Shown here: positions 1 through 64,000 of the stretch, in pieces | Layout: each line of letters opens with the position of its first letter | How positions within the stretch are numbered: position 1 is the first letter of the stretch | Source: Medicago truncatula | Lineage: Eukaryota; Streptophyta; Magnoliopsida; Fabales; Fabaceae | Assembly (NCBI RefSeq): GCF_003473485.1 | Contig: NC_053049.1 | Location: forward strand, 32,013,292 to 32,077,291 | Direction: 5' to 3' | Length of the DNA stretch: 64,000 nucleotides | The notes under the pieces: model-generated | Databases searched by the model: none | Seen by the model: only the letters and a program-made list of their open reading frames with translations | Told to the model about the DNA's origin: nothing | Made by a program: the position numbers and the translations under genes

Positions 1-336
1 TTGATATCAATTGCAGTAATAATTATTTTAACTCCAACTGGAAAAGAGGGCAGTCCGATGTACGTTCCAGTGACTTGGTTTACCCTTAGTTATCTATATT
101 CTATGCGGGTGATATCCCCCACGTATACACATTTCAATTCTGTGTTTGTTCAGATATTTTTTGATTTAATTGTGTTTTCCAGTATCATTTTCTCGATAAT
201 TGCAGGGTACTTTAGTTTCCAGAAGTGGATAAAAGCTAAGAAACTAAGAAGATCAGTGTTAAGGCATCGCAATATAGCAGAAACAACAACCATGGTTGTG
301 GTAAAGGACCTAGAAAATATGGACTCACAGATTTAA
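1..336 (+). CDS. 3' end of an unidentified membrane-protein gene (partial)
   Basis: An open frame runs in from the left edge and stops at 334-336. A strong 3' splice site (pyrimidine-rich tract ending in CAG near 151) suggests the last exon may start at about 152. It would then encode a hydrophobic segment (FFDLIVFSSIIFSIIAGYF), a basic stretch (KWIKAKKLRRSVLRHRN) and a short polar tail ending in DLENMDSQI. That arrangement fits a C-terminal transmembrane helix followed by a cytosolic tail, by the positive-inside rule. The part before 152 could be coding or intron. I do not recognise the family. The rest of the gene lies outside the window. Confidence 0.4.
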   Translation: MISIAVIIILTPTGKEGSPMYVPVTWFTLSYLYSMRVISPTYTHFNSVFVQIFFDLIVFSSIIFSIIAGYFSFQKWIKAKKLRRSVLRHRNIAETTTMVVVKDLENMDSQI

Positions 337-1739
337 ACAACATGGAATGTTGCAAATTTTAATGTTCTTTGTCAGTATTGGCATCATTGTATATTAAGGC
401 TAGGTGGTGGATGGTGGGGGTTTTTCCTTCTTAGTTGTAGTGGCCGGAGTCTTTTCTAGCTCGATGGGGTTGGGTTCTGTTGGTTGTTGTTAACCTCTGC
501 GGGTGTTTTCTGTGTATTTGGTGGCTGGAATGTTCCTGCCTTTTCTGTTCCACTGCTTGTGCTGGGTTCTAGTTGTAATAAATTTAAACTCTTTAATTGT
601 ATTAACTGTTTTTTGAGAGGATGTGTATTAACTGATTTGGACACTACAACATGATTGAGATTTAGTAACAATTGAAAATTGTAACCAAATCAAGAAAAAT
701 GTTACTAATTAAATTTAGCAACATTTGAGCAATTGTTAGTTAAAGCGCGTGTTACTAAAAAGCTTCGGTACATTTTGTTGCATTGTTAGGTAAAGCTCGT
801 GTTACTAACATTTTGTTGCATTATTAGTAATAGTAAAAAATCTCTATATTAGTTACTAAAACATGGAAATGTAGTTGTGTGGAAGTGGATTAACACATTT
901 TCCATTTTAATAATTAAGTAAGTAAATGTTCTTTGGAAGAAAATTGATTTCTCAACCACATCAATATCTTTGAGAATACAATTCATCAAATAAAATGTTC
1001 GTCTTTCATGATTTCATTCTTATGCGAACTACACATTAACAATTTAACATACATCAAAAGCGCAATTAAAATTCGATGAAATTTCTACAATATAAATAGT
1101 GCTTCTTAATCATTTGGACAAACCAACTAGTATCAACAATGTATGAAACATATTACATATAATATATAAAGCTATAGACAAGCAAACCAAATCAACACAC
1201 AACTAAACTATAATTACCACACTAAACTGGTAATCATCACAATGATAATAGCATACACACAAATAAATTATATAATCACCACACAAACTTTAGTAATCTT
1301 GATAATCCTTATCATCCAGACTATCTAATATAATCCCACTGCGATAATTCTCTCCCTGATGCTTTAGTATCCAAATAATTTAGTTTGTTTTGATATAAAA
1401 TCATCTCAAGTTTTTTGACACATATCTCTCTCTCTCAAAGTTGAATTTTGATCTAAAAAGATAAGTTTCTTGACTTTAAGGAAGCCATGAATCAACCCTA
1501 GGTGGGAAACGTGTTGAGATAACAAAGGGAAGAGAGAGAGAAGAAGAAAGAGTTAAGTGTGCTTGAAACAAATTAACATTGGTTTCATATCTATATATAC
1601 CAGTATTAATGAAGGAAACTAATTAATTTTTTTCTTAAATTCGATCGGTCAAAGAAGGGAATGACAAAACAAAAGTACTTTACAATGTTGAATCTTATAG
1701 ATAAGCTATTTTGCTAGTAACAAGCTAAATTTGAATAGT
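337..1739. other. intergenic, AT-rich, repeat debris
   Basis: No gene is supported here. Between about 640 and 850 a short motif containing GTTACTAA and TTGTTGCATT recurs in imperfect copies. CACTACAAC occurs at 642-650, which resembles a CACTA-type end, but no partner end was found. Short (CT)n and (AG)n runs lie near 1424 and 1530. Confidence 0.4.
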
Positions 1740-2525
1740 GTTGTGAATTCGTTGAGAAAACCACACCAATAATACTTGATGCGTGGAGTAAATTAATATC
1801 AAGTAATCAAATCAAGCTGGTAGCAAATAATCCAAACTAATGATGACCTAGTCTGGGGGAGAGAGCAGCTCTCCGATCCACTATAATGATATGAGTTTCT
1901 TTACAAAGAGATATTGAGTTCCAAGAATCAGTTTTCAAACTTAATTCTACCCAAGTCCCAGCCTCTTCCCGTGACCAAGAGACTCAATCCTAATAGTGCT
2001 TTGTTCAAGGTGAATCAAAACAATCCCAACCCTAGTGTTGTTGCCAAGAGAAATTCTCTAAAAACCCTAGTTTGTATGATGGTTTCTAAACCCTGTTTTT
2101 CTACACACTTTATCATCTGATACAACGCTTATATTTATAGTGAAAAGTAAACCCTTAAAAAACTGAAACAAATCTAACTGAAAAATACGTTTTATTTTTA
2201 TCTTCAGCGCGACCATCGTGGCACGATGCAGGGCCATCGTGGCACGAAATTTCCAATAGCTCCCTCAGAATCTTGCTTCAACAATCGTGGCGCGATGCTT
2301 CTCCATCGTAGCACGATTCTCCAGATTTCTGATTTTAAGTTAACTCTCACAAATAGTATCAGTAGTCACTTAAGAATAGTGGCTACTGTTATATATCTAT
2401 TCCTTGCAAGAAACTGCTTTTCTAATTACCGAGTACCATTAACATCAGCGATTAAAAAGGGACTTAAATCCGTAAGGGGGTTTCTACGAACAATCAAGTC
2501 CACATTGTTACCAATGGATTACTGT
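1740..2525 (-). mobile_element. LTR-like retrotransposon fragment, minus orientation
   Basis: Read on the minus strand, this block has a TATA-like box (CTATAAATATAAGC, about 2127-2140) followed by leader-like sequence with no long ORF, ending in CT-rich text near 1860 and 1750. The motif ATCGTGGCACGAT and close variants recur four times between about 2213 and 2325. The composition resembles the LTR and leader of legume Copia elements (inference). I could not fix its ends and saw no TSD. The Mutator-type element at 2540 sits immediately to its right. Confidence 0.3.
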
Positions 2526-2539
2526 GTCTTCTTATTATT

Positions 2540-3294
2540 GAAGATTGCTTTTTAGGCCCCCCCAATATCTCTTTAGGCCCCCTAAAAATACAAAAATAAC
2601 CTTTATAATACATCCGGTAGTTACATCCCGGATGTGCATTTTAAATTTTCACATTTTACACCTTCGGTATGTACATACCGGAGGCACATTTACAAATTTT
2701 CACGTTTATCGCATTCGGTAGTTATGTTCTAGAGGAACATTCATTTTGCGATTTCTCAATTACACATCCGGTATATATATACCGTACTCCACCCACGTTG
2801 TTATCTGTTTAAAATGGTGCAGTTTTTTAAGAGTTATTTTCTAAGCTTCAATATTGTTCCATACCTTGCGTTTTTTGGCCAATTTTTGTTGTGTTTTCAT
2901 CACAATTAATAGAACAAATGGCGTCAATCTTTACTCAATTGCAATCATTTAGAAGGTAACCTTGCTTCTTCCTCTCTCGTATTGTTTCTGCATAATTTTT
3001 TTAGAGTTCTGTCATATTCAATGAAAAGTTTGATCCTTTTATTTCTGTAAATTTTATGCACCCTACCAAAAGTTTGTGAATTTTCCAACATAGCAGATCA
3101 TGTACATTTAAATAACATAATGCGATAAACGCGAAAATTTGTAAATGTGTCTCTGGTATGTACATACCGAAGGTGTAAAATGTGAAAATTTAAAATGCAC
3201 TACCGGTATGTAACTACCGGATGTATTATAAAGGTTATTTTTGTATTTTTAGGGGGCCTAAAGAGATATTGGGGGGACCTAAAAAGCAATCTTC
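2540..3294. mobile_element. non-autonomous Mutator-type element (Pack-MULE candidate)
   Basis: The terminal inverted repeats are about 176 bp (2540-2715 and 3119-3294), begin GAAGATTGCTTTTTAGG, and differ at only a handful of positions. The flanks carry a perfect 9-bp target-site duplication, CTTATTATT, at 2531-2539 and 3295-3303. A 9-bp duplication with long TIRs is the Mutator hallmark. No transposase is encoded. The interior (2716-3118) contains an exon-like piece: an ATG at 2918, twelve open codons and a good splice donor (AG/GTAACC at 2955/2956). This suggests capture of a host first exon. The inverted repeats contain many copies of CCGGTA/TACCGG dyads. Confidence 0.85.
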
Positions 3295-3303
3295 CTTATT
3301 ATT

Positions 3304-3915
3304 TACCATTTACTACGCACGTAATTTCTTTTATTAAGACATCAACTCCGTTTTAATGTATTAAACTTGATTATTTTAATACTTTCAATCGACGAATAAA
3401 TAAGTTTTCTTATCATTGTTGTATTATTTGTGCACCTAAATTTGTCATCATCAAACACTATTATTGTTATCTTGGGTTTTTCCCCTGGTGTGTCATGAAG
3501 GCTATATAAAACAAATAGTAAAAGTTTTGGTAGAAAAATATAATGAGCTCTTGTAACCATCAAGAGTTTTATGTGATATCACAACTAAGTTCAAGTGATC
3601 CATTGAGTGAATTAAGGAGACAAATATGATACATTCATATAGAAATTCTAATATAAGGAAGGATATATTGCAAATTTTTGTACGTTACAGTATAAAATAA
3701 TCAAACTATTTATTTATTTCATGCTAAAAGTAAGACTAAAATTCTTAAGTTGATTTATACATTAATATTTAATTAAACGATACTTTTAAATTTAATATTT
3801 TAAAATACATGTAATAATTAGTAAGGATTTCTTACAAGTAAACTTAACACAAAATTTTCTATATTCTAAAGTGATCAAATAATTTTCTATCTGTTACATT
3901 GGAAGGAGGAGAATC
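3304..3915. promoter_or_regulatory. upstream region of the NCR-like gene
   Basis: This is AT-rich sequence without a supported gene. Its last few hundred bases must contain the promoter and 5' leader of the peptide gene starting at 3916. Several TATA-like strings occur (for example TATAAAATAA near 3691), but no one site stands out. The minus-strand frame at 3342-3563 has no family features. Confidence 0.3.
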
Positions 3916-4216
3916 ATGACCAAAACTATCATGTTTGTTTATATAATGATCCTATTTATTTTCACATTTCATGTTGTATCAGAATTTGTTTGTAAGTATT
4001 TTATCATCTTTTTCAATAACAAAATTATTTTCCATTTTATTTTAAAAAATCCATAGACACAATATTTTATTTCATTTTATTAACATTCTTTTTTTCTTAA
4101 TTTATATCACAGCTTTTCATATTTGTAAATTTGACATAAACTGTCCATGGCAAAGTTGTTCTCCAGGAAATATTCCGGCATGTATTTTTGGAGTGTGCTA
4201 CTGCGTTCAGAGTTAA
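3916..4216 (+). CDS. NCR: nodule-specific cysteine-rich (NCR) type secreted peptide
   Basis: Two exons, 3916-3991 and 4113-4216, are separated by a 121-bp GT-AG intron (phase 1). They encode 59 residues. Residues 1 to about 24 are a hydrophobic signal peptide (MTKTIMFVYIMILFIF then TFHVVSEF). The mature part of about 35 residues has six cysteines spaced C-x5-C-x4-C-x7-C-x4-C-x-C. The exon 1 signal peptide, the early phase-1 intron and the C-x5-C...C-x4-C-x-C pattern match the NCR family. In that family, peptides are delivered through the nodule secretory pathway to the symbiosome and drive terminal differentiation of rhizobia in IRLC legumes. The start is set by the signal peptide. No close paralogue was seen in the window. 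A plant defensin is less likely because the scaffold is too short and lacks eight cysteines. Confidence 0.85.
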
Positions 4217-6019
4217 GTTCTCCATCATAACATTTTTATTCCTTTGACTTTTCTCACACTTTGATGTATATTTCTTCTATCCTTCAATCCTTATTGCATT
4301 AGAAATGGATTAATTATATTATGCAAGTGTTATTACCTTCAATAGCTAATGATTATATACATATTTTAAAGGATAAGTAAGATCTAGGTGGTTAATACAT
4401 CGTCTAAGAAGCTTAAAATTGAGGTTTAAACCATAGAACGTTATTGAATAAGCGATAAAGATATATATAACCCAGTGTGGTGTTGCACTTCACATGCGAT
4501 ATAAATCATGTCTTTTTAATCGTTATTTTCTCGAGTTAGTTTAACATCAAATATATGTGTGCATGTTGATCATTCCATTGTCGTTTACTATATCATGTGA
4601 TTTAATTTATACTTCTATTATTTTTTATTCAAATATATACCACCTTAATTTGTTTGAATGACTAGGTTCATCTACTTATACCTTATACCTTGATGTAAGA
4701 TGCCTCTGAAAAAAATTAGAAATTCAAATAGATACAATTACGATCCTAAATTGCAAGATGAACAAATCAACATTTTTAGTTATAAAGATCATAGGCATGT
4801 GATTACCTTAATATTTAATAACAATTGTTCCTCCTTCAATATCTTTCAATTTGATTGTGTGTGTATGGAAAGAGAGATACAATTTAATAACAAGCATTTT
4901 TGACAATTGATTAAAATATGAGTGTCATAGTGATATAGAAATCATTCTGATAGGGATATTGATATCATATATACCATATACTTATATCTTAGTGACCCAA
5001 AAATAATATGAGATGTGAAATATGAAAAAACATAAGAAATTATTAACCATGAAATTCCTTAATTAAAATTAACCTAACATCCAATTAAGATGTTTACCAA
5101 GATTTAAGAATATACACAAACACACAAAAAAAAAAAAATATGAGATCAAAATTTCTAATGATGGTGCACCAAATATAATAATCATAATGGCATATGTCAA
5201 AATGAGATTATAGAAATAGTAGCAAGTGATTTATTTGAAAACCTCAAAATATAGTAACAAACATAATGTTACTACAAATGAGAATATATAATATCCCACT
5301 AAAGGTATCAAAAATCTTAGAAAATTTATGAGTTATATGATCTTCTCCCACATGAATAGAGAAGAATAAATGATCAACTATATTCTTTATTACAGAATGA
5401 TCATGTCAACTATCTCACTCATTATTTGTATGTTATATTCTTGTACTCATGTACGAATTCAGGTTATTTTCCTCATGTTCATTAAAATTAATTGATGGTG
5501 CTTCGCATTTGAGATCAAAGTATTGGCTTATACACAACTTTATTTTTCATTTTTTTAGTATCTTTTGTTTAATTCTATTGTTTATTGGGATATTTGTACA
5601 ACAGTAATAGAGTGATATTGGAGTGGTCGAGATCTTTTTATTCTTATTTGTTTAATTCTTAAGTTTGCAAACTTCTGAGCTAAGGCATTATGTTTTAGAA
5701 ATGTGAAAAGACAATGTGTATCAAATTTTGAGTTGTGACATCATGTTTTGGAAATGTGAAAAGTTAATGTGTATCAAATTTTAATTTTACTTTTGTCCCT
5801 ATATGTAAACCTTTACATTATTATTTAAAAATGCATTAAATATGAAACAATTAATATGCATTAAATAACGTGGAAATGAATATGCGAACTTAAATGCAAT
5901 ATAGTGGGAAAGAATTTTGAATTTGAAAATAAATGTATATGAGTGATATAGGATGTTTTTAGAGGAAATTTGTTCCTATACAAATAGATCATCAACCATA
6001 ACTTTGACATTGTGGATTT
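4217..6019. other. intergenic, no gene seen
   Basis: AT-rich sequence. The short plus-strand frame at 4700-4903 has no signal peptide, cysteine pattern or family motif and looks random. A near-repeat of about 50 bp (AATGTGAAAAG...AATGTGTATCAAATTTT) occurs at about 5698-5733 and 5749-5782. Confidence 0.4.
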
Positions 6020-6366
6020 ATGACATTGACATGATAATTTCAATTGAGATTTCAGATAAAGATACAAATCTTATGTTGTTCAACATATTACTGTATTCAT
6101 GATTCATGGTCCATGTGGTAACCAAAATAAAAAATCTCCTTGCATGAAGAGTAAGAAAGGCATAAACTACTTTCCAAAGAAATATGGTGATCATATTATA
6201 ATTGATCAAGATGGATATCCAATATACATAAGGGTGATAATGGAGTATCTATTAAAAATTGCAAATGTCTTGAAGATACCATGCATGTTGTGTCATATTA
6301 ATAGGACATTGTTGTCTCGATTTTGGGGTATCAAGTCATTAATTAGGCTTGAACCTTTCAATCTTT
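6020..6366 (+). pseudogene. Helitron helicase-like protein remnant
   Basis: Two frames joined by a one-base shift near 6090 read like the N-terminal domain of plant Helitron helicases. The first is IEISDKDTNLMLFNI (about 6040-6090). The second starts MIHGPCGNQNKKSPC (6099 onward), continues through YFPKKYGDH and DQDGYPIYIR, and ends near NRTLLSRFWGIKSLI. The blocks IPDKE..NP.L, MIHGPCG...SPCM, FPKK and DEDGYP.Y are characteristic of that domain (established knowledge). The middle is frame-shifted and the downstream helicase is absent, so this is a dead fragment. It ends 20 bases before the LTR-like block at 6386. Helitron termini were not located. Confidence 0.6.
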
Positions 6367-6385
6367 GATATTCTCTATTTTTTCT

Positions 6386-9300
6386 TGGGAAGAGTAAAAT
6401 TGAGAAAAAACCCTTAGAAATTCTAAGTTCGGGGGTCGTTTTCGTTACGGGAAGGTGTTAAGCACCCGAAACGACTATAGTACTCTATAGGAACCGTTTT
6501 CCTAATTTTATGTCTACGCTTTACTTTTATGCTTATTTATTGAAGAAAAAAAAAGAGTTTATTTAGGTTAAGAATGGAGAGAGAAAATGTTTGAGATTTT
6601 ATTTTATTGGACTTGGAGAGGTTTTGACCTCTTGCCTACATACCCTTTTAAGGGATCAAAATTCCATGTAGTTCTCTTTCAAAAGTATTTTTGGTGTGTT
6701 TGATTGATTTTAAGTTTTGGAAAATGGTTTTGAAGAAGAGAAAGAGGCCGTAAAGGCATAAGAAGAAAAAATGGTGGATGGTTGGTTCAATTATTAAAGA
6801 AAAGAGTCTAAGTTGGAATTAAGGTTCATTTGAACTTGATTAAGAAAATAAAGGGAAAATTCAATGGATTTTTGACTCCAAGGTTTATTAGGAAAAAATT
6901 TCAAGTGATGGAATTTGCTTATTTTGGAAAATTGATATTTTTCTAAGTATCGCATTTCCTAAGCATACATCTAAAGCGGTAAACATACAACGTGTGTGCG
7001 TGTCGGTTCTTGTGTCGGTGTACATCATTAGAGAGTCCATTGTCCGTTACATTGGCCCTAGTTTACACTCTATGGTCTTGCAAGGAATTAAAAGAAGGGA
7101 AATTAAACTACCTAAAATTACATGTCAATTTTGACATAGAAAATGAATGGTAAAATACCTAAACTAAGAGAAATGGAGATGAAGTGATAGAATGCTTATG
7201 AAATGGATGAAACATGAAATAGAAATGTTAGTAAAATAGGGTGTAAAATGATAGAACAAGTGAGCAAAGGAATACGAGATAAACGGTAAAAATGTCAACA
7301 ATAACCAAAATGTAAAAAAGAAACACATTACTTGCAACACAAGAAACTAACAAATCACATCAAAAACAGTAAAACAAACACATGATCAGAGGCATATTCA
7401 TCACAAAATAGCATATCAATCATTCATACCATGCCAAGATCTGATGAACAAATTATAGCAAGAAAATTCACAAGTTTAGACAAAGAAAGGGAGCAAATCA
7501 ATCAAGAAAACATCACATATGTTTTTATCATTTTTTAACATGTAAAAACATCACAAAAATATCAAAAATGCATCAAGAAACACATAGAAATTTTTAGGAA
7601 TTTTTACAAGAAAATTTGAGCACACAGGAGGTTCACATAGCAAAAACAGAGGGTGCACATAGCAAGAAATAGCAAAAACGCAGGAAACCACAGAAAAAAA
7701 AAGGCCCAAGCCCAAGCCTATTGAACCTGGACACTCAGGGAGCGTTGGATTGATCCAGGGGATGAAACCCTAGGTCTAACGGCCAAGATCAAGGGAAAAT
7801 GGACCGGACTTGGACCGGTCCGGTTCAGTGTGTTGGTGTAAGCCCTATAGGCCAATAGTTTATGTTAAACCTATCTTATGTATCATGATTTTTATTATTG
7901 AATAATATATGGCACTCTTTATTATATTTAGATAATGTTAATAAAGTCCTTAGAATAGATAGTTCGTGTAATAATATATTAAGTGTGACTTAATCATGAG
8001 ATTACATTATCTTATAGAACGCTATTCTTAAATGTATCCGTAGTCAAAGCTTTAATATGAATAAAGGATAATAATAAAGCGTCGAGACTATTATGTATGT
8101 AGACTGATGACCGCATCTCATGGGTCATAGATATGAGATATCAAGTCTATACATAGATATAAATATTAGGAGTAATATTTATATTGGATTGACCCACTGT
8201 GAGAATACTACATAGTAAGTTATGAAATTGTCATAAGATATTCTCACAATGATAATAATGTATATCGCTCTTAGACCTGAAACTACTATGATCTCTAGAT
8301 GTGGACTCAAGTGCTTTGTTGCCATTCTAACGTTGTCTGTAAAAGGATAACAATAACGTTGGTTGATGGGTACTTGATGAATCATGCTGAGGGGCATGAG
8401 TGTCCTAGATGGGATTTGTCCCTCCTCATAAACAGGAGATATATCTTCTCTTGATGAAATATGACTATAAATATGCATGGCCATGCCGAACTAAGTCAAT
8501 ATAAGATATTGGACTTATTCGTTAAATAGTATATTTCGAAATCAAGATAAATAAACATTGATCTATACAAGGGTGACACTATCTATGCCTTGGGATCAAT
8601 GAAGATATTGAGACAAAGGAGTAATTATACACATATGTGTTATCATGAAAGGTTTCGTCAGATCACTTGACATTCTTGTCACTTGGGTAGCAATGATGTG
8701 TTGCTAGATACCGCTCATTGTTTATGGTATTAAATATTAGATTTAATATCATTGCCAACGTGACTAGAACCTAAAGGGTCACACACAAAGAGCAGTCAAA
8801 AGAGATATGTATAAGTACGACTTATATAAAGGGTGCGCTTAGTAAATAATGCTAATTATTTAGCAAAATTTGCTAAACTCGTATTGGGCTTAGTGAAGTC
8901 AAAAACGAGTTTGACTTGCAAAGCACATAAGGAGTTCTATAAATAGAAACCTAGTGCAATAGTTTGCGATTACGTTTTCCTTGCAGAAACGCTAGTTCTC
9001 TGACTTCCGTCTTCTTGGCTAGCACCGAGGTTTTGGAGGAGCACTGTTCGTGTGGACTCAATAGAGGCTCTGCTATTTGCTTGGCTGTGATCGAGATTCC
9101 AGTTCGCAGATTCCACCGATCGTTTTCAGAATAATCGTTCTAAGGTAACAATCGAATCACTGGTTCAAGTTCCAATTCGTAATGATCCAAGGAAAGTAAA
9201 TCGAAATTTTATTCCGCTGCTTATTCTGTTAATGTCGATTTACCTTCACAGTGGCCTATATATATGTTGAAGCACCAGTTTATTTCATTTGCTACTCCCA

Positions 9301-10963
9301 TTTCTCTCTCTAACTCTCACCTTCTCTCACTAGGTTCTTGTCTTCTCTTCTCTCCCCTCGTCGGTTTCTGCAGGAAACGGCCGGAGAGGATGAAGATCGG
9401 TCGGAACCTTCAAAGGTCCGCCGGAATCTTCATCTTCTCCGGCGAGAACTCCAGGTTCCGGTTGACCTAAGTTTCCAGATCTAACCCAAACTAACCCTAA
9501 ATCACTCGTCTCTTCATTCTAAACACGAGTTTGATATCAGAATTTGCATGCAAGCTTGGAATCGATGTAGATCGGAGAATTTGTTTACGGTTTTCAAAGA
9601 TTTATTTAGGTTTTCAGTTTTTTGAAAGAAACCTCTTGAAACTCCGCAGATCTACATTGATTCAGTCTTGTTGATGTTTTTGAGAAAGAAAGTGAGGTTT
9701 AAGTGTTACATGTGGTTTTAATCGGAGATTTCGAACCGGAATCTTCAGAAAAAGCTTGAATCTGATTCTGTTTGTTGCTTTCTTGCTTTAAAACCGAAAA
9801 TAAATCGGTGTTGTTCCTTCTTCTTCTTCACCGGTTCAATTTCTTCATCTTCTTTCCCTCTTCTTCTTCACTGATTCTCTGTGATCGGTGCTGGAGTTTA
9901 TCACCAATTGGTGATGAATTCGCGCCTTGAATTGCAGAGAAATCGGTTCAATGATGATGATTCCTTGATGAATCTCTGAGAACTGTAGCGAATTTGATGA
10001 ATTTGTTGGTGAATTGTGGTTCTGGAAAGCTAGGGTTTGAAGATTGTTCTTGTGTTCTCTGAGTTTTAATCTAACAGAAAAGAGAGAGAAATTCTGAATT
10101 TGTTTGTGATGTGGCGTTCATTCTGTGGCTCTGTGTGGCACTGTGCACTATTTATAAGCTGCCAAGTGTGATCCTGGACCAATGAAATGGTGACACCTGT
10201 AATTTGGACATAACAAACTCGGCCTTGTACCATTTGGACTTGGGGACCTTTCTGCAAAATAAGAAAATTGAAGGACTGGACTGCAATTTACAAAAAAGGA
10301 CCTAAAAATGCAATTTTAAAAAGTATTGGACTAAAATGCAATTTTAGAAACTGTTTCAGGGACTAAAATGCAATTAAAATAAAATTGGACTAAAATTGGT
10401 AAATTGGACAAAACGTAAAGAGAAACCTAGAATAAAATCAACAAAAGGACTAAAATGAACCAATTACAAAAATGAGGTGTTTTAAAATACCTCTCTGTCG
10501 AAATTTCAACAGGAAAAGACCAAAATGCCCCTAGGGACTAAACTGACTCAAACTGACTCAGATGCAATTTTTGAAATGGTTTTTAAACAAAGACTCAACA
10601 ATGATTTGTAAAACAAGTTGAAAAGACTCAGAGACAAACACAGGGACTAAAATGGGTTCCACTGCAGGAAATGACCAAAATACCCTTCTTGTATGATTTT
10701 TTGAAATAACATGCAAGAAAAGCAATGCAATGATTCAGAGAGTTTTCAAATGACTTGTAATGTAAGAAAGACACTTTGGATGATCTTATGCAAGAAAAAC
10801 ATAGGCAAAATCATGATTTGCAAATACCTTGAGACAGAGACAGTAAAATATACAGATGAAAATAAAGTGTAGATTCAAAGTAAAACAATAGTAAATGGAC
10901 AATTATCAGTGGTAGAAAAGAAATTTGAACGAGTATTTTTAGGTCCAAAATCAGGGTATAACA
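6386..10963 (-). mobile_element. large LTR-like block (Tat/Ogre-like), minus orientation
   Basis: Read on the minus strand, the block starts TGTTATACCCTGATTTTGG (10963 downward) and ends near 6386 in CTCTTCCCA, so it has TG...CA ends. A TATA-like box, GCTTATAAATAGTGCAC, lies at about 10145-10161 on the minus strand, as expected for an LTR promoter. The block has no gag or pol ORF. It contains runs of repeated phrases such as GGACTAAAATGCAATT, and the left end carries GTTACGGGAAGGTGTTAAGCACCCGAAACG. It was later split by the solo LTR at 7831-9248. Without that insertion it is about 3.1 kb, which would suit a long Ogre-type LTR (inference). No flanking TSD was found, so the ends are provisional. 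Confidence 0.4.
7831..9248. mobile_element. solo LTR with 5-bp target-site duplication
   Basis: This 1418-bp segment begins TGTTGGTGTAAGCCC and ends TTACCTTCA. It is flanked by the same five bases, CAGTG, at 7826-7830 and 9249-9253. TG...CA ends plus a 5-bp duplication and the absence of internal gag-pol are the signature of a solo LTR left by recombination between two LTRs. Near its plus-strand end there is a TATA-like box and leader (AAATAGAAACC near 8941), which suggests plus orientation. It lies inside the older LTR-like block, so it is the younger insertion. Confidence 0.8.
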
Positions 10964-11051
10964 GACATTATTGTTAAAGTACAATGCTCATTAATATAGA
11001 ATGATGCAACCAATCACGGACTATTAAATATCTCTTTAAATAAGTGAGCAA

Positions 11052-11459
11052 GGGAACTTCTATGGTACACTCATAATTTTGAGTGTACCGGTACTCTTGT
11101 TTCACTAAATATATAAATTAACGATCACTTTAATGAAATAAAAAGGTATTTGTCAATATTTATATTTTAGAAAACATCATTTAATATGAAAAACCATTAT
11201 TTCATTGTTTATAAGGATCATATTAAAAAATTTACAATTTGTCATAAAAAATAATCAATATTCATTGTTATGAGTAATAAAAATTCTTAAAAATTAAATT
11301 TTATTTCGTCGAAGCTTTTGGTAAATAAAATTTAATTATCTTAGTTGTCAATGATAGAAAATAATTATTTTTCTTCAAAAATACAACTCATTTATTATTA
11401 ATTTTACGACTTGGTGTACCGATACACCCAAATTTATTGGGTGTACCATAGAATTTGCC
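11052..11459. mobile_element. Mutator-type MITE with 9-bp TSD
   Basis: The ends are inverted repeats: GGGAACTTCTATGGTACAC on the left and the complement of GGCAAATTCTATGGTACAC on the right. The 9-bp duplication AGTGAGCAA flanks the 408-bp element at 11043-11051 and 11460-11468. The inside is AT-rich and non-coding. A truncated relative is present at about 49690-49860. Confidence 0.8.
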
Positions 11460-11468
11460 AGTGAGCAA

Positions 11469-12402
11469 AGGACGTAATCATTGATAACATGCAAAATACA
11501 CGTCTAATTAGCTTAAATTTCATTTGTTTTAGAGTCATTTGTCGCGTTTTACATGGTGTATGTTGGTGTTTTGTTTACATTTCAGGTACTTGAGTGATTA
11601 GAAGCAAAGGCAGAAGAAAAATGTTGAAAAACCACGTGTGACGGGCACTGAAGGGTCCATGATGGCCGTCATGCTCAAGATCGTCACCACCAAGTCAACA
11701 GATCAGGAATCAAGTCAACAGAAACCTGACGAGATAACTGCCATACAAGTAGACGCCCATCAGCTACACGGAATCCAGTTTTTCTATATTACTATGAAAA
11801 AATCTTCTGTGATCCAACCGATCGGGGCACTTATTATGCATGACTTTGGGAGTTTCAGTTGTAAAATTATGCTATAATAAGGGTGTTTTAGTAAATGCTA
11901 TTAATTTGGTTGCAGAGCGGTTGTGTTGATGTGTTTTGGTTGTAAAGATTGATTGTTCTTTACATATGTGTTGTTGTGTTTTTTTCATGATGAGGTAAGA
12001 CATTATTGATGTTGTTACACTTTTTCTACAAAGATTTGAAATTGAAACCTTAACCAAAATGAAAGAGAGAAGACGAGCCAGAGAAGAGGAAGTTTTTTAT
12101 TTGAGAAGATGAGTTCGGGGGCATTTTGCCTATTTTGTTTTTGGCTAAAGTCTTAGGGGTATTTTTGTCAGTTCACACCATCTTTTGTTGATTCATCATC
12201 TCATTTAACTAGTCAGCACTGCCAAGTCAGCTAATTAGTGATGTGGCTATAATTAACTCGGTCGAGGGATCAAATTTTAAGTGATTAGTAATTGCAGTAA
12301 CTATTTGAAAAAATTAGTAAGTTCATAGACCAAACTTTAAATGACCTTTATTTATAGGGATTAAAGGTATAAATAAGTGTTTAAACTATTCTATTTAATA
12401 AT
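11469..12402. other. intergenic, possible gypsy LTR scrap
   Basis: About 11560-11880 has moderate GC and an open frame (11638-11877) that matches nothing I recognise. Phrases such as GGTACTTGAGTGATTAGAAGCAAAGGCAGAAG resemble LTR leaders of Athila/Cyclops-type elements, a weak resemblance only. No ends or TSD are visible. Confidence 0.25.
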
Positions 12403-12590
12403 GGGAAATGCTAACCGGTGCCCCCGGGGCACGGGTTAAGGATAATAAAAAGGGAAATTATATGTTAATTATTGCATTGAAAATTATTTAATTAATCCAT
12501 AAATAAATCAACAAAACTTCTTTTTATGATAAGAATTTCCTTTTTTTGTATGCTTAACCACTGCCCCGAGAGCACCGATTAGCATGACCC
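12403..12590. mobile_element. short MITE, GGGNNATGCTAACCGGTGC ends
   Basis: The left end GGGAAATGCTAACCGGTGCC and the right end (complement of GGGTCATGCTAATCGGTGCT) are inverted repeats of about 35 bp. Near-matching flanks (ATTTAATAAT and ATTTATAAT) may be a decayed duplication. Related fragments lie at 26548-26690 and at about 47461-47530. Confidence 0.6.
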
Positions 12591-13278
12591 ATTTATAATT
12601 ACAATTTTATTTATTATATAAATTTTTAATTAAAAAAATAACTAAATCTTATTATATAGAAAAAGTTACACTACAATATGAACAATATATAAGTTAAATT
12701 TATATTTCAAATGGTTTTCCCTAAAAAAAAAATGGTTTAAATTTATGATCAAATACGATAAATAAACATACAATTAACCTCCCCTAAAAAAACATAAATT
12801 AAACAAATATTGTCTCATAATAAGTGGCTCTTCTATAAAGAAATATTGTCTCAAAATAACTACCTATTTCACTTTTCAATACAGTATTAATTACTCTTTT
12901 TTTTAATTATAAATTTAATTAATACTACTTTCATAACTCTTAATGCAATATATTTTACTTTGTATTTATGATAATGGTGAATGCACTAATACTTAATAAG
13001 AACATCTAAAGCTATTTTTTTTTCTCTCTTTCACTTATACATTTTTTTTAATATATTTGAAATGAACAAATGACTCATCTAATCTGTAATAGAGGGAATA
13101 TAAAGTTTTCTATTGTCACTAACATTAATTTCAGTCAAAAGTCAAAAGCCAACTTTGATTAATTTTTTAGTCAAAAAAAAAAATACTACAATTAATTTGT
13201 GTCAAAATGTTTACTTAATTTATTTTTTAAAAAAAAAAAAGTATTTTAAAACTTTACAAGGCATCTTTGGAGACGACC
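12591..13278. promoter_or_regulatory. AdoMetDC upstream region with degenerate Stowaway-like sequence
   Basis: About 12820-13095 resembles a decayed member of the MITE family at 61131-61425: it shares the phrases AATAACT..., TTCACTTTTCAATACA.TATTAATTA and ACTTTCAT.A.T...AATGCAATATATT. It has lost the CTCCCTCC ends. The last 150 bases are the proximal promoter of the decarboxylase gene. Confidence 0.4.
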
Positions 13279-13286
13279 TATAAATA
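13279..13286 (+). promoter_or_regulatory. TATA box of the AdoMetDC gene
   Basis: TATAAATA within CCTATAAATAGACC, a textbook plant TATA box. Transcription would start near 13310, giving a 5' leader that carries one or more introns (one acceptor at 13828-13829, ATTATAG) and two uORFs before the main start at 14338. Confidence 0.7.
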
Positions 13287-13899
13287 GACCTCGTTTCAAT
13301 TCGAATCTAAGCAACTCAACGCAATCTTCTCTTTTTGATGATTTTTCTTTCTACTTCTTATTTGTAGTAAGCATTTTCTCTTCTCTTGTAATTATTTCTT
13401 GTTTTATTTTTCTTCTCGTGTTCATAAAATCTTGATCCTATTTGCAGAAACCTTGCTATTCGTGGTTTTGCTAAACAACAAAATCTTCAATAGTTTTTAC
13501 TTTTTCTTCATCAAATTCCACCAATGCAGGTTCGTGTGCCCTTTCTTCATTGTTAAGTTGAATATTTTCCGTTGTGTATGTGTTTTAGATTTAATGTATC
13601 CATATGTAATTCGTAGTAAATTGTTAAAATCTAGGGATGAGTCAGAAATATTTTTAAAAATTCATAATCTCATGAACTTATTTGAGAACGTCCATAAAAA
13701 TTCAAAGACTACTTTTTTCTTTTATGGACACTTGATATAACATTGACACATAAATTAGTAATAAGTTGAGAAAATGAAAGTGCTCGTATGTAAATATATA
13801 TGTAGACATCGATAATAATTTGATTATAGGTGATCACACATGTCACACGGACATGCTTTTATGTTAAGTTGTGTTTCCGCGGTTGTCAAGCAGGTTTGA

Positions 13900-13908
13900 A
13901 TGATCTAA
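13900..13908 (+). CDS. tiny uORF (Met-Ile-stop) of the AdoMetDC transcript
   Basis: ATG ATC TAA. Its stop codon shares one base (A at 13908) with the ATG of the conserved uORF. This one-base overlap of a tiny and a small uORF is the arrangement described for plant AdoMetDC mRNAs. There, translation of the tiny uORF at low polyamine lets ribosomes bypass the repressive small uORF. Confidence 0.85.
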   Translation: MI

Positions 13909-14165
13909 TGGAAACCAAAGGAGCCAAGAAGAAGTCCAGTAGTAGTGAATCGTTATTTTACGAAGCTCCCCTCGGCTACACTATTGAATACGTTCGTCCA
14001 AACGGTGGAATCAAGAAGTTCAGATCAGCTGCTTACTCCAACGTAAGTTCTAAGATTAAATGATTCCGATTCTGGATTTGTTGGAAACTAATCTTATTTG
14101 ATTAATGACTTGTGCTAATACATGTATTTGTTAATTATGTGCAGTGTGCTAGGAAGCCATCCTGA
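13908..14165 (+). CDS. conserved small uORF of AdoMetDC (51 codons)
   Basis: Two exons, 13908-14042 and 14145-14165, are joined across a 102-bp intron. They encode a 51-residue peptide beginning METKGAKKKSSSS, with the invariant core LFYEAPLGY.IE.VRPNGGI, then KKFRSAAYSN, and ending CARKPS. This is the well-known plant AdoMetDC uORF. Translation of its peptide under high spermidine/spermine stalls ribosomes and represses the downstream decarboxylase. Exon 2 supplies the conserved CARKPS terminus, which confirms the splice. The intron inside the uORF is typical of this gene family. The main ORF starts 173 bases downstream of this stop. Confidence 0.95.
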
Positions 14166-14337
14166 TCTACTTTTGCTCGAAACGTGTTTTCTTAGTTGCG
14201 TTTATTTTCGTTAGAATTTTAATCATTCAGTACTCTTCTTCAAACGACGTCTTTCCAGTCTCTATTTTTGCAATTGTGCTGTTGTTGTTCACTGCTTTCG
14301 GGTTTTGGTGCTGTGCATTTTCTTTTTCTGAAACAAT

Positions 14338-15450
14338 ATGGCCTTGGCAGTTTCTTCAATCGGTTTTGAAGGCTTTGAAAAGAGGCTAGAGATATCATTT
14401 TTCGAACCGGGAGTATTTTTGGACCCTGAAGGAAAGGATCTTAGATCTCTAACAAAATCCCAGTTAGACGAGATTCTAGCACCTGCGGAATGCATCATTG
14501 TTTCCTCACTGTCAAATGATAAGGTTGACTCTTATGTTCTCTCTGAATCCAGCCTTTTTGTTTATCCATACAAGATCATAATCAAAACCTGTGGTACTAC
14601 CAAATTGCTGCTTTCAATCCCACCGATATTGAAGCTATCCGAGGCGCTTGGACTAACTGTTCGATCGGTAAGATACACCCGTGGAAGTTTCACTTTTCCA
14701 AGTGCTCAGTCCTTTCCTCATCGCAGCTTCTCCGAGGAAGTAGCAGTCCTTGATAGCTACTTTGCGAAGCTTGGAACAGGAAGCGTGGCTTATGTTTTGG
14801 GTGGCTCAGACAGCACACAAAAATGGCATGTTTACTCTGCTGCTGCGAAGTCTGTGAGCTTATTCGACTCAGTTTACACTCTGGAGATGTGCATGACTGG
14901 GTTAGACAAAGAGAAAGCATCGGTTTTCTACAAAGAACAGTCTAGTTCAGCATTCCTGATGACTGCGAATTCCGGTATCAGAAATATTCTTCCGGACTCT
15001 GAAATAAGTGATTTTGATTTTGACCCGTGTGGATATTCAATGAATTCTGTAGAAGGAGCTGCTGTTTCTACAATTCATGTTACTCCAGAAGACGGTTTCA
15101 GTTACGCTAGCTTTGAAACATGTGAGTATAATTTGGAGCTAATGAATCTGAATCAATTGGTTGAGAGAGTGTTGACTTGCTTCCAACCTAATGAATTTAT
15201 GATCGCTGTGCATGTGGACGTTGCGAGCAATTCATTCGAGCAGAACTGTTTGCTGAACGTTAAGGGATACTGCCGCGAAGAGAAGTGTTACCAGGAACTT
15301 GGTAGAGGTGGCTGTGTTGCCTTCCAGAAGTTCATAAAGACTTCTGACTGTGGTTCATCCTTTTCGACTCTGCAATGCTGGAAAGAGAAGTTTATCCAGA
15401 AGTTCGTCCTGAAATTCATCAAAACTTCTGATTCTGTTTCTTTTACTTAA
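14338..15450 (+). CDS. SAMDC: S-adenosylmethionine decarboxylase proenzyme
   Basis: An intronless main ORF of 370 residues. The enzyme decarboxylates S-adenosylmethionine to supply aminopropyl groups for spermidine and spermine synthesis in the cytosol. Family landmarks: the self-cleavage and pyruvoyl-forming site [10 protein letters not shown] (Glu70/Ser71, corresponding to Glu67/Ser68 of the human enzyme); catalytic Cys85 in KTCGTT; and the HVTPE..FSYASFE block with the processing His. The two uORFs upstream predict polyamine-controlled translation. Oddity: the family's usual acidic tail after KTSDCGSP.STLKCW is replaced. Here CWKEKF runs into a second copy of the KFIKTSD motif and ends SVSFT, making the protein slightly longer than the usual 350-365 residues. 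The catalytic part looks intact. Confidence 0.95.
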
Positions 15451-15865
15451 TGTGGTTGTCTTTTATGGTTTTTGTGTTCCTATGTAAAATAAAGTTTGCC
15501 TTTCTGGCCTTTTCTTATGGTACTTGTTTGTCATTTAGTCATTGGATGCGTTGAGTTATCCGTTGTTGGATGTTTTGACATTTTAAATCGTCGTTGTTAT
15601 TTTCATTTGACTGTTGAATTGAATAATCAAGCATAATGTTTAAGTACATCTTTTGGACTGCTTGATTTTTCACTATATATCTAACCTTGTATGCATATTT
15701 GCTCGTTCTAGTTTGTCCCTTGTTATTATTAATTATGTACAAATTAAAAAAAAATGTAATGTAATGGGATGCACTACAATGTGTGGCCCTCATAGATGCA
15801 TTGTTAGATTAGAAGAGTACTATACAAGAAAGAGGACTATATACATTCTATAACTTCTTGCCTCG
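15451..15865. other. 3' region of the AdoMetDC gene
   Basis: Contains AAAATAAAG near 15487 that could serve as a polyadenylation signal. The short frames at 15539-15793 (-) and 15653-15853 (+) show nothing recognisable. Confidence 0.4.
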
Positions 15866-17138
15866 TTTTTTTTTAGAAACAGCAAATTTTATTCATGACG
15901 GGAGTGTGCAAGGTGCAACAACAAAAACTCGCAGCCACAAGACAAAAATACAAAAGGCACCGAAATAACCGTAAACCTCACAGCCAAAACACTCCTTAGG
16001 GCCACACAACAGACCACAAAACAGCTAAGGGGATAAAAAAACATCCCAGCGACTAAAACAAAAAAATGAGGCTGCTATATGCTTGCTGACAGAAAACCAG
16101 AACAGCCAACAGCATACGCCAGCCTCAACCTCCGCATTGCAAAAAACAGCTCCACTACCGCAAAAGGCACACCCTTTTGGGTTCCAACTCCATTCATAAA
16201 ACAAACATGCCCGCAAATTGAAACTACTCAAAGTCCACCTCCAAGACAAAACCTTAGATACCGTTTGGCCCGACTTTTTTTCAGCTTTTCTACGTTTTTA
16301 AGGAGAAGTTAGGCCAAACACAATATCAATAAAGTACCTTCGAAAAAAAGTACTTATTTTAGAATGCATAAAATTGAATGGAATGATCTTTAACCAAAAG
16401 TTGTTGAATGCTACTTCAAAAAACTATTTCTCCCCAATTTATTTCACAAGCACCTCTCTTCAACTCCCGCCGGCAATCTTTTGTTTTATTTTTTCAATAT
16501 GCTTTTTTCTTCCATTTTATTTTATTTTATTTTTTTTAACCAGTCCATTTAATTTTTTAACGAGGTTCCATTTAAGTTTATTATCTATTTTGTTAAGGAA
16601 TTTTATTATCTTTTTATCACTTATATATTAATTTCAATATCTTTTGATCATCACAACCTCGCAAATATTTGTTTTCACCTTGTCAATGAATGACACCGAA
16701 TATTTTTATTCTCTTTCTTCAACCACGGAAATACACATACATTAGCGTTTAGAGTAATACTTTATGTTCCTCTTTCTGTTTTTTTTTTTTTGTTATGCTA
16801 ATGCGTATAATTTTTGTTAGTGTTGTGTAATGCGTATAATTATTTTTATAAATTTTGATTTTAATTAAAAGTACAAGTGTAGTTGCCTAAAAAAATTATA
16901 CTTATATATAATTTACACATTTGTATTGTAACAAACTATGCATATCTTTTTCTTATTAAAAAAACTAAACATATCTTTTTCAATGACACCAGCAATGTAA
17001 CAAATATAATATTATATAATATAAATTCTTATCTTTTTGACCAACACTAAAAACATGGTATTCTTATAACAAAATTTGTTATAACAAAATTTGTTATAGA
17101 GTATAATTGGAAAAGAAAAAACCAATTATTCTCATTAT

Positions 17139-17478
17139 GGGTGCGTTTGATTTGCTAAAAAATGAAGGACATGACAGAACAACTCTAGTTATCCAGTGTT
17201 TGATTTGTAAAACTGTTTCAGGTACAGGACAAACTCGAGGCAAGGGACAGGACAAAAACTCATATTTTTGTCCCTCACCAAACCACAACACAACTTTTTG
17301 TCCCACGTACAAGTTGTCTAAAATACCAAAATAGTATTTTGTCCCTCAAAAATCGTATAAAACAAAAAATTACTCAATGCCATAAAAAATTTGTCATGTG
17401 TTGTTCTACCTTGTGTTGTACTGTTCTATCTTGTACTGTTCTGTTCAATACTTGCTGTTTTGCAAACCAAACACACCC
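17139..17478. mobile_element. MITE, GGGTGCGTTTGATTTG family, copy 1
   Basis: The ends GGGTGCGTTTGATTTG and CAAACCAAACACACCC are inverted repeats; TAT flanks both sides. The inside includes long matching phrases (AGGACATGACAGAACAAC, GGGACAGGACAAAAAC) shared with the copy at 56389-56718. It is non-coding. It lies inside the Harbinger transposon. Confidence 0.75.
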
Positions 17479-17676
17479 TATATATACACACATATACATA
17501 TTATAGATATATTATGCAGCTCCACAATTCTTTTCACTGAGGCACTTTGTGAATACCCTCTTGCCAAAATCAATCAGGTTCTTTCTTTTCATTGTTTTGT
17601 TAATTTAACTATTTATTTTATAACATTCTTTTTTCAATTGCTCATAGTTGATACCTATTAGATGTATATTATTGTA

Positions 17677-17823
17677 CTCCCTCCGGTCCTATTTACAAGA
17701 GACAATTTACTTTTTAGATACATTAAATAATTTATGTATTTGGTTTAGGTTCTTAACTAGATACATACATTATTGAATGTATCTAAAAAGTCAACTTTCT
17801 CTTGTAAATAGGACCGGAGGAAG
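17677..17823. mobile_element. Stowaway MITE (147 bp)
   Basis: Starts CTCCCTCCGGTCCTATTTAC and ends with the near-complement GTAAATAGGACCGGAGGAAG. It is flanked by TA at 17675-17676 and 17824-17825. The almost fully palindromic 147-bp unit is a classic Stowaway (Tc1/mariner-derived). It sits just upstream of ORF1 of the host Harbinger element. Confidence 0.9.
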
Positions 17824-17903
17824 TATTGTATAATAATTAGATTGTTCCATGCATGTTTTATTTTTTAATCCGCTTACTCTATTATCTATATATAAATGCA
17901 GCT

Positions 17904-18909
17904 ATGACTACCAAAGAAAATATTTCTTCTAAATCTGAAAATTTCGAAAAAGCAAAATGGAACAACCCATTTTATACCAAAGTATTACTTGACATTTGTA
18001 TGGATGAGATTCGAAAATGTGGGAAACCGGAAATTGCTTTTAAGAATAAGAAATGGGAAGAAATACGTGACGAATTCAATAAAAATGCTAGTAAAAACTA
18101 TACTAAAAAACAATTGAAAAATAGAATGGATAATTTGAGAACGGATTGGACTAACTGGAAACAATTAATTGGTAAAGAAACAGGGTTAGGATGGAATACC
18201 GAAATAGGAAATATTGATGCTGATCCTGCTTGGTGGGAGGCTAAAATTAAGGTGAGTATTATGAATATTTTAATTTTACTTGGCGAACATTGAGTAAAAG
18301 AAGGGTTTGTCTAAATCTCCTTTATTGGCAATGCAGGAGAATGTGAAATATGCAAAATTTCAAAGTCAAGGATTGAAATTTCGTGAGGAATTGAAATTTA
18401 TATTTGGAGAGATTGTGACAACAAGTCAATGGCAATGGACACCAGCTTTAGGGGTGCCACATGAATCTAGTGGCAAAAATGCTATTGATGATGTGCCACT
18501 AGAAATTATTGAATCAGAAGAGGATGATATTATCCCTATGGAAAGTAACAAATCAAGAAAGAAAAGAAAGGTTTCACCAGATATGGGTGAGAAAGTTACA
18601 AAGGGTAAGACCAAGGTTGGGACTGCAACAACTATGAGAAACACATTTGAGCGATTAGTTCAAGCAGCAGAAGGTCATAATGGAATTGAGAAGGCCGAAA
18701 TTGCAGCAACATCTAATGTTCTTGGACAATATTCAATTCCTGATTGTGTTACAATATTGAAAAGTGCGAAGGAGGAAGGACATTTGAATAATCGACAATT
18801 TAGTTATGCTTTGGAGATGCTTAAAGATGAAGATAATAGAATCGTACTGATGTCCTTAAAAGATTCTATGGATGCTTTGGTAGACTGGATTCTATACAAG
18901 TATCAATGA
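17904..18909 (+). CDS. Harbinger accessory protein, SANT/Myb-like DNA-binding
   Basis: Two exons, 17904-18251 and 18337-18909, joined by an 85-bp GT-AG intron in phase 0, give an uninterrupted 306-residue protein. Residues about 15-115 form a Myb/SANT-like domain (Myb_DNA-bind_3 type): AKWNNPFYTKVLLDIC, KKWEEIRDEFN, KKQLKNRMDNLRTDWTNW, and DADPAWWEAKIK at the end. A basic nuclear-localisation-like stretch, KSRKKRKVSP, follows an acidic patch (ESEEDDIIP). In PIF/Harbinger elements this protein helps the transposase reach the nucleus and bind the TIRs. It precedes the transposase on the same strand. Although the partner transposase is broken, this ORF has no stop or shift. Related host proteins (L10-interacting MYB type) are domesticated relatives, but its position inside TIRs shows that it is the transposon's own. 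Confidence 0.85.
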
Positions 18910-19149
18910 GACAAATATGAGTGACAATAAAAACTATCTAATTTTAAGTTTAGATTCAACTTTTTATTTTCTATTTGCTTTTAGTTAAGATTCAATTAAA
19001 TTCTATATTATATATTATCCTATCTTATTTGGTATTTGTTATTGAACATTTGGCTGAGAATTTTGCATTGAGATTTATGTTTATGCATTTGAACTAATTC
19101 AATGATTACGTATTCACATGTATTTTCTTGTTATAAAATTATCTTACAG

Positions 19150-20467
19150 ATGCCTTCTAATCAAATCAATAAGCATTCGAGAAAAGTAAAAAAAAAGAAA
19201 ATGCGGGTTTTATAAGATATGCTATGCTGCAGCAGCAATCGCTTATGATTATAACATGAAGTACTTAATAAAGAAATGTAATAGATTTCTTTATTCTCGT
19301 GGATGGACTTGGGTTCGAGAAACTCTGAACACTAGGAGTGAAAGTTATAACATGTTTAGGATGGAATCTCATGCCATATTGAAACTTGAAAATTTATTGG
19401 TGAGTAAAAGATGGTTACATCCATCTAAAGAAATGACATCATTGGAGGCACTTGTTATGTTCCTTTGGACTTGCACACATAGTGAAACTAATCGAAATGT
19501 TCAGAATAAATTCGGAAAATCAGGAGAGACTGTGAGTAGAAAGTTTGGGGAAGTTGTGGAAAGTTTATGTTTATTAGCAAAGGAAATTGTAAGGCCTCCG
19601 GATTTTGACTTCGCAGAAACTCCCTCTAAGATAAAAAATGATCGTAGGTATTGGTCTCATTTTGAAGGGTGCATTGGTGCAATAGATGGAACACATATTC
19701 CAGCATTGTTCCTACTAAAGATCAAATTCGTTATATTGGTAGAAAAGGATTTCCAACACAAAATGTCATGTTAGTGTGCAACTTAGACATGTTATTCACT
19801 TTTGTTGTTGTTGGTTAGCCCGATACTGCACATGACACTCGTATTCTTTCATCTGTGATTGAAGAAATGAAAAGTGTGTTCCCACATCCTCCTGAAGGTA
19901 TGCATAATTTCATTTTATAATAAATTTCAAAACACGTGTATCTTTAAATTTAAGTTTACACATAAATTAACAATAAATTATATATTTTTTAGGAAAATAT
20001 TATTTGGTTGATGCTGGATATCCAAACATGAAAGGGTACCTTTCACCATACAAAGGTGAAAGATATCACATTCCTGATTTTAGAGATGGTAGTCAAGCAG
20101 AAGGTATCCATGAAGTGTTCAACCATGCACATTCTTCATTGAGAAATGTCATTGAAAGAACAATTGGAGTTTGGAAAAAAAAGGTGGCATATCTTATGTG
20201 ATATGCGACCATTTTCACTAATCAAACAACAAAAGATCATAGTTGCAACAACAACACTCCACAACTTTATTCGAATATGTGGAGTTGAAGATGAAGAGTT
20301 TAATAAATGTGAATGTTATATCTAAATATATGATTGAGCGTGACGAAGAAAGCAATATAAATGAAGAAATCAGTTCATATAATCCAGGAAGAGTGCAAGA
20401 TGGAGGCTACACGAATAAAGTTAGAAATCAAATAGGAGTTGCGTTGATGGAGAGTAGAAATGTTTGA
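19150..20467 (+). pseudogene. PIF/Harbinger DDE transposase, disrupted
   Basis: Recognisable blocks: the start MPSNQINKHSRKV (19150) with a shift and stop soon after; an N-terminal helix-rich part (19256-19700, including KFGKSGETVSRKF and YWSHFEGCIGAIDGTHIP, which holds the first catalytic Asp); the second Asp block AHDTRILSSVIEEM (about 19830); and the third-residue block HSSLRNVIERTIGVWKKK (about 20130-20180). An intron lies at about 19900-19993. Lesions: a frameshift after IDGTHIPA (near 19705), an in-frame TAG where the family has a Trp in the VGW.G.AHD block (near 19817), and a shift in the A-run near 20180, after which RPFSLIKQQKIIVATTTLHN continues in another frame. It cannot make an active DDE enzyme. 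Confidence 0.85.
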
Positions 20468-20799
20468 GTTTGTGATGATTTATGTCTTTTTTTAAAAAAA
20501 AAAAAAAAGATGATTATTGTTTTTAATTTTTCAAACTACTTTGATATTATTTATGTTATTATTTGAGTCTCCTTAAATTATTTCTCATATTCAAATATTT
20601 AACAAGCGTTTATATGATGATACAAATTTGTATTCATGTTACACAAAATAAATGTCATTGAGTAAATATAGTATTGGTAAAAATATATCTTTTATATTTT
20701 AAACATTTTTTAACTTCAAAAAATATTTTAGACATTTTTTTATTTATTATGTTAATTCATAATGAATTCAAAGTTTTTTTCTTTATAGACAATGCATAA

Positions 20800-20850
20800 A
20801 TATATGCAAGGTCCCGGGTTCGAACCCCAGACACCACCAAAAAATAATAA
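20800..20850 (+). repeat. tRNA-derived SINE scrap
   Basis: ATGCAAGGTCCCGGGTTCGAACCCCAGACACC contains an RNA polymerase III B box (GGTTCGAACCC). The A-box half is missing, so it is a SINE remnant rather than a tRNA gene. Confidence 0.5.
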
Positions 20851-21446
20851 ATTCAAAGTTTTGTACAATATTTTGCCAAACAGCTTTTAACTCAAAAATA
20901 ACTTTAGAACTAAAAAAAAATAAAGAAACCAAACAGCTTTAGCCTTTTTCTTAAAGAGCTTTATTTTAACTTTGTTTTAAAGTAGCTTTTAGACCGAAAA
21001 AAAGCTTGGCCAAACGGTATCTTAATAGCCTCCACTAACTCCTCCATTTCGCAAATTATGTTATTGAAGATGCCAAATAATCCGGTACCCTTTACGATTC
21101 CATTTGTTACTTGAGGCCCCATTCCAACACTCCCAATGTATGAACAAATTTGGGGGTGTCAAAAAATTAAAACCCAACCATCTCAATAAGCTATCCCATA
21201 CCTCCCTAGCAACTTCACAATGAAGGAACAAGTGATCCGACGATTCAAGTGCCCCCACACACAGCACACAAATTAGGCAAGTCTCCGGTGGTAGAACTTG
21301 CCTATGCAAAAGATTAACCTTTGTCTGGATCCTATCATGAGAAGTTTCCATGAGAACGCCGCAACTTTGGACGGAGCCATGCTCTTCCAAATATGCGTAG
21401 ACACCCTCCCTTGCACGTCTGTTATAGATCCCTCCTCAAGCATCAA

Positions 21447-21447
<1 letters not shown>

Positions 21448-21477
<30 letters not shown>
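21448..21477. repeat. poly(C)30 homopolymer
   Basis: Thirty consecutive C on the plus strand (G on the LINE coding strand), inside the LINE RT region. It gives an artefactual Gly run on minus and a Pro run on plus. Confidence 0.95.
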
Positions 21478-21484
<7 letters not shown>

Positions 21485-22690
21485 GGAAAAAGGAAAAAAA
21501 AAAGGAACTCCCTTTGAATTCTCACAATCTTCCGCCACACCCTCAAAGGCATCTTCAAATAAGACAAGTAAAAAATCGGAATTGAATTCAACACCGAGTT
21601 AAGAAGCAAAATCCGACCTCCAACACTAATGAACTTATTTCCCCAATTATTTAATCTACAGATTAACAAGTCCAAGATCGGTTCCCACGTCGAGGCCCTT
21701 CCAGGAGTTGCCCCTACCGGTAAGCCTAGATATTTAAAAGGAAGGCTACCTTCACAACAATTAAAAAACTTACAAGCCGTATCCATGAACTTCTTAGCCA
21801 CATTGACCCCAATCAAGCAACTTTTCAGAAAATTAACCTTCAACCTGGATGCCATCTTGAAGCCCCTCAATAAAGCTTTGAAGGTCCAAAGATTCTCCAC
21901 TAATGTCTTTACAATACATAGAGTATCATCAGCATATTGAAGATGAGATATCACCATCCCTTCCCTCCTAAAATGGAACCTTCAAATAAATTTAGCCGCA
22001 CAACATTTCTCATCAACCCACTAAAACCTTCCGCAACCGGAGAGAAACAAAAACAAGCGGATCCACTTGCTTAAGCCCTTTTTGAATATTAATTTCCTCT
22101 GTTAAGCTTCCATTCACAAGGATAGACATACTCCCCCCAAACACACAACCCTTCATCCACCTCACCCATTACGCACAAAACCCCACTCTAAGCAACATAT
22201 AATCCAAAAAACTCCAATCCACCGAGTCATATGCATTTTCAAAGTCCGCCTTTAAAATCAAACACTCACTCTTTGTTTTCTTCGCAGAATCCACCAACTC
22301 ATTAACCACCAAAACACCGTAAACTAAGTTCCTACCTTTAATAAAAGCCGATTTGGAAGACGAAATAATTGAATCCATAACCTTGGTCAACCTCCTAGCA
22401 AGCACCTTTGAGAGAGAAATTTATAGAGACAATCGCGCAAGGAAATTGGTCTAAAATCCTTTAAATTCAACGGGGAATTAATTTTTTATTAAGGCCACGA
22501 AATATGCCAACAAACTCTTCGGCACAACCTCATTAGCATGGAATTGATGAAACATAATTCTAATCTCATTCTTCAACAAGTACCAAAACTCCTTTACAAA
22601 TGCAAAATTAAAACCATTCGGCTCCGAACTGTTATTATCATCACAATCCTTCACTACCTCCTCAATCTCATATATTTATGGCAGACTTAT

Positions 22691-23678
22691 CTTCTATATT
22701 TACATTCAAGTATCTTTGATTGTTAATCAGTAACTCAGCTTAATTTTACAGAGTTATATATTTAATGATATTTGTTAAGATAGAGGTAGAGAAAAAGAGT
22801 AAGAAATGAAGATATCATTCCATAGATATGAAACTCTATTAAATTGACCTCTAATAAGGTGGCAATTAGGTTTCAGATGTTGATTTTGTCATACTAATTT
22901 GGCTCCTAATCACTCTATATATTTATTGATGCTCATTTCTTTTTCTGCTTTAGTCTTGGAATTTTTCTACGTGATTGGAGACTATATAAAAACTTTTGTT
23001 TCAACCAGGTTGAAATCCTCGTGGATTTGTCTATTGAATGAATTTGCTTTTAATGTAGAAGTAAATAAATCAGATAAATTCAAGAAATATATAAAAGAAA
23101 TATTCAATCAAGTGGTGTTTTGAATACATGTTTATCACTTTTGCTCTTTGAACAATACATCAAGTTAATAAGATGATATGGTGGTTTGAATGAAGGAACA
23201 TAAGGATTAGTCACATTTTTCATTAAAAATAACAAATACATCAAGTTAATTAAGGAGGTTTGATTATTTTTGTGCAAGATAAAGTCTTAAGAAAGCAACT
23301 TCTAAAGTGTTGGCGAAAGAGAAATAAATCTTCCACCAAACAAGTAAAGTCCAACCTCACAAGTTAATATATATCTCATCTAACCAACCATTTATTGACA
23401 CGTTATACCTTACTATGCTTGTAATCTTCACTTTAAATATTCTCTTATATTATATGTCATAACCCTTATTATAAGCTATAGTTTGCGTTTAGGCCACAAC
23501 CAAATAATTTAATGAAGGCAATGATATCTTAGCTTTCCCTCATCATATTATTGATCTTGCTTCTTCATTGCTAAGACCAAAATGAGAGGAAATTAAAGGA
23601 ACCTATTCTTTAAACAAGGCATGCCTTCTTTTAATAATTACTTTCAACACCCCCACCTTCTCCTTCTCTTTCACAACC
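22691..23678. other. intergenic; upstream region of the gene at 23679
   Basis: No coding region supported. The plus-strand frame at 22899-23123 has a hydrophobic start but no family features. The last 200 bases should contain the promoter and leader of the next gene. Confidence 0.35.
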
Positions 23679-24104
23679 ATGGAAGAAGATTGGAACATGC
23701 TTGCTGCTGATTGTGTTGTCATATCATGCTGCTGCCAATGCTTGGTTCTGCAAATTCTTGTGCTTGTATTGCGAAAGATGGTGAGAAAAACAAGAGAATA
23801 TGGTAAGAAAATATTTTGTCAAAGGAAGGGGAATTATAGAGGGGTGCAAAGAGAAATGGGGTCTTATAAAGATGTGGTTTTGAGAATTCAAGAAGATTAT
23901 GCACTAAAAGATGATGATGTACACAATTGTGGTTGTTGTATGGTTGAAGTTGAGAAAGTAATGGAGGAACTTTGTGAGAAAGGAGAGTTTGGATTTGGAA
24001 GCTTTTGGGGTAGGAAAGAGCCATGGGGTTTTCCTCAAGTTGTTAATGATCATTATGATGATAGTTTTGTAAGATATCAAATAATTGATTTGGGACCAAC
24101 ATAG
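23679..24104 (+). CDS. conserved plant protein of unknown function, Cys-rich hydrophobic N-terminus
   Basis: A single-exon ORF of 141 residues; ATG context ACCATGG. The N-terminus MEEDWNMLAADCVVISCCCQ (Cys12, 17-19, 21) runs into a hydrophobic stretch to about residue 32 and then a basic patch (RKMVRKTREYGKK). This suggests a membrane-anchored and possibly S-acylated N-terminus with a cytosolic remainder (inference). The centre is charged (residues 45-80), followed by HNCGCCMVEVEKVMEELCEK, a Gly/Phe patch (FGFGSFWGR) and an acidic-aromatic tail ending QIIDLGPT. The start resembles small plant proteins beginning MEE.WN..A.DC.V.SCCCQC that have no assigned role. The codon pattern and the good start context argue for a real gene. 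No function is assigned. Confidence 0.7.
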   Translation: MEEDWNMLAADCVVISCCCQCLVLQILVLVLRKMVRKTREYGKKIFCQRKGNYRGVQREMGSYKDVVLRIQEDYALKDDDVHNCGCCMVEVEKVMEELCEKGEFGFGSFWGRKEPWGFPQVVNDHYDDSFVRYQIIDLGPT

Positions 24105-24545
24105 TGTGACGGTTGATAGATAACTGAATCTCTTAAGCATGTGGTAATTAGTTCGATCTTTAGTTGATATGTATAGAAGAGTATTTGTTGAGAGATCTCA
24201 ACCATTTAAATGAATCTTCGTACTTTAGAAAATTAAATGATTTGGTTGGTTCCTTCAGCTATGCTTAACATTGCCACATATATACAAAAAAAGATTATTC
24301 TAGTTACCAAGGATGCAACTCGTACTTCACAAATTAGTGGGACCAAATCTTACTATATCAATGTGAAAAATGTGTTGATATTCTTCAAGTCTTAAGGTTA
24401 ATTATGATCTTGATAATCCTTATGATATTTTTGTATGATTTTTTTGGGCTAATTATGTTTGGACTCATATATACCTCGTTGCGTAAATAATCATGAAACG
24501 TGCGGCATCAAATAAGTGTAGAAAATATTTTCTTAAAAATAAAAA
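24105..24545. other. intergenic, no gene seen
   Basis: 3' flank of the preceding gene; AT-rich, no motifs recognised. Confidence 0.35.
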
Positions 24546-25437
24546 GGTTAATAGTGTTTTTCACCCCTGTAATATAGGTCATTTTCGGTTTGATTTGCAT
24601 CCTTGTAAAACTATTTTTTTCGGAAAACACATCTCCCCCATATGACTGTGCATATTTGCTGACGCGGTACATTGTGTGGCATGCTGACTGTATAATTATT
24701 TTTATAAGGGTACACGTGGCATTTGTGCCTTTTTTTTAAAAAAAATATAATATAAATTAATTTAGAAATAAAAATAATTTGAAAATAAAAAAATTCAGGA
24801 AATTTTTTATTACGAAAAATATTTTCCAAATTTCATATTTTTTGCTTAAAAAATGAACTTTTTTATTTCAAAAATTTCGTAAAAAAAATGATTTTTTTCT
24901 AAAATTTTAGAAAAAAAAATCTGAATTTTTTCTAAATTGTATCCAGATTTTTAAAAATAAAATATTTTCCAGATTTTTTTTCGAAAAAAAAAATCTGAAT
25001 TTTTTTTTATAAATTTCGAATTTGTTTTTCCTAATTTTAAATTTTTTTATTTTTGAAAATTAAACTCCAGAATCTTTAAAAAAAAAAATTTTGAAATAAA
25101 AAAACAAATATTTTTTCTGATTTTTTAATATTCGAATTTCGGAAAAAATCTTATCGTTTTTTGTGATTTTTTATTTTTTGGATTTTAATTTTTTTTGGAA
25201 AAAAATCTAAATTTTTTTCTGATTTTTGAAAATTATTTTTCAAATATTAAAAATAAATAAAATTTTTTAAAAAAAAGCCAAGTAAGCGCCACATATGCAC
25301 ATTTGATGAGTTGGATGGAGGAGGGGTATTTTCCGGAAAAAAAAAAGTTTTACAAGGATTCAAATCAAACCAAAAATTTTATAGGAGCGAAAATCAGAAA
25401 TGACCTATATTACAGGGGTGAAAAACACTATTAACCC
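24546..25437. mobile_element. long-inverted-repeat element with AT-rich core
   Basis: The left end GGTTAATAGTGTTTTTCACC (24546 onward) and the right end, its complement, up to ACTATTAACCC (25437) form inverted repeats of about 100 bp. They include CCCTGTAATATAGGTCATTT and ATCCTTGTAAAACT; the left arm has a deletion of about 20 bp. The core is almost pure A/T with many short self-complementary runs. Flanks are A-rich, so a TSD cannot be read with confidence. Probably a Mutator-like or foldback non-autonomous element. Confidence 0.65.
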
Positions 25438-26046
25438 AAAAAAAAAAACAAGAGGATAGGAATGAAATTGGTGCGATGCAATTTTTAGATGAAATGTGTT
25501 AGTTTAAATAATTGCAAACCTAATAAAACAAATGAGCGGGAAAAAATTAGGTTAAATTGATGCATACGTAACAAAATTAATAAATAAGAATTTCGGTAAA
25601 AGAAATATTATTTTTAAAGTTCAAAAATTATTTTAAAAAATAAAACCGAATTGGGTTGGGTTGGGTTGCGAATTATGTCAATTTTCACAACTCTTTAAAA
25701 TTATGCAAGGTAGATGATCAACCACAACATTTTCATGATAAAAACAGTCAAACTATATCGGTTAACTACATCACATTAAAAAACTGTTTTAGAATTACAA
25801 CATATGGTATGATTACCACTCAAAATTGAAAGGGGCAGGAAAAAAACGGTGAGAAGAGTAAAAAAAGTTTCAAAAACTTCAAAGCCTTAAAGGTATCCCA
25901 GATGAACTAAGCATGGCCTCTATTTAGAGGGACTTCGCAACCGAAATGGGGAAAATAATATGGAGCATTAAAGGAAGCGGACAAATTGTGCACGCAAAAA
26001 CCGAAGAGATAAGTGCACATGTTTAAAATTAATTTGAAACCATTTG
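25438..26046. other. intergenic, no gene seen
   Basis: AT-rich. A short (TTGGG)n-like run near 25650 is too brief to be telomeric. No ORF of interest. Confidence 0.35.
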
Positions 26047-26240
26047 ATTTGGTTTAGTGGTGTTGACATGGGACATTGTTTTACTCTTAAGAGACGTTGT
26101 TTTACTCTTAAGATTTCACGTTCGATTTCCCAAACTTTGTTCTGACTTAAAATGTGGGTCTCGCAAGTGGATGGCAGGATTTGATCCCTTGGATTAGTCA
26201 GTCATTGATTTGGATACCGAGCTTTAAAAAAAATATAATA
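26047..26240 (+). repeat. SINE-like tRNA-derived repeat
   Basis: Contains TTTGGTTTAGTGGTG (A-box-like) and CACGTTCGATTTCC (B-box-like), then a tail near an A-run at 26227. A 26-bp internal piece (TTGTTTTACTCTTAAGA) is directly duplicated at about 26078 and 26098. Non-coding. Confidence 0.45.
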
Positions 26241-26306
26241 AATTTATTTTTAACATTTTCTGGTAGCTGAAAATCTGTAATATAAAATTCACATAAATAA
26301 TCTTCA

Positions 26307-26425
26307 TGAGTTTAGCTCAGTTGACATTGCATATTATATGTAGAGATTGGGGTTCGAATCTCAGACACGTCACTTCTCCACATTTAAAATATGTGAATTC
26401 TAACTACTACACTACTTGACAAAAA
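26307..26425 (+). repeat. tRNA-derived SINE
   Basis: GAGTTTAGCTCAGTTGACAT (RNA polymerase III A box) is followed 35 bases on by GGGGTTCGAATCTC (B box) and a short tail ending near CTACTTGAC with an A-run. The spacing and text match the abundant legume SINE type. Degenerate relatives are at 42600-42710 and 20800-20850. Confidence 0.65.
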
Positions 26426-26547
26426 AAATCACACAAATTCACATATATTTTTAGGCATGCACAAATTCATCTTAGACAAATATATTACTACTAATTAATT
26501 TCTTCGTGTAGTCAACATCTATTGACCAATAATTTTTAGACCCATTC

Positions 26548-26690
26548 TTTTTTGGAGAATGCTAACCGGCATCTTAAATGCAATGATTAAGCATCTAAAA
26601 CAAGTAAGTTTTCATTCCAAGATAAAAAATTTATTTATAGATTTCTTAATCATTACTCTGAAGGCACGGGTTAACAAGACCTTATTTATT
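26548..26690. repeat. degenerate copy of the 12403-12590 MITE family
   Basis: GAGAATGCTAACCGGCATCTTAA at the left and GGCACGGGTTAACAAGACC at the right mirror the ends of the MITE at 12403. It is shorter and diverged. Confidence 0.5.
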
Positions 26691-27406
26691 TTAATGGACA
26701 AAATAACAATAATCATTCAAGATTCTCACATATAAATAATGAGTAAAAGTTCGAACCCCAATAACAAAATTCAAATTACCAATTTAGTACTTTTTGTCTT
26801 ATTAAAAAAAATTGGTACTTTTTGGTAGTTAAGTTAGGATGTGTGTGGAATTTTCAGACCCAATTCTTCATAGTAAGTATGACCTCTAAACTAAATTGAC
26901 GGCGGAACAACCATATTAATGTTAGCAAATGGACATAATTTACCCCTAGTCCAAATTTTTTACCTAAACATAGCTCTTTCCACGCAAAGGAATGAAGAAT
27001 GTTCCCAACAAAATTGGTGAAAAGAAAATAACTCATCCAATCCATGACCATGATTCATCCTTGACTTGCGTTATCATAATAATATTCATTTATCACCAAA
27101 ATTCGGTTTTATTACTATGCATTTATGATTAAACCAACCGAGACGCGTTTTCTCTCAAGCCTTTGAACCATTCCAATTTACCAATCAAATATATCATTAT
27201 CACACCTAGCACATCATAACAATACACCCAATTCAAACCCTACATACATTATCTCCATCATCACCAAGCAAAACAAACAAAAAAAGAAACCACCTTTCAA
27301 AAACATCAAAACCAAAACATTAACATTAACAAAAACAAAAAAACATTTGATCTATCTATAAGTTTTCTCTCCTCCTCAAGGCCTAGGCCTTCACCAACCT
27401 ACCACC
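26691..27406. promoter_or_regulatory. upstream region and 5' leader of the calmodulin-like gene
   Basis: From about 27230 the sequence becomes C/A-rich with few G, typical of a plant leader, and ends in CCAACCTACCACCATG. A perfect 14-bp palindrome, AAGGCCTAGGCCTT, occurs at 27378-27391, within 30 bases of the start codon. The minus frame at 26854-27051 shows no family features. Confidence 0.4.
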
Positions 27407-27892
27407 ATGTCAATGCTCCAAACCGATGATCAAATCAAACAATTAAACGACATATTCAAGCGTTTTGACATGGATTCCGACGGCAGCCTAACCCACCTCG
27501 AGCTCGCGGCACTCCTCCGCTCCCTCGGCATCAAACCAACAGGCGATGAACTTTATGCCCTACTCAACAACATGGACAACAATCACAACGGATACATCGA
27601 ATTCGACGAGCTTGTTAATGCTATTATGCCCGACATGAATGAGGATGTTCTCATCAATCAAGAACAACTTTTGGAGGTTTTTCGCTCGTTTGATCGCGAT
27701 GGTAACGGTTACATCACCGCGGCTGAGCTTGCCGGATCCATGGCAAAGATGGGCCATCCTCTAACATACCATGAGCTTGCTAACATGATGGCTGAAGCTG
27801 ATAGCAATGGTGATGGTGTTATTAGTTTCAATGAGTTTGCTACCATTTTGGCTAAATCAGCTGCTGATTTTCTTGGTGTTAAGGTGCACTAG
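27407..27892 (+). CDS. calmodulin-like calcium-binding protein (CML15/16/18-type)
   Basis: An intronless ORF of 161 residues with four canonical EF-hand loops: residues 21-32 (DMDSDGSLTHLE), 57-68 (DNNHNGYIEFDE), 96-107 (DRDGNGYITAAE) and 132-143 (DSNGDGVISFNE). All have Asp at position 1, Gly at 6 and Glu at 12, so all four should bind Ca2+. The core phrases FDMDSDGSLT.LELAALLRSL, FDRDGNG, and the end FATILAKSA.D point to the plant CML15/16/18 group rather than true calmodulin (about 149 residues, highly conserved). It is a cytosolic or nuclear Ca2+ sensor that relays signals by binding targets. The start has good context (CACCATGTC). No lesions. Confidence 0.92.
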   Translation: MSMLQTDDQIKQLNDIFKRFDMDSDGSLTHLELAALLRSLGIKPTGDELYALLNNMDNNHNGYIEFDELVNAIMPDMNEDVLINQEQLLEVFRSFDRDGNGYITAAELAGSMAKMGHPLTYHELANMMAEADSNGDGVISFNEFATILAKSAADFLGVKVH

Positions 27893-29519
27893 ATATATGA
27901 TTAATCAACCTTCTTGATGAAAGTTAAATCATGGAGTTTTATTTCTGAAAACTTTTATTGTTTTTTTTTTCTAATTGTTATTAGGTTATTGGTGTTAAGG
28001 AGGAAGAAAAAGATTAAAAAAAATTGTCGAACCATAAAAAAGAATTGAAAAACAATTAAATATGTTTGACATGAAAGTTGACTACTAATTGTTGTAATGT
28101 AATTTGTATATATCTAATCAGTTTTTGTGAATGCAGTTGTTATTGATCTAAATTTGTTAATTAGAATTTAGAAATGAATGGGACGGTTTCTTTGTTATTT
28201 ACTAGAGTTTATTGTTTGTTTTTCAACTTGCTAGAGTTTTGAAGACTTTTCATGCATACAAGTAGATGAAATATATATAATTGATAATTGACTAATATAT
28301 GATTGAAATATATAAATATCGAAAAAGTAGATGAAATATATGATTGACTTTGAAGACTTTTCATGCATACAAGCAGATGAAATATATATAATATATAATT
28401 GACTAATAAAGAGAGGATGAAACAAGGGACTCTCAACATCAACGAGTGAGGTTTTCATCGGACTCTCTTCAGTTTTAATTTTCATCCTTAAATGTATCTT
28501 ATCCCTTTTTTCTCTTTCTCTCTCATTGCGGATGAAAATTTCTTGGACACTAATGTCACAGGAGACAATCCTCTCCCGTGTTACACAATGAGGAAATGAA
28601 TTATTTTTTTGGGGAAAGGAAACAAATTAAACAATTCTTTTGTTCCCTTATGAAATTTGATTCTTGAAATGATTGATAAAATTGTAAAATTTTAATCTAT
28701 CCGTTTTTGTTAGTATTTGTAAGGACTAGAAGGATATTAAGTTGTGGGCTTTGCCTTCTTTTTGAAAAGAAAAAAAATGATATTAATATGATAAATGCAT
28801 TTCATATTACATTGAAACAAAGAGATTTTCCGTAGATTAGATTAGATTGATCTAGTTGGTAAGAAATTTGTTTATATCCCTTTAAGAGAGGAGTTCGGTA
28901 TGCTCCATTTAGATAATGGAGCATAAATAAGAGGGAGTGGGGGAAGTTGTGATTGACGATGGTGGATGGAGTTTGACGGTGGTAGGCGATTAGAGAAAGA
29001 GGGAGCAAATAAACACTTGTTTTTTAATTTTAGATCTCATCCATTAAATATTTTGTCGCCGCCTGTAACCACAATCTTCATTACGAATATTGGTCGTTTG
29101 AGGATAATATGTAAGCACTTTTAAGTTTTGAGGTCTATTATGTTTTTTGTGAGCTCTTGGATCCAACTTATCTAAACTTTTCTTTATATAAAGAAAAAAA
29201 ATAAAAACAGATTGATGAATACTTATTCCGCTTTGGATCTTCTAAAACAGAAATTTCATAGGGACCTTCAAAGCTAATTTTCCATCCCATGATTCTTAAA
29301 AACAGCACTTGTCCCAAATTACCCATCTAAACGAACGACAAACACCTTTTTTTTTATCTAATTTACCGATCAAAATGCGAGAAAATGATATTTTATTATA
29401 GTTCAAATTGGTAAATTCAAAGGGTGTGAATTTTTATTTTTAAATGGTAGAGGGTAGAAGTAGCTCCCTCAAATGAAATAGTAAATTTATTTATTTATTT
29501 TTATCAAAATATTTCATTA
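27893..29519. other. CML 3' flank and intergenic sequence
   Basis: No further gene supported. A decayed tandem repeat lies at about 28237-28400: AAGACTTTTCATGCATACAA followed by GTAGATGAAATATATATAA occurs twice, about 125 bp apart, with partial copies between. AT-rich elsewhere. Confidence 0.4.
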
Positions 29520-29879
29520 GATTTTGTTTGCGAGTTTGTAGGGGGAGACTTGGAAAAAAAGGAATGAGCAAGTGGAAAAAAATAGGGAAAAATGAAAGGG
29601 GAGGGCTTTGTGGGTTAACTTTTCATCATAATACCAAACCCTCCTCATATGGGATAACTAAAAAAATGTATTGGGGGAGGGTTTATATGAATTCTTCAAA
29701 ATTAATCTATGTTGTTATATTATTTTTAAAATTAAAAATATAGTAATCATATGCATTAATTTATCATTCTCTAAAAAACTACACTTTTAAAAAATTTGAA
29801 AGATTTCTTCATTTTCCCTCGTATTTTCCACCCCTCAAAGCCTTTCCTTCCCCTTCCCTCCAAACTCGCAAACAAAGCC
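29520..29879. mobile_element. Tourist-like MITE, complete copy (TTA TSD)
   Basis: 360 bp. The left end GATTTTGTTTGCGAGTTTG and the right end (complement of GGCTTTGTTTGCGAGTTTGG) are flanked by TTA at 29517-29519 and 29880-29882, as for PIF/Harbinger-derived Tourist MITEs. The inside (GAGCAAGTGGA..., CCTCATATGGGATAACTAA..., TCTATGTTGTTATA) is shared with the truncated copy at 57314-57590. Confidence 0.8.
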
Positions 29880-29882
29880 TTA

Positions 29883-30535
29883 GTTTCCTTAACCTATGTG
29901 TTCTTAGTCCAATGTGTAGTGATCCCATTTGAAAATGGAAGGTTTTGAAGTATAAAAGAGTCCTTGGGGCATGCGCATGCCTGCCCAAAGGCACAAAACA
30001 CCCTAAACCCATGATTCATGAATAGGAAGTTTGTGATCAGCTTATAATAGAAAGACGGTAGTTCATTGACAAAGTTGATTTTGATCCATCAACATGAACA
30101 CTAATGTCCCAAATTAACAAAGCTTTAGTTTCAATGATAATAATATCACACAGTAATAACTCACCAAGTTAATTAACAGCAAGTGGCATCATGAAATCTT
30201 GTAGTTTTTCTTTTCAATTTCAGTAATCAAGCAAATGTTGTAAATGTCTTCATTGTTATAGTTACAAATCTAGGAACTCTTCCTAAGCATGAAAATACAA
30301 GATCAAAGAAAATTTAGAAACTTTAGGTGTATGGTATCATGTAATTCAACCACAATATGATTGAAATCTGGTGACATACATCTAAAAACAATATACAGCA
30401 ACTAACAGTGCAGATTAAACCCAATGTTAGTCATTTTTAATTTGATGCAGTACTAAGACAGAGAGAATGGATTTAGGGTGAGAGGTGAGAGTACACACCT
30501 TATATAAATAATGATATACATCTCATTCAAATTTA
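29883..30535. other. intergenic, no gene seen
   Basis: AT-rich sequence between the Tourist MITE and the FBD remnant; no motifs recognised. Confidence 0.35.
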
Positions 30536-31010
30536 AGTTGACACATTCCTGAGGTCCTTGGCACATCAGATAATGTTTTTGAGAATGTCGTGCTTCTTCT
30601 TTAGGTCCAATGAACTATCAGCAGTAATCATCATTGTCTCTAAAACGAGTCCTTTTTGCAAAACAAGCTCAACAAATGACACCTCATCTGGAAATCCTTG
30701 AAATTCTTTAAATTGAATAAAGGTAAGGTGGGATACGAGACAATTAGGAACACTTGGCAGTGGAAGGTGCAATATTCAACTTTCAACTAACTATTGGGGA
30801 AAGACATCAAGATACGCTTCCACGACTTTGTGTAAGTTGTACATGCTGAAATCCTGGCCAAATGTGATTCGGGTAATGTTAAGGTACTCAAGATCAGGCG
30901 CATTTATTTCAAGGTAAACCCCAACTTCATCATCCTCATTGGCAATTTCCAACCTTCTTAAGGAAGGTGGGACACAAACTTTGTCCAAGCTTTGCGGAGA
31001 AAAACTAAGA
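30536..31010 (-). pseudogene. F-box/FBD/LRR protein remnant
   Basis: Two minus-strand frames read as the C-terminal half of a plant F-box/FBD protein. 30988-30791 gives VCVPPSLRRLEI..., APDLEYLNITRI, LHKVVEAYLDVFPQ, then a stop. 30772-30566 gives the FBD part: LPSVPNCLVSHLTFIQFKEF and ELVLQKGLVLETMMI...DLKKKHDIL. After that a shift leads into MCQGPQECVNL near 30545, resembling the usual CPRGS..CQL ending. F-box proteins of this class are SCF ubiquitin-ligase substrate adaptors. The F-box itself is missing, and a stop plus a shift break the frame, so this is a truncated pseudogene. Confidence 0.65.
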
Positions 31011-31018
31011 TTAGAGGA

Positions 31019-31110
31019 AGTCTACATTCAGGGACTAAATTGACTAACAAAGTCTGCATTCAGGGACTAAATTGAATAACAAAGTCTACATTCAGGGACT
31101 ATTTTGACGA
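31019..31110. repeat. tandem repeat, 32-bp unit, 3 copies
   Basis: Units start AGTCTACATTCAGGGACTAA at 31019, 31051 and 31083 and differ at a few positions. The phrase CAGGGACTAAATTGA is typical of retrotransposon-derived sequence. Confidence 0.8.
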
Positions 31111-31854
31111 TTTCTTAGCTACTAACGTGACTAATCTCCAAGAAAAGAAAACAATTAGTTCAACGTTATGCATGCATGCATGCCTGAGGTGATACGAGGT
31201 TAGAGGAAGTGAAGCTGAGGTAGGTTGAAACAAAAAAATTAACTTTCTTTTTTTCCTTCAAACAAAAAAATTAACTTTTTTTTTTTTGAGAGGAGATTTT
31301 AAATAACTTTATTATTTTGAATATACTTTTGAAGATATGTTTGAGTAGGTATTTTGAAAATTAAATGATACTCTTCTGTCCCAGGTTAAGTGAGTTATTG
31401 TGAAATATAAATATATAAAGGTGCAAAGAATCATATGATGGCACTAAAATGAAATTCTCAAGAACACATGATAACACTGTTCTATTCTTTACAAAAGAAA
31501 ACAGCTCTATCCCATCCCATCCTATAAATAACTCTTGCTTTTATATATACAGCAACTGCTTCTATCTTTGACCAAAAAAAAAGTAACTGCTTCTATCTGT
31601 AATGCAAAAGAAGGTATATGAAACCTATGTAACCTTAAAAAAGCCAAATCAGATCTACAGTCCTACTTTCCTTAAAAAAGCCAAATGTAGGTTGTTATGC
31701 ACAATGGATGGGAATCTAAGCAGCATATTCTTCTAGTTGGGATGAGCTGCCAAGAAATTCCATCATGACTATGTGCAAAGACAAATACCATTTTCAAGAG
31801 CCTATGCACAGACTACGTGATTTCATGACCGAAACAATAATATATCAAAATATA
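31111..31854. other. 3' flank of the P4-ATPase gene
   Basis: The transcript of the minus-strand gene ends somewhere here. No ORF supported. Two poly(T)-containing near-repeats (AAAAAAATTAACTTTCTTTT) lie at about 31230-31285. Confidence 0.35.
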
Positions 31855-34800
31855 TTATCTATGTTTAATAATTTTGTCCGACAATTGGTTTGCCTTGGCA
31901 GCTAAGCGAGCAGTTGAACCGACAGTCATTGGCTGCAATGATATTTGCCGGACCATAGCACAGTACTCAGGATCCTCAGTCTTCCCTTCATACCTTATCC
32001 ACTGTACCATTTCGTGATACATTGGAAAGAACCGCATCTGAATTGCTTTGTATGAGAAGTATGGTATAAGAGTTGAGATCACCACAAAGAATGTGACTAT
32101 CCAATAGGAAGACGAAGGAGCAAGAGCTTCAACGAAGACTGCGTAAGCGTTTTCCGAAAACCTTGGAGGAAGTGATCCATAGATTATGAGAAAAATGTAC
32201 CAGAAGAAAATGGAACCCCAGATGAAAAAATGTTGGATCAAGGTGAAGTAACTTATAGATAATGCCATTTGCAAGTTTACAACCCAAACTACGCAAGTGT
32301 ACATGGTTGTTCCAAGTATTTCTCTTCCGGCAGTATTTCCCTCGTGATCAAAAGCTTGGAGCTCCATGGCTTTGGTGCAGAAGAAGAAAATTAATAAGGC
32401 GCTAAAGAATCCGTTAAGCATCCAGCTGAGTACTCGACGCCAGCTGAAAAGGACATTTTGCACTCCTTCTTGATATAACAAAGGAAACTTGAGGCAGTAC
32501 CGAGCAGATACGTCTTGGTCGAATACACCAAGAGCGACCACAGGAAGTGATGAAAAGAAGACGTTATAGAGAGCTAAAAACCAGTCGTTGTATGCAGGTT
32601 CTCCGGAGAATGATGCATACACCTCATACAAGAATAGAGTGAAACCAAATGTGACATTCTTGTAGAAAAAATAGCATATCTGTCAGAATAAACAATTAAC
32701 ACGTTAACAGAATACCAAACAGTCAGTCAGAGGAACTTCACTATAATCTAGAGATCCAATTATAGGCACAGTAATATTAATACCATCGATGAGATCCTCC
32801 GGTAACACCAATGGCCGTGCACCAGAAGTAATCGTTCCAAATATCGGAATTGTGCAATTGCAATATCACTAGACATAACAGCCTGTGGAATTAGAAGGGG
32901 AAAAAAGATAATGTTGTTTAGAATAAAGAAAAAAGTAAAATTCAATGAAAAAAACATGAATATTGTGTGAATTTATGCAGCACCTGCATTCCTTCAACAC
33001 CACTTATACCAACTCCGATATCAGCTTCTTGAAGCATTCCAACATCGTTAGCTCCATCGCCGATAGCTAATGTTGTTTTCCCGGTTCCAGATTTGACCAA
33101 TCTAGTGACCTTTAAGATAAAAATTAGATAAATTATTTCCTATGAGGCACTCATAAAGACACTAGACACAACCTTGACACCAGTAATAATAATTTGAAAA
33201 GGAGAATAATTGTTTCTAAAATGTAACCATATTTTTTATCAGGACCAATATATAAACACTGGATCTTTCAAAAACCAAAATATATGAACACAGGGTAGAC
33301 TGAAAAATACCAGCGCCTTCTGTTTTGGCGATGAACGACAACAAATAACAGATGCACAACGAATTGCAAGCTCGAGAAACATGTTCTTCATATCATCCTC
33401 AAGTGCATAAGCAAGTGACTTCCCATCAATGATTAGCGCAAATGCCTGCTGAGAAAACCCTCTGTGTGCACTAAGCTGTGCAGCACCTTCACGTAACTGA
33501 GAGAGGACACTTTGCCTTGATGTCTAAAAGATGAATCAACGAAAAATCAGGATACAAGTTTCCAGCTCTATACAGTATCATCACAAGAACACTAACATAC
33601 CATGAAATCATAGTGAAAAACTTAAATCATCAATAAAGGTAAAATATACCAACTACCAAGCAATATAAAACAACTGAAAGTATACCAGCTTGCACTGTCA
33701 CCCTTGTACCCTTAGAAACAGAAGAGTAATGCTAAGCTTATGCAGTTACAGTAATTCTTAATATCGCTTTACTAAACTGTTTTGTTCAGAAAACCAGAAT
33801 GGAATCTAAGTTCAAAACGTCAGCATTATAAAGCAGATTAAGCCGCCATTTCTACTATAAGATATGTTACTAGAATATTGCGATGTTGAAGAGAACCAAC
33901 TTATAAACACGCTCACTGAAACTATACATTATATGCTCTATAGTCTATATACAAGCTGCACCATGTTAGATAAAAAACTATATTAAGAGATGAAGGTTTT
34001 TTTTACCTTGGTAATAGCTATTTTGTCGCCATCTTTCTCCAGAGCTTGAATTTCTGGATTATCCAAATGAATTATAATCTGTTTCATTCCTTGTCTAAGC
34101 AAACTACAAGCAAAGCTGCAATGGAGTATTTGTGTCAGTTAACTTGAAAAGCAGATCTCATGAGGTGAAGCCTATGTAGCACTGACACTTCACATTGAAG
34201 GTGTGTCCCATATGCAACACCGACACGACATACGTGATTAGGTCAACTATTTCATTTCTTAAATTATAACTGGCGTTGATATGTCAGTGTTGTGTCCAAC
34301 GTCTGTGTCATTGCTTCATAGGGTGAAGCCATAGTATAAAAAATAATAACATTAAATATAATACCCAATATTGATAGCAGTTTCCATTTTATCCCCAGTC
34401 AAAACCCAAATCTTAATTCCTGCTTGGGCAAGCTTGTCAATGCAATCAGGAACCTTGCAAAAAAAAAAAGTGCAATATAAACATGATTACTAGTTCCATT
34501 CCAATAATAATCTTCACAAGTAAAACATGATTTTTTTTTTTTTTATTATAACTAACCCCATCTTGGAGCTTGTCCTCTACAGCAGTAGCACCAAGAAGGA
34601 TTAGGTTCTTCTCAATATTATCCGATACTTCCTCAATCAGTGTTTCCCGATCTGCACTAACTAAATTCTTGGCCTCAGAGAATGTGTTATCAAACTCCTT
34701 GTATTCCTCTGCTGCAAGTTCACGATAGGCGAGTATAAGGGTTCTTAGACCTGCATCGGCATATTCATGCACATGTTCCATGGTTTTCTCTTCAAACTCC

Positions 34801-37800
34801 CTTCCATTCTTGGCAAGTCTTTCAAACATGACACTGCATGAAATATCAATTAAGGCTGGACAATGAGTGAAAAACAAAGGACATAAGTAAACATTCAAAA
34901 TCATTTAAGGGTACAGATCAATTTATCACAAACCTATCGGCACCTTTACAGAGTAATAAAATTTTCCCTTCGCCATCTTGTACTATTACCGACATTCTCT
35001 TCCTTGAGCTATTGAATTCTAAAACATTGAGAATCTTGTACATCCTGCAAATTGAAAGTAGTTACTGAAAAACTGTATCGTTGAGATGAAAAAAAATTCC
35101 AAAAATTGTGGCTTTAACAACATTTTAGAAGTACAAGCATGAGTTAGTATGTATAAAGTGAAAATCTTAAATCCCAAACAGCATAGTTATGCAGGAAATA
35201 ATTAAGGTTTGGAAAACCATTGAACCATTTTTCTCTCTCAAAACTTAGTTCTTTAAAACACCATAAAGGTGTAAGGCAAAGGTACAAAGTGTACAAACTC
35301 ACCTATTCTATATGCAGCTATAGGACCTGTTTGGATTGGCTTTTTTGAATTTATCTACTAGCATAAGTACTTGTGAAGCTGTTTGGTAGTGCTTATGCAA
35401 ACAATTTTTCACCTGTCCATAAGCTGTTTTCAGCTTATTCCATAAACTCTCCAGGAAACATTATGAAAACAGCTTATCAAATACATAAAAACAGAATGAC
35501 TTTATTTTATATTTTATTAATAAGTAGCTTATACAAACAGTTTAGTCTACTTAATTAAGTTGTTTATCCAAACAGGGTTGTCTAGTTCTTTTAATTAAAA
35601 AATTCTTATTGTCATTAGATGATAAGCTGTTATAAAATGTATATCCGTCCTAAAGTTGTGTTTCCACGTGCAAGGAAAATTGCAGCAGTAGCAGAAAAAT
35701 TCTAAGCAATTGAAACAACTAACCTTTCAACTTTCTTGCCTGAAACTGGATCCAACTCACATGTCGATAAACTGGTCTGAGCCCTTTTGAAGAATTCAAA
35801 ACCAATTTCTCTCGCCGCAATAACAAATGCAGCTTCATCCGGAGATTCAGCCTCGTAGGAGACATTTCCTGTCTCTTGATCTATTTCTGGTATGGCTGTA
35901 TGACATACGGCCAATAGACGAAAAAACTTCTGGATAACATCTGCATGAGGTTCATTAACCCAGTTACCATTCATTATTCTTTCATCAGTAAAGTTAAAAC
36001 TTTTAATGGCTGCTTTTTTATCAAGAGAAACCCTGATGTGATCTTCTTCAGATATATCACACTCGTGAACTAACGATGAACTTTTTCTTCTATCCATGGT
36101 TTTCTCAACTTCTGTAACACCACGACCATAAGCTACACCAGCGATCGAACATTTGATGAATTCCATCGAGTTGCAGGTCAAAGTTCCAGTTTTATCAGAA
36201 AGTATTGTGTCAACTTGACCGAGCTCCTCGTTCAAGTTTGAAGTGCGAGCATGTGCCGGTTTGTCTGCTTCCTTGTAGTACATATGGATATCTTGATTGA
36301 TGAAAATGCTCTGAAGGACTTTTACAATTTCTATTGACACATACAAAGAGATGGGAATAAAGAAACCATACAACATTAAGGCTGTCAAACAATGAAATAT
36401 AGCAGCAGCAGCCGGTCTTTTTGGATCAAAGAAAATTGTAGAGTCGTCAGGCCTTAAATACCATCTTTTCACCGAATCGTTGTTCAAGTCATCTTTAGTT
36501 ATAAAGCCAAAGAAAATAGATCCCACGGATGCCATTAGAAACAAAATACAGAACAAGAAGTAAATGACTCTATCCATCTTCCTCTCAACTCGGCTTCTTT
36601 TTGAAGGTGGATCAGTAGAGTTCTGAATAACCTTAGTCTCATGACCAGTGAAGATAACAGCTCCGAAAATATAGTCTGTATTACGAAGTTTAGAGTCTCG
36701 CAGAAGAAGTTGCTGTGGGGAAAGGGCATAGTTTTGACCTTCAAACTCCAAGCTCCCAACAAACGAGTACAGATTTGCATTTGGATCTTCACATTTGACA
36801 GTAGCTTTAAATTTTTTGAAGTTGAGATCCTCATGTAAGGAAGATGTTACCTCTAAACCTTGTTTTAGCTTCAAATTTGTCTCGCCGTCTAAGTTCATGG
36901 TCTCAACATAGCAAACTGCATCTTCATAACTCGATGAAAGCAATAAGAGATCCGCTGGGAAGAACTCATTCTTCTCTACCTTCACTATATTTCCTACCCT
37001 CAGATTCTTCCATGCAGTATATTCAAAAATGCCATCAACTTTATGAACTTTAACTCTTCTATTGTTCACCTCAATATCCTGCAGAAGAATCTTATATGTC
37101 ACAAATGAAATAAAAAAAAATGAAGGTACTAAAACCATATTACAGAGACTAAAAGCGTTACTAACTCAGTATTTTATCATATGCAGGGACAGTTAAAAAA
37201 TATAAAATCAGCATTAGTAACCATTGATTAAAAATAACAATTTAAATTTTCACATAATACAAGAAAATCATTGGCTCCGTCAAGTTTTTTTAGGGGTTAC
37301 CATTGGCATTTTACGCTATAAAGTGCACCCTGCAACTTAGCAGATTCAAACATTGAACATATACTGGAGTCACATGAACAAATAACGAAGTAATTGCAGT
37401 TCTTCCTTTCGAAACAATACCGAGAAACTAAACAGAAAAGCTACAATATTACATAAGCTGCCTGCCAAAATTTTACCTTTTGGTAAAGTACTTCATGGCC
37501 TTGAAAAAATACCACAAAATTTTCAATTATTTACTGATTGATACTCTTTAAGCCATTAAGTTTGGGTCGAATTATTTGAGCTTATCTACAGGCATAAACA
37601 CTCGTGAGACTATTCAGGGGAGATTATGAAAGAATCTTATGACATGTCCATAAGCTCTCTGGGATAGCTTATGAAAACAGATTATAGCTTATAAGGAAAC
37701 TATTTTATTTTATTTTATATTTTGTTGTAAAAATAGCTTATGCAGAAGCACTAATATGATAAGAACTTAAGCTATACATTCATAACTAAGTTGTTTATCC

Positions 37801-38799
37801 AAACAGAAAAGCTACAATATTCCATAAGTTGCCTGCCACAAATTTACGTTTTGGTAAAGTACTTCATAGCCTTGTAAAAATACCACAATTTTTTCAATTA
37901 ATTAAATACTGATAGTCTTTAAACCATTAAGTTTGGATTGACTTATTTGAGCTTGTCTATTTGCACAAACACTTGTGAGACTATTCGGGAGAAATTATGG
38001 AAGCAGCATATGCCTCTCCAGGATAGCTTACGAAAACAGCTTATAGCTTATAAGGAAACAATTTTACTTTATTTTATCTTTCACCGTAAGAATAGCTTAT
38101 ACAAAAGCACTTATATGATAAGAACTTATGCTATAAATGCATAACTAAGTTGTTTATCCAAACAGAGCCTAAATAAATAATTTATCTCCCTTATATTTGT
38201 TTAACACTAAGTTAAAAGATACTCATATCATATGTATACAGAATATTCTGATTCATATGGAATCTCTCTCTCTACACACTTGTACTTCAGGATAGAGAAG
38301 AAGGCAAAAAGTTTCAAAAGTAAACAGAATCCACAACAGAAAGAGCTGGTAGTTAGATAGAATATAGTACCTGCTTTTTCCTACGCCAATCTTCAATACC
38401 TTCTTTCACAATAGTTGCTCCAATAACAACAACAAGAGGAAGAATAGCAGTAACAGCTCTATAAGGAGCAAGTTTTGTGAAAGCCAAAACACCAGTAACC
38501 AAAAAATAGAAATTTGCAACTCTCCTAAACTGTTCAAAAAGTGATTTTGGAAAGAAAGTTGCAGCAGTATATTTTGTAGATCTAACATAATTATCTGCAA
38601 AATTCCTTATCACAGCTTCCTCAGAAGCAGTAGCAGTAGTAGTAGTAGTAGTAGTAGTGTCGTGTTCATTGCATAACACCACTCTTGAATAACCTTTACT
38701 ACCAATTTGTGAATGATCTCCATCAACAGAACTTGCTTTGAAACATGTGAATGAATAAATCTTGCTTAAATGTAGCTTCCTATTTTTTCCACCCCTCAT
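31855..38799 (-). CDS. P4-type ATPase, phospholipid-transporting (ALA9-ALA12-like)
   Basis: Ten exons on minus: 38799-38371, 37078-35724, 35044-34934, 34833-34557, 34453-34365, 34115-34007, 33523-33311, 33109-32984, 32882-32784, 32679-31855. All junctions are GT-AG and the frame is continuous, giving 1210 residues, the usual length. The N-terminus [13 protein letters not shown] and FANNYV-like [11 protein letters not shown] are typical of ALA flippases. Catalytic landmarks: DGET (207-210, actuator dephosphorylation), PISL (about 385, TM4), phosphorylated Asp438 in [13 protein letters not shown] (about 629, nucleotide domain), TGDK, and GDGANDVGM (878-886). The C-terminal exon holds TM5-TM10. 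These enzymes, with an ALIS beta-subunit, move phospholipids to the cytosolic leaflet of secretory and plasma membranes. Exon 1 has a Thr8 run encoded by an ACT repeat. Intron 1 holds a 371-bp tandem duplication. No lesion seen. Confidence 0.93.
35325..35577. mobile_element. MITE in an intron of the P4-ATPase gene
   Basis: The ends CCTGTTTGGATTGGCTT and TTGTTTATCCAAACAGGG are inverted repeats. The inside carries AAGCTGTTTTCAGCTTATTCC and other AGCTTAT phrases shared with the two repeats in intron 1 (37545-37805 and 37920-38166). Non-coding; lies between exons 2 and 3. Confidence 0.6.
37431..38166. repeat. 371-bp tandem duplication in P4-ATPase intron 1
   Basis: Unit 1 (37431-37801) and unit 2 (37802-38166) both begin AACAGAAAAGCTACAATATT. 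Both contain TTTTGGTAAAGTACTTCAT, CCATTAAGTTTGG, CTATTC.GG.GA.ATTATG and AGCTTATAAGGAAAC, and end CTAAGTTGTTTATCCAAACAGA. Each unit contains a copy of the TTTATCCAAACAG MITE family. The divergence is moderate, so the duplication is not recent. Confidence 0.8.
38634..38658. repeat. (AGT)n microsatellite in P4-ATPase exon 1
   Basis: About eight AGT units on plus (ACT on the coding strand) encode the poly-Thr tract of the flippase N-terminus. Length variation would be in-frame and would fall in the disordered N-terminal region. Confidence 0.85.
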
Positions 38800-39944
38800 T
38801 CTTAAGTCTTAACCACCCTTTTTTCAACAAAATGAAATTCAATATCAAGAAACATAAATTAAAATAAGCTGAAATAATTGGTTTTTCAAATTCCAAGTGT
38901 CACTGCCAAACTAGACTTAGTCAAAATGGTAAATTTCCATAAACCCAATTTCCAAAGTATGGTCACTGACATGAATTATATCCTAAAAATGCTGAGAGCT
39001 TCTTCAAAAAGCAAAAGAAAAAAAGAAAAAAAAAAAAAAACTACTTCCAATTCCAACAACTACACAATGCTATCATATCATATCACAAACACCTCATAAC
39101 CCTAACCAATAGCAGAAAGACCCATTAAACAAAAAAACAAATAAAGTAAAAGATGCTAAACCCCAGAAAGGTTCCAACAAGAAAATGCTCAAAAACCCTT
39201 AATTTAATCAAAAAAATCAAAACTATAAAACTAGTAAAAATCCAATCTTTAAAACTACCAAGAGAGAGAAAGAAGCGATACACACAACTATGAACCGAAT
39301 TAGGCCTGCAAAATTGTGAAATCTACAATGAAAAACTGACACAAGACCAAAACATAGGATAGTGTCGGCAACAGAAAGTTCTAGAAGAGAATGAAAAAAC
39401 AATACAAAAACTGCAGATTTGAATGATGACAGTATTGTCTCAAGAACAAGGTTTGATCAAGCATTTTGGGTATAGAAAAGACAAGCATTTCATTTTCAGA
39501 ACATAAACTATTCATATTTAGTTCAATGTTTTTTTTTTCAAGAAAGTGGAAAAAAAATACACTTTTTTTCCGGGAAAATAAAGTGGGAAAATGCTAACAC
39601 AGATTTCCACGTAAAACAGATAGAACAAAGTTTTCTTTTTTCTCTCTTTTTCTTTATCTTTATTTTCGCGGGAAAAAGCTATCAATGAAGCTTTTTTTTT
39701 CGTCAATGGTGGTCACCGAGAAGAAATAGTGTCACTCTCAATTTCTATTTGTTTTTATTTCCTATTTATCCAAAAAAAAATAAATCACAATTAATAAACC
39801 AATAAATACGACGACATTTGAATGAGATGATAAAAAAATTTCTCTAAGATACAACAATGTTAAATTTTTTTAAGTAATTCTTTTACTAATTTGAGTATAA
39901 CGATGCTAGTTAAGATAGATAACAAAGAAATAATTTTTTGATTA
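38800..39944. promoter_or_regulatory. upstream region of the P4-ATPase gene
   Basis: 5' leader and promoter of the minus-strand flippase gene. No coding sequence. A-rich tracts near 39020-39045 and T-rich tracts at 39530-39570. No core promoter element was singled out. Confidence 0.35.
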
Positions 39945-41840
39945 TAAAAATGATGAAAATTAGTGTCGTGGCAAATCAAAGTGATGAGAGAAAGGACCAT
40001 CTATAAAAACATGTAATAAAAGGACAGAAAGTGATATGATTTTTTTTTTTTTTAAATACTACTAAAAAATGAAAAATTCTTACCAATTCACCTATTGATT
40101 CAATTTTTCAATCTTAGAAGTAGAGAGAGGGCAGCACGTATGCATATAGACAACAACGATGTTTTCTTTATTTAAAAGATTAACAAGTGTTGAAGATTCA
40201 AAGCCGACAATACCTCATAAACACAATCTTGTTGACTTCAGGTTGGATCCAGCCGAAAAGACTAATCTTTCATAACACGATGATTTGAGTTCTGATAAAA
40301 AAAATACTCATATATAATGTTCGATAATGCATCAAATAAAATTATAAGGACAGATGTTTTTATCAGCGGTAGTTGAGTGTGTTGATGAACATGAAATGCG
40401 CCGTCATGTATTGTGTATTCTAACATGCTCATGTTGTTTTTTGACTAGTCATTCATTTGAGTTGTTTGGAACCAAAACATGTTCTCTTGTGTTCGGTTTT
40501 TCGTACCTAGTACCATTTCCTAAATAAATTTACTGTTTTTTTCTCTACTTTAACTTTACTTTTTTTATTTTTAGTATCAATTTATACCCTAAAATGCCAT
40601 CGTCATTGATTGTGTTTCATAAAGGAAGGCTCTTGGAAACTCACTAGTTAATTTACGTAGCACATAGACACCTCTCATTAAGTATCATTAAGTATATGGA
40701 ACCAATCAGTGACAATTTTGTTAATAAATTGACCTAACATTAAGTATTATTTCTATTTTCAAAAAAATAAAAAAGGAACAAATTTTTATTAAAGAAGTGA
40801 TGAAAAATAGTGTCGTGACAAATCGAATTAATGAGAAAGGACCGACCATCCATAAAAACATGCAATAAAACGACAGAAAGTGATACACGGGTTTTCCCTT
40901 TTTATCAATAAATAAATTTGGGTATTTCCTTTTTATCATTAATAAGTAGAAGAAGTATAAATAAATAATGAAAATAAAATTAAAATTTCTTATGAATTAC
41001 CCTTTCAATTCAATTTTTTAATCACATAAGCAAAGAGGGAGAAATAACACATATGCATAGAGACTCATTTTTCTTTTGACTCAAAAACAATATTAGGACC
41101 AATGTGGTTGGATAAAAAAAAAAAAAAAAGTCTTTTCTAGTTTTTTAATGTGATAAATCAAAGTTTGAATAAATGATACGATCACCTTTAATATCCAACG
41201 ATTCATCAAACAAGAGTAATTTCGGTAAAAAGAAATAAAATAAAAAATCTATATAAGATCAGATTTTTCATTTTTGATAAAAAAAAAAAAAAAAAAAAAA
41301 AAAAACAAGATTTGAGACAGTTTTGCGGTTCTAAGTAGATGAGATTTTATACTAACTACGAAACACATGAAGAAAAAGATTTACCTCCTTTCAATGACAC
41401 CAATGTTTTAGTATGTGTTTGATTCCCGAATCTTCTTACATCAAACACGCGTCTAACATACCACTAATCGTGAAAATTGCGAAGCTAGTATTTGGTGCTT
41501 CGAAAAACCGCGTGTCTGCATAGCCCCACCGTGGATCCAAACAGACTTGTAGTATAAGATTTTTTTACTAGTAAGTAGATAAGTGTGTTGATCATGAACA
41601 TGAGATGCGCCGTCATGTGTTGTATTCTAACATGCTCAAGCAGTTTGTTGCCTACTCATTTCATCTGTGTTGTCTGTGAACAAAAACATTTTCTCTTGTG
41701 TTGTTTTTTTGTTCCTGGTATCATGAATAAATTTACCTATTTTTTCACTACTTTTCAATATTTCACTTTTTGATTTTCGGTATCAATTTATACTCTGAGA
41801 TACTGTCATTGATTGTTTTATAAAGGAAGATAACAGTAAC
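39945..41840. repeat. imperfect tandem segmental duplication (non-coding)
   Basis: Two blocks repeat in order. TGATGAAAA.TAGTGTCGTG...GGACAGAAAGTGATA...CAATTTTT.AATC occurs at about 39950-40145 and again at 40796-41070. ATGCGCCGTCATGT.TTGT...TCTAACATGCTCA...TTCTCTTGTGTT...GGTATCAATTTATAC occurs at about 40375-40640 and at 41585-41835. The second copy is longer because of intervening poly(A) and other insertions. The copies are diverged. No conserved ORF spans both. Confidence 0.65.
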
Positions 41841-41843
41841 TCA

Positions 41844-42157
41844 GCAAAATTACACTTTTAGTCCCTTAACTTAATTTCAGGTAACAGTTTGGTCCTTTAT
41901 CTTTTTTTCATTTCAATTTGGTCCTTTTTGTCCATTTTCATATGAATTTTTAAGCTTAAAATTCATGATTTTATTTTCTTATGGTCTTTCAATCTTCAAA
42001 TCTATGATACTCGTCTATGTTTGCATAAGAATATTAGATTTAAAGCTTGAAAATGTATATAAAAATGGACAAAAAGGACCAAATTAAAATAAAAAAAAGA
42101 TAAAGGACCAAAATATTATCTGAAATTAAATTAAAGGACTAAAAATATAATTTTGCC
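41844..42157. mobile_element. MITE with 8-9 bp TSD
   Basis: Inverted ends GCAAAATTACACTTTTAGTCC (left) and the complement GGACTAAAAATATAATTTTGC (right). A second dyad, TTTGGTCCTTTTTGTCCATTTT with its complement, makes the element nearly palindromic over its full 314 bp. GTAACTCA flanks at 41836-41843 and 42158-42165. An 8-9 bp duplication suits hAT or Mutator. Confidence 0.75.
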
Positions 42158-42165
42158 GTAACTCA

Positions 42166-43073
42166 CTAATGTAGAACCGTAGGCAACTCTCTTCACCGAT
42201 TTTCCACAAAAAACATTTTGGAGAGGATTTTCCGCAGATTTTAAATAACTCATTTAATAGAATAACTAATGCACAAAAAACATCTAAATAGCATTAATAA
42301 ATATACACAATTAATTAGTTCCTCAGATCCACGTTCAGTGGCCATTTGTTTAAAAATATTCTAAAGATAATAAAAATAACCAAGTAAATTATCTCAAGTG
42401 TTAAATAAGCTGCACCAAAGACAGGTCGTTCAGGGGAGCCTGTGTTCGATTACCAGGTAGAACAATTATTGGCTAGGTTAGGGAGTGTTTTTTTATTCTT
42501 GGCCAGGCTAGGGAGTGTTTTTTTTAATTGTATTATTTAATTAGTAATATATCTACTCCTTTTTTAGTTATCAAATTAGCATGAAAACTTTCAGAAATCA
42601 TGTCTCCGTGAGTTTTGATCAATTGATAAGGATGCTGCATAATATATGTAGTGGCGGAGTTCGAACCACAAACACCTAATTTATATTTACTAGATTACTT
42701 AACAAAAAAATATTTCAACTTATTTCTCGTTTTTAAAATTCAATGCAATATTTGTGACTGTTTGCAATTAATATCACTCTTTTTAATGGTGAGGATATGA
42801 GACATAATATAAATAAATCATATCATACTCATATATGTTTGATGCATCCATTGGACAAGATACATTAATCATCTTTTTAATCCGATTATGATGCGGATTT
42901 GTATTTTCCATCATGAGAATATGCTGAGGTTAGAAATAACATGATAGGATTAGAAATAAAAGTACATTTTTCAAATTTTATAAATAAATAAAAAATAGTA
43001 AACAATCTAATAATTAATAAAACAACTTTTAAAAAATCACTGGCACTACTAAATAAAAATAATTCCAAATTAG

Positions 43074-43104
<31 letters not shown>

Positions 43105-43664
43105 CAATTTACCAACTAAATAAAATATATGATACATATTGTATGTAATGACAACAATTCCCTTATAAGAACATTATGCTTTTTTTAGGAAAAGAACATT
43201 ATAGTTAAGTTGTTAGAAAAATAAATTAATATTCATGTTTTTATAATATTAATAAAAAAAAATTTTGAAGGAATAAGATTAATAAACTTATTTTCAAGTA
43301 TTCTACTATCCATAGATTTATAATTTTCTAGACAATATTAAATGAAAAAAATTAATTAAAAAAAATCATCCATGTTTTCTTAATTTAAATCTTGTATTTT
43401 TATTTTTTTGAATTTAATATCAAATGCTGTTTTATTTTTGTTTTTAAAACTTAAATTTTATCATATTTATTTGTTTCATAATTTATAATATTTTATAATG
43501 ATAAATGTATAAATTATTTTCTTATCATATTTCGTTGGTTTCTAACCCAACTCATATCTAAGATATAAATTTAAATTAGAGATGCATGATATTATAAGAT
43601 TCAATATTAACTTGCGGAGTATATTGTATTGTCGACAAACCTTTCATCAAGACAAAATATGATA
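42166..43664. other. intergenic, SINE scrap and A-tract
   Basis: A degenerate tRNA-derived SINE lies at about 42600-42710 (GATCAATTGATAAGG..., GGAGTTCGAACCAC). About 30 A residues occur at 43074-43103. No gene supported; the minus frame 42886-43137 is created by the A-tract. Confidence 0.4.
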
Positions 43665-43959
43665 CTCCCTCCGTCTCTAATTATAAGACCCTTTTGAGAA
43701 TTTTTTTTGTCCCTTTTTATAAGACATTTTTGTTATTTTCAACTACATTAATTATTTCTTTACATACATGCCTCTATTTATTATACATCTTTTTCTTCAA
43801 TCAACAATAAATAACATGTTGAAAACATAAACTAACCTTCTTTCTTAAAGGATAAAATTGTAAAAACAATAGTGATTACAAACAACTTTAATACAAATAT
43901 CCACTATCTTAATTCCCGTGATTTTGGTAAAAGGGTCTTATATATAGGGACGGAGGGAG
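43665..43959. mobile_element. Stowaway-type MITE (295 bp)
   Basis: Starts CTCCCTCCGTCTCTAATTAT and ends with the near-complement ATATATAGGGACGGAGGGAG. TA flanks at 43663-43664 and 43960-43961. Non-coding. Confidence 0.9.
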
Positions 43960-43961
43960 TA

Positions 43962-46437
43962 TATTTCTCTCATGCCTCTTTTATCTTGGTCATTAAATGA
44001 GTCATTGATTATTTACCGCAAAGAGGATAGATAGATAAAATGATATTCCTTAAGACTTAAGTTAAGAGTTAAAACATCAAAAGATAAAAAAACCAAAGGA
44101 ACACTGGGAGTTATTCTTGTGTCACTTCCTATGAATGGAAACAATAGACTATATTGATCTCATTATAATTTTTTTTGAGGAGTGATCTCATTATAATTGT
44201 CTCATTTTAACTGAGCATGATTTTTGAGAAAATAAGAGTAATTGTGTTTAATTTGACAATGAAACGAGTTTCTTTTACTAAATCGTTAGTGAAGTTATTA
44301 GAATGATTGAGATACAAATAAAAATATATTACAAACGAGACACTTATAATTAAACGAAGGAAGTAATAAAGGATTACATCCTTTAGTCTCTATTATAAAT
44401 AAAAATTGATATTTTAGATTCTTCAATAAATAATGTACGTAGTCTTTAATATATATCAAATACATCATTTATAGAATAAACCTAAAATATTAAAATTTGC
44501 TTACAATAGTAATCGGATGGTGTAGTTCAAGTCTAATCTCTATTTCTACAAATACTATTTTTTATTAACTGAGTTAATGTAAAGTTCACATAAGTTTAAA
44601 AGCATGTGGACCTATGATATTTATTTACTTTGGTTATAGAAGCATCAGTGGGATACTCTAACTCTCTAAAGGAATATATCATATATTGACAATTGAGAAT
44701 ATAGCCAAAATGAGAAGTCGTTTTTGTCAATTATAGGATAATTTATATAAGGTTTATCCATATGGCCCTTTTGTCATGTTTCTCACAAGAGACAGAAATG
44801 CTATCGCAATTAGAACATATTTCTCTTTGAAACTTGGATGGGAAAGAATAAAAAGATGATCGATGTAGATATTTAGAGTAAGATATTTAATTTGTAAAGT
44901 GACAGCCAAAAATTTATAATGAAAGAGAGTTGTTCAACAAACATACGTAGATCGGATTTTGCATGCATCAGCACATGAATGTGAGACAATTGCTTAATGT
45001 TAAGAATTAACATATATGTAATTGTAGTGGTTTGGATGAGAAGATTAGATAATTAGATTTTTTTTTGGAGAGAGATTATATTAGATAATTAGATATTCTA
45101 CTATACTAGCTAAGGTCTTTCATATTTACAATTTTGTTCTTTCTCTCAAAATAAAAAAAAATAAAAAATATTGTTCTTAAACAATACTATTAATCAAATG
45201 ATCTGACCAACTTAACTACCAACTTATGATCAACTAGACAATACCTTCAATTATAGGATTTACTTAATTGTTGTTCATTTATAGAATATATAATGTGTAT
45301 TTTTTTTCTCAACTACTGATCTTTTTAAATGATTTTTTCAATTATTTTTACTTTAAAATATATTTGTTTATTTTTATATAAAAGTCAGAATTTTATTGAT
45401 TGAAAAAAATAGCATAACCATTGAGGACCAAGCCTAAACCCAATTAATTACAAGTAAAACAAAATTAGGTAAACCTATTAAGTCTCTAACATAGAAAGGC
45501 CTAACAAATCTAGGTAAAGAGTTACCACCATTGACCATTAACAAGATCAATGCCATGCTTAGCTAAAGCATCAATCCCAAGTTATGTGTACATATACTAT
45601 TCAAGCTCTTAGCTACTTTGTAAACAATTTCTCCGACTAGTTCTGTCTGATTATTCTCGAACCACCATTTTCTCATTATTGAATGCAAACACCATAACTT
45701 GCGAGGCACTCATTAAGTCGGATACTAAGTTAGAAAAAAACGATATGATAAATTAGACTCAGACATTATTAATTAATGATAAAGCCTTTTTTTTTGTTTT
45801 TACAAGAATTAATTGAATAGGCCTTTTGCTCCTTTTTTTAGGTAAAGCAGGAGAGAGGACAGCATTAAGGAGAAGCAACGACATCCTAATTAGGTTGGCA
45901 CCCCGATGAACTCCCATCCCGCACCGCCACCTTTTGCTCCTTATTCTTTCAAAAAATAAAAAAAGATTTTGCTCTTCGTAATTAAATTTAAAGATAATAA
46001 AATAAATTTTCTATATAAGTTATCAAATTGCGTACGTGCCTAAAAAAGGGTTGCCTGCGTAAGTGATTTTTTATTTTTTTTAGTTGAGTTGCCTACGACC
46101 TACGTAAGTGATTATCACAGCATTTCGTTAAGACATGTATAAGTGAAATATTTATATCAAATAATGCGATAATTTTATTTCACAACTGTACATTAACTTA
46201 TTAATGAAAAAGATTGATTGCAAGTTGCCAAATTTTTTAATCTTGACTTTGGTGAATTAAAAACTCTAGTTGAGAGAAAACTATCCACCTTGTATATGCC
46301 TTCAGATTCTCATATCGAGATTAGTCAACATAATGATGTACACTTTGCATCTAATTTTATTATATGGTCACGAAAAAAAACAAAATTATTTATATAAATT
46401 TGAGTTATATCTTGGATATTGATATATCTAACCCACA
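43962..46437. other. intergenic with LINE 3'-end scraps
   Basis: AT-rich. Two scraps are recognisable. One is a minus-strand RNase H tail at about 45385-45600, which reads IDALAKHGIDLVNGQWW and ends at an AGAATTTTATTGATTG-type LINE 3' end. The other is 45838-45935, GGAGAGAGGACAGCATTAAGG...CCCGCACCGCC, a phrase typical of LINE 3' ends. No host gene seen. Confidence 0.4.
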
Positions 46438-46445
46438 CTTCCACA

Positions 46446-46774
46446 CAGGGCCGTCTTAACAAATTCATAGGCCCGGTTTTAATTTTATAAGGGATGCAAA
46501 AAAAAAAAATCTGGGCCCCAAAAAAATAAATAAGTTATTTAAAAAAAAATATAATTAAAAATCACACTTTGGTGGGTCTTGAACACATGACCTCACACTC
46601 AACAAAAAATAGCCATGCCACTAAAGCAAGCTGTACAAATTGAATAAATTTGCTTTTAATAGATATATAATCATTATTTTCGTGTCTTACATATAAAAAA
46701 AATATATTTTGGGCCCCAAAAAATTGGAGACCCGGTGTCGTCGCCCAGCCTCGACGGGCTATGGGCCGGCCCTG
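46446..46774. mobile_element. hAT-type MITE (8-bp TSD)
   Basis: 329 bp, starting CAGGGCCGTC and ending GGCCGGCCCTG. It is flanked by the 8-bp duplication CTTCCACA at 46438-46445 and 46775-46782. CAGGG ends with an 8-bp duplication identify the hAT superfamily. The inside has GGGCCCC-rich arms and an AT-rich core; no transposase. Confidence 0.85.
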
Positions 46775-46782
46775 CTTCCACA

Positions 46783-49700
46783 TTAAGATAGAAAGAGTGG
46801 TCAAGAATGATGAGAAGGCAACAAGAAATTCATGTGTGACTGGTTGAGCTAGGAAGGATTCACTAGAACCATTTGAATTTTTGTAACGGTAAGAATTCAT
46901 GTGTATGTTTTTTTTTATGCAACTTGCAATATGATTTAATTTCGAAAATAAATCAACTATACTGATTTTATTTTTTTTAAATCAAGTATCTTCTGTGCGC
47001 GTAGCTGCAGAGACTAATCTCTCGAGCTGAGTAAGAGTTTTAACGTTGTTGCATGTGTAAGGTAGATTCTAGCCCTGGACTTTAGTCAAGTTAAAAGATA
47101 TCTATGTCATCTCATGTATCATACTCGTCTATAATACATGTTAAAATAGTTCTTTTGAATCACCTAAGTGGTATGGTAAAATGTCCAACCATTTCACTCC
47201 CCGTTTTGATCTTTTTGATTGTATGATTTTATTTTATTTTTTTACCTAAATTTATGGTATTAGGTAGTATATTCATTTTGATGTTAGGTGAGCATGAAGT
47301 ACCATATATACATTTCCATAACCATTTATTCAACTAATTAATTTTACTAACTTGTTGACCAGCTGCTACTGGTCTATTACAGTTTAGTATAGTAAAAGAA
47401 AATGTTAATTTTATGTTAATTTGTTGTAGTCAGGTTCATTCTATTCTCATAATTTATTATTGGGTCTTGTTAACCAATGTCCTTAGGGTACTAGTTAAGG
47501 ATTCAAATATAGAAATAATTTATAAGTTTTATGTAAATAAATTTACTTTTTAAACTTTCAATATGTCAAATACATTATTAGATAAAATTTCCTTTTTAAA
47601 CTTCTTAATATTTCCCTTTATTATTATATGAAACATTGAGTAATTATATATTTGAAACCTTATAGTTTTCCTTTGTTTTTCTCGAAATAATATGGCTTGA
47701 TTGACTAAAAAAAAGTTGCTTGCTTGGTACATAATCTTTAACACAAAATTAGACATCAATATTATATATTTGTATAGTAATTACCAACTTTTATGTTACT
47801 TTTTCTCTAACCTTGGGCATTTTTTTCTCTCTTTAGGTTCAACATGACTCATTCATATAGTGTTGATTTTCGTAAATGACACAGTTGATGCAACAATGGT
47901 TGATCACTTAACAAAAAAACATCAACCTCAATCATATGTTTAGACCTTACACGAAACACTGGATTGGAAGCAACAACCTTTGCACTTAGATTCTCACACA
48001 ACAAAATTTGCATGGTTTATTATTAATGGGTTGATATATCAGCTGTATTATTTAGACGAATAAAAACTAACATCATATTCCGACACTATATACGAATGAG
48101 TGTGGACATCAAATATGAGGAAAAAAAATATCCTATAAGAGAGAACAAATTATAGAAAATTTAAAAACCGTATAAAAATACAGGGTTGATGTCAGATTTT
48201 GTGTCAAAAAACATTTGATGATTTTCATTACAAGCATTGCCTAAAGCTCGTGCTTGTTTCTAATTACTGTTTAGATTTGATGATTTCAACCATAATATTA
48301 CCACTCAATTTCATTGTAAGCCACAGGAAAGTAATTTATTAATTGAAAACAAAGGCTAAGATGTGTCTTTTGATAGTGTTGTACATGTACTATCTGTACT
48401 ATAGTTGTCTCCAAGAAACACATGACACATTGTGACTTGTGAGTCTTTGTGCCTTTTGACCGTCTTGGTTATATCAAAATTTCATTTGATTATAGGCGAG
48501 TGAATGCATGTCGTGTAACAAAATTCAATCACCTCTATTTTTTTGGTAAGATAAACCAAATAACAATAATCATTCATTCCTTCCTTTAAAAAAAATAAAA
48601 ATAAATCATAAATAGAGTAGTCTGGATTTGAACCTTGGTCCAGCGTACAACCTAACACTTTCTTCATTTATCTTATTTGATTGAATGTGTCGGATATTTT
48701 TGCAACAAATCTAAAATCTTATAAGCATCTTTTGAAATTCTTTCTTTGAGGTCCAAAGAACTTTTGCATTATATTGTATATTGTACTTTGTGCAATTTAT
48801 AGTGTTAAAGTTATAGTAATTTAGTATAGCATCTCGTTTCATACCTTTTCTAAACATCGAAAATGTCTTAATGTTGATTTGGAATCTTTCCATTCATGAA
48901 CATCAACTTATTATTACTTGGACATCAAGGTTGTTTTCATAGGTCGACCCCATAAATTGTAATTGATTCCATTCATATGAAGTGAACAAGAACAATTCCT
49001 AGTACGGCTTGAGGGATTTTGAGACTAATTTGCGACATTAAGAGGTTTGTGTTGCTTGAACAGGCTTTATCCACATGATTGACGATTAAGGAACAATGCA
49101 TTGAAATAGAGAATATAGAGCCAGAGACATTTTCCACCCAAGTTTTAGATCCATGAATTATCTTTGGTTTCTCTTGGTAGAAAAACTTTCTCCACTCTCC
49201 AACATGTTTTTTTCTTTCTTTCTTTCTAATACAAAGTTTTATTGAATAGGGTCCGGTGGTTAACCAGAGTCAATGTAGATCTTAATGTTCACAGAACATT
49301 TACAAATTACACAACAACGAAGTTCTAACTTTGAATGTGAGATTTGAAGTCACGTTCTTATCATATATGAATCAATTTCTTACAAACCGGAGCAATCTGC
49401 GTAGATCTTCAACATGATTTCATATATACACATTTTCTATGGTTAAATTCTCGTACATTTGGTACGTACCAACAAATTACGTTCATTTAAATATCTTGAT
49501 GGTTAACATATATTAAATTTCACGTATACATTTCGTACTAGCTTGTATAAGTTCACTAGAACATTTTTTATGGTTAAAGATTCACATACAGTTAAATACA
49601 CACATACTATTGTATTTCAGTTGACGTAACAAGTTAGTTTTAGCCGCTTAAGTTCATGTGCATAGTGCATATAAAATATGACTAATGTTAAGCTATAAAT

Positions 49701-50923
49701 TTTATTTCATCGACGCTTTTGGTAAATAAGATTAAATTATTATAATTGTTAATGATAGAAAATAATTATTTTTTCTTCAAAAAACAATCAATTTAATTAT
49801 TAATTTAATGTTTGATGTACCAATACATTCAAAATATTGAGTGTACCATAGAATTTGCCAATTAACATACACCGTATGAATTGAATTTGCCTAGTGTCTG
49901 TAGATTGCATGAACTGAATTTGCATACGTGTTAACACGAGTTTCAAATGTAGAAAAAAAAAATAGCAAACAGAGAAAAAGGTCACTTGTATGTAGTTAAT
50001 GAAAGATATTAAATAGAATGTATATAAGGTAGGGGTTCTTGGGCATTATTGTTAAATAATTTGTTTTAAAGGGGTGTAACTAGGATGTTGCATGGTGTAA
50101 TTATAAAAAATCTTGTTTTTGTGATATTGGCCTATGGACGGTATTTCCTTAGATCAAGTCTTTCAAAAGCTTATAGAGCCCAATTTTTCAATATCTTTTA
50201 AAAGTGGCTCGATAAACATCTCAATTTCGCTTCCGATCGAGTTGTAACTTCCGATCAATTGTTTTTGCGTGTAAAATCCAACTAGATCGTAACTCCCGGT
50301 TGACTTTTTTCAGCTAAATGATGGATGGATGGTTAAAATATATTGCATAAACTATTGCAAATTTATAGTTTTTTAAAAGAAAATTTAAAATAGAGGAGAA
50401 ATTGACCAAATATATGCCACCTAACACTATTCACACTCCTATTTTTGTTAAGGTTCGTTTACAATACAAATAAGCATACATACCCTGTATTATTTGAAGT
50501 GAGTATACCCTGTTAATGTTAAGTACACGTATTCTTTTTTCTATCATAAATTATGTCACCTCATAATCACATTGGTACATTGGATCATCAGATTTTAACA
50601 TAACCATGTCATCTCATAATATAATATAGTTCATATGTAGATATAATTGGTAAAATTATGTTCTCACAAACATCCAAACCAAGAGTTCTGATTTCATTGG
50701 CCCCTTGATATATGCTTTTTCCTTTGTGGACATTCTATGTTTGATTATCAGTAGAGATGTTACAACTACAAGAAGGTTACATTTCCTCTTTCACCATATC
50801 ATCTACATCTCTAAGTATTACATCTCAACCAAATCACCTTATCATAATACACAAACCATACTCCATAAATAACAAGCTAAAACTTATCAACCAAATCAGT
50901 AAAATCACAAACATCTTCTTACA
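46783..50923. other. long intergenic region upstream of the AGP gene
   Basis: No gene supported over 4 kb. Contents: a fragment of the GGGTCTTGTTAACC MITE family at about 47461-47530; a truncated copy of the 11052 MITE at about 49690-49860 (shared TTTTGGTAAATAA, AATGATAGAAAATAATTATT, GTGTACCATAGAATTTGCCA); and short retroelement-like text at 50150-50310. The last 200 bases are a C/A-rich leader for the gene at 50924. Confidence 0.4.
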
Positions 50924-52977
50924 ATGGCTGCAGTGTTTTGGGCATTGGCTTTAGCAAGCCTATGCTACCCTCTAGCCTCAATCAATGCTCAATCACATGC
51001 AGCTGCACCATCCAATTTGCCAATTACAACTTCACCGTTTGTAGCGAAACAACAACCTGTTGTGGCAGCAATTTCTCCTACTTCTAACAAACCCACAGCC
51101 ACGGTCACGGCAGCTGCACCATCGAAGTTGCCAACCACAAATCCATCGGAACCATCAACACTGCCATTATACAAACAACAGCCTATTGTGGCTGCAACTC
51201 CTGCTAGTAATACAAACAAACAACAGCCTATTGTGGCAGCAACTCCTGCTAGTAATACAAACAAACAACCTGCAGCAACTTCTCCTACTTCTAACAAACC
51301 CATAACCACAGTCACGGCAGCTGCACCATCGAAGTTGCCAACAACGAATCCATCTGCACCTTCCACATTGCCCCTAGACAAACAAAAGCCTATTGTAGCA
51401 GCAACTCCTGCTAGTAGTACAAAGCAACCACCAGCAGCAACCTCTCCTATTTCTAACAAACCCTCGACCACGATCTCAGCAGCAGCACCATCCAAATTAC
51501 CAACTATAATCCCTGCTGCACCTTCCAAGTTGCCAACGGCAGCTTCACCAACTTCTAGTACACCATCCGCTGCTAAAAAACCACCTATTGTCGTAGCAAC
51601 TTCTCCCTTGTCTAGCAAACAACCAACCACCACTCAACCGCCTACAACTGCAAAATCATCCCCTGTAAAATCACCAGTTCCTAAAGTTACGTCTCCAGCA
51701 TCTTCCCCTGTGAAGTCACCAGTCCCCAAAGTCGCGACCCCAACATCTGCTCCCGTGAAGTCACCAGTTCCAAAAGCTACGACTCCAACATCTGCTCCTG
51801 TGAAACCGCCAGTTCCAAAGGTTGCAACTCCAACGGTTGCACCGGCTAAACCACTGGTTCCCAAAGTTACAACTCCAACAGCTGCACCTGTGAAACCAAT
51901 AGTTCCAAAAACTACAACTCCAACATCTGCTCCTTTGAAACCACCAGTTCCGAAAGCTCCCGCACCAAAACCTTCTCCTGTGAAACCACCAGTTCCAAAA
52001 TCAAAACCTCCAACAACTGCTCCTGTCAAATCACCAGTTCCGGATCCTCCAAAACTCGCTCCTGTAAAGTTGCCAGTCCCAAAGGTTACACCGGCATTAA
52101 GCCCAAAAACCCCATCCCCTAAAATTCAACCACCACCACATCCACCCAAAAAAGCACCTGTTTCTCTACCACCATTATCTATACCACCTGTTTCACTTCC
52201 ACCATTACCATTACCACCAGCTTCTAAACCACCAAAGGTATCCCCAGCACCTGCAAAGGTTCCAAAAGCACCAGCACCGGCCAAAGAAGCACCAGCACCA
52301 GCACCTACACACAAAAAGAAAGCACCAGCACCCGCACCAGACAAAGAAACACCGGCACCAGCACCTACACACAAAAAGAAGAAAGCACCAAAATCATCAC
52401 CTGTTCCTTCCCCAGCAATTCTCCCACCATCACCTGCACCAACACCTGCAATAGACACACCATCATCAGCACCAGCACCATCGCCTGAAGATGATGCGCC
52501 AGAACCACCGCCACCCCACAAGCACAAGAGAAGAAAACACAAGCATAGTAAGCATAAGAAACATCACGCACTAGCTCTAGCACCAGAGCCTACAAGTTCA
52601 AGTTCAACAATCATTAGGAGGAGTCCCCCAGCACCACTGGCTGATGATAATACTACAATGAGTTCAGATGAAGGACCGTCACCAGCACCCAGTCCCAGTG
52701 CGGTAATATCTTTTTCCATTTTACTTTAAGTTACAATTCTATATTTACGGACCTCTTTGGTCTGGATCATGCCGCATTAACGAATTCATGCAATCTTTGT
52801 CATCTGATCTTTATCAGACAGATTGTACTCTGACTTGGCAAAACTTGCTAAAGCTTCTTTTATCGAATCTTATGATTTTATGTTTCACAGAATGGTGCAC
52901 AATCTTACCAAGGGCAATGGAGAAAGATGTTGGCAACTGGTGGAATTGCTATTGCCATTTTGTTATGTGTCACTTGA
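50924..52977 (+). CDS. large Lys-rich arabinogalactan / hydroxyproline-rich cell-wall protein
   Basis: Two exons, 50924-52702 and 52891-52977 (188-bp GT-AG intron, phase 0), encode 621 residues. Residues 1-22 are a signal peptide (MAAVFWALALASLCYPLASI). Then comes Ala/Ser/Thr/Pro-rich sequence with repeats of PIVAATPAS.T (about residues 80-165), about ten copies of a 14-16 residue unit of the type APVKSPVPKVATPTS (about 240-390), Pro-rich PPLPLPPAS blocks, and PAPTHKKKAPAPAP repeats. A basic segment starting HKHKRRKHKHSKHKKHH (532-548) and an acidic SPAP tail follow. Exon 2 adds NGAQSYQGQWRK and a hydrophobic end (MLATGGIAIAILLCVT), a likely GPI-anchor signal. Layout matches Lys-rich AGPs (AGP17/18/19 type) but is two to three times longer. 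Dispersed AP/SP/TP dipeptides predict arabinogalactan addition at the cell surface. Confidence 0.85.
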
Positions 52978-54239
52978 GTAACTGCAGAAGATGCTCATAT
53001 GACAAAACATGGATTCAAGCGAAACGGTTATTTGGTTTGCAAAAATATAAAATTATTTCATATGTATGGAATTGAATGATGAACAATTATACTCATAATA
53101 TTTTTCTTATCCTTTTGTTCTTTCATTGTATTGTGGTCTTTGCTCAAGCAATAATAGTGATATGAGATTTTGAGTTATCAAGAAATGCAAAGTTAAATAT
53201 GAGATCATGAACGCCCAAATTGCTTAAAATAACTTAAGTATATGCAAACCAGTACTTACAAATATACATGTGTTAAAAATTAAATATGAGCATGAAGAAA
53301 AACTTACTAAAAAGTTAAATATAACTGCAATATGAATCAATTGTTGGCCCATAATATTGTATACTATTAGACTATTTCCCCCATTGACATGATTTTAAGC
53401 TCACAACCCACAATCGTGTAGCTGCAATTGCAATTTAAAGGGAGCATAAAAATCTAGAATCTAATAGTTCTATGTTCAGTACCAGTACCACTGACACTTC
53501 TGATCGAAGACGTGTCCAGTGGCTGACACCAACAAATATGAAGGATGAGTTGTTTTGATTTGGTTCAATCATTGATATGTAGTGAAGGTCAGTACCAAAA
53601 AATAAAACAAGTCTTATTCTTTCATTTATACAAGTCATGTGTATCGGTGTCATGTAAGACAATACTTATTTATTGTTCAATCTCAAAGTAACTCATTCTT
53701 CATATGGTTCAATCGAATAGTTTGATAAGGTTCTATATGTAGCGAAGGTCAGTACCATCGATGGAGCCAGAAATATAGTTTTGGAGGGAGGGACCGAATT
53801 TAAGAGTATAACTTAGTAAAGAAAAAACAAATTTTTATATGCATAATATATTCAAGAAATTATATGATATATCCAAAAATTATAAGAAATTTCAAAAATA
53901 TAAGAAAGATGAGAGACTCGCTTTAGTATGACGAGACAAAGAAGATTTTTAAAAAGTAAAGAAAGAAAAAATGAAACAACAAAATGCAAAGGTAAGATGA
54001 TAAATTCAAGATAAAATCACGAGCACTGAATCATTGGTATGAGAGTGCGTAAATAACACTGAATGCAATAAAGAAAAAAAAAATCACGAAATTGCAATGA
54101 GAAATCATAAATTGATTCGTTCAGAATTAATGTTCTTTTGTAAATTGCAAACAAAACTTTACTTTATTTTTCATTGTTATGCATTATAAACAATAGTTAG
54201 TGTATCTCTAAAAAAAGAAGACACCCATTTTTACAGATC
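52978..54239. other. AGP 3' flank and intergenic
   Basis: No gene supported. ORFs here lack features. AT-rich from 53780. Confidence 0.35.
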
Positions 54240-54665
54240 ATCACTATAGTCGTCTCAAGCAACTACAATCAACTATGTTAACAACAAAAAACATATATTT
54301 ATAGAAGTTTACTTTTAAACTAGTTATCGTTTTGAACATAATTAAAACAACTTTCAATGTATCTAATATTTGCCCAACTTTTAACCTCCGCCAACAAAGT
54401 ATCATCAACGAATTGCAATTAGGATATGACCACATTATCATGCGCCCCCACTCCAAAACCAATAAATAGACCTGATTCCACCAACACATTCATCAAGACT
54501 AAGTCTTCTGCCGCTAATAAAAAAGAAGAAGGGAGAACGAGGGTATCCTTAACGAAGCCCTTTTTCAATCTTGAACTCCTCAATCGAACTATCATTGACA
54601 AGCACAAATGCCATTGTAACGAACGGTAGACTTTCTCAAAGTTTACTTTAAAAAATTTCATTAAT
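54240..54665 (-). pseudogene. LINE reverse-transcriptase remnant
   Basis: Overlapping minus frames give LPSSFLLAAEDLVLMNVLVE then GLFIGFGVGAHDNVVIS, followed in a shifted frame by FADDTLL-like text (NSLMILCWRRLKVGQ, read as the broken QLQFADDTLL.EVKSWANI) and LKVNFYKYMFF. These are the RT palm region of plant LINEs. Shifts and stops make it dead. No ends found. Confidence 0.6.
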
Positions 54666-54870
54666 ATGATCTATTGCCTTAAAAAATTAATATAATTTAC
54701 TTTTAATATTTTATTAGGAACTATTTCATTAATAAAATATTAATGAAATATTAATGAAATAGTCTTCTTCAAACTGCGCGCATCTTCCACTATTTCATTA
54801 ATATTTTATTAGGAACTATTTCATTAATATGATCTATTGCCTTAAAAAATTAATATAATTTACTTTTAAA
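54657..54870. repeat. short-range direct repeat with AT-rich palindromes
   Basis: CATTAATATGATCTATTGCC followed by TTAAAAAATTAATATAATTTAC occurs at about 54658 and about 54821. Between the copies, ACTATTTCATTAATA repeats several times in both orientations. Confidence 0.7.
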
Positions 54871-56315
54871 TAAAAATATTTATTTATTTTTTTCAAAATT
54901 GAGGAAGAGAGAAAGGTTAATTAATTAATGTGTCACTAATGTATATTTTACAACTGTCTTCGAGAAGATTTGAATTTGCGGCTCATTGACCTAGCTCTTC
55001 AAGCTTATTTTTAATATAAAATATTTTAAATTGGAAAATTAATACTCTATACTGTATCAATATGCAAACTTTTTTTTAGGTACTTAGTAATATACTATGT
55101 CACTTCTATTCTCAATTTACGGGTTCATTGTGAACGTCTCAATGGATGATGTTTTGTATCACGAGGTAAGTTTTTTCCGAAGTGACATTTACGTGTCTAT
55201 CTTTCCGCATTTTAAAATTTGGGCAATACTGTGATAAGATAATTTTAGAAAATAAAATAAAAAATAAGTGTTTAAGTCTCCAATAGTGTTCCTTTTTTCT
55301 TTCCTAAAAAAATAGTGTTCCTTTTTTCTAGATTTTTTCTATTTGAATGAGATTTCACTAATTTTTAATTATTTATTTATTGATGATAACTACATTACTC
55401 GTCAACAAAAGGTGGATAGAATTATTCATGATGGGTCGACACCAATTAAAATAATTCATGTAATTTCTATAACATAAGTAATGAAAGACAAATAAATAAT
55501 TTTGATTGATGTCAACTCAGCATGTGTAATTCTACTCACCTTTTGTTGATAAGTAAATAAGAATTTAACTAATTTTGTAATTTATTATATAGTGAAATTT
55601 AAATAAAATTATAAAATAGTTTAAATTAAGGGTAAAATTGTCATAGTAAAAATCCAGCCCAAAAACTTATATCCTCTTTATATATTGTTATAGAATAAAT
55701 ATTAATTTATGTTTTTCTTTTTAACTCTCCGGTTCTCGGGAGAAAGTGGCACTGATAATTCTCAACTCGGTCGAGCGGTAAGTAAAGTTTGATCAAGAAT
55801 TATTGCACACAAAAATCGAACTCAAGTTCTCTTGAATAAATCGTCAGTTAGTGAAACTCCTTAACCACTTGAGCACAATTGTTTGGTTAGATGATTAGGC
55901 ATATGTTTGTAAGCACATAAGTAATGTTCCATAAAAAACGAAAAAATAATTAATGATTCATAAAAAATAAAAAATAAAAAATAAAAAGATAAACAATGAT
56001 CCGATAGCAATTCAAAAGGACAAGAAAATTTCTCAATAGGATCATATATTTAGATGCAGATGTAAAACAATTTACTTCAAATTTTCTCATTAAAAAAAAA
56101 ACAAAATTACACCTCAACATGTGTTAGACTTGTTTACTAAAATAAAATAAAGTGTTTGACTTGTATTGTTAGCAAAATGATTTCCATCTGTTAATTAAAA
56201 ATAAAAACTAATCCAAATTCGACAAATTTTTTTTAGAATAATCTCTAATAGTTACACTATTATTAGAGGTTCTTTAACTTCGTGTGTTTTCGCATGAGTC
56301 ATGTAACATTGCGGA
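54871..56315. other. intergenic, no gene seen
   Basis: AT-rich. A degenerate SINE-like piece lies at about 55755-55880 (ACTCGGTCGAGCGGTAAG and AATCGAACTCAAG as weak A and B boxes). A short inverted repeat with TTTGTTGA.AAG lies near 55400 and 55545. Confidence 0.35.
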
Positions 56316-56388
56316 TCATTGGAGATTAATACATGGTAAAGTCCCTACGGATGATAACCTTATGCTTAGAGGTTGCAACATCCCTTCA

Positions 56389-56718
56389 ATGTGCGTTTGA
56401 TTTGTTAAAAAATGAAGGACATGACAGAACAACTTCAGTTGTCCAATGTTTGATTTGTAAAACTGTTTCAGGGACAGAACAAACTGGAGGCAAGGGACAG
56501 GACAAAAACTGAAATTTTTGTCCCTCGCCAAACCACAACACAACTTTTTGTCCCACGTAAAAGTTGTCTAAAACACCAAAATAGCATTTCGTCCCCCAAA
56601 AAGCATATAAAACAAGAAATTATTCAATACCATAAAAATTTGTCCTGTGTTGTTATGCCTTGTGTTGTGTTGTTATGCATTATACTGTTCTGTCCTGTTT
56701 TGCAAACCAAACACACCC
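56389..56718. mobile_element. MITE, GGGTGCGTTTGATTTG family, copy 2
   Basis: Close relative of 17139-17478: shared AAAAAATGAAGGACATGACAG, GTTTGATTTGTAAAACTG, AAACCACAACACAACTTTTT and CAAACCAAACACACCC. It sits inside the LINE zf-RVT segment. Confidence 0.75.
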
Positions 56719-56827
56719 TAACTATTACAGAAGCACAGAGAGCTCATTTCATCCAGGTTTGTCTGCTTGTGGGGGAATATTTAGAGACTACAATGCAAAT
56801 GCACTTTTTTCCTTCTCATAACCCTTA

Positions 56828-57310
56828 GAGTGTGTTTGGATGGGGGAATGTTTTGAGGGAATTCAAATACTTTGAGGTGAATTTCATTGTTTGGATAATA
56901 ATTTGAAGAATTTTCAAAATGATGAAATATTTTGTTCAAGTTAAATTTAGAGAATTTCAAATAACACTTAAAAGCTAAGAATTTCAAATTTCTTCATTGT
57001 TATAATTTTTCAAAATTTTCATTTTGATCCTCAAATTTTTCAAATTGACCCCAATAAATTTCCAGAAAATTGAAAATCGGTCCATCAATTTTTTCAAAAT
57101 TTTTAATTTGACATCTCAAAATTTTTGAAATTTCAAATTTGGCCCAAAAAATTAAAATTTATGAAAGTTGCCCAAAAATGATGACAATGAATTTTTTTAT
57201 TACTTCATCCAAACAAAATTGAGAAATGAAAGTAATTTAATTGAATCATTTAAATTGCCTAAAATTCTAAATTCTTTAAAATTTTCCAATTACCACATCC
57301 AAACACACTC
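56828..57310. mobile_element. Tourist-like MITE (483 bp, TTA TSD)
   Basis: GAGTGTGTTTGGATG at the left and CATCCAAACACACTC at the right are perfect inverted repeats. TTA flanks at 56825-56827 and 57311-57313. AT-rich non-coding interior with many AAATTTTCAAA-type dyads. Confidence 0.85.
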
Positions 57311-57313
57311 TTA

Positions 57314-57590
57314 GGCTTTGTTTGGGAGTTTGGAGGGGAGGGTTTTTGGAAAAAGAAATGAGCAAGTGGAAGAAATATAAGACATTGGGAGGAGAGGGCT
57401 TTGGAGGTTAATTTTTTACTCATAATAAAAAATCCTCTCATTTGGGGGAATTAAAAAATTGTATTGGGTGAGGGTTTTGGGGGGTTATGAAGGGTTTATA
57501 TGAATTTTTCAAATTAAATCTATGTTGTTATAATATTATTAAAATTAAAAATATATTAATCATAAGTATTAATTTATCATTGTCTAAACC
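57314..57590. mobile_element. truncated Tourist-like MITE (family of 29520-29879)
   Basis: Starts GGCTTTGTTTGGGAGTTTGG directly after the TTA that ends the preceding MITE. It matches the complete copy at 29520 as far as TTAATTTATCATT.TCTAAA. The right terminus is lost. Confidence 0.75.
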
Positions 57591-57850
57591 AAGTAGCTGG
57601 TGTTCTTGCCAATTATGGTTTAGGCATGCAATCTATCACTTACTGGCATGATGCTCTTGAATTTACTAGATCATGCTATATTAATAACAAAGCTGGTTGG
57701 CCAAATTTTAGATTTTCATCTTCATTTTGGGAGTTTTGGTCTAGTCCCCTCTCTTTTGTCCTCTTTTTCTCTCTTCAACCAATTTTGGGTTGGTTAACTC
57801 TTTGCTACCACCTTTTTCACCTACAAAGAAAGTCGAATGTTTAAAGATAT

Positions 57851-58246
57851 TAAATAAAAATTATCAGTATTAATGCAACGTTTCTATTAAATATTTTCTC
57901 TTATACATACAAAAATTTGTTAAATGGTTGAATCGCGTCAGTTGTGGATTTTATTTAGTTATATAGTCGGGAAAAAAATTATGTACGTATATAAGAAAGT
58001 CAATATGATAATGTTTTGAAAACTAATGACTATTTTAAAAATATCAAAATTAATGTAGTATTTTTATTGAATAACTAATGACTATTCAATGTTTGCACCT
58101 CACCTATTGCAGATTTTATGTGTTTTTATCTGTAGAAACAAATTTATATACATATATGAGAAAATCAATATGATAAAATACTGAAACTCGTGACTACTTT
58201 CAAAATATAAACATTAATCAATACCCAATATACAACCCATCATCCA
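57851..58246. other. intergenic, no gene seen
   Basis: AT-rich; ATATGAGAAA.TCAATATGATAA recurs at about 57990 and 58155. Confidence 0.3.
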
Positions 58247-58372
58247 CTGATGCGCAACACATTCATACCTTCAATTTCTGTTAGAAAAATAAAATGTGAA
58301 AGGAGTCTCCTGATGCGCAACACATTCATACCTTCAATTTCTGTTAGAAAAATAAAATGTGAAAGGAGTCTC
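58247..58372. repeat. perfect 63-bp tandem duplication
   Basis: Unit CTGATGCGCAACACATTCAT...AAAGGAGTCTC occurs at 58247-58309 and again at 58310-58372 without visible difference. Because 63 is divisible by 3, the plus frame 58250-58501 carries the 21-residue unit MRNTFIPSISVRKIKCERSLL twice. I do not recognise the protein, and the ORF may be fortuitous. Confidence 0.9.
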
Positions 58373-58505
58373 CTTGACGGAGCTCTTGATAGACTTTTAG
58401 CAAGTGTATTAAAAATGCATCAAAGTGATAAAATTTATAAATTTGTTTCAACATGGATTGTTTCAATCTCAACTTGGCAATTTAATTATATTAAGATTTA
58501 ACAAA

Positions 58506-58530
58506 TGGGGGGTGGGGGGGGGGGGGGGGG
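58506..58530. repeat. G-rich homopolymer tract
   Basis: GGGGGGT followed by about 17 G residues. Length may be unreliable in sequence data. Confidence 0.85.
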
Positions 58531-59298
58531 TATGCAAAGCATATATTTGAGTTTAACCAACAATAAAAATGAAAATAAATTGTTTTGGAAAATAATAGAG
58601 ATAAAACGATCAGGTCTTTTGAATCAATTAATTCTTGTTGTTTGGTGATTGCACCTAGTCTCTGGTCAAATCTCTTGATTCATAACCCTCTTATAAAACT
58701 ACAACACCCTAGTCTTTTAGGTGAGTCCGTAACCATTGAAGGTTTGATACGAACGTTAATTTAAATGTCATAACTCAACAATTATCTATCTCTAACTTAA
58801 TTTGTTAAGTTAATCAGATTTCCTAAGTCAGATTTAAAAGCTATTCATATAAATTCTAAGAACCATTCATATATTTAAAAAGATAGGGTTAGTAGTCATT
58901 GATAAACATAAAAAAACATTAGAAAGAAAATCTACATAAAACTAATATTATAATTACATTGAAAAGAGTTTATACAATAAACATGATTCAAACATATCAA
59001 ATTAAAACCATCTAAGACCTAATCAAAAGAATTTAGTTACTCATGTTCATAGAAATAAACAACATAGAAAAGGAAAAAAAAAAAAAAATTGTTGTTGCCG
59101 ACGTTGTTCTTGAATTTTCTTTCTAATCACTGTGTTGTTTGGCATGCTGTAGCTATTCAATCCCTCTTCTCGTTATGCATTTGTTCCTCGCGCAACACTT
59201 TCTTCCCAAAACCGTGATATCCCTCAATATTGTGTGCTGATGCCTTTTTATACACCGACTAAGACTAATGTTTTTCCATTTAACAATAGGATTGAAAA
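58531..59298. other. intergenic, no gene seen
   Basis: AT-rich sequence; 59080-59290 has moderate GC but no ORF of note. Confidence 0.3.
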
Positions 59299-60180
59299 CT
59301 GTAACATCTCATACTGCTTTTAGGATCGTCGAGTGACCCCATAAACCAACAGGAGTTAGCGTGCTTCCAGTAAACTTTGCATAAGGTTGACCATCCTAAA
59401 ATTGCTCCAAGTCAAGCATGCTTAATGTAACAATCGGTTTTTAGCTAAAATTATTTTAATTATTTATGATATGTGTTTATGAGTGTTTATATATGCTTAA
59501 TTGCTTATGTGTGTATTTTGATTGAGATTAAAGGATTTTTAGCCTAGAAGAGTATTTTAGTCATTTTTAAGGCTAAGGGTCTTTTGGTGAGTTGGGGGTA
59601 AATTAGCAATTTTGGTAGAAAGATTATTTTTAGTGTTTTGGGAGAGATATTTTTATTAAGTTAGAAGTAATCAGTGATAATTATTTTAAGATGGTAAAAT
59701 AATGAGATTCTTAAAATAATGAGATGAATTAATGAGTAGTAATTCTTTAGAATTTGTTAGTAAGAATTTTAGACCCGTTGTGAATATTAGAAACGTAGCT
59801 TATTGGAGAGTAGTATATATACTTAACTCATGAAAGAAAATTAGGGTTAGAAATGTTTCATTCTCATAAGATAGAGTGGCTAGAGAGAAGAATAGAAGAG
59901 GAAGAACTTGGAGAGGAAGAAAGCTAGAGCCAATGAGCTAGAGGGGAGAGCGAAGCCATAACTAGTGGCTTTGAAGCTTTGAGTTAAGGGGCATATAACT
60001 ATTTCAACAAATAAGCCATACCCTCATTTTTCTACTTATGGGTCATAAGTGCTTTCGTGTGAATTATGATTTTGATGTTAATTTTCGTGCTCCTAGTTGA
60101 TGGGTAATTATGGGTATGTTAAATTTCATGGAATTGATGTGTTTAGATGTTCAAGTTCATAGTTGATGTTTGAAAAGTAG
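59299..60180 (+). mobile_element. gypsy-like LTR fragment
   Basis: Starts near TGTAACATCTCATACTGC (59302), a typical Tekay/Del-type LTR beginning. It contains phrases frequent in such LTRs (GGATTTTTAGCCTAGAAGAG, TTGAGTTAAGGGGCATATAA). No right terminus, TSD or internal region; it abuts the LINE debris at 60200. Confidence 0.35.
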
Positions 60181-60199
60181 TTTCAGAACCTTCCCTATG

Positions 60200-61555
60200 T
60201 CGGTGGTAAACAACTATCTGCCTCTCTAACTGTGTCTATGCATTAGCATTTGTAACAACAATCTCTTGCTCCATTACACGCATCATTATGCTGAGATGCG
60301 TCCAACCGTAAGGTGTCATCACCTTCATCAGATTGTTGCACCGTAGCTCCTCTCCCAAGGGCGGAATTATCATTACTAATATCATCTTGCTGAGTAGGTG
60401 CCACCGTAGCAAAGGCCTTGGATGAACCAACACCCTCGAGGTTGTTTTTAAGCTTCCACCATTGTTTTAGTCTTTGAGAATGAACTGGTTTTTTACCCTT
60501 GTCGATTAGCTGCTCAACATTGTTCTCCCTTTGTGGATGTAACCAACGAAATGAAGTGACATTGTGTCCGATACTCTAAAAAACGTACAAAATTCAGGAA
60601 GACCCACATATTCTATAGCAACAGGAAACGCGAAGCCTTCCCGCTATATCATGACCTCATAAAAAATATCCTCCGAAAGATCCAAATCCACAAGAATATG
60701 CGCATAATGGCCATACAATCTATTTCTTGTTACATTATCAATCAGTAATTGTATTCCCACTGCCCCCGCAATCTCAAACAAGGTCCTCTCCATCCAATAT
60801 TCTAGTGGTAATTCCTATAACCGAATCCAGACTTGAGAATGAGTTTGTTTTTACGTGTTAATGTTGAAGTCCTTTGTACACTCAAACAATCTTAGTAATC
60901 CCGATTTCAAGCTAACAGTACCGACTGCCCAAACGGTGCGCATATCATCTTGTGAGGCAGAAAAGAATTCGTAAAACCCCCCAACAAAGAGAGAGCAAAT
61001 GCCACAAACCCTTTACTTTCCACAACTTTTGTAGATTGACGATGATGTCTTTGGAGGAATAGGGCTTATCCCCTTTGTTCATAACCAGTCGTCCGCGAAG
61101 GTTGGTTTTGCAAGCATCTAATCCACGATACTTCCTCCGTCCCATAATAAATGAGTCATTTGCAAAAAAAAAAAAGTGTTCCAAAATAACTGAATCATTT
61201 TACTTTTCAATACAATATTAATTATTTTTTTCCCTTTATAACTTTAATTAATACTACTTTCATCATTCCCAATTCAATATATTCCACTTTACATTTATGA
61301 CAGTGGAAAGTACACCAATACTTAACAAGTGCATTTAAAATTATTTTTCTCTCTCCTTCATTTATACATTTTTCTTAATACGTGTGAAATGAGCTTTTGA
61401 CTCAGTTAATCCGGAACGGAGGGAGTAGTATACAACATCCGTGATTTTTATAGACAAAGTTTCCCCACGGATGGTAGGCACAGGAAGAGGGTCTGATTGC
61501 ACCGGTGTACGACGCAGTGCCTGAGCAAATCTCATTAAATTTGTGCATTGAATTT
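60200..61555 (-). pseudogene. LINE ORF1 (DUF4283, zinc-knuckle type), split by a Stowaway MITE
   Basis: On the minus strand the frame starts at about 61550: RFAQALRRTPVQSDPLPVPT, then IRGETLSIKITDVVY up to 61431. The Stowaway MITE at 61131-61425 interrupts it. It resumes at 61128 with RGLDACKTNLRGRLVMNKGD, KPYSSKDIIVNLQKLWKVKG, then WHLLSLCWGVLRI, RTVWAVGTVSLKSGLLRL, FNINT and QVWIRL..LPLEYWMERTL down to DLDLSEDIFYEV and LPEFCT near 60600. These are the DUF4283 and following region of plant LINE ORF1, an RNA-binding accessory protein. Several stops and shifts exist even without the MITE. The 5' start and the RT part are absent. Confidence 0.75.
61131..61425. mobile_element. Stowaway MITE inside LINE ORF1 (295 bp)
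   Basis: Starts CTTCCTCCGTCCCATAATAA and ends CCGGAACGGAGGGAG. TA flanks at 61129-61130 and 61426-61427. Removing it joins the two halves of the DUF4283 frame. Confidence 0.9.
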
Positions 61556-61566
61556 AGAAACTTATA

Positions 61567-61824
61567 CTCCCTCCGTCCCATAATACATGACACAGTTGAT
61601 CCTATTACGCATACCGATGCATAATTTTGAGCTTAAATATCTTGAATAATATATTAGAAAAAATTATGAAAATTTGATAGTTAGAAAATACTCATCGGGA
61701 CGAATCTAAAGACATCTTATATGATATTATTTATCTTTGTATATTAGTAGACAAATATGATCAAAGTAAGTTAGATCAAAATTTAATATTTTCAAATGGG
61801 TTATTTATTGTAGGTCGGAGGGAG
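61567..61824. mobile_element. Stowaway-type MITE (258 bp)
   Basis: Starts CTCCCTCCGTCCCATAATAC and ends TGTAGGTCGGAGGGAG. TA flanks at 61565-61566 and 61825-61826. The core differs from the 61131 element, so this is a different subfamily. Confidence 0.9.
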
Positions 61825-61826
61825 TA

Positions 61827-62831
61827 TTTAGTATGACAAATTTGTGGCACAAATGGAATACATGCCTTGCATATTGCATAATTCATGTCAAACTGGAGTA
61901 ATTGCTCATTGGCTCATATACTCATTCGTCTGTGAATGAGAGAGTGATACAATAAAATTATAAAAATATATACTAATACGTTTTTTATACCACATGCATA
62001 AAAAATGACAAAACTCAAGTAGAATCCAAAAAAACGTGTGTGGCTATGACATTTTAAAAAAGAGTCATCATCATACTATTTCATCATTTCTGCCCTTGTT
62101 TTCACTTTTTGGTTGGACTGCACTTTTGACATAAATTCATAGTCAACTTAGTAGGATAGTGATTTTTTCTTTTGGCCTTTAGAGAAGAATACCCGAAAAC
62201 AATCCTTGAAAACATGAGAAAAGAAAATAGAAAAGCAATAAAATAAACAAAATCATTTTATTTGATGAAAAAAAGTGAATCTTGAATTTTTGCTCTGAAA
62301 ATATATCTTACAAAATTTAACATTTAAGTCAATATCAATCCACTTAGGTTCGTTTGATGTTTTTGTTTGAAACTTTAAGGTGTGTTATTTTTAAAGTCCT
62401 CAGTTCAATTCTCTTCGGTATCAATTTCGAAGTTAGTTTGACTACTTAAAAAAATTATTTAAGTCACTAGCAATCACGTTAATATTTCTTTTAGTTTTTC
62501 TTGACAAAAACAAAATTATATTCATTCATTCAAATTAAAAGAATACATCAGAATCACCATTGTTAAAAACATAAAGGGCGAATCTGCGAACAAACTCACA
62601 ACATTTAAGTTAATAGCATACAACAACAAAATGCCTACAAATAATATGATAAAATCTAAATCACCAGAATAACAATGTTTATGGATCTGCAACGTTGACG
62701 TCCAAATCATTGATTGAATCTGTGATTGACTGAAGTTGGTCTTTCAATAAGAACCAAACGAACACCGCAACAAGACGCGAAATCAAACAGCGCCGCACAA
62801 GACGACGAACAACACAACACCTAACAACACA
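61827..62831. other. intergenic, no gene seen
   Basis: AT-rich; an A/C-rich stretch (AACAACACAACACC) at 62800-62830. No ORF supported. Confidence 0.35.
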
Positions 62832-63434
62832 ACACATTAATCTTTTAAATATATTAAATATCTAATCTTTTAGATATTTTCCGGACTTACTTTATATATT
62901 GATCATTCTAAATTTAATTTTAATCACAAAATTAATTTTACAATCTTTTTTTGTTTTGGCTTTAGGCGGAGGGAGTAACACTACTTAAAAACTCACACAC
63001 ACAAGACGACGAAATCACAAAAAAAAAACACAAAAGAAAACATTTGATATATGTGAAGATCATTTATTTAGATGAAAGAAAGGAAAAAGAAAATATGCAG
63101 ATGGGTGATTGTAGGTCAAAAAATGACCTAAAACAACATCTCTTCGATAAGTGAAAGAGAAACAAAATTTAGAGAGAAGTTGAAATTTCTCTCACTAAAA
63201 AACTAGGATTAATTGTATAGAGGTGGGTGTTATAGAAGAAAATTGTTGTTTGGCTCTTTACCACATTAATCTTTTAAATATATTAAATATCTAATCTTTT
63301 AGATATTTTTCGGACTTACTTTATATATTGATCATTCTAAATTTAATTTTAATCACATAATTAATTTTACAATTTTTTTTTGTTTTGGCTTTAGGCGGAG
63401 TGAGTAACACTACTTAAAAACTCACACACACAAA
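62832..63434. repeat. direct duplication, about 173-bp units 430 bp apart
   Basis: CACATTAATCTTTTAAATAT through GGCTTTAGGCGGAG.GAGTAA to AAAAACTCACACACACAA occurs at 62832-63004 and 63262-63434 with very few differences. Each unit ends in GGCGGAGGGAGTAA-like text, recalling a Stowaway right end. The spacer (63005-63261) is unrelated AT-rich sequence. Confidence 0.85.
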
Positions 63435-63792
63435 TGAAAGATGTCGGGTTTAAATCTTGATAACCATTAAAATATACATTCAAACAATCTTGATATTGAG
63501 CTAGATCTCACTCTTTCCTTCAAAGAATTGAGCTAGGTCTCAGAGACAATTAATTATTGTACGATCTAGTCAACTAAATTCGTGATTCACTCACGATCAT
63601 AATGACGCATTTTAATTTTTTAATCACTATATATAATGATAATAAACGAGTAATTAACATAAATAAACAAATATCATAAATAATTTTAAAAGTTACAATT
63701 GTCTTTGGAAATATCAATCGGCTTTCAACTTTTATTAATTAAAAATATATTTTTGGTCAAAACAAAATTAATAAAATAAGTCATTTTCTTCT
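63435..63792. promoter_or_regulatory. upstream region of the probable WRKY gene
   Basis: AT-rich, no coding sequence; contains TTTTGGTCAAA near 63753, including a TGGTCAA-like string. Leads to the TATA box at 63793. Confidence 0.35.
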
Positions 63793-63800
63793 TATAAATA
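63793..63800 (+). promoter_or_regulatory. TATA box of the gene starting at 63888
   Basis: TATAAATA within TTCTTATAAATAGTTAGC, followed by a C/T-rich leader (CACCCCCTCCCTCCC, CTTTTTTTTCTCC) and an ATG 88 bases downstream, the usual plant arrangement. Confidence 0.6.
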
Positions 63801-63887
63801 GTTAGCAAGGCTTCAAGTTGATCATGCTCCACCATCAAATTGCTTGCTTCACCCCCTCCCTCCCAAAAACTGTCTTTTTTTTCTCCA

Positions 63888-64000
63888 ATGGACAATGATA
63901 ATTGTGATCTCTTTTCTATTGTTCGTAGCTGCAAAGCTACCACCTTTGCTACTCCTACCACCAATTTTGAAACTCTACCTCCAACTCTAACCACCACAAC
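63888..64000 (+). CDS. N-terminus of a probable group IIe WRKY transcription factor (partial)
   Basis: ATG in CCAATGGAC context opens 37 codons to the window edge: MDNDNCDLFSIVRSCKATTF, then ATPTTNFETLPPTLTTT. The start M(D/E).D.DL..(V/I)VR(S/G)C followed by a Thr/Ser-rich linker resembles the N-termini of WRKY22/27/29-type (group IIe) proteins, which act in immune and senescence transcription. No WRKYGQK domain lies inside the window, so the call rests on about 15 residues plus a good TATA box and leader. The reverse-strand frame 63725-63997 is its shadow. Confidence 0.45.
   Translation, partial: MDNDNCDLFSIVRSCKATTFATPTTNFETLPPTLTTT

Follow-up and report, generated by a model that had tools for sequence, protein, structure and literature searches.

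A probable six-cysteine NCR gene of group B with an NCR-type promoter in a 64-kb stretch of Medicago truncatula

Introduction

Medicago-type legumes control their nitrogen-fixing bacteria with small secreted peptides of the nodule-specific cysteine-rich (NCR) family. Does a pair of short exons in a 64,000-nucleotide stretch of Medicago truncatula DNA (positions 32,013,292-32,077,291 of the eighth contig, NC_053049.1, here C8; the stretch is hereafter called the window) form a real NCR gene, and did the mobile DNA lying next to it take part in building its promoter? A first-pass annotation, made by reading the sequence without database searches, had proposed a single NCR-type gene at 3916-4216. 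The host is the expected one, as M. truncatula belongs to the IRL clade (IRLC legumes). Here we describe the structure of this gene, its relatives, its promoter and its surroundings. Our analysis indicates, with high confidence, that the locus is an intact-looking NCR gene (group B, six cysteines), which encodes an NCR-type precursor and whose promoter, carrying motifs 1 and 3, is also of the NCR type.

Structure of the gene

The proposed exons, frames, splice sites, phase-1 intron and cysteine spacing (C-x5-C-x4-C-x7-C-x4-C-x-C) of this two-exon gene proved correct base for base, and they give a precursor of 59 residues (Table 1). Unspliced, the frame of exon 2 is open from 4046 to 4213 (56 codons) and lacks an ATG, so splicing is required to express it. 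The product of exon 1 is hydrophobic and signal-like, as judged from its residues. The codon split by the intron and three complete ones lie ahead of the first cysteine codon. For NCR genes in general, PMC12461094 describes two exons and a phase-1 intron placed a few codons ahead of the first cysteine, and the gene at 3916-4216 has this organization.

Both strands of the window were scanned for gene models in which an ATG exon encoding a hydrophobic leader is joined across a GT-AG intron to a six-cysteine exon. The scan yields four models and every one of them is the NCR-type gene at 3916-4216, with two ATGs and two introns in play; the same scan gave no model in any of 60 dinucleotide-shuffled windows. 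The gene also stands alone, as had been proposed, since a pattern search revealed no second NCR-like gene in the window and the 10 kb upstream of it. Three weaker candidates were discarded: a signal-like match at 29687 is followed by stops and gives no gene model, and neither do the four-cysteine patterns at 37357-37434 and 7620-7682. A further match to promoter motif 1 downstream of the gene (4443-4483, 14.3 bits, the second best in the window) might have marked a decayed NCR gene. We take it as a chance match because it falls outside the best 14 hits of the family-trained HMM and has no accompanying exon pattern.

Table 1. Position of the features described in the window (motif starts are relative to the ATG)
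Feature	Position	Strand	Description
Mutator-type MITE, non-autonomous	2540-3294		755 bp, TIRs of about 176 bp; neighbour, outside the gene
Weak motif 2 match	3480-3520	+	Starts at -436; 29/41 to consensus, seventh best in the window
Motif 1	3602-3642	+	Starts at -314; 36/41 to consensus, 34.7 bits, best in the window (next 14.3)
Motif 3	3847-3896	+	Starts at -69; 44/50 to consensus, 31.0 bits, best in the window (next 12.5)
Exon 1	3916-3991	+	76 nt (25 codons and one further base), putative signal peptide
Intron	3992-4112	+	121 bp, phase 1, GT-AG, GTAAGT...ATATCACAG (ends ACAG)
Exon 2	4113-4216	+	104 nt including the stop, mature six-cysteine peptide
S-adenosylmethionine decarboxylase	14338-15450		Pfam match
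EF-hand protein	27407-27892		Pfam match
Phospholipid-translocating ATPase, C-terminal domain	31855-32631	-	Pfam match
E1-E2 ATPase	35702-37138	-	Pfam match slightly under its cut-off

Relatives in the genome

Twenty loci were taken for comparison; at each of them the family or protein search had hit a single exon of what is probably a two-exon gene. In two of them (L067 and L068) the match was exon 2, so they were modelled in a second set and 18 were left in the first one. A model was obtained for 15 of these 18 loci (none for L062, L063 and L065), and the best model was phase 1 in 14 of the 15, in which exon 1 measures 73-79 nt and the intron 81-114 bp; in L054 the phase-1 model ranked second. 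In the second set, four of seven loci (L087, L088, L089 and L093) gave a six-cysteine model, in each case of phase 1 and with 76 nt in exon 1, and the other three gave no model with the six-cysteine-only pattern. The intron of the gene studied here is longer than that of every modelled relative.

Another group of NCR loci, found on C7, C4 and other contigs (L009-L028), matches the family at full length in a single frame, and all 20 read through without an intron; they were chosen by such full-length hits and are thus biased towards intronless genes. Intronless and two-exon NCR forms are both present in the genome.

No near-identical copy of the gene was found in the genome, and the top protein match other than the gene itself shows 43% identity (E 6.4e-7). 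On the same contig, 565 and 635 kb off, lie two paralogues, C8:31451847 and C8:31382099, whose spliced precursors are 53% and 49% identical to that of our gene, respectively. Both share the 76-nt phase-1 exon 1, but their promoters have diverged: C8:31451847 has a motif 4 match (E 0.00045) and C8:31382099 has only weak ones (E 0.09 and 0.14). Compared with C8:31382099, identity reaches 63% in exon 2, 75% in exon 1 and 77% in the aligned part of the intron, which contains many gaps, and dN is 0.40 and dS 0.79 (a ratio of about 0.5, from a test that is weak with 59 codons). With exon 2 the least similar part, the comparison gives no evidence of constraint on the mature peptide, and it is compatible with constraint as well as with its absence. 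The block 3398-3610 of the window also occurs twice upstream of C8:31382099, at C8:31380158-31380359 and 31381341-31381549, 1.2 kb apart.

Promoter motifs

PMC3613412 describes five motifs in the promoters of NCR genes and reports that 33,131 other genes lack them upstream. We scored them with matrices of our own, made from the consensus printed in that paper, and used 500 shuffled versions of the 1 kb upstream of the gene and 200 permuted motifs as controls. HMMs built from the motif sites of 38 NCR promoters of the same genome were applied as well. The expectation of conserved NCR motifs in this region held in part: motifs 1 and 3 are present and significant, motif 2 is weak, and neither motif 4 nor motif 5 was detected upstream of the gene, as 201 and 466 of the 500 shuffles, respectively, score equally high.

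The score of motif 3 was reached by none of the 500 shuffles and none of the 200 permuted motifs, and the family-trained HMM places it at 3867-3895 (E 0.0002). Its position is the usual one, given that motif 3 exceeds 12.4 bits (the best value among 61 control tiles of the window) in 26 of the 38 comparator promoters and starts between -50 and -74 in all 26. Motif 1 was likewise matched by 0/500 shuffles and 0/200 permuted motifs (HMM E 0.0051). Among the 18 of 38 comparators in which it reaches at least 15 bits, 15 place it at -133 to -215, the outlying ones being L056 (-346, with a second copy at -168), L062 (-261) and L014 (-892); compared with those 15, motif 1 of our gene is displaced away from the ATG by about 120 bp. 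The match to motif 2 has the order and spacing expected for the family, 122 bp ahead of motif 1, and taken alone it is below significance (HMM E 0.26; gapped score of 28.5 against a maximum of 31.5 for 60 permuted motifs).

In the NCR169 promoter the reported order of the motifs is 2, 1, 4, 5, 3, and MtAHL1/2 bind motif 4 (PMC9946822). Counting the weak motif 2, the order 2-1-..-3 is common to NCR169 and to our gene, but no counterpart of motifs 4 and 5 of NCR169 was found in the promoter described here. A relative on C4, at 31.72 Mb, has a similar arrangement: its motifs 2, 1 and 3 lie at -451, -338 and -61, respectively, and its motif 4 match has only E 5.2. It is conceivable, though we would put it forward only tentatively, that there is a promoter subclass of NCR genes without the AHL-bound motif 4 and with motifs 2 and 1 shifted about 120 bp upstream. 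If so, their expression would not depend on MtAHL1/2 and would fall in another stage or zone. The motif-4-less promoter could help to tell AHL-dependent from AHL-independent NCR genes.

The same promoter may be read in a different manner, as that of an NCR gene that was silenced recently or is expressed weakly, in which the coding part is intact and an altered promoter leads to little expression in nodules. The lack of a detectable motif 4, the distant motif 1 and an exon 2 that is no more similar to that of C8:31382099 than the aligned intron is would agree with it. On the other hand, the frame is intact, the splice sites are canonical, motifs 1 and 3 are well preserved, and the dN/dS ratio against the same paralogue, although a weak test, also speaks against silencing. 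Moreover, motif 4 is reported in only 112 of 209 NCR promoters (PMC3613412). We consider a silenced gene improbable and keep the reading of an intact-looking NCR gene.

Family assignment

In Pfam, the precursor matches a single family, Nodulin_late (PF07127), with 51.8 bits against a curated cut-off of 30.4 (E 1.1e-13). The match spans residues 1-55 and positions 1-54 of the 54 of the profile, so that the precursor passes the profile check proposed for it over the whole length of the model. A search of the 429.9-Mb, 42-contig genome with PF07127 reported 159 matches with 150 of 1198 candidates scored, and none of 14 control genomes was matched. We aligned the peptide with 11 relatives of the same genome, picked for having six cysteines (L054 entered with its second-ranked splice model). 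PF07127 recognizes each of the 12 sequences, and all six cysteines are conserved throughout this alignment. In the PDB, the single sequence has chickpea NCR13 as its only match up to E 10 (E 0.052), and the profile of the 12 sequences raises this match to E 5.4e-07, the next best being 0.21. NCR13 (PDB 7th8, 8ulm) has the same cysteine spacing, and the alignment covers the mature peptide; it differs in that it is reported as antifungal with a net charge of +8 (PMC11637438), while the peptide described here is about neutral.

The gene shares with the group B NCR genes of M. truncatula the signal-like exon, the phase-1 intron, the six-cysteine exon and motifs 1 and 3. It departs from the family in that no motif 4 or 5 was detected, in a motif 1 located farther upstream and in a near-neutral peptide, although near-neutral NCRs are on record (PMC7230169).

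Secreted cysteine-rich peptides resemble one another, and the peptide could in principle belong to a different class (plant defensin, thionin, albumin I or knottin) with a role outside nodules. The profile of the relatives weakly matches leginsulin (E 0.29) and scorpion potassium-channel toxins (E 0.34 and worse) in the PDB, and single members of the alignment weakly match Albumin_I (E 0.088) and Squash (E 0.19) in Pfam. However, a better match to another cysteine-rich class, which would have told against the NCR assignment, was looked for in Pfam and the peptide at 3916-4216 returned Nodulin_late alone. Plant defensins are described as cationic, with eight cysteines (PMC7230169), in contrast to the six cysteines and the pI of 5.3-6.7 found here. 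The gene also carries promoter motifs that, according to PMC3613412, are absent upstream of non-NCR genes. We regard membership in another class as very unlikely. That both the open frame and its cysteine pattern arose by chance, for which the short exons and the AT-rich DNA might speak, is practically discounted by the shuffled windows, by the Pfam E-value and by independent promoter motifs where the family usually has them. The NCR-type identity of the gene is thus upheld by the Pfam family, the gene structure, the promoter motifs and the paralogues.

Catalogue status

The gene looks like an ordinary one, a member of a family of about 700 NCR genes. As many NCR genes had been thought to be missing from annotations, it is relevant that the A17 Mt5.0 annotation is reported to hold 678 of them (PMC8862580), so that it is unlikely that this one is unannotated; it has probably been catalogued already. 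The PF07127 model served in at least one NCR catalogue, that of R108 (PMC8862580). In the features examined here the gene fits the known family, and it passes the cut-off of this Pfam model. Five fragments of the peptide had no match in the full texts of the literature, a search that covered article text and not the supplementary tables in which NCR lists are kept. In biological terms the locus represents one member of a very large and well-studied family; its interest lies also in the fact that a short two-exon NCR gene can be recovered exactly by reading the sequence alone.

Mature peptide and possible function

The computed net charge of the mature peptide is about -0.2 to -1.5, varying, as does the pI, with the cleavage site. 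By analogy with the family, infected nodule cells would transcribe the gene, the nodule secretory pathway would cut off the signal peptide, and a mature peptide of about 35 residues would reach the symbiosome, where it may act on bacteroids. Its cysteines could pair into up to three disulfides. The pairing cannot be deduced from the cysteine spacing, since NCR13, with equal spacing, is reported to fold in two disulfide pairings (PMC11637438).

Certain cationic NCRs are described as strongly antimicrobial, and the NCRs found in bacteroids in one study were mostly anionic or neutral (both in PMC7230169). As the peptide is near neutral, killing by membrane lysis is less likely, and our best guess is that it would tune bacteroid physiology or other NCR peptides instead of lysing membranes. 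In this sense, it has been hypothesized that neutral NCRs temper the cationic ones (PMC7230169). Charge is nevertheless a poor guide to function, because the essential NCRs are reported to show no pI pattern, and NCR169, termed anionic, has reported antimicrobial activity (PMC12461094).

The neighbouring Mutator-type element

The Mutator-type element proposed at about 620 bp from the gene is real. It ends 621 bp before the ATG, and besides its TIRs it has a perfect 9-bp target-site duplication (CTTATTATT). At least 27 copies, 96-100% identical to the query 2541-3294, are present in the genome with 40 of 130 candidates scored; 26 of them cover the full query and one covers 1-739, the copy of the window being counted. 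Flanks were read for ten copies, including this one, and nine have a perfect 9-bp duplication and the remaining one an 8-bp duplication. The copy at C6:15361602, on another chromosome, differs from the MITE described here by a single base, which suggests that the insertion is recent.

From the end of the MITE at 3294 there are 103 bp to the block 3398-3610, which the paralogue region has as well; the distance to the weak motif 2 is 185 bp and that to motif 1 is 307 bp. The idea that mobile DNA shaped the promoter finds no sign in its favour, given that the element is recent and lies outside the block in common with the paralogue region at C8:31.38 Mb. We read it as a recent insertion next to an older promoter. 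Such a neighbourhood is usual, since all NCR genes with their 2-kb flanks are reported to contain transposable elements in two ecotypes (PMC8862580). The MITE may nonetheless influence the expression of the NCR gene, as PMC8862580 cites a study in which nodules activate certain transposable elements located no more than 2 kb from NCR genes.

Other features of the window

Pfam searches with eight longer open reading frames of the window matched ordinary plant gene families in four cases (Table 1) and nothing in the other four. A hit to the MIR5286 precursor (17178-17255) falls within a repeat at 17141-17480 that is 87.6% identical to 56391-56720 over 340 columns; the annotated MIR5286 miRNA may derive from a repeat. 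Downstream of this hit there is an inverted repeat (17675-17825) of 74 bp, with a 3-nt loop and 88% complementarity.
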